A DNA stretch of 38,266 bases from Opitutales bacterium. GTDB lineage: Bacteria > Verrucomicrobiota > Verrucomicrobiia > Opitutales > Oceanipulchritudinaceae. The stretch is from assembly GCA_020831585.1 (NCBI GenBank), contig JAFIGE010000036.1, forward strand, positions 1 to 38,266, read 5' to 3'. Below, piece by piece: positions 1 through 38,266 of this stretch (position 1 is the stretch's first letter; each line of letters starts with the position of its first letter). The position numbers and the translations under genes were made by a program. The notes beneath the pieces are model-generated. The model was not told the origin of the DNA. It saw only the letters and a list, made by a program, of their open reading frames with translations, and did no database searches.

Positions 1-230
1 AGGTCTTCCGTCTCCTTCGGATCCAGCCGCACGAAGATGTGAAAGTGATTCGCCAAGAAGCAATAAGTCAGCACCTCCATCCCCGCAAACGCCGCCTGCG
101 AGCGCATGATATGCCGCATCGCCTCCATCGCCTCCTCATCCATCAACCGTCTTTTCTGCACCACCCGCGAAATAAGGTGGTGGCACGCCAGTCGCGGATA
201 CCGTAGCCGCCTGCAAAACCTCCTGCTCAT
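1..230 (-). CDS. REP-associated tyrosine transposase (RAYT), 3' end cut by window edge
   Basis: Reading leftward from an ATG at 230, the frame encodes MSRRFCRRLRYPRLACHHLI, then a QKRRLMDEEAMEAMRHI stretch and the HUH metal site FLANHFHIFVRLDP, and runs off the window at base 1. The N-terminal layout (RxxYPxLxxHHxIxR, then NHFHxxVR) is that of the Y1 transposase family PF01797, RAYT branch. These single-strand nucleases are thought to mobilise REP hairpins. Only about 76 residues are present, so the region with the catalytic tyrosine is missing here. The first 130 bases are about 91% identical to 38137-38266, the 5' part of the RAYT at the other end, so the two are copies of one family. The start at 230 is the only in-frame ATG ahead of the conserved N-terminal block. 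I see no strong ribosome binding site. Confidence 0.8.
   Translation of the reverse strand, partial: MSRRFCRRLRYPRLACHHLISRVVQKRRLMDEEAMEAMRHIMRSQAAFAGMEVLTYCFLANHFHIFVRLDPKETED
76..130. repeat. 55-bp exact repeat, copy 1 (inside RAYT gene)
   Basis: Bases 76-130 are identical to 38212-38266, the last 55 bases of the window. The base just before the match differs (C at 75, T at 38211). Both copies lie at the same position in homologous RAYT genes. The match stops at 55 only because the window stops. Confidence 0.9.
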
Positions 231-449
231 GGGGCGACTCAAACACTTGCCTAGCTTCTGTCAATGTTGCAATGATCAGAACATTAAAAAAAGTTCCCAG
301 TGCCAAATTGGTTGTGGATTCTGTTTCGACTCAAGGGGCCGCAGCGCCTGACAAACTTCGTGATTACACCCGGAAAACAGGCCTTCCAAACGCGCCCTTG
401 CAGAAGCCTGCGATTAAAGAGCATGATGAAGCCCTTAAACCGGTCTTCT
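231..449. other. Gene-free stretch upstream of nrdJ
   Basis: This roughly 220-base stretch lies between the edge RAYT start and the NrdR-like boxes. It is more AT-rich than its surroundings in its first half. I find no convincing coding frame, no B12-box-like motif and no clear hairpin. The short open frames on both strands have no recognisable family pattern. It probably carries part of the nrdJ promoter. Confidence 0.4.
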
Positions 450-497
450 ACACAATATGTGGGGGTTGACCGTTTCAATCCCAACTACATGTTGTGG
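450..497 (+). promoter_or_regulatory. Tandem NrdR-like boxes upstream of nrdJ
   Basis: Two imperfect 16-bp palindromes match the NrdR box pattern ACACWATATATWGTGT: ACACAATATGTGGGGG at 450-465 and CAACTACATGTTGTGG at 482-497. Their starts are 32 bp apart, about three helical turns, which is the usual spacing of paired NrdR sites. NrdR is the ATP-cone repressor of ribonucleotide reductase genes. A -35-like TTGACC (466-471) lies between the boxes. The second box overlaps a possible GTG start at 494, which argues that translation begins at the ATG at 503. Confidence 0.7.
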
Positions 498-502
498 TCC
501 CG

Positions 503-2971
503 ATGCAAAGCAGTGCTCCTCTCCTTCCCCCTGTGATTCACCCTGGGCAGCTCGCTCTCTTCGAGACCGCCACCCATTCCGGCAAACCCCGCCGCGTCGT
601 CAAGCGCACGGGCAAAGAAGTGGATTGGGACCGTTCGCGTATTGAGCGGGCGCTCAGTCTGGCGTATACCCACACGCCCAATCCGGAAGCTCCCGGCGAA
701 ATGCTCGCGGCCGACCCGGAGCGCATCGCGCGGCTCGCGGAGGGCGTGGAGTGGGCCGTGTGGCACCGCTTTCCCGGCGATGAAACCATCCCCATTGAGG
801 CCATCCAAGACGTCACCGAGACCTGTCTTGCCGCAGCCGGAGACTGGGAGGTGGCGCGCGCTTACGTGCGCTACCGCACGCTCCGCAATGAGCGGCGCCC
901 CCGCCATCATGGGCAAAGCGGTCTGGAGGACTTCATCGCCATCTCGCGCTACGCGCGTTTCCGTGCGGATCTGGGGCGCCGGGAAGTCTGGAGCGAAAGC
1001 GTGCAGCGGGTGAGAGACATGCACATCCGCAAGTTTGCCTCCCTCGCGGCCCGCCGGACGGAGGCGGACAGCGCAAGGCGCATTGCTGCCCTCCACGGGT
1101 TGGATGAACTGGAGACCGACCTTCTCGGCACAGGCCGGAGCCTCTTCGAAGAGATCGGTGAGGCTTTTGCAGCGGTGGAAGCGCGGCAAATCCTCCCCTC
1201 GATGCGCAGCTTGCAATTCGGCGGACCGGCCATCGAGAGCAACGAGGCGCGCATCTACAATTGCAGTTTCTCCCACGCCAACCGTATCGAGTTTTTCCGC
1301 GAGACCTTTTATCTGCTGCTGAGTGGCGTGGGGGTCGGCTTCTCCGTGCAAACGCCGCACGTGGGCGAACTCCCTCCCCTGCCCCCGCGCGGTCGGGAAA
1401 ACGAACTGCCCGTGCGCCACCTCTCCATCGGCGACCAGATCGAGGGCTGGTCCGATGCCGTCGACGCCCTCATCCGCTCGCACTACGAAGGCTGGCTGGC
1501 AGAGTTTAACTTCTCCGGCGTGCGCCCGCGCGGCGCCGCCCTTGTCACATCCGGCGGCAAAGCACCCGGGCACCTGCCGCTGAAACGCTGCCTCGAGGAT
1601 ATCCGGGGCATTCTCAACGCCGCCGCTGGCCGACACCTCCGGCCGATTGAGGTCTACGACATGGTCATGTTTATCGCGCGGGCCGTCCTCGCGGGCGGTA
1701 TCCGGCGCTCGGCCACGCTCTGTCTGTTCTCGCCGGAAGATGAAGAGATGGCCAACGCAAAGACCGGAAACTGGTTCGAAACCCACCCGCACCGCGCCTA
1801 CTCCAACAACTCCGCCCTCCTCGTGCGCGCTTCCGCCAGGCGCGAGACCTTCAACGATCTTTTCGAGCGCATTCGCGAGTCGGGTGAACCCGGATTCTAT
1901 TTCTCCGAAAACGAGCACTACGGAGCCAATCCCTGCGTGGAAATCGGTCTGTGCCCACGGGCAACGGTGACGGCAGAAGATGTCCATCTGTTGCGAAAAC
2001 TTGGATACAGCGGCCCCCTGAAAGCCGGAGATACCGTGACCGGTTGGCAAATGTGCAACCTCACCACGATCAATGGCGCAGCCGTGAAGGACCGGGAAGC
2101 TTTCCTTCGCGCCTGCCGCTTCGCCGCCCTCGTCGGCACTCTGCAGGCGGCCTACACCCGCATGGATTATCTTGGTCCGGTGACCCGCTTCCTTAACGAA
2201 CGCGAAGCCCTCCTCGGCGTGAGCCTCTGCGGCGTGCTGGACTCCCCCGAGCTCCTCCTCGATCCGGCGACGCTGGAAAGTGGCGCGCGCCTGGTCAAAG
2301 CAGCCAACACCCTTTTCGCCGAACTCATCGGCATCCGGCCGGCCGCCCGCACAACCTGTGTGAAACCTGAAGGCACGGCCTCTCTCCTCCTCGGTGCCGG
2401 CTCCGGCATCCACCCACACCACGCGCCGCGTTACTTCCGGCGGGTCCAAGTCAACCGACTCGATCCCGTCTACCGGCACTTCCGCAAATGGAATCCGCAC
2501 ATGGCCGAAGCCAGTGCCTACAACCCCCAGACCGATGACGTCCTCACCTTCCCCGTGGAAGCTCCCGATGGTGCCCTGTGCCGCGATGACATCGACGCCC
2601 GCCGCTTCCTCGAAGCCGTCCTCACTGTGCAAAAGCACTGGGTGCGCGCGGGCTGCGCGGATGATGCCTTCAACCCCCGCCTGCAACACAACGTCTCCAA
2701 CACCGTGACCGTGCGCGACGAGGAATGGGCTGATGTGGCCGACTTCATCTGGGAGCACCGCGCAGACTTCACGGGCGTGGCCCTGCTCAGTGATTACGGA
2801 GACAAAGCCTTCCAGCAGGCCCCGCGGGAAGCGGTCACCACTCCGGAAGATGTCGCCAGATGGAACACCCTCGTGTATCGACCGGTCGACTACCGCGCCC
2901 TTCGCGAAGACGACGACCACACCAAGCTCGCCGACGTCGCCGCCTGCGCCGGGGGTGCCTGCGAGCTCTGA
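503..2971 (+). CDS. nrdJ: Class II (adenosylcobalamin-dependent) ribonucleotide reductase
   Basis: Reduces ribonucleotides to deoxyribonucleotides for DNA synthesis, with the radical generated from adenosylcobalamin. The protein has 822 residues from ATG 503. An N-terminal ATP-cone (about residues 27-130, starting VVKRTGKEVDWDRSRIERAL) suggests allosteric control by ATP/dATP. The barrel shows the redox and radical cysteines: C254 in IYNCSF, C478 with N476 and E480 in NPCVE, and C518 in MCNLTTIN. The C-terminal tail CAGGACEL carries the shuttle pair C815/C820. No small radical-generating subunit (nrdB) lies nearby and the layout resembles RTPR-type enzymes, so class II is preferred. Cofactor use is inferred from family resemblance. 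A GTG at 494 would add three residues but sits inside the second NrdR-like box. No strong Shine-Dalgarno is visible. NrdR control is likely from the upstream boxes. Confidence 0.85.
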   Translation: MQSSAPLLPPVIHPGQLALFETATHSGKPRRVVKRTGKEVDWDRSRIERALSLAYTHTPNPEAPGEMLAADPERIARLAEGVEWAVWHRFPGDETIPIEAIQDVTETCLAAAGDWEVARAYVRYRTLRNERRPRHHGQSGLEDFIAISRYARFRADLGRREVWSESVQRVRDMHIRKFASLAARRTEADSARRIAALHGLDELETDLLGTGRSLFEEIGEAFAAVEARQILPSMRSLQFGGPAIESNEARIYNCSFSHANRIEFFRETFYLLLSGVGVGFSVQTPHVGELPPLPPRGRENELPVRHLSIGDQIEGWSDAVDALIRSHYEGWLAEFNFSGVRPRGAALVTSGGKAPGHLPLKRCLEDIRGILNAAAGRHLRPIEVYDMVMFIARAVLAGGIRRSATLCLFSPEDEEMANAKTGNWFETHPHRAYSNNSALLVRASARRETFNDLFERIRESGEPGFYFSENEHYGANPCVEIGLCPRATVTAEDVHLLRKLGYSGPLKAGDTVTGWQMCNLTTINGAAVKDREAFLRACRFAALVGTLQAAYTRMDYLGPVTRFLNEREALLGVSLCGVLDSPELLLDPATLESGARLVKAANTLFAELIGIRPAARTTCVKPEGTASLLLGAGSGIHPHHAPRYFRRVQVNRLDPVYRHFRKWNPHMAEASAYNPQTDDVLTFPVEAPDGALCRDDIDARRFLEAVLTVQKHWVRAGCADDAFNPRLQHNVSNTVTVRDEEWADVADFIWEHRADFTGVALLSDYGDKAFQQAPREAVTTPEDVARWNTLVYRPVDYRALREDDDHTKLADVAACAGGACEL

Positions 2972-3071
2972 TCCCCACAACCAAATATTGGAAGTGCGCT
3001 GATTTTCGACCGCTTGGGTAAATTGCCCGCGTGCACTGGACTCGTGCCACGGTTTAGCAACAATACCTCAA

Positions 3072-5030
3072 ATGTTCCGCCTAAGCCTTCCTCTCCTTGG
3101 CCTCGCGCTCCTCGCGGCGCTGCCCTTTTCCTCCCGCGCCGAGCGGGTCATTCAGGGCGATCTCGTCCTCGACGGCATCCCAGAGATCCCGGCGGACCTC
3201 ATTGCCCGCCTGGAGCCCTATTTGAACACCCGCTCGGCCTCCTTCGGCGGTTGGCGCAACGACGGAGCCGGTATTCTGATCCTCACGCGCTTTGGTGAAA
3301 CGACCCAGGTTCACGCCGTCCACAAGCCGGGCGGCGCTCGACGTCAGCTGACCTTTTTTCCCGAACGTGTGAGCGGAATCGCCATTCCGCGTAACGAGGC
3401 TATCCCCGGTTTCCTCTTTGGCCGCGATGAGGGCGGCAACGAGCAATTCCAAATCTACGCCTTCGACAGCCGAACCGCCGTAGCCACCCGCTACACCGAC
3501 GGACAATCCCGCAACGGCGGCGCTTCCATCAACCCCGCAGGCACCCGGCTCGCCTACTATTCCACCGCCCGCACCGGCCGCGACTGGGACATCTACCTCG
3601 CTGATCTCGGCGACCCCGAGTCCGTTAGGCTCGTCTACGAAGCATCCGGTTTCTTTGTCCCGGGAGACTTTTCCCCCGACGGGAAACGCCTCCTCTTACG
3701 GCAGTTCGTTTCGTCGGCGGAGTCCTACATCCATATCCTCGACCTCGCATCCGGCGATGCCACCCTCATCGACACCGCATCCACTGCGGAGGGCACAGTT
3801 GCCTACGGCAGCGTCATCTGGGCACCGGATGGCGAACACCTTTTCCTCGTCTCCGACCGCGACACCGAGTTTTCTGTTCTTCGCAAACACCACATCGAAA
3901 GCGGAGAAGAAACCCTCCTCACCGGAGACATCGACTGGAACGTCTCTTCCATCGCCCTCAGCGAAGACGGGATGCACCTCGCCCTTTCCATCAATGCGGG
4001 TGGACTCAATGAACTCTATCTCCTCGATACCACCACCAAGGAGCGACGGCCCGCCGCAGATCTTCCCCCGGGCATCATCAGCGGTCTCACATGGGATCCG
4101 GCCGGACGCCACCTTGGCTTCACCTTCAACACACCCCGGAGTCCCGGAGATGCCTATTCGCTCGACGTGGAGACAGGCGAACTCACCCGCTGGACATACT
4201 CCGAAGCCGGCGGCCTCGACACCGACACCTTCACCTTCCCCGAACTCATCCACTACCCAACCTTCGATGACGTGGATGGAGCCCCCCGCAAAATCCCCGC
4301 CTTCGTTTACCGACCCGCCGGGGAAGGCCCCTTTCCCGTGCTCATCAATATCCACGGCGGTCCCGCTGCCCAGGCACGCCCCTTCTTCTCGGCCGTGCGA
4401 GAGTTTATGATCCGCGAACTCGGCATGGCGGTCATTACCCCCAACGTGCGCGGCTCCACCGGCTATGGAAAAACCTTTGTCACCCTCGATGACGGCTTCC
4501 TGCGCGAAGACTCCGTGCGCGATATTGGCGCGCTCCTCGACTGGATCGCCACACAGGACGACCTCGATCCATCGCGCGTCATCACTTACGGAGGAAGCTA
4601 TGGCGGATACATGGTTTACGCCAGCCATGTCCACTTCGGCGACCGCCTGGCCGCCGGCGTGAGCAACGTCGGCATCAGCCACTTCGTCACTTTTCTCGAA
4701 AGCACAGCGGAATACCGCCGTGATCTGCGCCGCCCGGAATATGGCGACGAGCGCGATCCGGAGATGCGCGCCTTCCTCCACGAAATCTCCCCTCTCACCC
4801 AGGCCCACCGCATCCGCCGACCCATGCTCATCGGCCAAGGCTTCAACGACCCCCGCGTCCCCTACACCGAGGCCGAGCAGATCGTCGAACGCATTCGCGA
4901 CAACGGCCACGAAGTCTGGTATTTCCTCGCCATGAATGAAGGCCACGGTTTCGCCCGGCGGTCCAACAGCGACGCTTACTTCCGCACCGTCATGTACTTT
5001 TTGCAGACGCACACGAGCCAGGTGCCCTGA
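3072..5030 (+). CDS. Secreted S9 family peptidase (prolyl oligopeptidase/DPP-like)
   Basis: Predicted periplasmic or secreted serine peptidase of 652 residues that cleaves short peptides. An N-terminal signal peptide (MFRLSLPLLGLALLAALPFS, cleavage probably after SSRA) is followed by a beta-propeller region with WD40/TolB-like repeats (about residues 60-380; for example SPDGKRLLL and SEDGMHLALS). The C-terminal alpha/beta hydrolase domain (about 400-650) has the nucleophile S509 in GGSYGGYM, D593 in NDPRVPY and H625 in NEGHGF, the classical S9 triad order. The exact specificity (dipeptidyl, acylaminoacyl or prolyl) cannot be read from sequence. The gene stands alone, 100 bp after nrdJ and ahead of the dnaA regulatory region. 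The ATG at 3072 places the signal peptide correctly, but there is no clear Shine-Dalgarno. Confidence 0.9.
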   Translation: MFRLSLPLLGLALLAALPFSSRAERVIQGDLVLDGIPEIPADLIARLEPYLNTRSASFGGWRNDGAGILILTRFGETTQVHAVHKPGGARRQLTFFPERVSGIAIPRNEAIPGFLFGRDEGGNEQFQIYAFDSRTAVATRYTDGQSRNGGASINPAGTRLAYYSTARTGRDWDIYLADLGDPESVRLVYEASGFFVPGDFSPDGKRLLLRQFVSSAESYIHILDLASGDATLIDTASTAEGTVAYGSVIWAPDGEHLFLVSDRDTEFSVLRKHHIESGEETLLTGDIDWNVSSIALSEDGMHLALSINAGGLNELYLLDTTTKERRPAADLPPGIISGLTWDPAGRHLGFTFNTPRSPGDAYSLDVETGELTRWTYSEAGGLDTDTFTFPELIHYPTFDDVDGAPRKIPAFVYRPAGEGPFPVLINIHGGPAAQARPFFSAVREFMIRELGMAVITPNVRGSTGYGKTFVTLDDGFLREDSVRDIGALLDWIATQDDLDPSRVITYGGSYGGYMVYASHVHFGDRLAAGVSNVGISHFVTFLESTAEYRRDLRRPEYGDERDPEMRAFLHEISPLTQAHRIRRPMLIGQGFNDPRVPYTEAEQIVERIRDNGHEVWYFLAMNEGHGFARRSNSDAYFRTVMYFLQTHTSQVP

Positions 5031-5177
5031 GAAAACTCGCCGCTGAAATCGCGCCCGCATAGAGGGCAGCGGCACTCTCAAAACCACCACCGTCCCGCCG
5101 CGTCCCTCTACCAAAGCGAGGAAAACGAACGGCAAAAACAGCAAGCACTTTGTTACAAAACTTATTGCCCGCAGCCC

Positions 5178-5186
5178 TGTGGATAA
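5178..5186 (-). promoter_or_regulatory. DnaA box (perfect 9/9)
   Basis: TGTGGATAA on the plus strand is the reverse complement of the consensus TTATCCACA. It sits about 320 bp upstream of dnaA and just upstream of a candidate promoter. Confidence 0.65.
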
Positions 5187-5204
5187 CTTGTGAGGAACTT
5201 CGTC

Positions 5205-5234
5205 TTGAAAACAGACGGTCCGCCCAAATATCTT
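5205..5234 (+). promoter_or_regulatory. Candidate dnaA promoter
   Basis: TTGAAA (5205-5210) and TATCTT (5229-5234) are separated by 18 bp, close to the sigma-70 pattern. It lies directly downstream of the perfect DnaA box, so autorepression by DnaA is plausible. This would leave a long leader of about 270 bases. The call rests on pattern only. Confidence 0.3.
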
Positions 5235-5479
5235 CCTCGCCACGATCAGGGCAGATGCTCACTTTCTCCCTACTCGATTCGGGAGTCTGCCTCTTTCGAC
5301 CTCCCACCAAGCGCCTTTAAAAATACGCAAGACATTGAAAACCAACGCTTTAAAAAAGCAAAAACAACTTTCCCTATGAACGCTTCCAACATTTCCATCC
5401 ATACTTTCCCTCATTTTTCCTCCGGTTCCGGTGATCATCCCATCGCCCTGTGCCAAATTGACGCACCGCGCCTCCCGCC

Positions 5480-5488
5480 TGTGAATAA
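5480..5488 (-). promoter_or_regulatory. DnaA box (8/9), next to dnaA start
   Basis: TGTGAATAA differs from the perfect box complement TGTGGATAA by one base. It lies 20 bp before the dnaA start codon, where bound DnaA could block its own expression. Confidence 0.4.
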
Positions 5489-5508
5489 ATAAGGGAATTG
5501 GAGCTGTC

Positions 5509-6909
5509 ATGAGTCATTCAACTGTTACAATTCCGCTATGGACAGCGGTCTTGGCCGAGTTCGAGCGTACCTTCGCCCGCGAGGCCTACAACAATTGGTT
5601 TTCCCCGCTCAATGCCCGCATGGACGGAGAGGACACGCTCGTCGTTGAAGCGCCGAATGAGTTTTCCGCCATCTGGCTGGAAGACAACTACCTCGACCTC
5701 ATTCGGGAGAAGGTGGCGAATTGCGGGGGCGAGGGGTTGGACGTCGTCCTTCGCGCCTCCGGCGAACCCCTGCCGGATTCACCCGCCCACCACGAAACCG
5801 CCACCCCGGTCAACCGGGCGGCAGCGGCCTCCAACCCCATGCGCACGGAGTCGCGCATGCGTGACGACCGATCCCTAACCTACCTCAACCCGCGCAACAC
5901 CTTTGATAATTTCATCGTCGGATCGAGCAACCAGCTCGCCCACGCCGCCGCCACGGCCGTGGCCGGTGAACCCGGCAAAGCCTACAATCCCCTCTTCCTT
6001 TACGGCGACACCGGCCTCGGCAAAACACACCTCATGCACGCCGTGGCGCATGCCATCCGCGCAAACAATCCGGACTCTCACGTCGTCTACCTCTCCTGCG
6101 AGAAATTTACCAACAAGTTCCTCAAAGCCATTCGCGGGAACTCCCTCGACCAGTTCCGCCGCTTTTATCGGAAGGTAGACGTGCTCCTCATCGACGATAT
6201 CCAGTTCCTCGAAGGCAAAGAGCGCACACAGGAGGAATTTTTCCACACCTTTAACGAACTCTTCGACCGCCAGAAACAGCTCTGCCTCTCCAGCGACCGC
6301 CCGGCCACGGAAATCTCCCGCCTCGAAAGCCGCCTCGTCTCCCGCTTCCAGTGGGGCATGGCGACCGATATCCAGGCTCCAGACCTCGAAACCCGCACCG
6401 CCATCCTCAAAAAGAAGGCCATTGCCGCTGGAGCGGAAAGCCTCCCCGAGGAAGTTCTCTCCTTTCTCGCCTCCCGCATCACCCGCAACGTCCGCCGCCT
6501 CGAAGGTGCCCTCATCAAAGTCGTCACCTTTGCCCGCCTCTCCAAAACACCCCTTGACATCCCCGCCGTGGAACGCCTCGTGGCCGATATTCTCCGCGAA
6601 GAGACCCAAAGCCCGGTGGGCATCGAACGCATCCAGCGCAAAGTCGTGGAATACTTCGACCTGCGCATGAGCGACATGTCCAGCAAGCGCCGCCCCAGCA
6701 ACATTGCCTTCCCCCGGCAGATTGCCATGTACCTCTCCCGCATCCTCACCAACCGCCCCCTCAAGGAAATCGGCGAAGCCTTCGGCGGCCGCGATCACGG
6801 CACGGTCATCCACGCCTGCAAAACCGTCGAAAACCTCATGGAACAAGACGAAAGCGTGCGCCGCAACGTCGACTACCTCACCAAGCAAATCACCGGTCAG
6901 CTCCCCTGA
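5509..6909 (+). CDS. dnaA: Chromosomal replication initiator protein DnaA
   Basis: Initiates chromosome replication by binding DnaA boxes and melting oriC. The protein has 466 residues, normal for the family. Domain I (about 1-80, starting LWTAVLAEFERTFAREAYNNWF) is followed by a short variable linker (about 85-125). The AAA+ domain III has Walker A GDTGLGKT (166-173), Walker B VLLIDDIQF (around 225-233) and an arginine-rich sensor region LEGALIKV. Domain IV ends with the DnaA signature GGRDHGTVIHACKTVENLM (426-444), which binds DNA. The start ATG at 5509 is preceded by a GGAG-containing ribosome site (about 5499-5503). dnaN and other classic dnaA partners are absent on either side. The DUF721/DciA gene at 12624 is the only other replication-initiation gene here. 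Confidence 0.98.
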   Translation: MSHSTVTIPLWTAVLAEFERTFAREAYNNWFSPLNARMDGEDTLVVEAPNEFSAIWLEDNYLDLIREKVANCGGEGLDVVLRASGEPLPDSPAHHETATPVNRAAAASNPMRTESRMRDDRSLTYLNPRNTFDNFIVGSSNQLAHAAATAVAGEPGKAYNPLFLYGDTGLGKTHLMHAVAHAIRANNPDSHVVYLSCEKFTNKFLKAIRGNSLDQFRRFYRKVDVLLIDDIQFLEGKERTQEEFFHTFNELFDRQKQLCLSSDRPATEISRLESRLVSRFQWGMATDIQAPDLETRTAILKKKAIAAGAESLPEEVLSFLASRITRNVRRLEGALIKVVTFARLSKTPLDIPAVERLVADILREETQSPVGIERIQRKVVEYFDLRMSDMSSKRRPSNIAFPRQIAMYLSRILTNRPLKEIGEAFGGRDHGTVIHACKTVENLMEQDESVRRNVDYLTKQITGQLP

Positions 6910-6981
6910 TTTTCCACGAAAAAAGGTTGCCAAGTCCCCCCAATCCCCCGATTTCTTTCCTCTTTATTTAATTCGACTCCC

Positions 6982-7072
6982 GGAGAGATGGCTGAGTGGT
7001 CGAAAGCAACGCTTTGCTAAAGCGTCGTACCTCAAAAGGGTACCGAGGGTTCGAATCCCTCTCTCTCCGCCA
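6982..7072 (+). tRNA. tRNA-Ser (anticodon GCU)
   Basis: The acceptor arms GGAGAGA (6982-6988) and TCTCTCC (7062-7068) pair, followed by discriminator G and an encoded CCA (7070-7072). The anticodon stem-loop ACGCT-TTGCTAA-AGCGT gives anticodon GCT, which reads AGC/AGU. A long variable arm (GTACC...GGTAC), typical of serine tRNAs, precedes the T arm GAGGG-TTCGAAT-CCCTC. It lies 72 bp downstream of dnaA. Confidence 0.97.
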
Positions 7073-7218
7073 CTCTCCTGTTTCTAGCCTGTTCAAGAGC
7101 AGCATCCTAGCGATTTCGAACGACTTAATCCGGAACAGAGGCCGCAACCAAACTCTACGGAGATTCACTGAATTCAAGGTTTTCGCCTTAACCGCGCCTT
7201 TATTGGGGAAGGTTTTGA

Positions 7219-7614
7219 ATGCTCATCAAATTGCTCCTTATCTTTCTCCTGATCGCCCTGGCCGAGACCGCCAACGGGATTGTGCGCCTGCGCCTCCTGA
7301 GTCGTCGCCTCGGCAACCGGCGGGCACGTATCGCCTCGCTCCTGAGCGGATGCCTCATCATCCTCTTGATCACGTGGACAACGCTGCCGTGGATCGATCC
7401 GGCCTCTGTCTCCGACGCGCTGATCATCGGTACGCTCTGGCTGGGGCTCATGCTCGCCTACGATATCGCCATCGGTCGCTGGGCCTTTGGAATGCGCTGG
7501 GAGAAAATCCTTGCCGACTTCGATCTCCGCCGGGGCAACTACCTCGCCCTCGGCATGGCGTGGATCTTTCTCGCTCCGGTGGGGGTGTTTTGGCTTCAAT
7601 ACGAAGCTCCATGA
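7219..7614 (+). CDS. Small integral membrane protein of unknown function
   Basis: This 131-residue protein has hydrophobic segments at about 1-22, 42-60, 67-86 and 110-127, consistent with three or four membrane helices. The first segment (MLIKLLLIFLLIALAETANG) is followed by an arginine-rich loop (LRLLSRRLGNRRARI), which by the positive-inside rule faces the cytoplasm. I recognise no family. The stop codon overlaps the start of the methyltransferase as ATGA (7611-7614), so the two genes are probably translated together. That coupling is the only hint at function. Confidence 0.75.
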   Translation: MLIKLLLIFLLIALAETANGIVRLRLLSRRLGNRRARIASLLSGCLIILLITWTTLPWIDPASVSDALIIGTLWLGLMLAYDIAIGRWAFGMRWEKILADFDLRRGNYLALGMAWIFLAPVGVFWLQYEAP

Positions 7615-8348
7615 ACGAATCCGACCTCATCGACCTCTTTTTTGGGGGTATGGGCAAACTTGGGCCGGGCAGCACCGAGGATACCCTCGCCGTGCTGGCT
7701 GCGCTCCCGGCACAATCCTTTGACCTCATCGTTGACGCTGGTTGCGGGAGCGGGCGACACACACTCGACCTTGCGCGGCAGCTCCGAAAACCCATTCACG
7801 CCCTCGACCTCTACCAACCCTTTCTCGACCGACTTCAGCAACGCGCGCAGCAGGCCGGATTGGGCGATCTCGTGACGACCCATTGCCTCGATATGGCCGC
7901 AATCTCCACGCATTTCGAGCAAATCGACCTCTTGTGGTCGGAATCCGCCGTCTACAACATCGGATTCGAGCAGGCGCTGCGTTCATGGTTTCCGGCAATC
8001 CGTCCGGGAGGCTTTGTCGTGGTGAGCGAACTCTCGCAAATCGCCCCTGAACTCCCTGAGGACGCGCGTCGCTTCTGGGAAAAGGAATACCCCGGCCTCC
8101 AAACCTTCGAAGCCAATCGCGCCGTTGCCAAAGCCGTCGGCTTCCAACACCTGCATACTCACCGGATCCCCGACGCCTCCTGGGTGGAGGGCTATTACGA
8201 CATTCTCCGGCCCCGCGCCGAGGCCCACCTCCCGCACCCCGAGCCCGCGGTGCGGGAAATTGCCGCCGGTCTTCTCGAAGAAATCCGCATCCACGCCGCC
8301 AACGAAGAAGGCTTCGCCTACTTCTTCTACGTCTTGAAGAAACCATGA
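7611..8348 (+). CDS. Class I SAM-dependent methyltransferase
   Basis: This 245-residue protein has the SAM-binding motif I VDAGCGSGRHTLDLA (about 41-55), followed by an acidic motif II (HALDLYQPFLDRL) and a later GGFVVVSELS strand typical of class I methyltransferases acting on small molecules. The family resembles those methylating small molecules or quinone-like acceptors, but the substrate cannot be assigned. The start is the ATG of an ATGA overlap with the upstream membrane protein. The reading frame stays open upstream through the tRNA, but those codons carry no protein-like pattern. The N-terminal block MNESDLIDLFFGGMGKLGPG matches the usual start of such proteins. Confidence 0.85.
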   Translation: MNESDLIDLFFGGMGKLGPGSTEDTLAVLAALPAQSFDLIVDAGCGSGRHTLDLARQLRKPIHALDLYQPFLDRLQQRAQQAGLGDLVTTHCLDMAAISTHFEQIDLLWSESAVYNIGFEQALRSWFPAIRPGGFVVVSELSQIAPELPEDARRFWEKEYPGLQTFEANRAVAKAVGFQHLHTHRIPDASWVEGYYDILRPRAEAHLPHPEPAVREIAAGLLEEIRIHAANEEGFAYFFYVLKKP

Positions 8349-8697
8349 GGGGCACAAAGTAATCTCGACCGAACCGGACGAGGGAATGAATTAAAATTAA
8401 GAATTAACGGGACACCCTTAGAAAAATTAACGGGACACCCCTAGAATATACTTGACGCATCCCATCGCCCGCAATGGCTGGCGGCATGTTAAAGGCGGGG
8501 GGGGAACCTCCCGGTTGGGGAGAGCGTCACCATGCGCAAGGACGCCGCCGGTCGAGTTTTACTTGGCTAAAAGTCGCAAACTTACCACGGGGAACTCCGT
8601 TCCTTCCTCCAGAACCGCCCCCGCTGATCGTATCAAGATACGCACGGCTCCTCCGGCACCGCCGCACACTCCACTGCGGAAACTGTTCAAAGGGAAG
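8349..8697. other. Gene-free stretch next to the RAYT: tandem repeat and small hairpins
   Basis: These 349 bases lie between the methyltransferase and the RAYT stop codon. They hold the tandem 22-bp repeat at 8402-8446 and several small inverted repeats: GCGTC/GACGC (8524-8528 and 8541-8545, preceded by GGAG), GGAAC-TCC-GTTCC (8591-8603) and CGTATC-AA-GATACG (8629-8642). No coding frame is convincing. Hairpins beside a RAYT are where its cognate REP elements are often found, but none of these is shown to be one. Confidence 0.45.
8402..8446. repeat. Tandem direct repeat of 22 bp, two copies
   Basis: Copy 1 (8402-8423) and copy 2 (8425-8446) share the core TTAACGGGACACCC and differ at a single base (T or C after ACACCC). 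One base separates them. They lie about 250 bp beyond the RAYT stop codon, in locally AT-rich sequence unlike the surrounding genes. Confidence 0.8.
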
Positions 8698-9762
8698 TTA
8701 CGCCGCCCGATACACGCCCGCGCAACCTTCGCGATCACGGCGCTTGAACCAGCGCTGACCCGCCGCCTGCGCGGCTTCCGCCAGCTTCTCCAATCGACCC
8801 GCCACTCGATGATACAGGGTTCCATAGCGCTTCACCGTCGTTACCCAATTCTCTAAATCCAGTTCCAAGCGCTCCAGCACGGGGGCCAGCTCCGCCGGAA
8901 TCGCCCCGGCCTTGTCGTCGCGCATGCGCCGACCCGTCCAGTCCACCAGTTGCAAATAGCGCTCCTCGCTCATTCCCAGCACCCCACCCTCTCCCGCGTC
9001 CACCCGTGCCAACCAGCGCGCCCGCTCCACGTCTCCACGAGCGACGTCCACCATCCGGTTCTGCCCCTCCGTCGCGCTCGACTCGTCGCCCCCCGAAGCT
9101 GCCCACGCCGCCAACTTCGCACGACCCCGACGCGCCCGTAAGCGATCCCCCACCCCGCAGAACTCGCTCTCCTCCGGAGTCTCCGCCACCCCGGACCGCA
9201 CCGGATTCAAGTCCACATACGCCATGCACGCCGCCACCGCTCCCGCATCCGCCAGGCGCTGACACTTGAAACGACCTTCCCAGAAACGGCCCTTGCAACC
9301 GTCCTCCTCATTCGCCCGGCGCGCCACCACCTCGCTCAGCCCGCGCATGAACCAACTCAGGTTCCCCAGCCGCTCACGGTATATTTTCACCTTCTCCGCG
9401 TCCTTTGCCAAGATCGCCACACCATCCTCCACCGCGCTCGCCCCCACCTGATCCCGCCGTCCCGGACAAAGCCGCAACCAACGACGTGCCACCTCCTCGT
9501 CGCTCCAACCGGAAACCACTTCGGGCCGCGTCCGCACAACCAGGTGTACGTGGTTGCTCATCACTGCGTAGGCACACACATCCAACGCAAAGATCCCGCA
9601 CAGCTCTTGGACCCGCTCCCGCACCCACTCCCGCCGGTGTTCGAAGCTCTTTCCTGAATACTCATCCCACCCACACAGAAAAGCCCGCCGCACGCAGCGA
9701 TTGATACAGTGAAACACCCCAGCCTCTCCGGGGCGGTAGACGAATTTTCGGGCCATGGTCAT
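8698..9762 (-). CDS. REP-associated tyrosine transposase (RAYT), complete
   Basis: IS200-like Y1 transposase of 354 residues. The N-terminal block FVYRPGEAGVFHCINRCVRR is followed by the HUH metal-binding pair H71/H73 in YAVMSNHVHLVVR. The AYVDLNPVRSG motif further on probably holds the catalytic tyrosine. A long C-terminal extension after about residue 215 carries charged helices and is longer than in IS200 TnpA. RAYTs are domesticated single-copy relatives thought to spread REP hairpins. The start at ATG 9762 is chosen because AGGAGGA lies seven bases upstream. An ATG at 9756 is also possible. It is a different branch from the two edge RAYTs, which share little beyond the HUH and YxDLNPVR motifs. 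Confidence 0.9.
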   Translation of the reverse strand: MTMARKFVYRPGEAGVFHCINRCVRRAFLCGWDEYSGKSFEHRREWVRERVQELCGIFALDVCAYAVMSNHVHLVVRTRPEVVSGWSDEEVARRWLRLCPGRRDQVGASAVEDGVAILAKDAEKVKIYRERLGNLSWFMRGLSEVVARRANEEDGCKGRFWEGRFKCQRLADAGAVAACMAYVDLNPVRSGVAETPEESEFCGVGDRLRARRGRAKLAAWAASGGDESSATEGQNRMVDVARGDVERARWLARVDAGEGGVLGMSEERYLQLVDWTGRRMRDDKAGAIPAELAPVLERLELDLENWVTTVKRYGTLYHRVAGRLEKLAEAAQAAGQRWFKRRDREGCAGVYRAA

Positions 9763-9918
9763 GAACTTTCCTCCTGATTCGGCGCTGGGAACAGCATTGA
9801 ATCGAGTGCCACTCAACCGGAAATCGTTACAAAGGCAAACATTTTTATGGATGTCCTGTTAAAGATACTGGGTTTTTCGCTTTCAAGGCATGGGGATGAA
9901 GGCTTACATGAAGATCTT

Positions 9919-10515
9919 ATGAGTTCATTACCCCCGCCGTCTTCCCGTGTGCCTTCGGAGAACATTATCCTGATTGGGATGCCGGGGTCTGGCAAATCCA
10001 CGGTTGGCGTGCTCCTCGCGAAGGAGCTGGGGTTTGCTTTCGTGGATACGGATATTCTTATCCAACAACGGGAAGGCTGTCTGCTACAGGAGCTTGTGGA
10101 TCGCGTTGGGTCGGCGCAGCTACGTGCGATTGAGAGCGATGTCTGCCGCGCCCTATCCTGCTCGCGGACGGTCGTGGCCACCGGGGGGAGCGCGGTCTAT
10201 TGTGCGGATGCGATGAGGCACCTGAGCGGATTGGGGCCAGTCATCTGGCTGGACGCCCCTTTTCCGGTGATCAACGAGCGCATAGAGCGGAATCCCCTGC
10301 GGGGTCTCGCCAAAAATCCGGATCAAACGCTGGAGGATCTCTACGACGAGCGACAACCGCTCTATCGGCGTTTTGGCGAAATCCGCATTCCCTACGCCGA
10401 GGAAACTCCGGAGGCGACCGTCCGTTCGATAATCGGAGTTTTGCCGAGAGAGTTCCGGCGTTCACCATCGGGCGATTCGAGTGGCGGCGAGTCTTCCCAC
10501 TCGCCAAGAGATTAA
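9919..10515 (+). CDS. aroK: Shikimate kinase-like protein
   Basis: Predicted to phosphorylate shikimate with ATP in the chorismate pathway. From ATG 9919 the protein has 198 residues. Walker A is GMPGSGKST (20-28). The DTD motif (D43/D45) and R69 in LRAIES correspond to magnesium and shikimate-binding residues. The lid has RNPLRGLA. The usual third glycine-rich motif GGG reads GGS (89-91, ATGGSAVY), a variant found in a subgroup of the family, so a paralogous role on another small alcohol is possible. An ATG at 9847 would add 24 residues with no family similarity. The start at 9919 leaves the usual short lead before the first strand. The gene is followed after 24 bp by an SDR and then a methyltransferase, probably one operon. 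Confidence 0.75.
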   Translation: MSSLPPPSSRVPSENIILIGMPGSGKSTVGVLLAKELGFAFVDTDILIQQREGCLLQELVDRVGSAQLRAIESDVCRALSCSRTVVATGGSAVYCADAMRHLSGLGPVIWLDAPFPVINERIERNPLRGLAKNPDQTLEDLYDERQPLYRRFGEIRIPYAEETPEATVRSIIGVLPREFRRSPSGDSSGGESSHSPRD

Positions 10516-10539
10516 AGCGCCGTCAGAGGTCTTTCCACA

Positions 10540-11220
10540 ATGGCAGCAAAGAAAATAGTTCTCACCGGATGCACCCGGGGGCTGGGCCGGGCGCTTCTCG
10601 AAGAATGGATTTTGGACGGTCATCACCTCGCGGGCTGCGGCCGCAATGAAAAGACTGTCCGCGAACTGGGAAACCGTTTTGGCGCACCCCATCGCTTCGA
10701 TGTCGTCGACGTGAGCGAGGCGGAGACCGTGAATCGGTGGGCAAGCGAGGTCTTGCGGGAGGGTTTGCCTGATCTGCTCGTGAACAATGCCGCCGTGATG
10801 CACGAACCGGCACCCTTCTGGGAGATACCCCGCGAAGCCATCGCGCAAAACTTTCAGGTCAATCTCTTGGGAAGTATCCACGTGCTTCAGGCTTTTCTGC
10901 CTGCCTTTGTGCAGGCGCGGCGCGGGATGATCGTGAACCTGAGTTCCGGAGCCGGGCGCAGTGGCATCCCCCGGATCAGTGTCTACGGATCAACCAAATG
11001 GGCCATTGAAGGACTGACAAAGTCCATCGCAGCGGAGCTTCCGGAGGGGGTGGGCATCATTCCCCTGAGTCCCGGCATGGTGGATACGGATATGCTGCGC
11101 GCGTGCTACGGCGATCAGGCCGCCGAACATCGCCCCGTTCAAGCATGGGCGAAAGTGGCGGCGCGCTTTATTCTCGGTTTGACCCCCGCGCAGAGCGGTC
11201 AATCCATCTCTACACCCTGA
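10540..11220 (+). CDS. Short-chain dehydrogenase/reductase (SDR)
   Basis: NAD(P)-dependent oxidoreductase of 226 residues, classical SDR. The cofactor motif is TGCTRGLG (about 9-16). GRNEKTV after strand 2 suggests preference for NADP. NNAA (around 87) and a serine in NLSSGAGR precede the catalytic YGSTK (about 148-152). The PG motif follows in LSPGMVDTDM. The substrate cannot be inferred. It sits 24 bp downstream of the shikimate kinase-like gene and 30 bp upstream of the RlmI-like gene, which suggests co-transcription without a clear functional link. Confidence 0.88.
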   Translation: MAAKKIVLTGCTRGLGRALLEEWILDGHHLAGCGRNEKTVRELGNRFGAPHRFDVVDVSEAETVNRWASEVLREGLPDLLVNNAAVMHEPAPFWEIPREAIAQNFQVNLLGSIHVLQAFLPAFVQARRGMIVNLSSGAGRSGIPRISVYGSTKWAIEGLTKSIAAELPEGVGIIPLSPGMVDTDMLRACYGDQAAEHRPVQAWAKVAARFILGLTPAQSGQSISTP

Positions 11221-11250
11221 CCGGCGTTCGTCCCTTTTCTCAAGCCGCTC

Positions 11251-12513
11251 ATGCCGCCCCCTCCGCAACGCCGCCGCCCGCGCAAATCCAAATCGCCCGC
11301 CGAGAGCCCGCTGCCACCAGGTAGCGAGGGTTGGACCGCACCTTGGGCTCAGATCAAGAGCTTCCGCTTCAATCCAGCCATCTTCAAGTCCATGCTTGGG
11401 CCGGTCTCGCCGGATGCGCGTCCGGGAGATTTCGTTACCGTGATCGATCCGGAAGGAAACCCTTTCGGCGAGGGCCTGTTGAACAACCTCCCTTCCGCGC
11501 GCATTTCCCTGCGCGTCCTGCGCCACGGCCCCGAGCAGTTTGGCGAAACGGCCTACTTAAACGAGGCCATCACGCGCGCCCTCGAACTCCGGACCCAGTG
11601 GCTCGGCTTGGGGACCGACCTCTCCACGACGAATACTTACCGCGTCATCCACTCCGATGGCGACAGCCTCAGCGGTTGGGTGGTGGATCGCTTTGGGGAA
11701 AGCCTTCTTGTGCAGGTGAACAGCCTTGGCATTTGGCAGCGCCTCGGAGACTTTTTGCCCCGGCTCCACCGGGCACTTGGCACCCGCCGCCATCGCGTCC
11801 AAGTCGACCCGGAAATCGCCCGCATGGAGGGCATTCGCGGCACCGCTCCCGGCGACGACAGCAGCCTGCGCAGCGAGCGCGTGGTCGAAAACGGTATCCG
11901 CTACGAGGTGAATTTTGAGACCGGCCACAAAACCGGTTTCTTCTGCGATCAGCGCGAAAACCGTCGAAGGTTGGCGCAGTGGACGCAGGGCAAAAAGGTG
12001 CTCGACCTTTGTTGCTATACGGGTGGCTTTTCCCTCGCCGCGATGGTGGGGGGCGGAGCGGCCTCCGTCACGGGTGTGGACCTCGACGAAAAGGCTATCG
12101 CCCAAGCCAAGCGCAATGCCAACCTTAACCAGGCGCGCATCAAATGGGTCCACGCCGACGCGTTTGCCTACGCCCGCCAGATGCAAACGAACGGAGAGCA
12201 ATTCGATGTGGTTGTTCTCGACCCGCCGAAGCTAATTCTCTCGCGTGAGGAGCGCCGCCAAGGGGAACGCAAGTATGAGGACCTCAACGAACTGGCAGCC
12301 TCCCTGGTCGCGCCCGGCGGTCTCTTTGTGACCTGTTCATGCTCCGGCCTGCTCTCGCTGAGCGATTTCGAGCGGGTCGTCACCCGCGGGGTGCATCGGG
12401 CTCAACGTCGCCTGCAATACCTTGATCTCACTGGTGCCGGGGGCGACCACCCTATCCTTTCCAATTGCCCGGAAAGCCAATATCTCAAAGTTTATTGGGG
12501 TCGGGTGTGGTGA
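11251..12513 (+). CDS. rlmI: RlmI-like 23S rRNA cytosine-C5 methyltransferase
   Basis: SAM-dependent RNA methyltransferase of 420 residues in the RlmI/YccW family, which makes m5C in 23S rRNA. A basic N-terminal tail (PPPPQRRRPRKSKS) precedes a PUA-type RNA-binding region (about 36-110). A bridging domain carries DRFGESLLVQ. The catalytic domain starts at TGHKTGFFCDQRENR, with motif I VLDLCCYTGGFS (from residue 250) and the motif DPPK (324-327). A cysteine motif (TCSCSG) corresponds to the catalytic region. The precise target base is by homology only. It is the last gene of the probable aroK-SDR-rlmI unit. Confidence 0.82.
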   Translation: MPPPPQRRRPRKSKSPAESPLPPGSEGWTAPWAQIKSFRFNPAIFKSMLGPVSPDARPGDFVTVIDPEGNPFGEGLLNNLPSARISLRVLRHGPEQFGETAYLNEAITRALELRTQWLGLGTDLSTTNTYRVIHSDGDSLSGWVVDRFGESLLVQVNSLGIWQRLGDFLPRLHRALGTRRHRVQVDPEIARMEGIRGTAPGDDSSLRSERVVENGIRYEVNFETGHKTGFFCDQRENRRRLAQWTQGKKVLDLCCYTGGFSLAAMVGGGAASVTGVDLDEKAIAQAKRNANLNQARIKWVHADAFAYARQMQTNGEQFDVVVLDPPKLILSREERRQGERKYEDLNELAASLVAPGGLFVTCSCSGLLSLSDFERVVTRGVHRAQRRLQYLDLTGAGGDHPILSNCPESQYLKVYWGRVW

Positions 12514-12623
12514 ATTTCCGGGCCTGCCCTTCCTGAAACCGGAGCCCCCTGTAAACCCGTGGCTTCCTGAGCGGACGCTTTGAGATTGAAGCGGGAGGTC
12601 CTCCTGACTTGGCTTGAGAGACC

Positions 12624-12992
12624 ATGCAGCTCTCCCGCCAGGCCGAAGATTTAATCGCCTCTCTTCGCAATTTTCCGGAAAAGGAGAGCGTGGCGGTCGA
12701 ACGGGGCGCGAAGAGCTTGGAAAACCTCATCGATGTTTGCCTGGAGCGGCACTACATCGGTCGGGAGACACCGGAGGAGGTGATCATCCGCAACTGGCGC
12801 TCCATCGCCGGGGCAAACTTTGCCGGGCGCTGCGCCCCGGAGAAAATCGATCCGGCGGGCATTCTCCTGATCAAGGTGCCGAGCGCGGTCGTTCGCCGGG
12901 AGCTGGAGTTTGCGGAGGATCGCCTTATGACGGCGATCCGCGCCCTGCCGGGTTGCGAAATCGTTAAGGGAATCGCGCTGCGTGCCGGATAG
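12624..12992 (+). CDS. dciA: DciA/DUF721 family protein
   Basis: This 122-residue protein matches the DUF721 pattern: a central WRSIAGANFAGRCAPEKID stretch, then a strand (GILLIKVPSAVVRRELEF) and a helix ending in ALPGCEIVKGIALR. DUF721 proteins include DciA, the replicative helicase loader or operator of bacteria that lack DnaC/DnaI. With dnaA in the same window, that role is plausible. The N-terminal half (about 1-45) is less conserved. The gene converges on the ferredoxin gene. The 20-bp gap between them is part of an inverted repeat (GTGCCG at 12982-12987 with CGGCAC at 13004-13009). Confidence 0.75.
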   Translation: MQLSRQAEDLIASLRNFPEKESVAVERGAKSLENLIDVCLERHYIGRETPEEVIIRNWRSIAGANFAGRCAPEKIDPAGILLIKVPSAVVRRELEFAEDRLMTAIRALPGCEIVKGIALRAG

Positions 12993-13012
12993 CGGGCAGC
13001 GAACGGCACCCT

Positions 13013-13267
13013 CTATGCGTCGATAACGAGGTCGGTCTTGGGAACCGAGCAACAGAGCAACTCGTTGCCTTCGTCGGGCTGGCCGCCGTGGCCCATGGGG
13101 TAATCGACTTCTCCGGATACTACCGGCTGCTGGCAAGCCGTGCAATTTCCCATACGGCAGCCAAAATCGAGATCGAGCCCGGCATCTTCGCCGAGTTCGA
13201 GAAGGCTCTCGTGTTTACCGGTCCATTCGACCGTGGTGTCTGATTTGCGGAAGGTGACTTTTGGCAT
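13013..13267 (-). CDS. Plant-type [2Fe-2S] ferredoxin
   Basis: Small electron carrier of 84 residues. The cluster-binding cysteines follow the plant-type pattern: CRMGNCTAC (C-x4-C-x2-C, residues about 37-45) and a distant cysteine in LLCCS (about 72-73). The fold is otherwise standard ([12 protein letters not shown] at the N terminus). It lies 46 bp downstream of lysine 2,3-aminomutase on the same strand and is probably co-transcribed. A radical SAM enzyme needs an electron donor, so it may serve that enzyme, although plant-type ferredoxins have many partners. Confidence 0.88.
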
Positions 13268-13313
13268 CGTGAGCTTGGATGTGGGTTAAAAACGGAGAAA
13301 ATGGCATGGTGAA

Positions 13314-14495
13314 TCAAGCGAGAACGGGCAGCGCGGGTTCGCGCTCCACCTCGGCGGGCCGCGAACCCTTGAGGGGATAGCGATACTCCTCGCCTTCGAA
13401 GTTACGCATAATAACCTCATCCTCAGTGATCTCCTTGACGTATTCCGGGTTGATGGGCACCTTGCCGCCTCCACCGGGTGCATCGATGACAAACTGCGGC
13501 ACCGCATAGCCGGTGGTGTGACCGCGCAAATCGCGGATGATTTCAATGCCCTTGCGCACGTCGGTGCGCAGGTGTGCCGACCCTGTAATCAAGTCGCACT
13601 GGTACAGGTAGTAGGGCCGCACCCGCATCTGCAATAGCCGGTGAACGAGAGACCGCATAATCGCTGCATCGTCGTTCACCCCCTTAAGCAGCACGCTCTG
13701 ATTACCCAAGGGCACCCCGGCGAAACTGAGCCGCTCGCACGCGCCATACAGCTCCTCCGTGCACTCGCGCGGATGGTTCACGTGAATACTGATCCAGACG
13801 GGACCGTGCTTGCGGAAAATCTCCTGCAACTGTGGCGTGATGCGCTGGGGCAAAAACACCGGAATGCGCGAGCCAATCCGGATAAACTCCACGTGCGGGA
13901 TCGCCCGCAAGCGCCCAAGAATATAGTCGAGCTTCTTGTCCGAGAGAAGCAAGGGATCTCCTCCACTCAAAAGCACGTCGCGGATCTGCGGGTGCGTTTC
14001 GATATATTTGAGGGCATTCTCGTAGTTCGGATGAAAGTCGTATCCCTGGGCGTTGGAGACGAGCCGGCTACGCGTGCAATAGCGGCAATAAGCCGCGCAG
14101 ACATTTGTCACGAGAAAGAGGCAGCGGTCGGGGTAGCGGTGGACAAGACCATCCACCCCCATGGAACCTTCCTCCCCGACCGGATCCAGCAACTCCTCGG
14201 GGGCCACATGCATTTCCTCACCCCGGGGGATAACCTGTCGGCGAATGGGGCAGTGCGGATCCTCCCGGTCAATGAGGTTGAAAAAGTAAGGCGTAATGGC
14301 AAGGGCGAGCTTGTTGTTGGCGAAGTCGCAACCCGCCTCCTCTTCCGGCGTCAGGTCCATGTATTCGCGCAAGTGCTCCACACGGGTCAGGCGGTTGCGC
14401 AACTGCCAACGGTAGTCCTGCCAGTCCGAAGCCGCCACTTCAGACCACAAGCCCTGCCCGCTAAACCAGTTTTTTCGGTCATCCAAAGGATACAT
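13314..14495 (-). CDS. kamA: Lysine 2,3-aminomutase (KamA, radical SAM)
   Basis: Converts L-lysine to beta-lysine using PLP, an iron-sulfur cluster and SAM. The protein has 393 residues from ATG 14495 (MYPLDDRKNWFSGQGL). The radical SAM motif CAAYCRYC gives C133, C137 and C140. LLSGGDPLLL follows as the SAM-binding strand. Both lysine-recognising aspartates of characterised enzymes appear conserved, in YQCDLITGSAH and VIDAPGGGGK, which favours lysine over glutamate as substrate. The reading frame stays open upstream across the ArsR gene, but those codons are antisense to it. Beta-lysine is often acetylated to an osmolyte, yet no acetyltransferase (ablB) is nearby. The divergent ArsR gene and the palindrome between them may regulate it. 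Confidence 0.88.
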   Translation of the reverse strand: MYPLDDRKNWFSGQGLWSEVAASDWQDYRWQLRNRLTRVEHLREYMDLTPEEEAGCDFANNKLALAITPYFFNLIDREDPHCPIRRQVIPRGEEMHVAPEELLDPVGEEGSMGVDGLVHRYPDRCLFLVTNVCAAYCRYCTRSRLVSNAQGYDFHPNYENALKYIETHPQIRDVLLSGGDPLLLSDKKLDYILGRLRAIPHVEFIRIGSRIPVFLPQRITPQLQEIFRKHGPVWISIHVNHPRECTEELYGACERLSFAGVPLGNQSVLLKGVNDDAAIMRSLVHRLLQMRVRPYYLYQCDLITGSAHLRTDVRKGIEIIRDLRGHTTGYAVPQFVIDAPGGGGKVPINPEYVKEITEDEVIMRNFEGEEYRYPLKGSRPAEVEREPALPVLA

Positions 14496-14528
14496 CGTCT
14501 TTGAAAAATTACTTGAAAAATCGATTGA

Positions 14529-14550
14529 CGTATTTAGAAATCTAAATACG
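14529..14550. promoter_or_regulatory. Perfect 10-bp-arm palindrome, probable ArsR operator
   Basis: CGTATTTAGA, two A bases, then TCTAAATACG form a perfect dyad in the 84-bp gap between divergent kamA and the ArsR gene. It overlaps a -35-like TTGACG (14525-14530) with a TACGAA (14547-14552) 16 bp on, reading toward the regulator. On the other strand TTGTTT and TAAATA flank most of it toward kamA. The size and AT-rich arms fit ArsR/SmtB-type operators. Confidence 0.7.
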
Positions 14551-14579
14551 AAAACAACTAGTAAAGGGAGGATTTTCAA

Positions 14580-14975
14580 ATGGTCAAGCAGTCGGCGGAA
14601 AAGTTCAGGGGGAGCGGAGAGGCAACCCGGCGTTCGGTGCCCTGCCCGCGCACGGGTTTGAGCGAGGATGCCCGCGAACTGCTCGCAAAGCGGTTGTGGA
14701 CGATCGGGGACGATGTGCGGTTGTGCCTCCTGGGTTTGCTGCCCGCATCGGAAACGGCGACCCCCGCAATGAATGTATCCCAGCTGGCCGGGACGCTGGG
14801 GCTGAGCCAGCCCACGATTTCGAATCATCTGGCCCGTCTGCGCACGCTGGGAATTGTGCGACACCGCCGCGTTGGGCGCGATGTCTTTTACTGGATCGAC
14901 GCCGAGGCGGCCGAGCGCATTCTGGAGGATCTCCGCCGAGCCTTGAAGACGCAGGGGGCCGATGCACCCGAATGA
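14580..14975 (+). CDS. ArsR-family winged-helix transcriptional regulator
   Basis: DNA-binding repressor of 131 residues with an N-terminal tail of about 40 residues. The helix-turn-helix is ISNHLARLRTLGIV preceded by LAGTLGLSQPT (about 69-93), followed by a wing VRHRRVGRDVFYWID (about 94-108). This is the ArsR/SmtB layout. The metal-binding ELCVCDL motif of arsenic sensors is not present, although a CPCP pair lies in the N-terminal tail (residues 21 and 23 are cysteine in this region). The effector is unknown. A good ribosome site GGGAGG (14566-14571) precedes ATG 14580. The palindrome just upstream suggests autoregulation and possible control of divergent kamA. Confidence 0.85.
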   Translation: MVKQSAEKFRGSGEATRRSVPCPRTGLSEDARELLAKRLWTIGDDVRLCLLGLLPASETATPAMNVSQLAGTLGLSQPTISNHLARLRTLGIVRHRRVGRDVFYWIDAEAAERILEDLRRALKTQGADAPE

Positions 14976-15209
14976 CGGGGTGCCCGGCCCAGGAGCAGCT
15001 CCGCGCTCCCACACTGGCGGCGCAAGGAAATGATGTGCTACCCTTCCTCTCCGCTTGCCTATAGTCATCACCGGAAAACATCGCCTCCCTTCCGAGACAA
15101 GTATTTTTCTAATTTACCAGGTTATTTTATCTGTGTATCTGGAATCGGAATTATTCCGGGGGTGTGTTTAACTTTGCCATCGGCGAGAAATGGGTTCTGC
15201 TTTCCGGCC

Positions 15210-16148
15210 ATGCATTCTGTTGCGAAACGGCACGCCCGGCTCATTCTGGAGGCGGGGAAAAATTGGGCGGGCGACAGGGCCTTCCAACATTCCGCCGCTC
15301 TCGCTTTCTACATGCTGTTTTCGATGGCACCGCTGCTGATTATCGCCATCACGGTGACCGGCCTGTTTCTGGGAGAGGAGGCGGCGCAGGGGCAGTTGGT
15401 GGGAACACTGGAACAATGGATGGGCCCCGAGGGAGCGGCCGCGCTGGAAACGACCATTGCGGAAACGCACCCAAGCCAGAGCGGCTGGCTTGCCACGATC
15501 ATCGGATTCAGCCTTCTCGCCCTCGGCGCGACGACGGTTTTCGGGCAACTGCAAATGTCTCTGAACGACATCTGGAAAGTGACGCCCAATCCGCGCAAGA
15601 GCGGAATGCTGCTCCTTCTGAAAACACGTTTTCTCTCGCTCACACTGGTCCTCACGATCGGTTTTTTGCTCCTTGTTTCTCTGATGCTCACGGCCATTTT
15701 GAGCGCGGTGGTGCGATTTGCCAATGACCTGATTCCGCTGCCGGGGATGATGTTGAAGATCACGGATATCGTTGTTTCGCTTTTCATTATCAGCGTTCTC
15801 TTTGCGGCCATTTTCAAGGTGTTGCCCGACGTGATTCTGCCTTGGCGGGAGGCCCTCACGGGGGCCTTTATCACGGCGGTTCTCTTCATTTTCGGAAAGT
15901 ATGTGATCTCGCTCTACATCACATACACCGGGGCGGCGTCCGCTTATGGGGCGGCTGGTTCACTGGTGGCCGTGCTGATCTGGATTAATTACTCTGCGCT
16001 CATTCTCTTTTTCGGCGTTCAGGTGACCAAAGTCTATGCAATGGACCGTGGAGTTCCGATCGAGCCAAAGGCAACAGCCGTGCGGGTTTGTCAACAAATC
16101 GTCCAGGAATCACCGGCAAACAAGGAAAAGCCCCACGCAAACGTGTAA
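15210..16148 (+). CDS. YihY/UPF0761 family inner membrane protein
   Basis: This 312-residue protein belongs to the YihY (formerly RNase BN/BrkB) family. Six hydrophobic segments are visible: around ALAFYMLFSMAPLLIIAI, WLATIIGFSLLALGATTVFG, LVLTIGFLLLVSLMLTAIL, VSLFIISVLFAAIFKVLP, ALTGAFITAVLFIFGKYVIS and LVAVLIWINYSALILFFGV. Family signatures include the early DRAFQHSAALAFY and the GAAGSLVAVLIWINYSA region. The molecular role is unknown. The old tRNA-processing claim for this family was withdrawn. The ATG at 15210 matches the usual N terminus; an upstream ATG at 15030 would add unconserved residues. It converges on the deaminase gene with a 6-bp gap. Confidence 0.85.
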   Translation: MHSVAKRHARLILEAGKNWAGDRAFQHSAALAFYMLFSMAPLLIIAITVTGLFLGEEAAQGQLVGTLEQWMGPEGAAALETTIAETHPSQSGWLATIIGFSLLALGATTVFGQLQMSLNDIWKVTPNPRKSGMLLLLKTRFLSLTLVLTIGFLLLVSLMLTAILSAVVRFANDLIPLPGMMLKITDIVVSLFIISVLFAAIFKVLPDVILPWREALTGAFITAVLFIFGKYVISLYITYTGAASAYGAAGSLVAVLIWINYSALILFFGVQVTKVYAMDRGVPIEPKATAVRVCQQIVQESPANKEKPHANV

Positions 16149-16154
16149 GGGACG

Positions 16155-16601
16155 CTACTCTCCAATATCCTCATTCCAAAGCGCCGGCTCCTGTTCGATG
16201 AAGTCGCGCATTATACGAATGCATTGCGGATCTTGGAGAACCTCCACCTCCACTCCCTGCGAACGGAGATAGGTCTCTGGCCCGCAAAATGTCTCATTTT
16301 CACCCACGACAATGCGACGAATCCCGTAAAGAAGGACCGCTCCACTGCACATCGGACAGGGAGAAAGCGTGGAGTAGAGCGTGCATCGGCGGTAAACCGA
16401 TGCCGGGAGGCGCCCGGCATTTTCGAGACAGTTCATTTCCGCGTGATGAATGACACTGCCGTCCTGAACACGGCGGTTGTGCCCGCGCCCAATAATTTCG
16501 CCGTCCAACACGAGGACCGATCCGATGGGGATGCCCCCCGCGGCCCGGCCCTTGCGCGCTTCCTCAATGGCCGCCGCCATGAACGAATCCTGCGATGTCA
16601 T
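16155..16601 (-). CDS. Cytosine deaminase of the yeast FCY1 type
   Basis: Zinc deaminase of 148 residues in the CDA/CMP-dCMP fold. The zinc site is H53-A-E55 and C82/C85 in TLSPCPMCSGA. The pattern follows yeast cytosine deaminase closely: GGIPIGSVLV, GRGHNRRVQDGS, ENAGRLPASVY, LLYGIRRIVVGENETFCG and the terminal WNEDIGE (yeast WFEDIGE). That C-terminal sequence and the GEN motif separate it from TadA and guanine deaminases, so cytosine to uracil is the best guess. Substrate assignment is from remembered family sequence, not a search. The ATG at 16601 is preferred. A longer frame upstream (to 16691) has no family similarity and would enter the antitoxin promoter. Confidence 0.8.
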   Translation of the reverse strand: MTSQDSFMAAAIEEARKGRAAGGIPIGSVLVLDGEIIGRGHNRRVQDGSVIHHAEMNCLENAGRLPASVYRRCTLYSTLSPCPMCSGAVLLYGIRRIVVGENETFCGPETYLRSQGVEVEVLQDPQCIRIMRDFIEQEPALWNEDIGE

Positions 16602-16678
16602 GCACCAAGGTTTACGGAAAAGGCGGAAAACGGGCAATCCCCGAAAGAGAAAATTGGCGCGGTAGGTGAAAAGACTTG

Positions 16679-16692
16679 AATGAAGGTTCATT
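16679..16692. promoter_or_regulatory. Short inverted repeat upstream of the antitoxin gene
   Basis: AATGAA-GG-TTCATT is a perfect 6-bp-arm dyad 22 bp before the antitoxin ATG. A near-direct repeat (ACTTGAATGAA, then ACTCAAATGAA over the start codon) surrounds it. Xre/RES operons are usually autoregulated, so this is a reasonable operator candidate. Evidence is positional only. Confidence 0.35.
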
Positions 16693-16713
16693 TGGTGATT
16701 GGTTAGGACTCAA

Positions 16714-17220
16714 ATGAAACAAAAAGGAGAAAGAACCGTCACTGGCGACTCTTTGAAAAGACCGGTCGTGCATGACTTGGAAGGGCTGGTCGTGAATGAA
16801 CCGGCGGCAGCCTACGGAGCGGCTTTGGAGAGCGCGCCCCTGCCCAGCCTTGGTACTGGCCAGGTGGTCGAACGGGTGCGGGAAGGTCTGCCCATGGCGG
16901 AGTTTGAGGCATTGCGCGAGATGCTCGGGCTCGGAGCCGAAGAGCTGGCAGGGCACCTGGCCATGTCGCGCAGCACGCTGGCGCGCCGTCGCAAAAGCGG
17001 GCGGCTCGATATGCTGGAGTCGGATCGGCTGGTGCGTTTTGCCCGGCTCTTGGCACGGGCTCGCGAAGTCTTCGGAGATGCGAAGGCGGCGCGCTCGTGG
17101 CTGCAGACTCCGGCGCGTGCCCTGGGCCACACCGCCCCGTTGGTATATGCCCAGACGGAAGTGGGAGGGCGGGAGGTCGAAGATGTGCTCGGGCGGATCG
17201 AACACGGTGTGTTCAACTGA
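16714..17220 (+). CDS. Antitoxin of RES toxin, Xre/MbcA/ParS family
   Basis: This 168-residue protein has a helix-turn-helix in the middle (ELAGHLAMSRSTLARRRKSG, about 77-96) and a C-terminal toxin-binding domain (DUF2384 type, about 115-168), with the hallmark pattern ARSWLQTPARALG...PLVYAQTEVGGREVEDVLGRIEHGVF. The C-terminal domain caps the NAD-binding site of RES toxins and the HTH represses the operon. The N-terminal 50 residues are unconserved. The ATG at 16714 is preferred over an in-frame TTG at 16699. The stop codon overlaps the toxin start by one base (TGATG), implying coupled translation. Confidence 0.88.
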   Translation: MKQKGERTVTGDSLKRPVVHDLEGLVVNEPAAAYGAALESAPLPSLGTGQVVERVREGLPMAEFEALREMLGLGAEELAGHLAMSRSTLARRRKSGRLDMLESDRLVRFARLLARAREVFGDAKAARSWLQTPARALGHTAPLVYAQTEVGGREVEDVLGRIEHGVFN

Positions 17221-17681
17221 TGGTTTCATCCTGGCGAATAGTCGCGGAAGCCCGGGCAAATGCACCCTGGGATGGCCTGGGGGCACGGCGCTACGGCGGT
17301 CGATGGAATCCGGTCGGGCTCGCCGCCGTCTACTCCGCAGGAAGCCGGGCGCTCGCCGCTCTGGAAATCCTTGCCCACCTCCCCCGTCCGACCCCACCCA
17401 TGGTCTTTTGCCTTTTCGAGGTGAAGATTCCGGAGGATGCGGTCGTTGACGTAACCGATGCCCGTGTTCTTGCGAGTGTCGAGTCGCCTGAAATCGAACA
17501 ACTCACGCAGAATTTCGGGGCGGCGTGGCTGCGCGCGCAAACCAGTGTCGCTCTGCGGGTGCCGAGTGCTCTCGTTCCGGAGGAGCCAAACTATGTGCTC
17601 AACCCGGAGCATCGGGACTTCGCCCATCTCGTTTTCGGGGATCGGAAAAACTTTGCTTTTGACCGGCGTTTGCTCCGTTGA
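17220..17681 (+). CDS. RES-domain toxin
   Basis: Toxin of 153 residues with the RES fold. Known members degrade NAD+ or ADP-ribosylate a target and arrest growth. The conserved polar residues are visible: R28 in GGRWN, Y38 in AVYSAG, E49 in LAALEIL, and a serine in VPSALVPEEPNYVLNPEH (about 119-136). The terminal FDRRLL is also typical. It directly follows its antitoxin with a one-base overlap. I cannot tell which of the two activities (NAD+ phosphorolysis/hydrolysis or ADP-ribosylation) applies. All signature positions look intact, so the toxin is probably active. Confidence 0.88.
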   Translation: MVSSWRIVAEARANAPWDGLGARRYGGRWNPVGLAAVYSAGSRALAALEILAHLPRPTPPMVFCLFEVKIPEDAVVDVTDARVLASVESPEIEQLTQNFGAAWLRAQTSVALRVPSALVPEEPNYVLNPEHRDFAHLVFGDRKNFAFDRRLLR

Positions 17682-17743
17682 TCGCAGCGGGCGCGGCCGG
17701 GACCATTTTTTGACAAAACGCGGATGGGGGTTGCGGCGTGGAC

Positions 17744-18148
17744 ATGGTTCGATTCGATGGCTGTTTTTCCATCAAGACCATGACCATATTCGACCGCGAC
17801 GGACACTATGTCTTCATTTTCCCGGCTTACTGCGGGACCGAATGTCCCGAGGGCTACAAAATCAAGGGGACGCGCATGCCCGAGCAGGATTACGCGGCAG
17901 CGCTGCCGGCGATCTCCTGCGCGGTGAGCCAAGGATACCGCAGCCTTGATCGCGATTGCGGCACACGCCCCTGTGAAGAAGACGGCCACATGGTCTTCAC
18001 GGTCAAACGGGATACTCTGGAAGTCGAAAAGGGCGGCCAATCCCGATGCTTTCCGCACGACGGCAGCGCCTTCGACATCGAGCGGGCGATGGCCGAGGCC
18101 ATGCGCGCGGATTCCCCGAAGACCCACGAGATCAAAGTAAGCTTCTGA
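17744..18148 (+). CDS. Uncharacterised Cys-containing protein
   Basis: This 134-residue frame has no family I recognise. It has a beta-rich first half (HYVFIFPAYCGTECPEG) and cysteines at several places (CGTEC, ISCAV, DRDCGTRPCEE, SRCF), and ends with a helix (FDIERAMAEAMRADS) and strand. There is no signal peptide from ATG 17744; a GTG at 17738 would add two residues. It lies 62 bp after the RES toxin on the same strand but need not be part of the TA operon. Codon choice is similar to the neighbours. The short gap to the GH1 gene holds an alternating GCGCGC run (18168-18183). Confidence 0.55.
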   Translation: MVRFDGCFSIKTMTIFDRDGHYVFIFPAYCGTECPEGYKIKGTRMPEQDYAAALPAISCAVSQGYRSLDRDCGTRPCEEDGHMVFTVKRDTLEVEKGGQSRCFPHDGSAFDIERAMAEAMRADSPKTHEIKVSF

Positions 18149-18186
18149 GGCCGGCCCCCGCCGGGATCTTGCGCGCGCGCGAGGCT

Positions 18187-19545
18187 CTACAGGCTGGCCC
18201 CGTTTGAGCGGATGACTTCGGCATACCAGGCCGCCGACTCTTTCGGGGTGCGGGTGCCCGTGGGATAGTCGACATGGATCAGGCCGAAGCGGTGGCGATA
18301 CCCCTCAGCCCACTCAAAGTTGTCCAGAAGGGACCACTGGAAGTAACCCATTACATCCGCTCCGTCGGTTTGAGCACGGCGGAGGTCGCGTAGGTAGCGA
18401 CGGAGAAAGTCGATCCGTCCATGGTCACGCACTTTGCCGTCGAGGTCGACCCAATCCATGGAAGAGAGGCCGTTTTCCGTGATGACGATGGGTTTGCCAT
18501 AGCGCTGGTTGATGAGCTTGGGCCCCCAATAGAGACAGGACGGTTCCACGGCCCAATCGAACCGGGATGTGGGAAAACCCGTCGCGCGTTTAACGGTGCG
18601 GAAATCGCCGGAGCCATCCTCTTCGACGCGCGCCCCTGTGTAGATATTGAGCCCAATGAAGTCGATGGGGGAAGAGATGACGGTCATGTCATCGGCCCCG
18701 ATCTTTGGCACACCTTTGCCAAAAACTTTGAGACCGTCTTCCGGATACTTTCCAAAACATACCGGATCCAGGAACCACGTGTTCGACCAAAAATCCGGCT
18801 TGGACATGGAAAACATAGCCCGGCGAGCCACCTCCAGCGCCTCGGGAGAATCATCCTTGGGCATGGCCACCACGCCGACGGGTGCCCAGCCGATTTTCGC
18901 CCGGTCGCCGCTGTGCGCGCGGATCGCCTGCACGGCCCGGCCGTGGGCAAGGAGCGTATGGTGGGACGCCAGAAGATACTCCGGCCAATCGAGACGCAAC
19001 CCGGGGGCCTGCGTGCCAGTGACATGCCCGAAACCGAGAAAACACTGGGGCTCGTTAAGCGTCATCCAGTGCGTCACCCGGTCGCCCAAGCGGTTGATCA
19101 CAACTTCCGCGTAATCCGCAAACCAGCGCGGGCTATCCGGATTGAGCCACCCGCCCCGGCAGAACAGATCGTAGGGAAAGTCCCAGTGAAACAGCGTTGC
19201 CCACGGGGTGATTCCGGCCTCCAAGAGGCCGTCGACCAATCGGTCGTAGAAGGCCAAGCCCTTCTCGTTTACCGTGCCGGTTCCCTGTGGAAGAATCCGC
19301 GGCCACGAAAGGGAAAACCGGTAGGCGCCCAGCGCCATGCTCTGCATGAGGGCGATATCCTCGGGAAAGCGATGGTAATGATCGCAGGCCACCTCACCCG
19401 TATCGCCGTGGGCGACTTTCCCCGGCCAGCGGCACATCATATCCCATACTGAGAGGCCCTTGCCGTCCGCATGGGCCGCTCCTTCAATCTGATAGGCTGC
19501 CGTGGCGGCACCCCAAACAAAGTCTTTGCTGAATGTTTGTGACAT
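18187..19545 (-). CDS. Glycoside hydrolase family 1 beta-glucosidase
   Basis: Retaining beta-glycosidase of 452 residues, normal for GH1. The N-terminal signature FSKDFVWGAATAAYQIEGA is intact. The acid/base is E165 in TLNEPQC and the nucleophile is E357 in VITENGLSS. The substrate-pocket WSLLDNFEWAEGY is present near the C terminus. GH1 enzymes usually cleave cello-oligosaccharides or other beta-glucosides in the cytoplasm, and no signal peptide is seen from ATG 19545. The reading frame stays open 190 bases further upstream, but those residues are not conserved. No transporter or regulator for sugars sits next to it. Confidence 0.95.
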   Translation of the reverse strand: MSQTFSKDFVWGAATAAYQIEGAAHADGKGLSVWDMMCRWPGKVAHGDTGEVACDHYHRFPEDIALMQSMALGAYRFSLSWPRILPQGTGTVNEKGLAFYDRLVDGLLEAGITPWATLFHWDFPYDLFCRGGWLNPDSPRWFADYAEVVINRLGDRVTHWMTLNEPQCFLGFGHVTGTQAPGLRLDWPEYLLASHHTLLAHGRAVQAIRAHSGDRAKIGWAPVGVVAMPKDDSPEALEVARRAMFSMSKPDFWSNTWFLDPVCFGKYPEDGLKVFGKGVPKIGADDMTVISSPIDFIGLNIYTGARVEEDGSGDFRTVKRATGFPTSRFDWAVEPSCLYWGPKLINQRYGKPIVITENGLSSMDWVDLDGKVRDHGRIDFLRRYLRDLRRAQTDGADVMGYFQWSLLDNFEWAEGYRHRFGLIHVDYPTGTRTPKESAAWYAEVIRSNGASL

Positions 19546-19739
19546 GAAGGGGATGAGAAATGCCGCGCCCGAAAAGGCAACGGGTTTTCGGATGTAGCTG
19601 CGGAAAAACCATTCCAATGCTGCCAACTGCGTCGGAAAACCGTTTGACTCAAAGGATAAAGGGATTCCCCTGTTCGACTTAGACTGGGGCCGCCCGAAAA
19701 ACCCTTCCGCAAACCGCATGATCCACTTGCCACTCACTC

Positions 19740-20747
19740 ATGGACCCGCTTAGCCACGCCGTAACCGGTGCCGCCATCGGTGCCCTCGTGAGTGGAAGAC
19801 CCGGCCTGCGGGCGGGGTTGATCGCCGGGGCACTGGCCGGGATGGCCCCGGACCTGGATATCTTTTTGCGCTCGGAAACGGATCCGCTCCTGCACCTGGA
19901 ATTCCACCGCGGTTTCACACACTCGCTTTTCTTCGGGCCGATTCTGGCCCTGGCCTCAGCCGCTATCTTTCATCCTTTTGTGCGCAGCCGCCTGCCGTTT
20001 GCGCGTAATTTTCTCGTATGCCTTGCCGCCATTTGGCTGCACGGTTTGCTCGATGCGGCGACGAGCTACGGGACCAGCCTCTACTGGCCCTTCAGTGATG
20101 CGCGCGTGGGCTGGAATATGATCGCCGTTATCGATCCGCTTTACACCGCGCCCGCCCTGGGGCTCGTCGCGGCGACCTTTTTCGGGTGCCGTCTGCGCTG
20201 GAGCGCCCTCGCGCTTCTGTGGATGGGGGGCTATGTGGCCCTCGGCGGGGTGCAGCGCGAGCGAGCGCAGCGGGCCATCGAAGCCGAAGCCCAGCGGCGG
20301 GGCCACAGTGCGGTCGCGGCTGAAGCCAAGCCTTCGATTTTCAATCAGGTCGTCTTCCGCACCGTTTATCGGGTGGAGGACAGTTACTTCGTGGATGCCG
20401 TGCGGGTGGGATACTTCGGCTCGGTAAAGGTTTATCCCGGCAGCGAAGTGCCTGTTTTTGATCGCGCCACGGCCTTCCCCGATCTGCCTGCGGAGAGCCG
20501 CCTGGCGCGGGACATCGAGCGCTTCGGGCACTTCTCCATGGGCTTCCTTTATCAAGTGCCGGGAAATCCGGAAATCGTCGCCGACCTGCGGTATGCCCTT
20601 GTGCCCAACGCCATTGACCCGCTCTGGGGAATCCTCGTGGACCCCGCCCGCGCCGAAGAACACGCTCCCTTCGAGACTTTCCGTGAAGTCACGCCGGAGC
20701 GCCGCGACCATTTCCGCCGCATGCTCCTTGGCCAGCCGCTGCCGTAG
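19740..20747 (+). CDS. YdjM/DUF457-like membrane-bound metal-dependent hydrolase
   Basis: This 335-residue protein has the family N terminus MDPLSHAVTGAAIGAL, with PDLD (about 38-41) and HRGFTHSLFF (about 56-65). These histidines and aspartates are the proposed metal ligands of the LexA-regulated YdjM family (PF04307). Several hydrophobic segments lie between 60 and 180. The C-terminal half (about 180-335) is soluble and rich in strands, longer than in YdjM. The reaction is unknown. The ATG at 19740 has divergent GH1 upstream. It converges on ndh. Confidence 0.82.
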   Translation: MDPLSHAVTGAAIGALVSGRPGLRAGLIAGALAGMAPDLDIFLRSETDPLLHLEFHRGFTHSLFFGPILALASAAIFHPFVRSRLPFARNFLVCLAAIWLHGLLDAATSYGTSLYWPFSDARVGWNMIAVIDPLYTAPALGLVAATFFGCRLRWSALALLWMGGYVALGGVQRERAQRAIEAEAQRRGHSAVAAEAKPSIFNQVVFRTVYRVEDSYFVDAVRVGYFGSVKVYPGSEVPVFDRATAFPDLPAESRLARDIERFGHFSMGFLYQVPGNPEIVADLRYALVPNAIDPLWGILVDPARAEEHAPFETFREVTPERRDHFRRMLLGQPLP

Positions 20748-20817
20748 GCGAGAGAGCACCCCGCCCCAAAGACCACCGCTCTTCCGCCCTTCCGAGGAGG
20801 GGGCTCCACCGACGGGC

Positions 20818-22188
20818 CTAATAGACGTCAACCGGCTCGGCAGGCTGCGTTTTCGGAGGCAGCGATGGCGCCGTCGGGGCCATGCGGCCTTTGCGTCGTT
20901 GCGCGCGGGAACCGTCGGAATCGACTTCGATGGGCTCGGTGATGAGGCGGGCACCCCTGCGGAAGTTCACGTAGGAGTAAAACCATTGCAGCATTACAGC
21001 CAACTTATTGCGGAAGCCCACGAGAAAAACCAGGTGAACGAAGAGCCACGCCAACCACGCGGAGAAGCCCGAAAAGCGCAGGGGTCCAACTTGAGCAACA
21101 GCGCGGGATCGCCCAATTGTGGCCATCGATCCCTTGTCGAAGTAGCGGAAGGGAGGAGGCGGTTTTCTCTCTTTGAGACGCGCCCCGATGGTCTGTCCCA
21201 CATAGCGCCCCATCTGCATCGCGGCAGGCGAGACGCCAGGCACGATCTTGCCCGCCGCATCCTCCACATACGCGATGTCGCCGATGGCAAACACCTCAGG
21301 GTAGCCGGGCAGGGAGAGATCCGGAGCCACCTTCAGGCGACCAGTCCGGTCTTTTTCAACGGGCAAATCATGGGCCAGGGGAACAGCCCTCACGCCCGCT
21401 CCCCACACAATGGTGGCCGCGCGGAGAGTTTCGTCGGCCAACTCAATTTCCCCCGCGCGGATGTCGTTGATCTTTTGTCCGACCCGCACATCCACGCCCA
21501 GCTCTTCCAACTGGCGACTGGCTTTCGCGGAAAGTGCGTCCGGAAAGCCGCGCAAGATGCCCGGAGCCACCTCCAGTAAAACGACCTGCGCCCGTGCGGG
21601 ATCGGTGTTGCGAAAATCGCGGGCAAGCACCCGCTTGGTCAACTCCGCAAACGCGCCGGCCAACTCTACCCCGGTGGGGCCGCCGCCCACCACGACAATG
21701 CGCATGAGGGCCTCGCGCGCTGCCGCATCCCGCTCCCGTTCGGCGCGCTCGAAGGCGAGCAATACGCGATGCCGGATCTCTTGGGCATCCTCCAATGTCT
21801 TCAAGCCCGGAGCGAAAGCTGCCCAGTGATCGTTGCCGAAGTAATTCGTCCGCGCACCGGTGGCGACAATGAGTGAGTCGTAATGGATCGGCCCGCTTTC
21901 GAGCAAGGCCACGCGGCGCTCCTCCGTATCTATGGAAAGAGCTTCGTCCAGAAGCACCCGCACATTTTTCTGACGGCTGAGAATGGCGCGGATCGGCTGG
22001 GCAATCTCCGGGGCAGACAACCCCGCCGTTGCCACCTGATAAAGGAGCGGTTGGAATAAATGGTGATTCGCCCGGTCAATCAGTGTGATCATCACATCGG
22101 CATGTCGCAGCGCGCGGCAACATTCCAAGCCGCCGAAACCTCCGCCGAGGATCACCACGTGATGCTTGTGCCTAAAATCATTTTGCAT
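20818..22188 (-). CDS. ndh: Type II NADH dehydrogenase (NDH-2)
   Basis: Non-proton-pumping NADH:quinone oxidoreductase of 456 residues on the inner face of the membrane. The FAD motif GGGFGGLECC (about 15-24) and the NAD motif VVVGGGPTGVELAGAF (about 167-182) are in the usual order. The pattern FAIGDIAYVED marks the second FAD contact, followed by AAMQMGRYVG. The C-terminal WLAWLFVHLVFLVGFRNKLA hydrophobic stretch matches the membrane-anchoring segment of this family. A basic, proline-rich tail of about 40 residues (AQRRKGRMAPTAPSLPPK) is atypical. The gene stands alone and converges on the YdjM-like gene. Confidence 0.9.
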   Translation of the reverse strand: MQNDFRHKHHVVILGGGFGGLECCRALRHADVMITLIDRANHHLFQPLLYQVATAGLSAPEIAQPIRAILSRQKNVRVLLDEALSIDTEERRVALLESGPIHYDSLIVATGARTNYFGNDHWAAFAPGLKTLEDAQEIRHRVLLAFERAERERDAAAREALMRIVVVGGGPTGVELAGAFAELTKRVLARDFRNTDPARAQVVLLEVAPGILRGFPDALSAKASRQLEELGVDVRVGQKINDIRAGEIELADETLRAATIVWGAGVRAVPLAHDLPVEKDRTGRLKVAPDLSLPGYPEVFAIGDIAYVEDAAGKIVPGVSPAAMQMGRYVGQTIGARLKERKPPPPFRYFDKGSMATIGRSRAVAQVGPLRFSGFSAWLAWLFVHLVFLVGFRNKLAVMLQWFYSYVNFRRGARLITEPIEVDSDGSRAQRRKGRMAPTAPSLPPKTQPAEPVDVY

Positions 22189-22505
22189 GCTCTATTACTA
22201 CCGCCCAAAGCAAGTCCTTGCAAGAAGGGGTGCGCCAAACGGCGGCTGCGCGGTATGGATGGCGGTAAACCGGTTCCGGAGGGCCAAGCGTTTTGGGGCA
22301 GGTCCCACGAACGACCGCGCAGTCGTCAAAAAAAAGCGAGAAACGCGGAAGACTGACTTTTCGTTTGCATCTAAACTAATCGTTCGCAGGAAAAATCCTT
22401 ATCGGTGCTTCGTCTGCTGTCTGTGTGGCGGAGTGTGTTTATTCAGGATTAACCCTATTTAGCTGTTCACCGGCCTCTTCAGGCCCGGTGAACCGTCCTA
22501 ACAAC
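22189..22505. other. Gene-free stretch with leader hairpin
   Basis: These 317 bases lie between the divergent ndh and the five-repeat protein gene. The ndh-proximal part is GC-rich; the rest has A-rich runs (AAAAAAAAGCGAG around 22330). A strong hairpin sits at 22465-22493, just before the start codon. I see no clear Shine-Dalgarno or promoter, and no coding frame of interest. Confidence 0.5.
22465..22493 (+). promoter_or_regulatory. Strong stem-loop in the leader of the five-repeat protein gene
   Basis: GTTCACCGGCCT pairs with AGGCCCGGTGAAC around a CTTC loop, giving a 12-bp stem with a single bulged base. It ends 12 bases before ATG 22506 and no T-run follows, so it is not a normal terminator. 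It could protect the 5' end, control ribosome access or bind a regulator. Confidence 0.65.
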
Positions 22506-22838
22506 ATGAAGAACTTTGCCTCCTTCCTTCATCTTTGCGCGCGCTTCTCCGCTTTTCGCCGGGTTTGGGTTTTGTTGCTCGCCGCAACCCATCCGGCTCT
22601 TGTGAACGGCCAGGCCGCGCCCTGCATTGAGTTCGAGAATTTTGCCGAAGGGACGACCTTCTCCGCCGGGCAAACCATCGCGGAAGCCGGTTTCCCCATG
22701 ACGATCGGGACGTATACGGATGGATCGGAGGTCTCTTTTGAAAGCGCGTTTATGCGGCCTTCAGCCCTCACCAAGGGCAATCGCTGGGCTTTTCGACGGC
22801 CTCCGTGCTCATCGATGTGGGCTGCGCGGAGGAGGTGA
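22506..22838 (+). pseudogene. 5' part of the five-repeat secreted protein gene, cut by a frameshift
   Basis: From ATG 22506 the frame encodes a signal peptide-like start (MKNFASFLHLCARF, then VWVLLLAATHPALVNGQAA) and the beginning of repeat 1 (CIEFENFAEGTTFSAGQTIA). After about residue 88 the family pattern stops and the frame runs to a stop at 22838 through unrelated sequence (RRPPCSSMWAARRR). The expected continuation (HQGQSLGFSTASVLIDVGC) is found one frame away from about 22769. The distance between the first cysteines of repeats 1 and 2 is 458 bp, one short of a multiple of three. A one-base deletion (real or a sequencing error) between about 22742 and 22769 would explain all of this. 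The repaired protein would have about 896 residues. Confidence 0.75.
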
Positions 22839-24936
22839 CTGTGCAAGTCGCCAACGCCGCCGCCGGCATCAATGTGGGCGTCAACGGCATTCTGGAAATC
22901 CTCAAATCTGACAACGACATCCTCGATATCGGAGGCGTCACCGTGATCATCAGCTCCAGCGGGGGCACGGGAGAGATCCGTTTTATTGCCAATCCCACGG
23001 CCATCACCTCCATTCTTTTGGGAGGCGAGGAGTTCTTCATCGATCACGTGTGCGCCTTGCCCTGCGGCGGAAACAGCACCTGCCTTGATTTTGAGAATCT
23101 GGGCAGCCAAGTTTTTACGGCGGGCGATTCTTTCGAGGAGAACGGCCGGGAGGTCCACATCGCCAACTTCGGGGGCGGTGCGGGCGGGACAGCCTCGGCC
23201 TCCGACCGCAATGTCGCCGGCCACCTGGGAGACGAGTTACACCTCGAAGAGGCGACCGCCCTCATTGATTTCGGCTGCGCCTCCGGGCTCTCGATGCGCG
23301 TGAGCCAAAACGAGAACGGCGTCTTCCTTGCCATCAATGGCAGCTCCGCGACCACAAACGACCTCTCCAGCTTCGACGGGCAGACCCTCGGCGGCGTGGC
23401 CATCGAGATCTCCAACGGGCAAATGACGCTCGTGGGCGAGATCGGCACCTTCGAAATCGGCGGCACCTCTCTCTTTCTCGATCATATCTGCGTCGCGCCC
23501 TGCGTTGCCGGGTGTATCGATTTTGAGACGCAGAACGGCGGAGCGGAATTCGGCAAAGGCGACGTCATCCTGGAGGATGGCATTGCCATGCTGGTCGATA
23601 CCTTCCAAAACAACGGCCTCGTGGTGATCGAAGATCGCACCCAACGCGCTGGCCACCTTGGACAAGATGCCGCCCTCTTCGATGCAACCCTCAACGTGGG
23701 CATTCCCTGCTCCTCCGAAGTGTCGCTGCATTTCGGGCAATACGCGGCCGGCGTCATGCTCAGCATCAACGAAGACCGCACCATCGTGACCGAACTGACC
23801 GAACTGAACGGCACGCTGGTCGGCGGGGCGCTTGTGGAGGTGGTGGCCACCCAACTGCACGGCGCGACCATCGGCACGTTGCGCGTAACGGGTGCCAACA
23901 TCTCCGAGTTCACCATCGGCGGTTTCGAACTGGTTGTGGACCACATCTGCCACGTCCCCTGCCCCAACCCCGGATGCGTCGATTTCGAGAACTTCCCGCT
24001 TGGCCAGACATTTTCGCAAGGCGATGTCTTCTTCGAAGAGTTCACCCGCATGACCGTGAGCCGCTTTGGCGGACCCACCGTTCCGGCCCTGGTCACGATC
24101 GGCAACGACAACTTTGCCGGTGGCGGAGGCAAGGAAGCCGTGCTCGACCGGGCGCAGATTAACTTTGATTTCCTCTGCGCGCAGCGCGTCGAGTTTTCCT
24201 ATGCCTTTGTGCCGGGAGGGCTTCCGGGCGTGCGTCTCGGCGTCAATGGGACCAGCTTCCAAGTGAACAATTTCACGATGTTCGACCAGGACACGCTGGG
24301 GGGGGCGGCCATTGAGGTTGTGGGAACGGCAACGGCCGGGCGGGTTATCATCACCGCGCCGGCATTCTCCAACGGCATCACGAGCGTGCTTATCGGGGGC
24401 AACGACCTCGCCATCGACAACATCTGCCACGTGGAGTGCGCGGGCGGGCCCATCTGCATTGGCTTCGACGCCCTGCCCCTCGGGGCCATCTACTCTTGGG
24501 AACTCCTCAACACTTTCCAAATTGGCAACGTCGGTTTCATGCCCAGCCCGCTCACCCTCTCAAATGACGAGATCATCGAAGACGGGCGCATCGTCGTCTC
24601 CGATGAGAAAAAGGCCAACTACGCGGGCCTCGAGCTGCGCTTTGAAAACGCCGCCGTCTCGGTGCTGGCCGGTTGTATGCGCGACGTCTCGTTCCGATTT
24701 GGGCAATACGGAGGCCCAGTCACCCTTTTGATCAACGACGAACGCGTCACGGTAAACTCATTTGCCGAACTCCACGGTCAGTCGCTGGGCGATCCGGCCC
24801 GCGCCATCACCGTTCGCACGCTTCCGGCACCCGGCGGAGAAATTGGGCTCCTGCGCATTGCGGGCGACGTGACTTCACTGGAAATCGGGGGTGAAAACCT
24901 CCACATCGATCAGCTCTGCTATGCCGAATGCCCGGT
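22623..24936 (+). repeat. Five tandem protein repeats of about 145-160 residues
   Basis: Units begin with C-[IVL]-[DEG]-F-[DE] at 22623, 23081, 23513, 23975 and 24455. Each ends with IGG.....[IL]D[HNQ][VIL]C...C just before the next. Spacings are 458 (frameshifted), 432, 462 and 480 bp. Each unit shares the blocks AGHxG, a GC-containing strand, INGxxxxxxxxxxLxGxxLGG and I..F.IGG. The DNA copies have diverged strongly, so the duplication is old. Confidence 0.85.
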
Positions 24937-25195
24937 GGCACTGGAGCTGGGGCGCGCCTTCATCATCAGCGATACGCCCATCAATGCGAGCCAGCGCCAA
25001 ATCGTCGTGGACGTGGAGTTCAGCGGTTCCGGCAGCCTAATTTTGCAGCGCAGCACCACGCTTGCACCCGGCTCATGGACGACGCAAAGCGCCACGGTCA
25101 CCACCCCCGGCGGCCAACCCAACATCCGCCGCTTCACCTTCACCGTGCCCATCAGCCAGGACCGTATCTTCTTCCGGGGCCGCGCCACCCCCTGA
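22805..25195 (+). CDS. Secreted protein with five Cys-flanked tandem repeats (main part)
   Basis: The open frame carries the rest of repeat 1 and repeats 2 to 5, then a C-terminal domain of about 85 residues (ALELGRAFIISDTPINASQ, LILQRSTTLAPGSWTT, RIFFRGRATP) of a kind I associate with verrucomicrobial exoproteins. GTG 22805 is only the first start-like codon in this frame. The frame actually opens after a stop at 22741 and continues the protein whose signal peptide starts at 22506. Each repeat is beta-rich, contains GG and ING turns, and is bounded by cysteine pairs that could form disulfides outside the cell. No enzyme motif is visible. A surface adhesin or carbohydrate-binding scaffold is a guess. 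I know similar CxDFExLPxG repeats only as uncharacterised secreted domains. The pectate-lyase-like gene follows after 33 bp. Confidence 0.75.
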   Translation: MLIDVGCAEEVTVQVANAAAGINVGVNGILEILKSDNDILDIGGVTVIISSSGGTGEIRFIANPTAITSILLGGEEFFIDHVCALPCGGNSTCLDFENLGSQVFTAGDSFEENGREVHIANFGGGAGGTASASDRNVAGHLGDELHLEEATALIDFGCASGLSMRVSQNENGVFLAINGSSATTNDLSSFDGQTLGGVAIEISNGQMTLVGEIGTFEIGGTSLFLDHICVAPCVAGCIDFETQNGGAEFGKGDVILEDGIAMLVDTFQNNGLVVIEDRTQRAGHLGQDAALFDATLNVGIPCSSEVSLHFGQYAAGVMLSINEDRTIVTELTELNGTLVGGALVEVVATQLHGATIGTLRVTGANISEFTIGGFELVVDHICHVPCPNPGCVDFENFPLGQTFSQGDVFFEEFTRMTVSRFGGPTVPALVTIGNDNFAGGGGKEAVLDRAQINFDFLCAQRVEFSYAFVPGGLPGVRLGVNGTSFQVNNFTMFDQDTLGGAAIEVVGTATAGRVIITAPAFSNGITSVLIGGNDLAIDNICHVECAGGPICIGFDALPLGAIYSWELLNTFQIGNVGFMPSPLTLSNDEIIEDGRIVVSDEKKANYAGLELRFENAAVSVLAGCMRDVSFRFGQYGGPVTLLINDERVTVNSFAELHGQSLGDPARAITVRTLPAPGGEIGLLRIAGDVTSLEIGGENLHIDQLCYAECPVALELGRAFIISDTPINASQRQIVVDVEFSGSGSLILQRSTTLAPGSWTTQSATVTTPGGQPNIRRFTFTVPISQDRIFFRGRATP

Positions 25196-25228
25196 TTCTA
25201 GTCATCTTCGGTTTGCTTCAAAAATGTT

Positions 25229-27616
25229 GTGAACACGCCCAATCTGAAACGGCCCGCTGCCTTTGCCTGCCTGATCATCATCCATGGCCTATTGCTCAAC
25301 GCGGTTCCCGCTTCAAGAGCAGACACAGCCATCCGCTACCCCGCCGACGGGGGTGTCATTGACGTGACCAACCTGCCCCCTGGAATCCATGGCGGAATCA
25401 GCGCCGTGCCGGATAACGGCCTCGACGATACCGCCGCCATCCAGGCTGCCCTTGATGCCTTCCCCAACGGCAACCGCATTATCTACTTCCCTAACGGCGT
25501 TTATCATATCTCCGACACCCTGACCTGGCCGGCCGGCGTCCCTGGAGCGACCGACTTCAAGCGCACCATCTTCGAGGGCGAAACACGCGACGGCGTCATC
25601 CTCCGCCTCTTTGATGAGAGCCCGGGCTTCACCGATGCCGCCGCGCCCAAGGCGATGATTTTCACCGGCCCGAGCGCCCCCGCCCAGCGATTCCGCAACG
25701 CCGTGCGCAACCTCACGCTCGACACCGGCAGCGGCAACCCCGGTGCCATCGGCCTGCACTTCTCCGCCAGCAACCAAGGCACCGTGCGCGACGTCACCAT
25801 CCGCTCCGGAGACGGCTCCGGCCTCGTGGGCCTCGACCTTCGCGGCAACGAGAACGGCCCCCTCATGGTGCGCGGCCTGCGCGTCGAAGGCTTCGACAAG
25901 GGAATCTCCATGAATGCCGCCATTAACGGCATCGTCATGGAAGATATCCACGTGGAAGGACAAAATATCCACGGCATCGACGCCACCGGCCAGATCCTGA
26001 CCATCCGCCGCCTCACCAGTGTCAACAGCGTCCCTGCCATTTGGCACGGTGATCCCAATGCCCGCGACGGTGCCGGGGGTTTCGGCGGCATCCCACGCGG
26101 GGGAATGCTCACGCTCCTGGACTCCACCCTCACCGGCACTCCGGGAGCGGAGGCCTTCCCGGCCATTTGGGGCCAGGGCTTCGCCTTTATTCGCGATGTG
26201 CAAACAAGCGGCTACCTGCGTGCCTACCAACGCTCCACTCTCGGCGGTATCAACACTGTCAATACACCCGAAATCACCGAATACGCCCCCACGCCCTTCC
26301 TTCGCCTCTTTGACAACGCCCCCCTCGGCTCCCTGCGCCTCCCCATCGAAGAGATCCCCGAGCCCGCACGCGACCCGGTGGAAACCTGGGTAAACGTAGA
26401 AACCTTCGGTGCCATAAGCGGAGCAGCCGACAGCACCAGCGCCATCCAGGCGGCTATCGACTCCGGTGCGGGCACGGTCTACTTCCCCGGCGGCAAAACC
26501 TTCCGCATCGCCAGCGATCTCTTCGTGCGCGGTTCCGTCAATCGCTTCATCGGCCTCGAAGGCCGCCTCGAATCTGCTCCGGGCACCCGCATTTTTTTCG
26601 AAGAAGGCACCGCCCCGGTCGTCGTTATGGAGCGCTTCTCCGGCTTTCCTTCCATCGTCCACGATGCCACCCGCACTCTCGTCGTGCGCAATATAATCGG
26701 CCACGGCGGGCTCAGTACCGGTTCGGGCGACCTCTTTGTTGAAGATGTTGCCATCGGCGGCTGGCAATTTCTCCATCCCGCCCAACGGGCATGGTTCCGC
26801 CAGCTCAATGTGGAAACCGCTACGGTGACCAACATCCTCAATGCCGGAGCCCGCGTTTGGATACTCGGCCTCAAGACCGAGCGCGACGGTATTAAGATCG
26901 AGACCACCGACGGCGGCTTCACCGAAGTCCTCGGGGCGCACATTTTCGATACCGGTCAACCGCCTCCCGAGATGCCGCTTTTCCGCGTGGAAAATGCATC
27001 GGCCACTTTCGCAGGCGTCGCCACCTCCACCTTCAATAGCACAAACTACCAGATATTGGTCGAGGAAGTGCGGGGCGGCGAAAGCCGTATCCAAAACATC
27101 GCCCCTTTGCCCAACCGCACCAGCGCCAACGGCAAGGTCGTTGGCCTCTTCTCCGCGCGGCACCCCGGCGAAGCCACTCCGACAACGCCGCTCGAAGCCT
27201 GGCGCTTCCGGCATGGATTGCCGATGGACGGAAGCGGGACCGGTGCCAACACCTTTACGCCGGTTCCCGGTGGCCTGCCCAACTTCGCCGCTTACGCCCT
27301 CGGGCTTCCTCCCGGAAGTCCGGCAACAGAGGGCCTTCTCGCCCAAGCCTTTACCCTTGCGGATGGGCTAAGGCTCTCCGTCCGCCAACCCAAGAACCGC
27401 AGGGACATCGACCTCTTCGTGGAAGCGAGTATCGACCTGACATCCTGGGAGACCGTGGCGGCCAGCTACCTCGGCACCCCATTTGAGCTACTCCATCCCG
27501 AAGGCTTCCTGCTCCAAGAGTCTCTCGATCCGAATGGTTTCCGCAACATCCTGGTAACGACTCAACCGAATCCCATTCGCTTCCTGCGCCTCCGCGTAAC
27601 CCTGCCGGTTCAATGA
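25229..27616 (+). CDS. Secreted double pectate-lyase-like (beta-helix) protein
   Basis: This 795-residue protein starts at GTG 25229 (the nearby ATG at 25224 hits a stop at once). A signal peptide spans about 1-32 (AAFACLIIIHGLLLNAVPAS). Two similar domains follow, each opening with the Pectate_lyase_3/GH55 pattern: DNGLDDTAAIQAALDAFPNG with IIYFPNGVYHIS (about 60-95), and ISGAADSTSAIQAAIDSGAG with VYFPGGKTFRI (about 395-430). Each continues as a right-handed beta-helix. A linker (PLEAWRFRHGLP) and a C-terminal domain (NFAAYALGLPPGSPATEG, DLFVEASIDLTSWETV) resemble tails of verrucomicrobial exoproteins. The family includes exo-beta-1,3-glucanases and polysaccharide lyases. I could not place catalytic residues. 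It probably shares a transcript with the five-repeat protein. Confidence 0.82.
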   Translation: MNTPNLKRPAAFACLIIIHGLLLNAVPASRADTAIRYPADGGVIDVTNLPPGIHGGISAVPDNGLDDTAAIQAALDAFPNGNRIIYFPNGVYHISDTLTWPAGVPGATDFKRTIFEGETRDGVILRLFDESPGFTDAAAPKAMIFTGPSAPAQRFRNAVRNLTLDTGSGNPGAIGLHFSASNQGTVRDVTIRSGDGSGLVGLDLRGNENGPLMVRGLRVEGFDKGISMNAAINGIVMEDIHVEGQNIHGIDATGQILTIRRLTSVNSVPAIWHGDPNARDGAGGFGGIPRGGMLTLLDSTLTGTPGAEAFPAIWGQGFAFIRDVQTSGYLRAYQRSTLGGINTVNTPEITEYAPTPFLRLFDNAPLGSLRLPIEEIPEPARDPVETWVNVETFGAISGAADSTSAIQAAIDSGAGTVYFPGGKTFRIASDLFVRGSVNRFIGLEGRLESAPGTRIFFEEGTAPVVVMERFSGFPSIVHDATRTLVVRNIIGHGGLSTGSGDLFVEDVAIGGWQFLHPAQRAWFRQLNVETATVTNILNAGARVWILGLKTERDGIKIETTDGGFTEVLGAHIFDTGQPPPEMPLFRVENASATFAGVATSTFNSTNYQILVEEVRGGESRIQNIAPLPNRTSANGKVVGLFSARHPGEATPTTPLEAWRFRHGLPMDGSGTGANTFTPVPGGLPNFAAYALGLPPGSPATEGLLAQAFTLADGLRLSVRQPKNRRDIDLFVEASIDLTSWETVAASYLGTPFELLHPEGFLLQESLDPNGFRNILVTTQPNPIRFLRLRVTLPVQ

Positions 27617-27727
27617 GAACCTGCCCGGGAGGGAAAGGGACAGGCCAGGCATCAGCGATCGGACCCAGGTGGAAGCGCGTTGTTCGCCCTTGGCAGTGAA
27701 CACGGGTGGCTGAGCGCGCCTCCTCCC

Positions 27728-29347
27728 CTACTCCGACGCGATCAAGCGCAGGTGCTTGTAGGGGACATCGTCGAGGGGTTTGGGTGCCCAGCCGTGAACG
27801 TCGGGATGGAGGAGGAAGAGGTTGTTGGTCCAGTTCATCGGAATGATGGGCATCTCATACATGAGAATCTCTTCCGCTTCGGAGAGAAGAGCGAAGCGCT
27901 CGGCGGGGGTTTCGGCCGCGTCGGAACGGGCAATGAGGGCATCGAACTCGCGGTTGGCGAAGCCGGTGCGGTTGTTGCCGTCGCCCGTGCGCATGATTTT
28001 GAGGAAGGTGCGCGGGTCCATGTAGTCACCGATCCAGCCGAGCATGAATACGTCGAAATTGTAATTGTCGAGTTCGGCGAGGAGGACCTGCCACTCCTTT
28101 GTGGAGACGCGGGCACGCACCCCGAGTTCGCGCCGCCACATCTCCTGAACGACCTCCGCCACCGTGCGGCTCGTGTCGGTATGGGGAATGACAATCTCGA
28201 TCTCGGCGAGACCCTGCCCGTTGGGATGACCGGCTTCGGCGAGGAGACGGCGGGCGCGCTCGGGGTCAAAGAAAAGCTCGGTGCGCACGGGGTAACCTTC
28301 GATGCCGGGAGGGACGAATCCGGCGGCGGGGCGGCCGTTTTTGGTCACCTGATCGATGATGCGACCGGTGTCGAGAGCGGCCCCGAGAGCTTGGCGAACG
28401 AGGCGGCTCTGGAGGTGGGGGCGGTTGGTGTTGATGCCCAGATAGCTTGTCGCAAAATACGGATTCTCCTGCATGATGGCGAGGCCCGAGGCGCGGTAGC
28501 GGTCGCGGCGGTTGAAGGGCAGGCTGTTCGTCACGTGGAGTTGGCCGGCATGAAAGGCGCGGTATTCCGCTTGGCTGTCTTCGATGGGGAAGAAGCGAAT
28601 GCCGTTGAGGTGCACGTTTTCCGCGTCCCAATAGTAAGGGTTGCGCTCCACGGAGATGCGCTGGTTGGGGAGCCATTCGGTGAGACGGAAGGGCCCGTTG
28701 CCGACGAAGTTGGCCGGTCGCGTCCAGCCCGTGCCGCGGTTGGCCACGGCGTTAAACCGCTCCAGCGTGGGCCGGTGCACGGGAAAATACGTGTAGTGCG
28801 TGAGCATGAGCGGAAAATACGGTGCCGCTGCGGTCAGGCGAAAGTGCAGCGTGTGCGGGTCCGGAGCGTGCACACCGACACCCGCAAAATCCGTCAGCTC
28901 GCCCATGTGGAAGGCCTCGGCCCCATCGATGATATAGAGCATGCTCGCATAGGGGGCGGCGAAAAGCGGATTGAGGATGCGCTGGAAGGCGAAGAGGAAA
29001 TCCTCCGCCGTCACGGGATCGCCGTTGGACCAGCGGGCATTGTCGCGCAAAAAGAACGTCCACTCGCGGTAACCCTCGGCGTGCTCCCAATGAGTCGCCA
29101 CACCGGGCTCAACGTAGTTGCTCGAAGTGGGGTGATCGGAAACCAGGCCCTGGAGGATCGATTTGATGACCTTGTGCTCTGGCAGGCCGGTGACGACGTG
29201 CGGATCCAGATCGCGCGGCTCCGCACCCGTGCTGATAAGGAGGATACCGTCGCGCGTGGCCCGCTGCACATCCGTTTCGCGCTGACCACAACCCGCAACA
29301 AAAAGAAGGGTGAAGGGAAGAAAAAGGAAAGGAAGAAGGCGTTTCAT
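27728..29347 (-). CDS. oppA: Oligopeptide ABC transporter substrate-binding lipoprotein
   Basis: Periplasmic binding protein of 539 residues, SBP_bac_5 family. A lipoprotein signal peptide (MKRLLPFLFLPFTLLFVAGC) ends in the lipobox with C20, so it is anchored to a membrane. Family blocks include AEPRDLDPHVVTGLPEHKV, WTFFLRDNARWSNGDPVTAEDF and NPYYWDAENV, as in OppA/DppA. The ligand is probably a peptide, but nickel or sugar binding also occurs in the family. No permease or ATPase genes are adjacent. It converges on the beta-helix gene and is divergent from the AAA-ATPase gene. The opposite strand is open for most of its length, but that frame shows no family pattern. Confidence 0.93.
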   Translation of the reverse strand: MKRLLPFLFLPFTLLFVAGCGQRETDVQRATRDGILLISTGAEPRDLDPHVVTGLPEHKVIKSILQGLVSDHPTSSNYVEPGVATHWEHAEGYREWTFFLRDNARWSNGDPVTAEDFLFAFQRILNPLFAAPYASMLYIIDGAEAFHMGELTDFAGVGVHAPDPHTLHFRLTAAAPYFPLMLTHYTYFPVHRPTLERFNAVANRGTGWTRPANFVGNGPFRLTEWLPNQRISVERNPYYWDAENVHLNGIRFFPIEDSQAEYRAFHAGQLHVTNSLPFNRRDRYRASGLAIMQENPYFATSYLGINTNRPHLQSRLVRQALGAALDTGRIIDQVTKNGRPAAGFVPPGIEGYPVRTELFFDPERARRLLAEAGHPNGQGLAEIEIVIPHTDTSRTVAEVVQEMWRRELGVRARVSTKEWQVLLAELDNYNFDVFMLGWIGDYMDPRTFLKIMRTGDGNNRTGFANREFDALIARSDAAETPAERFALLSEAEEILMYEMPIIPMNWTNNLFLLHPDVHGWAPKPLDDVPYKHLRLIASE

Positions 29348-29443
29348 GTTTCGAACGGTGTGGCATCCGGCGAATTTGGCAAATGCAAGAGATCGAAGCG
29401 TCTTGCCAGCTTGGGCGGCTTGGCCGATGCTCCTCTTCCAAGC

Positions 29444-30997
29444 ATGAGCCTGCCGCGCAAGAAGCTGCCCATCGGCATCCAGAACCTCCGCGAAATCCGC
29501 GACGGGGAGTACTATTACGTGGACAAGAGCAGCTTCGCTGTGCGCTTGGCAGCGGAGGGGAAATACTACTTCCTCTCCCGCCCCCGCCGCTTCGGCAAGA
29601 GCCTCTTTCTCGATACGCTCAAAGAACTCTTCGAGGCCAATCGCCCGCTCTTTGAGGGACTTTATGCGGCGGACAACTGGGATTGGTCAAAAATGCACCC
29701 GGTCATTCGCGTCAGCTTTGCGGGTGCCGTGGGCAAGGATCCGGCGACCTTGCCGCTGCGCCTTCGGGAAATCCTTGCCGAGAACGCGCGCCGCCTTGGG
29801 TTGCAGCCGGCCGGGGGGACGGTCGTGGGCGACTTCGGGCGGCTGATCGAGCAGGCGGCGGAGAAGCATGGGCAAAAAGTGGTTTTGCTCATCGACGAAT
29901 ACGACAAGCCCATCCTCGACAACATCGAGAACAACGAGGTGGCGGAGGCCATGCGCGACGGCCTGCGCGATTTTTACTCCGTCATCAAGGGCGCCGATCC
30001 GCATTTGCGCTTCGTTTTTCTCACCGGGGTGAGCAAGTTTTCCAAAGTCAGCCTCTTTTCCGGGCTGAACAACCTCAACGACATCACCCTCGACGCCCGC
30101 TACTCCGCTCTCTGTGGCTATACCGAGGCGGATGTTGACTCGGTCTTCGCGCCCGAGCTGGAAGGCCTTGACCGGGCACAAATCCGCGAATGGTACAACG
30201 GCTACAACTGGACGGGCGAGCCCGTTTACAACCCCTTCGACCTGCTCCTGCTTTTCGACAAGCGCGAGTTCAAAGCCTGGTGGTATGGCACCGGCACCCC
30301 GACCTTCCTCATGAAGTTGCTCGCCCGGCGGGAGCGGTTTCTGCCCGAGCTGCAGGACCTCCTCGTGGATGATTTGCTCCTCTCCACCTTCGATGTGGAC
30401 AACATCCCCACGGAATCCCTGCTCTTCCAGACGGGCTACCTCACGATCGGGGAGAAGCAGGCTTTTCCGAGCAAGACGCTCTACCGTCTAAAGTATCCCA
30501 ATCTGGAGGTTTACCAGAGTCTGATGGATGGCCTTTTGCGCGATTGGACGCCGACCGCACGGGCAGCCACGCAGGCGCAAGTGAAGCTCTATGACCTCCT
30601 CGAAAAGCACGACCTCCCCGGCATCGGTCGCCTGATGGCGGGCTTCTTCGAATCGATCCCGCACCAGTGGTACATGAAAAACCCCATTGCCCAATACGAG
30701 GGCTACTACGCCAGCGTGTTCTACGCCTTCTTCGCTTCGCTGGGGCTACCCATCACGGTGGAGGAATCGAGCAATGCGGGACGCCTCGACATGGTTGTGC
30801 GTTTCCGCGAACGCGCCCTCATTTTCGAGTTCAAACTCGTCGACAGCGAGGCTACGGCCTCCGGAAACAGTGCCCTCGCCGCCATCAAGGAGCGTGGCTA
30901 CGCCGACCGCTACCGCGCGGAGGGTTTTCCTGTGGACTGCGTGGGCATCGAGTTCAGCCGCAAACACCGCCGCATCGTCGCCTGGGATGTGGAGTAG
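29444..30997 (+). CDS. AAA-ATPase-like protein with C-terminal PD-(D/E)XK nuclease domain (DUF1703)
   Basis: This 517-residue protein belongs to a widespread, poorly understood family. The N-terminal block KKLPIGIQNLREIRDGEYYYVDKS is the usual start, followed by the Walker A-like RPRRFGKSLFLDTL (46-59), the Walker B VVLLIDEYDKPIL (about 146-158) and FVFLTGVSKFSKVSLFSGLNNL. The C-terminal domain carries a nuclease-like core: GRLDMVVRF then ALIFEFKL (D...ExK). The function is unknown; members are often multicopy and suspected to be selfish or defence-related. The ATG at 29444 is chosen from the conserved N terminus. The frame is open far upstream only because it is antisense to the oppA gene. 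A 69-bp gap separates it from mutY. Confidence 0.9.
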   Translation: MSLPRKKLPIGIQNLREIRDGEYYYVDKSSFAVRLAAEGKYYFLSRPRRFGKSLFLDTLKELFEANRPLFEGLYAADNWDWSKMHPVIRVSFAGAVGKDPATLPLRLREILAENARRLGLQPAGGTVVGDFGRLIEQAAEKHGQKVVLLIDEYDKPILDNIENNEVAEAMRDGLRDFYSVIKGADPHLRFVFLTGVSKFSKVSLFSGLNNLNDITLDARYSALCGYTEADVDSVFAPELEGLDRAQIREWYNGYNWTGEPVYNPFDLLLLFDKREFKAWWYGTGTPTFLMKLLARRERFLPELQDLLVDDLLLSTFDVDNIPTESLLFQTGYLTIGEKQAFPSKTLYRLKYPNLEVYQSLMDGLLRDWTPTARAATQAQVKLYDLLEKHDLPGIGRLMAGFFESIPHQWYMKNPIAQYEGYYASVFYAFFASLGLPITVEESSNAGRLDMVVRFRERALIFEFKLVDSEATASGNSALAAIKERGYADRYRAEGFPVDCVGIEFSRKHRRIVAWDVE

Positions 30998-31066
30998 GGT
31001 AAGCTTTCCGTGACGAAAATACCCTCCGGGCTTGCGGCGTGAAGCGGTCCGGCAAGAACTTGCCCC

Positions 31067-32113
31067 ATGCGAGACCCTATACCCGCCCCGGCTTTCCGCG
31101 AGTCCCTCCTCGGCTGGTATGCCGGCGCCCGGCGTCCGTTGCCCTGGCGCACGCAGCCCTCGCTCTACCGCACGGTGGTCTCGGAGTTCATGTGCCAGCA
31201 GACCCAGGTGGCCACGGTCCTCCCCTACTTCGCCGAATGGATGGAACAGTTTCCCGACTTCGCCAGCCTCGCCGCCGCAGAGGAAGCCACCGTCTTGCGC
31301 GCCTGGGAGGGTTTGGGCTACTACAGCCGGGCGCGCAACCTGCACCGCCTGGCCAAAGCGGTCGCCGCGATGGATGCGCCCCCGGCGACGGCCGCCGAAT
31401 GGCGCGCGCTGCCGGGAATCGGTCCCTATACGGCGGCGGCCATCGCCAGCATCGTTTTCGGTGAGGCGGTGCCGGTCATCGATGGCAACGTCATCCGGGT
31501 CCTCGCCCGGCTAACCGCCGACGCCACGCCCTTCCCCACCGCCCAAAAGGCCCAACGCCACTTCGAGCGCCTCGCCCGCGACCTCCTCGATGCACACGCA
31601 CCCGGCGAATACAACCAAGCCATGATGGAGCTCGGAGCCACCGTATGCGTGAAACACCGCCCGGCCTGTCTCCTCTGCCCCGTGCGCACACACTGCCTCG
31701 CCGGGCAAAGCGGAAGGGCGGCCGACTTTCCGGTAGTTCCCCGACGCGCCCAGGAAAAAGTCGAACAAGTGCGCCTCTGGATCGAAGAGGATGGAGCGCT
31801 CCTGCTCGCGCGCGGGGGCGCGAACGGACGCCTCCAATCCCTCTACGAACTGCCCCTGCGGGAAACACTGCCGCAAGCGGTCGTGGGCGAGTTGCTTTTC
31901 TCGGGCAAACGCGCCATCACCCATCATCTCTACACCGAGCACATCCACCGCGCCAAAGCTCCGGCGGAGCTAACGGAAAACCCTGCCCTCTCCTGGGTCC
32001 CCCACGAAGAACTGGAATCCATCCCCCTCTCCGGCCCGCATCGCCGCTGGGTGCGCGCTTTGCTCAAAGAGACTGCGGACGGGCGCGCCGAACGCGATCC
32101 TTTCCCCTCATGA
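31067..32113 (+). CDS. mutY: A/G-specific adenine glycosylase MutY
   Basis: Removes adenine mispaired with 8-oxoguanine. The protein has 348 residues. E40 in SEFMCQQTQV and D139 in PVIDGNVIRV are the catalytic residues, the latter within the helix-hairpin-helix region PGIGPYTAAAIASIVFGEA. The [4Fe-4S] cluster ligands are C194, C201, C204 and C210 (C-x6-C-x2-C-x5-C). The C-terminal NUDIX-like domain (about 230-340) that recognises 8-oxoG is present. It overlaps the HAD gene by four bases (ATGA), so the two are co-translated. Confidence 0.95.
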   Translation: MRDPIPAPAFRESLLGWYAGARRPLPWRTQPSLYRTVVSEFMCQQTQVATVLPYFAEWMEQFPDFASLAAAEEATVLRAWEGLGYYSRARNLHRLAKAVAAMDAPPATAAEWRALPGIGPYTAAAIASIVFGEAVPVIDGNVIRVLARLTADATPFPTAQKAQRHFERLARDLLDAHAPGEYNQAMMELGATVCVKHRPACLLCPVRTHCLAGQSGRAADFPVVPRRAQEKVEQVRLWIEEDGALLLARGGANGRLQSLYELPLRETLPQAVVGELLFSGKRAITHHLYTEHIHRAKAPAELTENPALSWVPHEELESIPLSGPHRRWVRALLKETADGRAERDPFPS

Positions 32114-32790
32114 AACATTCCACACAAATCCGCGCCGTCACCTTCGACATCGGAGGCACCCTCATCGTGCCGGAGCCCTCTGTCGGGGCCGTCTATGCCG
32201 AAGTCGCGCAAACGTTCGGGGTCACCCAGTCGCCGGAACTGCTCGACGCGCGCTTCTACGAAGGCTTCCGCCGGGCCTCGGCAAATTGCCCGTCGTCCGC
32301 CGAGAAGGTTTTCTGGGAGACGGTTGTGCGCCATGTATTCGCTCCGGCAGATCTGGATGAGATCACTTTCCGCAGGATCTTTGAGGCCGTCTACACCACC
32401 TTTGGCGAGGGCCGCCGCTGGCGCATTCTCGACGGGGTGCCCCACATCCTGCAGACACTCTCGGAACGCGGTTTCCGGCTGGCCGCCCTCAGTAATGCCG
32501 ACGCGCGCTTCCACTCCGTCCTGCGGGATCTTGAGCTCACACCGTATTTTGAGGCGGTCTTTCTGTCCGGTGATATCGGCTGCGAAAAGCCCGACCCCCG
32601 CATCTTCCGCCATGTCGAAAAAGCTCTCGGCCTCGATCCGCAATACATGCTTCACGTGGGCGACTCCCTGAAACACGACATCACCGGCGCGCACAACGCC
32701 GGCTGGGCCGCCCGCCTCATCGATGGCCCTTCGTCCCTCGCCGCGCTCGCGGATGATCCTCTCCTTCCCGCCGCGCCGCCACCGCAGTGA
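32110..32790 (+). CDS. HAD-superfamily hydrolase (subfamily IA)
   Basis: Phosphatase-like protein of 226 residues. Motif I is AVTFDIGGTL (about 9-18), in which the second aspartate of DxD is replaced by glycine, as in the REG-2-like group. Motif II is LAALSNAD (about 132-139), motif III contains GCEKPDPRIF (K155) and motif IV is HVGDSLKHDITGA. The helical cap lies between residues 25 and 105. Loss of the second aspartate suggests altered or non-phosphatase chemistry, which is common in this subfamily. It overlaps mutY as ATGA. A bidirectional terminator follows immediately. Confidence 0.88.
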   Translation: MKHSTQIRAVTFDIGGTLIVPEPSVGAVYAEVAQTFGVTQSPELLDARFYEGFRRASANCPSSAEKVFWETVVRHVFAPADLDEITFRRIFEAVYTTFGEGRRWRILDGVPHILQTLSERGFRLAALSNADARFHSVLRDLELTPYFEAVFLSGDIGCEKPDPRIFRHVEKALGLDPQYMLHVGDSLKHDITGAHNAGWAARLIDGPSSLAALADDPLLPAAPPPQ

Positions 32791-32795
32791 CAAAA

Positions 32796-32822
32796 AAAAC
32801 CGGAGCGACAAACTCCGGTTTT
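32796..32822. terminator. Bidirectional rho-independent terminator
   Basis: AAAACCGGAG and CTCCGGTTTT pair around CGACAAA. On the minus strand the stem runs into eight T residues, a strong terminator for rplS. On the plus strand four T residues end the mutY-HAD transcript. It sits between the two converging gene ends. Confidence 0.9.
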
Positions 32823-32849
32823 GCGGGAAAAAGAAATCCAAATGGCCGA

Positions 32850-33218
32850 TCAATGGTGCAGCGCTTCGAAGATGCGCTTTTCCTTCACCTTGCTCGCCGC
32901 CTTGCCCACGCGGTCGCGCAGGTAATACATGCGGGCGCGCATGGTCACGGACTCGCGGTCGACTTCGACCTTCTCGATGTTCGGGCTGTGCACGGGGAAA
33001 ACGCGCTCCACGCCTTCGCCAAAGCTGATGCGGCGAACCGTGAAGGTCTCGTGAATGCCTTCACCCTTGCGGGCGATGACGATACCGGCGAACACCTGGA
33101 TGCGCTCTTTGTTACCTTCACGAACGCGTGTGTGCACACGCACGCCGTCACCCACCTTGAAGTGGTTACGGTCGTCCTTGAGCTGCTCCTTCGTGATTTC
33201 GTTAATGATCGGGTTCAT
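32850..33218 (-). CDS. rplS: 50S ribosomal protein L19
   Basis: Ribosomal protein bL19 of 122 residues at the 30S-50S interface. The patterns [63 protein letters not shown] and [16 protein letters not shown] are the family signature. The ATG at 33218 ([13 protein letters not shown]) matches family starts and overlaps the trmD stop by four bases. It is the last gene of the rpsP-trmD-rplS operon and is followed by a strong terminator. Confidence 0.98.
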
Positions 33219-33916
33219 GATGGTTGAATGGTTTTGGAAAGGATATCTGGGCGGCGCTGACGGGTCTTTTCGAGTTGTCGAGAGTGCCGCCACCGCTCGA
33301 TTTCTCCATGATTACCGGAGAGCAAAACCTCCGGCACTGCACGGCCCTCAAACTCCACGGGTCGGGTGTATTGAGGAAAACCGAGCAAGCTGTGATGGAA
33401 ACTGTCTTGGGTCAAGGACTTTTCTTCACCGAGAACACCGGGAACCTGCCGGGAAATGGCGTCGATGAGCACGGCTGCGGCCAAGGTGCCGTTGGTGAGC
33501 ACGTAGTCGCCAATGCTCACCTCGCGGTCGATGCGGGTCTCGCGGATACGCTCGTCGATCCCCTCATAGTGCCCGCTGACCATAAGAAGGTGCGGGATCT
33601 GCGCAAACTCCCGGGCAAGCGGCGTGCTGAAGGGCTCGCCGTCGGGCGTGAGGTAGATGACCGTGGTCCCGGGGCGCCGGAGCGAGTCGATCGCGCGGGC
33701 AAGGGGCTCGGGCTTCATCACCATGCCCGCACCGCCGCCAAACGGTCGGTCGTCGGTAATGTGCCAGCGGTCGGTCGTGAAATCGCGCAAATTGTGCGCC
33801 TCCGCGCGGATGAGCCCCGCCGTGCGGGCACGACCAATCATGCTTTCCGAGAAAAAGCCCGTGAGCATTCCCGGAAAGAGAGTGATCACGTCAAACTCGA
33901 CCACCGGTGTGCTCAC
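33215..33916 (-). CDS. trmD: tRNA (guanine37-N1)-methyltransferase TrmD
   Basis: Methylates G37 of tRNAs to prevent frameshifting. The protein has 233 residues. The SPOUT trefoil-knot region is visible from IYLTPDGEP to [10 protein letters not shown] and [20 protein letters not shown] (about 85-160). The catalytic aspartate lies in LTQDSF, followed by GFPQYTRP. The N terminus [11 protein letters not shown] and the [13 protein letters not shown] block are typical. The gene overlaps rplS by four bases (ATGA). rimM, which normally precedes trmD, is not here. Confidence 0.98.
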
Positions 33917-34006
33917 GGCATCCGATTACGCGGGATAAGAAAATTGGCACAGGAGAATCAAAACCGCGGAGCGCTTTGCCCCGCTTCCTATGCGCATTCA
34001 ACGGCC

Positions 34007-34297
34007 TTACTCGGCCGCCGCCACAGCCTCGGCCGGAGCCGCTGCCACCGCCGACTTGCGGGCACGCTTGATGAGGGAACGGGCCGTATCGGAGGGCTGC
34101 GCGCCAACGCTCAGCCAGTAATCGATGCGCTCGAGCTTCAAAAGCACCTGCTTTTCTTCGCGCTTGTTCTTCGGATCGTAGGTGCCCACGTTTTCGACAA
34201 AGCGGCCGTCACGGCGGGCCTTCTCGTCGGCCACGACCATGCGGTAATGCGGGTTGTGATTAGCGCCACCGCGCTGTAAACGGATTTTCAGTGCCAT
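34007..34297 (-). CDS. rpsP: 30S ribosomal protein S16
   Basis: Ribosomal protein bS16 of 96 residues. The N terminus MALKIRLQRGGANHNPHYRM and the pattern RRDGRFVENVGTYDP are diagnostic. The alanine-rich tail (AVAAAPAEAVAAAE) is an extension typical of some phyla. The ATG at 34297 is fixed by the conserved first residues. It is the first gene of the operon. 90 bases with no gene separate it from trmD, where rimM is usually found. Confidence 0.97.
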   Translation of the reverse strand: MALKIRLQRGGANHNPHYRMVVADEKARRDGRFVENVGTYDPKNKREEKQVLLKLERIDYWLSVGAQPSDTARSLIKRARKSAVAAAPAEAVAAAE

Positions 34298-34539
34298 TGG
34301 ATACTCGGGCTCAAAGTTCTTGAATCGATAAAAACCACCCAAAGAAGGGAACCCCGCCGCCCTCGTCAAGCCGAGAGATCCGGAGATGCGTCTTTTTTTG
34401 CGGACCACCCCGGAGCCACCTGTGTCGGCACTTGTGCCACCGGGCGATTCCCGGTCGGTTTCCCGAGCCCCCCCCCTTCTCCACACGGTAACCGCTTTTC
34501 AGCTTGATCCGTTAGCCGGGGCAGAATTCTGTCAGGTCC
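34298..34539. promoter_or_regulatory. Divergent promoter region of rpsP and lpxA
   Basis: 242 bases separate the two divergent starts. On the minus strand a CTTGACG block near 34367 could serve as a -35 for rpsP, but no good -10 follows at the right distance. A T-run and GC-rich runs lie toward lpxA. No box is convincing on its own. Confidence 0.3.
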
Positions 34540-35316
34540 ATGAAACCCGGGATTCATCCCAGCGCCTGCGTGGAAGCGGGCGCTCAACTCGGCGAGGGCG
34601 TAGAGGTCGGGGCCTTTGCTTACATTGGCCCGCATGTCATTATCGGAGATGGCTGCCGGATCCATCACCACGCTACCGTCGAGGGACGCACCACGCTGGG
34701 CAAGCGGTGCGAAGTCTTCCCTTATGCCTTTATCGGGGGGCGCACACAAGACAAAAAGTGGACCGGCGACGAAGCCCCCATTCGCATCGGCGACGATAAT
34801 ATTTTTCGCGAGTTCTGCACCGTGCACCCATCCACCTTTGCCACGGCTTCAACGACCATCGGCGACGGCAACCTCTTCTGCTCTTATGCCCACATTGGCC
34901 ACGAGAGCACGGTGGGTAGCCACTGTGTCTTCTCCAACAACGCCACCTTGGGCGGGCATGTGTACGTGGGTGATTATGTCGTTATCGGTGGGCTGACCGC
35001 CGTTCACCAGTTTTGCCGGGTAGGCGAAAGCGCCATGCTCGGCGGCTGTGGCAAGGTGATTCAGGATGTCCTCCCTTATATGATGGCGGACGGCCATCCG
35101 GCAGTGCACCGCACCATCAACAAAGTGGGACTGCAAAGGCGCGGTTTTTCCCCGCCGCAGATCCAACTGGCCATGCGCCTCTTCAAGCGCGTCTTTCGCT
35201 CAGGCGAAAATCATAGCCAATCCCTCGCCGCCCTCAAAGAAGGCGCTCTCGGACAAGATCCCATGATCGACGCCGTCGTCGAGGCCATGGCAAAATCGCA
35301 GCGCGGTTTTGCCTGA
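34540..35316 (+). CDS. lpxA: UDP-N-acetylglucosamine acyltransferase LpxA
   Basis: First step of lipid A synthesis: transfers a 3-hydroxyacyl chain from ACP to UDP-GlcNAc in the cytoplasm. The protein has 258 residues. Left-handed beta-helix hexapeptide repeats run from IHPSACVEAG to about residue 190. The catalytic histidine corresponds to H121 in YAHIGHE, with the family block GGRTQDKKW (66-74). The C-terminal helical part starts around NKVGLQRRGFS. Its presence points to a lipopolysaccharide-bearing outer membrane. Other lpx genes are not adjacent. Confidence 0.96.
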   Translation: MKPGIHPSACVEAGAQLGEGVEVGAFAYIGPHVIIGDGCRIHHHATVEGRTTLGKRCEVFPYAFIGGRTQDKKWTGDEAPIRIGDDNIFREFCTVHPSTFATASTTIGDGNLFCSYAHIGHESTVGSHCVFSNNATLGGHVYVGDYVVIGGLTAVHQFCRVGESAMLGGCGKVIQDVLPYMMADGHPAVHRTINKVGLQRRGFSPPQIQLAMRLFKRVFRSGENHSQSLAALKEGALGQDPMIDAVVEAMAKSQRGFA

Positions 35317-35396
35317 CCGGCGGACAACGCGCCTCGTCCATTCTCGGTCAAACTTGCAAAAACACTCAAGCGCACGACCTTTCAGGCAGTTCCACC

Positions 35397-35648
35397 ATGG
35401 CTCCCAAAGAAAACAGCCCTGCCCGCCGCGCCCACCTCCTCGGGGTGGGTCTCGACCATGAGGACGGCCACAAACGCCTCACCCGCGCTGAGAAGTTCAC
35501 CATTGTCGGGGGATCCGAGGGTACTCACGAGAAAATGACTGAAACGCTTCTCAAAACGATGGAAGCCCTCAAACGCCGCGGGCGTGAGCTGGAAGAGGCG
35601 GACAAGGAGGAACTTGCCGACCTCCTCCGCAAGAACTGCCCGGATTGA
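35397..35648 (+). CDS. Small conserved-looking protein of unknown function
   Basis: This 83-residue protein has the central pattern HLLGVGLDHEDGHKRLTRAEKFTI (in pieces: HLLGVGLD, DGHKRLTR, FTIVGGSEGTHEKMTE) and a charged C-terminal helix (LKRRGRELEEADKEELADLL). I recall similar small proteins only as hypotheticals in Verrucomicrobiota. It is soluble, with no signal peptide and one cysteine near the end. It lies between lpxA and trxA with its own start at ATG 35397. No function can be proposed. Confidence 0.7.
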   Translation: MAPKENSPARRAHLLGVGLDHEDGHKRLTRAEKFTIVGGSEGTHEKMTETLLKTMEALKRRGRELEEADKEELADLLRKNCPD

Positions 35649-35706
35649 GCTTTCACCGTTTGACTCCTGGGGGAATCGTGCCACACCTTTCCCCCGTCCA
35701 GAATTA

Positions 35707-35735
35707 TTGACTGACTCTTCACCCTCCTCACTAAA
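35707..35735 (+). promoter_or_regulatory. Candidate trxA promoter
   Basis: TTGACT (35707-35712) and a weak ACTAAA (35730-35735) are separated by 17 bp, with the trxA ATG 20 bp further on. The -35 is close to consensus and the -10 is poor. Confidence 0.35.
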
Positions 35736-35755
35736 CAAAACAACAAATTTTTCTT

Positions 35756-36082
35756 ATGGCCGAAGGCATTCTCAACGTTACCGAAACGAATTTTGATTCC
35801 ACTCTGTCCGGGGCAACCAAGCCCGTGCTCGTGGATTTCTGGGCACCCTGGTGCGGTCCCTGCCGGTCCATTGCTCCGATCCTCGAGCAATTGGCCGCCG
35901 AAATGCCCGACGAGGTGCAAATCGTGAAAGTAAATGTGGACGAAGCTCAGGGCCTTGCCCAACGCTACAACATCCGCGCCATCCCCACCCTCCTCTTCAT
36001 CAAGGACAGCGAGGTCAAAGATCAGGCCGTGGGTCTCGTGCAAAAAGAGCAGCTCGCGCAGAAGATTCGCGCGCTGGCCTGA
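35756..36082 (+). CDS. trxA: Thioredoxin
   Basis: Cytoplasmic disulfide reductase of 108 residues. The active site FWAPWCGPC gives C33 and C36. The cis-proline lies in IPTLLFIKDSE. Length and order are standard for TrxA (KPVLVDFWA, KVNVDE, QRYNIRAIPTL). There is no signal peptide. It is preceded by an A-rich leader and a candidate promoter. Thioredoxin could reduce the C-terminal shuttle cysteines of the class II reductase, as in other bacteria, but the genes are far apart. Confidence 0.97.
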   Translation: MAEGILNVTETNFDSTLSGATKPVLVDFWAPWCGPCRSIAPILEQLAAEMPDEVQIVKVNVDEAQGLAQRYNIRAIPTLLFIKDSEVKDQAVGLVQKEQLAQKIRALA

Positions 36083-36357
36083 GCCCCCGCCTCCGCTCGG
36101 ATTTCCGGAGCACCCGTCGCCGATCCTACAGTCGCTTAGTCGGAGCCCCGTCCGGTCCCCCCTCAGGGAGTTCCTCGGACGCAATCCTTTGGCCGCGCTT
36201 GGTTTTCGCCAACAAACCCCGTTTCCTGAAGTCGCCTTGAATCGGGGCCGACCGAGACGCGGAAGGGCGCGGCCAGTTCCATGCGTACCTACCTCGTCGC
36301 TTGGGGTGATCAACAATGCCCGTGTGCCGCCCGCTGCGGAAGCGATACGCCCCAACT
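36083..36357. other. Gene-free stretch between trxA and menA
   Basis: 275 bases between convergent genes. I see no convincing coding frame, strong hairpin with T-run or repeat. The open frames here run through both gene ends and show no family pattern. Confidence 0.4.
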
Positions 36358-37290
36358 TCAGGCACCACTGATGCGATCAAAGATCAAGGCCGCTGAAAAC
36401 ACCGCTCCGAAAGCCAGAAGATAAGCAGCGGTGCGGGAAAGGAGCGAACCCCAATCTTCCTTCTTTGAGGCAAAGATCAGCGCTCCCAGGAGCCGCCTCT
36501 GCCAAAGGTAAAAGGCCACCACGACAAGACCGGTCCATGCTTGAAGCTGGGTTGAGACCGCCACAGCAGCGATCATCGCGAGAAAACTCAAGGCCACGTA
36601 TTGCAGGCGCGCAAACGACACCCCAAAACGCACAACGAGCGTGCGCTTACCGGCTTCCGCGTCCGTCGGGGCATCCCGCATATTGTTCACCACGAGGATA
36701 TTGGTGGCCAAAGCACCGGGAATGGTTCCCGCCAGAATGACGACGAAAAAGAGGCTCTCGCCGTCCGCGCCCGCAAAACCGCCGGCCTGCACATAAAACG
36801 TCCCTGCCGTCGCCACGAGACCGAAGAAAATAAAGACAAAGACGTCCCCCAGTCCGTGATAAGCCAGAGGAAAAGGTCCCCCCGTGTAAGCGTAAGCAAA
36901 GAGCAGGCAAACGCCCCCCAGCAGGAGCAACCACGCCCCGCCCCAAATGGCCAGTGGAAGACCTGTCAGAAATGCCAGCAAAAGCACCCCAAACATCGCC
37001 CGGCGCATCGCCTCCGGAGTGACCCATCCCGATGCAACCGCCCGTCGGGGGCCAATGCGGCGCTCCGTATCCGCCCCTTTCACAAAATCAAAATAGTCAT
37101 TGGCGAAATTGGTGCCCACCTGCACAAGAAGCGCGAAGAGAAGGCACAACCCCGCCGGGATGAAATCGGCGACACCGGCATGATAAGCCAAGGCCGTTCC
37201 CAACGCAACCGGTACAAGCGCCGCAGGCAAAGTCCGGGGCCGCGCGGCCAACCACCAGTGATTCAGATCTTTCAGCACGCAAATGGGCAT
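36358..37290 (-). CDS. menA: 1,4-dihydroxy-2-naphthoate polyprenyltransferase MenA
   Basis: Attaches the prenyl tail in menaquinone synthesis. This is a UbiA-family membrane protein of 310 residues with about eight hydrophobic segments. The first aspartate-rich motif is NDYFDFVKGAD (about 70-80) and the second is NNMRDAPTDAEAGKRT (about 190-205). Both are needed for Mg-prenyl diphosphate binding. The start LNHWWLAARPRTLPAALVPV is typical of MenA. ATG 37290 is preferred over TTG 37314. The presence of menA implies menaquinone, the likely acceptor for the NDH-2 at 20818. No other men genes are in the window. Confidence 0.93.
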   Translation of the reverse strand: MPICVLKDLNHWWLAARPRTLPAALVPVALGTALAYHAGVADFIPAGLCLLFALLVQVGTNFANDYFDFVKGADTERRIGPRRAVASGWVTPEAMRRAMFGVLLLAFLTGLPLAIWGGAWLLLLGGVCLLFAYAYTGGPFPLAYHGLGDVFVFIFFGLVATAGTFYVQAGGFAGADGESLFFVVILAGTIPGALATNILVVNNMRDAPTDAEAGKRTLVVRFGVSFARLQYVALSFLAMIAAVAVSTQLQAWTGLVVVAFYLWQRRLLGALIFASKKEDWGSLLSRTAAYLLAFGAVFSAALIFDRISGA

Positions 37291-37339
37291 GGAGGAGAGA
37301 CGTCCCTTTGGCAAGCCGCTCTCAGATGCCTACCCGGCC

Positions 37340-37366
37340 GTAGGTGTAACCAGAAAGGTTGTCACC
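37340..37366. repeat. REP-like imperfect hairpin beside the edge RAYT
   Basis: GTAG is followed by an imperfect stem: GGTG-T-AACC pairs with GGTT-GT-CACC around AGAAA (37343-37366). A 5' GTAG or GGAG with an irregular stem is the hallmark of REP elements recognised by RAYTs. It lies four bases beyond the stop codon of the RAYT at 37371. A single copy is not proof. Confidence 0.4.
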
Positions 37367-37370
37367 TCTT

Positions 37371-38266
37371 TCAGTGGCGTTTCACCACGGTCGCGACCCT
37401 CGCGAAGTCAGCACCGCCGTCCTCCACGAGCGGTTGGGGCTTCCTACCCCTTCGAAAGCCGAGCCAGCCATTGGGCGCACAGAAGCTTTCCACCCAAGCG
37501 ACCGACCCCACCACCCAGCTCTCACTGAAAGCGCGGATCTTGGAGAGAAGCCCCGATCCCTGGGCCGTAGAGTGGCTTGCCGTCTTCTCATCCTCCGCCT
37601 CTCCGGAAGGCCTCTGTCCGGCTCGTCGGCCAAGTCGCGCTCCCGGCCCCATCCGGCTGCATAACCGTGCCCGGTAGCGTTCGTGCCATTTCGTCGCCCA
37701 GGTCATCTTACCCTCGACCCGGGCGATCCCCCGTCGCGCCGCCGAGCTACCTGCGCAAGCCTCCCCGAAACCACTGAAACCATAGTCGCCCACGTCCTCC
37801 ACCAGCCCCGCCCGCACCGGGTTCAAATCGATATACGCCGCCACCATCCTTTGCGCCGCCGTATCCGCCTCCACAATTACACTGCGGAACCGCTCCGCCC
37901 AGAAAGTCCCCACCGTTCCGTGCTTCTCATTATACCACAGAGTAAAGCGCGTCTTTACCTCCCGCATGAAGACCGATACATCCCCCATCCGCGCCTTCAA
38001 GCGTCGACGGATACCCTCTGCGGAGTCCCTGTTTTTCTTCAGAATGACCTCCAAATCATCCGCAACCAGTCCCAGCGAAGCGCAACGCGCTCCACCATAC
38101 AAAGCACGAAAGCGCCCCACCAGCCCCGCATCGTCCAAATCCTCCGTCTCCTTCGGATCCAGCCTTACGAAGATATGAAAATGATTAGCCATGAAACAAT
38201 ACGTCAGCACTTCCATCCCCGCAAACGCCGCCTGCGAGCGCATGATATGCCGCATCGCCTCCATCG
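37371..38266 (-). CDS. REP-associated tyrosine transposase (RAYT), 5' end cut by window edge
   Basis: Reading leftward from the window end, the protein contains MEAMRHIMRSQAAFAGMEVL, the HUH site FMANHFHIFVRLDP, a KARMGDVSVFMREVKTRFTLWYN region and AYIDLNPVRAGLVED, which probably holds the catalytic tyrosine. The C-terminal part has a WVVGSVAWVESFC block, then GFRRGRKPQPL, the tail typical of one RAYT group. By comparison with the copy at 1-230, about 33 residues are missing at the N terminus. At least 297 residues remain, so both edge fragments are parts of genes of about 330 residues. No frameshift is seen. Confidence 0.88.
   Translation of the reverse strand, partial: MEAMRHIMRSQAAFAGMEVLTYCFMANHFHIFVRLDPKETEDLDDAGLVGRFRALYGGARCASLGLVADDLEVILKKNRDSAEGIRRRLKARMGDVSVFMREVKTRFTLWYNEKHGTVGTFWAERFRSVIVEADTAAQRMVAAYIDLNPVRAGLVEDVGDYGFSGFGEACAGSSAARRGIARVEGKMTWATKWHERYRARLCSRMGPGARLGRRAGQRPSGEAEDEKTASHSTAQGSGLLSKIRAFSESWVVGSVAWVESFCAPNGWLGFRRGRKPQPLVEDGGADFARVATVVKRH
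38212..38266. repeat. 55-bp exact repeat, copy 2 (window end)
   Basis: Identical to bases 76-130. The wider alignment 38137-38266 against 1-130 has about 12 differences, all before this block. Confidence 0.9.

Follow-up and report, generated by a model that had tools for sequence, protein, structure and literature searches.

In the 38,266-nucleotide stretch of Opitutales DNA analyzed here, which we call the window, a gene for tandem cysteine-flanked repeats is followed by a gene for a pectate-lyase-like protein. This arrangement raises the question of what kind of protein the repeats build and whether the two proteins form a surface system, as the initial annotation had proposed. The host bacterium is a relative of soda-lake Verrucomicrobiota.

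Gene layout and the five repeats

The repeat gene had been described as one gene spanning positions 22465-25195. We found instead two reading frames on the plus strand. The first (ORF 22425..22838) contains, from the ATG at 22506, a signal peptide and the initial third of repeat 1. The second (ORF 22805..25195, 796 residues as listed) carries the remainder of repeat 1, repeats 2-5, and a C-terminal tail, and is already open from at least 22757, i.e., before the listed start. Alignment to the nearest intact copy (L048) revealed a single one-base gap at about position 22,753, within repeat 1, with all remaining coding gaps being multiples of three. The frameshift parts the signal peptide, read by eye from the translation as Sec-type (22506..22610, plus strand; MKNFASF...LLAATHPALVNGQA), from the rest of the protein; the N-termini of intact homologues, read in the same manner, resemble it. 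Scans of positions 22150-27800 found one promoter-like site (0.9 in shuffled sequences) and eight terminator-like sites (6.0 in shuffled sequences, sd 1.8), both little above chance.

The frameshift would reflect either a sequencing or assembly error or a very recent loss. If it is real, the window copy is not made whole and would be a recent pseudogene, a matter separate from the function of the intact homologues present in other genomes. The lone one-base gap and the absence of any single frame open across the break speak for such a loss, whereas the in-frame length of every other coding gap speaks against it, as does the low dN/dS on either side of the break (0.048 over 43 codons with near-saturated dS, and 0.187 over 794 codons), so that any loss must be very recent. 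The source genome consists of 262 contigs, in which a single-base assembly error is also possible. We regard a pseudogene as conceivable but the less probable explanation. The value of 0.187 between the window and L048, together with 0.193 between L049 and L050, strongly supports purifying selection on the repeat protein, as judged from the coding sequences.

The five diverged tandem repeats bounded by cysteines were borne out by an independent profile, built from the 23 repeats of L051, L052, L053, L046, and L047 with the window and its three nearest relatives left out. The profile recovered all five window repeats, all on the plus strand and spanning 141-159 residues: repeat 1 (22623..23065, about 148 residues over the two frames), repeat 2 (23081..23503, 141 residues), repeat 3 (23513..23962, 150 residues), repeat 4 (23975..24439, 155 residues), and repeat 5 (24455..24931, 159 residues). 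Repeats 2-5 matched with E-values of 7.5e-32 to 2.6e-40 and repeat 1 in two parts with 3.4e-16 and 6.7e-06 (Z=4000), the latter being the first-frame part at profile positions 1-38; 200 shuffled copies yielded no hit at E <= 10. Repeats 2-5 also match one another (E 1.2e-06 to 1.8e-16).

Each repeat starts with CxxF and ends with IDxxCxxxC or a close variant, and every window repeat contains a fourth, central cysteine that had been absent from the initial description. All four cysteines are present in 36 of 42 repeats. Cys1 and Cys146 are jointly kept or jointly lost in all 42, and from this co-loss we infer a Cys1-Cys146 disulfide in each domain. Cys66 and Cys150 agree in 39 of 42, which is the same figure as for Cys1/Cys150 and Cys146/Cys150, and the losses behind the Cys66/Cys150 counts amount to about three events only; a Cys66-Cys150 disulfide is tentatively assigned by elimination. 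The suggested disulfide-stabilized secreted scaffold is probably correct, given the co-loss of Cys1 and Cys146 and a jelly-roll fold common to adhesin and carbohydrate-binding domains.

The β-rich C-terminal tail (24938..25195, plus strand), delimited by alignment and model, aligns in the window protein and five complete homologues with 24 to 80% identity to the window, L046 and L047 being unaligned. It ends in ...FFRGRATP, without a PEP motif or membrane stretch discernible by eye. Searches with the tail found the repeat gene and one marginal place (E 0.005) in its own genome, three weak further places in G401, no further place in G308, no match at all in G404, and, as the sole match in G403, a different secreted protein upstream. 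With few places per genome in these five genomes, a role of the tail as a general sorting signal is unsupported.

Fold, order, and distribution of the repeat domain

Modeled alone, repeat 3 is an all-β sandwich nearly throughout (pLDDT 96.2, pTM 0.89). The best structural match is the cleaved adhesin K2 of gingipain Kgp (Z 9.8, rmsd 2.8 Å, 117 aligned residues), followed by a MAM-containing astacin (Z 9.5), CBM4-2 (Z 9.4, rmsd 3.1, 123 aligned residues; variants Z 8.9 to 9.4), and the carbohydrate-binding domain of a putative pectate lyase (Z 9.2). In the MAM-containing matches, the aligned region is presumably the MAM domain. The top matches (cleaved adhesin, MAM-containing proteins, and CBM4) are tied within Z 1, and Z 9.8 is only modestly high because, by the aligner's own guide, models without a clear match usually reach a best Z of 7 to 8. 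Foldseek found no match at E <= 0.001 among PDB and viral models. The repeat 3 model strongly supports a β-sandwich fold of the domain; a common fold does not imply a common function. For the full-length model, a pTM of 0.47 makes the relative domain placement unreliable, and its structural matches include reelin, with high rmsd over several domains. Reelin repeats are described as jelly rolls with Ca2+ on the convex side and a calcium site similar to those of CBMs and cleaved adhesins (PMC4882317).

Pairing R1 with R1 through R5 with R5 was the best of all 120 orders in four of four complete distant proteins, and the repeat tree clusters by position (8 label changes versus a shuffled mean of 26.1). 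Taken individually, only 14 of 23 distant repeats found their best match at the equal position, and in the tree R1 alone forms one group, weakly (49/82), with R2-R5 needing two to three changes each. These comparisons strongly support a five-domain order common to the window protein and its distant homologues. Among the matches listed, all seven complete homologues contain five repeats, as does the broken window gene.

The repeat protein has no cut-off-passing sequence match in Pfam, NCBIfam, or PDB (best PDB E-value 0.25), so that the domain can rightly be called undescribed with respect to the family libraries searched; a limited literature search likewise turned up no account of such a five-domain protein in Verrucomicrobiota. 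It was found in 3 of 17 genomes of the bacterial family and in at least 5 of 387 of the phylum, the wide genome searches having scored the best 8-10 first-look candidates per genome. Single-domain relatives occur, among the matches listed, in Bacteroidota and Pseudomonadota. One of them, WP_013768983.1 from plasmid pHALHY01 of Haliscomenobacter hydrossis (one domain copy, profile E 1.1e-20), has a signal-like start by eye and is annotated as a hypothetical protein. Another looks lipoprotein-like, and the single-domain kin appear surface-exposed by eye.

Among plasmids and phages, full-length queries matched nothing, and a single-domain query gave one plasmid gene, which as a query recovered itself only; viral contigs searched with the window protein gave nothing. 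A further copy, L053, lies on a 3,010-base contig assigned to Wenzhouxiangella. We doubt this assignment: the contig and the Kiritimatiellae copy bear one sample label, the L053 repeats find their closest kin there, and the contig may be mis-binned. The domain defines a rare family missing from the catalogs, although its fold is a well-known one; with a fold this common, we regard the result as modest, not startling.

Function of the array and the pectate-lyase-like neighbor

In the reading we favor, for and against which the balance is even, the repeat protein is a secreted five-domain binding or adhesive scaffold outside the cell, with putative ligand binding, and not a dedicated lyase partner. 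The gene would encode, or have recently encoded, a secreted acidic protein composed of five ancient, non-identical jelly-roll domains and the small β-rich tail, with two predicted disulfides per domain (Cys1-Cys146 and Cys66-Cys150). Aligned extracellularly as a multivalent scaffold, the domains may use loops or faces to bind ligands (polysaccharide, matrix, or cell surface), much as tandem arrays of the cleaved-adhesin, CBM, or reelin type do, and the scaffold would work alone. Classic glycan binding is weakened by the sparse tryptophan: the 796-residue second-frame product contains 2 Trp and 6 Tyr, poor for an aromatic-platform mode of binding, the counted homologues contain 2 to 7 Trp, and the conserved columns of 42 repeats include no tryptophan.

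Alternatively, the array could bind no specific ligand and serve chiefly as structure, either as a spacer or as part of a sheath, stalk, or S-layer-like matrix. Such a role fits the constant domain number and order, the probable disulfide stapling, the lack of a conserved tryptophan, and the acidic composition (92 D+E versus 35 K+R). However, the repeats are diverged and partly position-specific, suggesting different roles, and a pure spacer leaves the existence of single-domain proteins unexplained, which makes this alternative unlikely in our view.

Returning to the scaffold, we tentatively propose, with slightly more doubt than confidence, that an unnamed disulfide-stapled extracellular jelly-roll family outside Pfam and NCBIfam, thinly spread over Verrucomicrobiota, Kiritimatiellae, Bacteroidota, and Pseudomonadota, was once assembled into an ordered five-domain protein, mostly in alkaline-lake Verrucomicrobiota. 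As each position retains its own identity, this protein may act as an adhesin or matrix binder with five specificities.

The adjacent gene (25229..27616, plus strand) encodes, as the initial annotation had noted, a secreted double pectate-lyase-like protein, with two PF12708 stretches identified by Pfam and an ORF beginning 33 bp past the repeat-gene stop (25195 to 25229). The idea that the repeats are CBMs serving this enzyme in a two-gene polysaccharide-acting system draws on the shared strand and short gap, the PF12708 domains, and the high structural rank of CBM4 and of the carbohydrate-binding domain from a putative pectate lyase; it could also appeal to a different right-handed β-helix protein 228 bp upstream in L047 and to two sulfatase-like ORFs, one confirmed by Pfam, upstream in L048. 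Conservation of the pair in relatives, the check that the initial annotation itself had named, was not found. The pectate-lyase-like gene is present in none of the five readable downstream flanks (L048, L049, L050, L052, and L046), nor is there one in the relatives' readable upstream flanks (for L047 only the upstream side is readable, and the flanks of L051 and L053 are too short), and the congeners L046 and L047 are unlike upstream, the β-helix protein of L047 being absent in L046.

Long lyase-like homologues (E <= 3.3e-39) occur in five other genomes of the family; G003, G005, and G011 have one without the repeat protein, and G009 and G010 have both proteins on different contigs. On the synteny of these relatives we reject a conserved operon, and the repeat protein is not supported as a dedicated partner of its neighbor. 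With few tryptophans and an undetected sequence relation to CBM_4_9 (see below) also counting against it, the two-gene system is quite improbable.

The suggestive gene pair thus appears to be an accident of the local neighborhood. What emerges is a modeled, definable domain family for proteins that no family model covered, including one with no annotation beyond "hypothetical", from host organisms that are putative polysaccharide users of soda lakes. The ordered array with its diverged positions may offer a tractable case for the diversification of multivalent extracellular binding proteins.

Comparison with known extracellular domains

The gingipain cleaved adhesins (Kgp K1-K3) of Porphyromonas gingivalis likewise occur as several domains per secreted protein and may share the jelly-roll β-sandwich of the repeats, their structural match being tied with those of MAM-containing proteins and CBM4, whereas the repeat protein has no protease domain. 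Pfam scans of the window protein and repeats gave no cleaved-adhesin, MAM, or reelin match at E <= 1. MAM domains (Z 9.4-9.5 for the MAM-containing proteins) and reelin repeats are extracellular jelly rolls too, but eukaryotic. CBM4/9/22-type modules (PF02018) are alike in fold, although the repeat protein has few Trp and Tyr, and the N-terminal FE and C-terminal aspartate of the repeat may resemble the structural Ca2+ site found in such modules. PF02018 gave no match at E <= 1 with the window protein or with sets of 14 and 33 repeats, and membership in CBM_4_9 by sequence was rejected (hhalign probability 1.8% against 12 PF02018 members from the same bacterial family).

The PEP-CTERM proteins of NF038120 show, by eye, a similar arrangement of an N-terminal (N/D)FE and a C-terminal LDN/VDN(I). 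Scanning the window protein gave no NF038120 match, and two homologues reached E-values of 0.0044 and 0.014 with 15.3 and 16.9 bits. Membership was rejected on these bits, which lie under the cut-off of 80, an hhalign probability of 7.6% (two-row profile), and the lack of a PEP-CTERM tail. Many of the NF038120 matches in genomes covered only the end of the profile, the site of the PEP-CTERM tail. WP_013768983.1 of H. hydrossis carries the same domain as the repeat protein after its signal-like start, in one copy versus five.

Gene structure and reading frame

The initial annotation saw a single gene in one frame; the ORF listing resolves it instead into two overlapping frames on the plus strand. 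The first (22425..22838, with the ATG at 22506) carries the signal peptide and enters repeat 1, and the second (22805..25195, 796 aa) completes that repeat and continues through repeats 2-5 into the tail. The nearest intact homologue, an 897-residue protein from a MAG labelled Haloferula sp. CSSed162cmB_42 (L048), is 77% identical to the window protein. Alignment of the two revealed a single 1-base gap at about 22,753, all remaining gaps within the coding region being multiples of three. Relative to L048, dN/dS is 0.048 before the break (43 codons, with a dS of 2.76 that is near saturation) and 0.187 after it (794 codons), and purifying selection acts on both sides of the break. The low ratios on both sides imply either a one-base assembly error or a very recent breakage of the gene, in a genome of 262 contigs that is 98.5% complete. 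That the frameshift is real and this copy genuinely lost is possible, if somewhat doubtful, and is a question separate from the function of the protein. By eye, we also observed a perfect 8-bp inverted repeat (TTCACCGG / CCGGTGAA, 11-nt loop) at 22466-22492, ending 13 bases ahead of the ATG.

Five cysteine-flanked repeats and their history

The five repeats proposed initially were borne out by an independent profile built from the 23 repeats of five distant homologous loci (L051, L052, L053, L046, and L047), leaving out the window, L048, L049, and L050. This profile recovered all five in the window, repeats 2-5 complete (E 7.5e-32 to 2.6e-40) and repeat 1 as two parts (E 3.4e-16 and 6.7e-06), and reported 0 of 200 shuffled proteins. 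Repeats 2-5 match each other with E-values of 1.2e-06 to 1.8e-16. Across 42 repeats from nine proteins, counted without window repeat 1 because it is broken and without the L053 repeats past its contig end, all four cysteines are found in 36. Cys1 and Cys146 (numbered within one repeat) are both present in 40/42 and both absent in 2/42, so that neither occurs alone. Agreement is 39/42 for Cys66 with Cys150 (36 present, 3 absent), and equally 39/42 for Cys1 with Cys150 and for Cys146 with Cys150; it is 36/42 for Cys66 with either Cys1 or Cys146. These counts single out only the pair 1-146, by about one loss event; a Cys66-Cys150 pairing would follow by elimination. Phe4 and Asp143 are invariant (42/42), and Glu5 is present in 33/42; the N-terminal FE and the C-terminal Asp presumably resemble the calcium site of CBMs.

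Neither Pfam nor NCBIfam gave a model over cut-off for the window protein or for a set of 33 repeats, nor did Pfam for 14 repeats, and the best hit of a PDB sequence search had an E-value of 0.25. Two of seven further proteins gave low NF038120 scores, of 15.3 and 16.9 bits; with these far under the cut-off of 80 and a profile comparison at 7.6%, no membership was found, nor any by sequence in CBM_4_9 (profile comparison 1.8%).

In a tree of the 42 repeats, the position labels R1-R5 need 8 changes, where the least possible is 4 and the shuffled mean 26.1; 0 of 200 label shuffles came as low as 8. Positions R2-R5 each form a fully supported group among the window, L048, L049, and L050. Among the distant proteins R1 alone forms one group, on weak support (49/82); the remaining positions take 2-3 changes. 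When the 23 distant repeats were scored against per-position profiles from the window group, the best-scoring position was their own in 14, and the collinear order was the best of all 120 orders in 4/4 complete distant proteins, which amounts to about three independent cases since L046 and L047 are congeners. The simplest reading of these sequences would be one ancestral five-domain protein whose order has been kept since.

Distribution and genomic surroundings

The repeats occur in 3/17 genomes of the bacterial family, in at least 5 of 387 genomes drawn from the phylum, and, with a broader profile, in at least 4 of 384 genomes of the class; the latter two counts are minimum values, since scoring was confined to a few candidates in each genome, and the three sets overlap and each include the window's own genome. 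A scan of named genome contigs yielded 74 candidate stretches and 7 relatives, three of them contigs that, judged by their equal lengths, are also present among the compared genomes. All seven complete homologues have five repeats (L048, L049 (=L018), L050 (=L017), L051 (=L045), L052, L046, and L047), as does the frame-broken window gene; the L053 contig ends within its fourth repeat. CSSed16 labels mark four of the seven named loci; this label appears in the study of Cock Soda Lake, whose brine is alkaline and saline (PMC6704655). A cultured soda-lake Opitutales family has been described as alginate users (PMC13274419).

Further away, the domain stands singly. At least one of 395 Bacteroidota genomes matches, the Saprospiraceae genome used as centre, with two copies, one of them in a protein whose weak dockerin and cohesin matches stay under their cut-offs. 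In the phylum of the Wenzhouxiangella MAG, at least 2/398 match: the MAG itself and a 5.4 Mb genome in which the domain sits in a lipoprotein-like single-domain protein. WP_013768983.1 (Haliscomenobacter hydrossis plasmid pHALHY01) is a single domain with a signal-like start, annotated as hypothetical. These four single-domain relatives scored E 5.9e-12 to 3.1e-31 with the 33-repeat profile, in which the Saprospiraceae locus L054 is itself a row; a 29-repeat profile without it gave 9.8e-12 to 8e-19. By eye, L054:2-3058 holds several tandem Cys-rich repeats of another kind, about 90 aa long (motifs e.g. 'GNGxxYGxF' and 'LPVxLGPFxGDG'), followed by one CxDFE domain and then weak dockerin and cohesin matches; Pfam gave no family over cut-off for this protein, these two included.

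The pectate-lyase-like gene begins 33 bp downstream of the window gene, and the two had been proposed as a possible surface system. The pair is not conserved: none of the five relatives readable downstream has such a gene there, relatives' flanks differ, and lyase homologues lie on other contigs or occur without repeats. Pfam scans of ten plus two neighbouring proteins covered these flanks. In L048, sulfatase-like ORFs lie upstream and an M28 peptidase is encoded downstream on the opposite strand; the gene downstream in L049 and L050 is a shared one, its product listed at 455 and 512 aa and assigned to no family; beside the L052 gene are those for an S1-domain protein and for a DEAD helicase; and L046 neighbours DUF1611 and HerA-like genes. 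A PF13229 right-handed beta-helix protein (L047:5217-7427), with a GH141_M match just under cut-off, lies 228 bp upstream of the five-repeat gene in L047, where the contig stops 72 bases past the gene; none lies beside the congener L046. Long lyase-like homologues (E <= 3.3e-39) occur in five compared genomes, without repeats in G003, G005, and G011 and on contigs other than the repeats' in G009 and G010; a wider tally of 10/17 counts the window's own genome as well as genomes in which only the tail or short stretches matched. From these gene neighbourhoods, the pairing is local.

Other features were observed in these surroundings. A DUF11-domain protein (L053:1-855), encoded on the same strand as the five-repeat gene and some 630 bp upstream of it, ends C-terminally in the same tail domain as the five-repeat protein. 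In the window, a 1,105-aa ORF (27680-30997, plus strand) has AAA-ATPase_like and PDDEXK_9 matches only from residue 597 on, and its first half is overlapped by a minus-strand ORF (27728-29347) encoding an SBP_bac_5 solute-binding protein (E 3.1e-89); the true ATPase gene start is therefore probably near 29,400. A same-family genome clusters nine CBM_4_9 domains in neighbouring frames (G004:C1:1397374-1403238).

Predicted fold and putative function

We modeled repeat 3 with AlphaFold2 using 33 repeats of the window and named relatives, which gave a nearly all-beta domain (pLDDT 96.2, pTM 0.89). The full 796-residue model (pLDDT 79.5, pTM 0.47) makes a row of beta domains credible, not their relative placement. 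Secretion is suggested by a signal peptide recognised by eye. The predicted fold and the disulfide model would suit an extracellular protein that has to withstand high pH and salt, and the acid excess (92 D+E vs 35 K+R) would agree with such a setting. Five diverged domains suggest putative multivalent binding, and we give a binding scaffold roughly an even chance; the low Trp and Tyr content speaks against glycan platforms of the textbook type. The array might instead be a passive spacer, which we consider unlikely. It is quite improbable that the repeats serve as the CBM partner of the lyase-like protein, because the pairing with its gene is local.

Foldseek alone returned 0 PDB chains at E <= 0.001 for the repeat 3 model. 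With a second-look aligner, the gingipain Kgp K2 cleaved adhesin came first (Z 9.8, rmsd 2.8, 117 aligned), followed by a MAM-containing astacin (Z 9.5), CBM4-2 (Z 9.4), and the carbohydrate-binding domain of a putative pectate lyase (Z 9.2); these scores are tied, and the aligner's note gives 7 to 8 as typical for models that lack a clear match. According to a review, the jelly roll of reelin sub-repeats is CBM-like, and a similar calcium site occurs in CBMs and in cleaved adhesins (PMC4882317).
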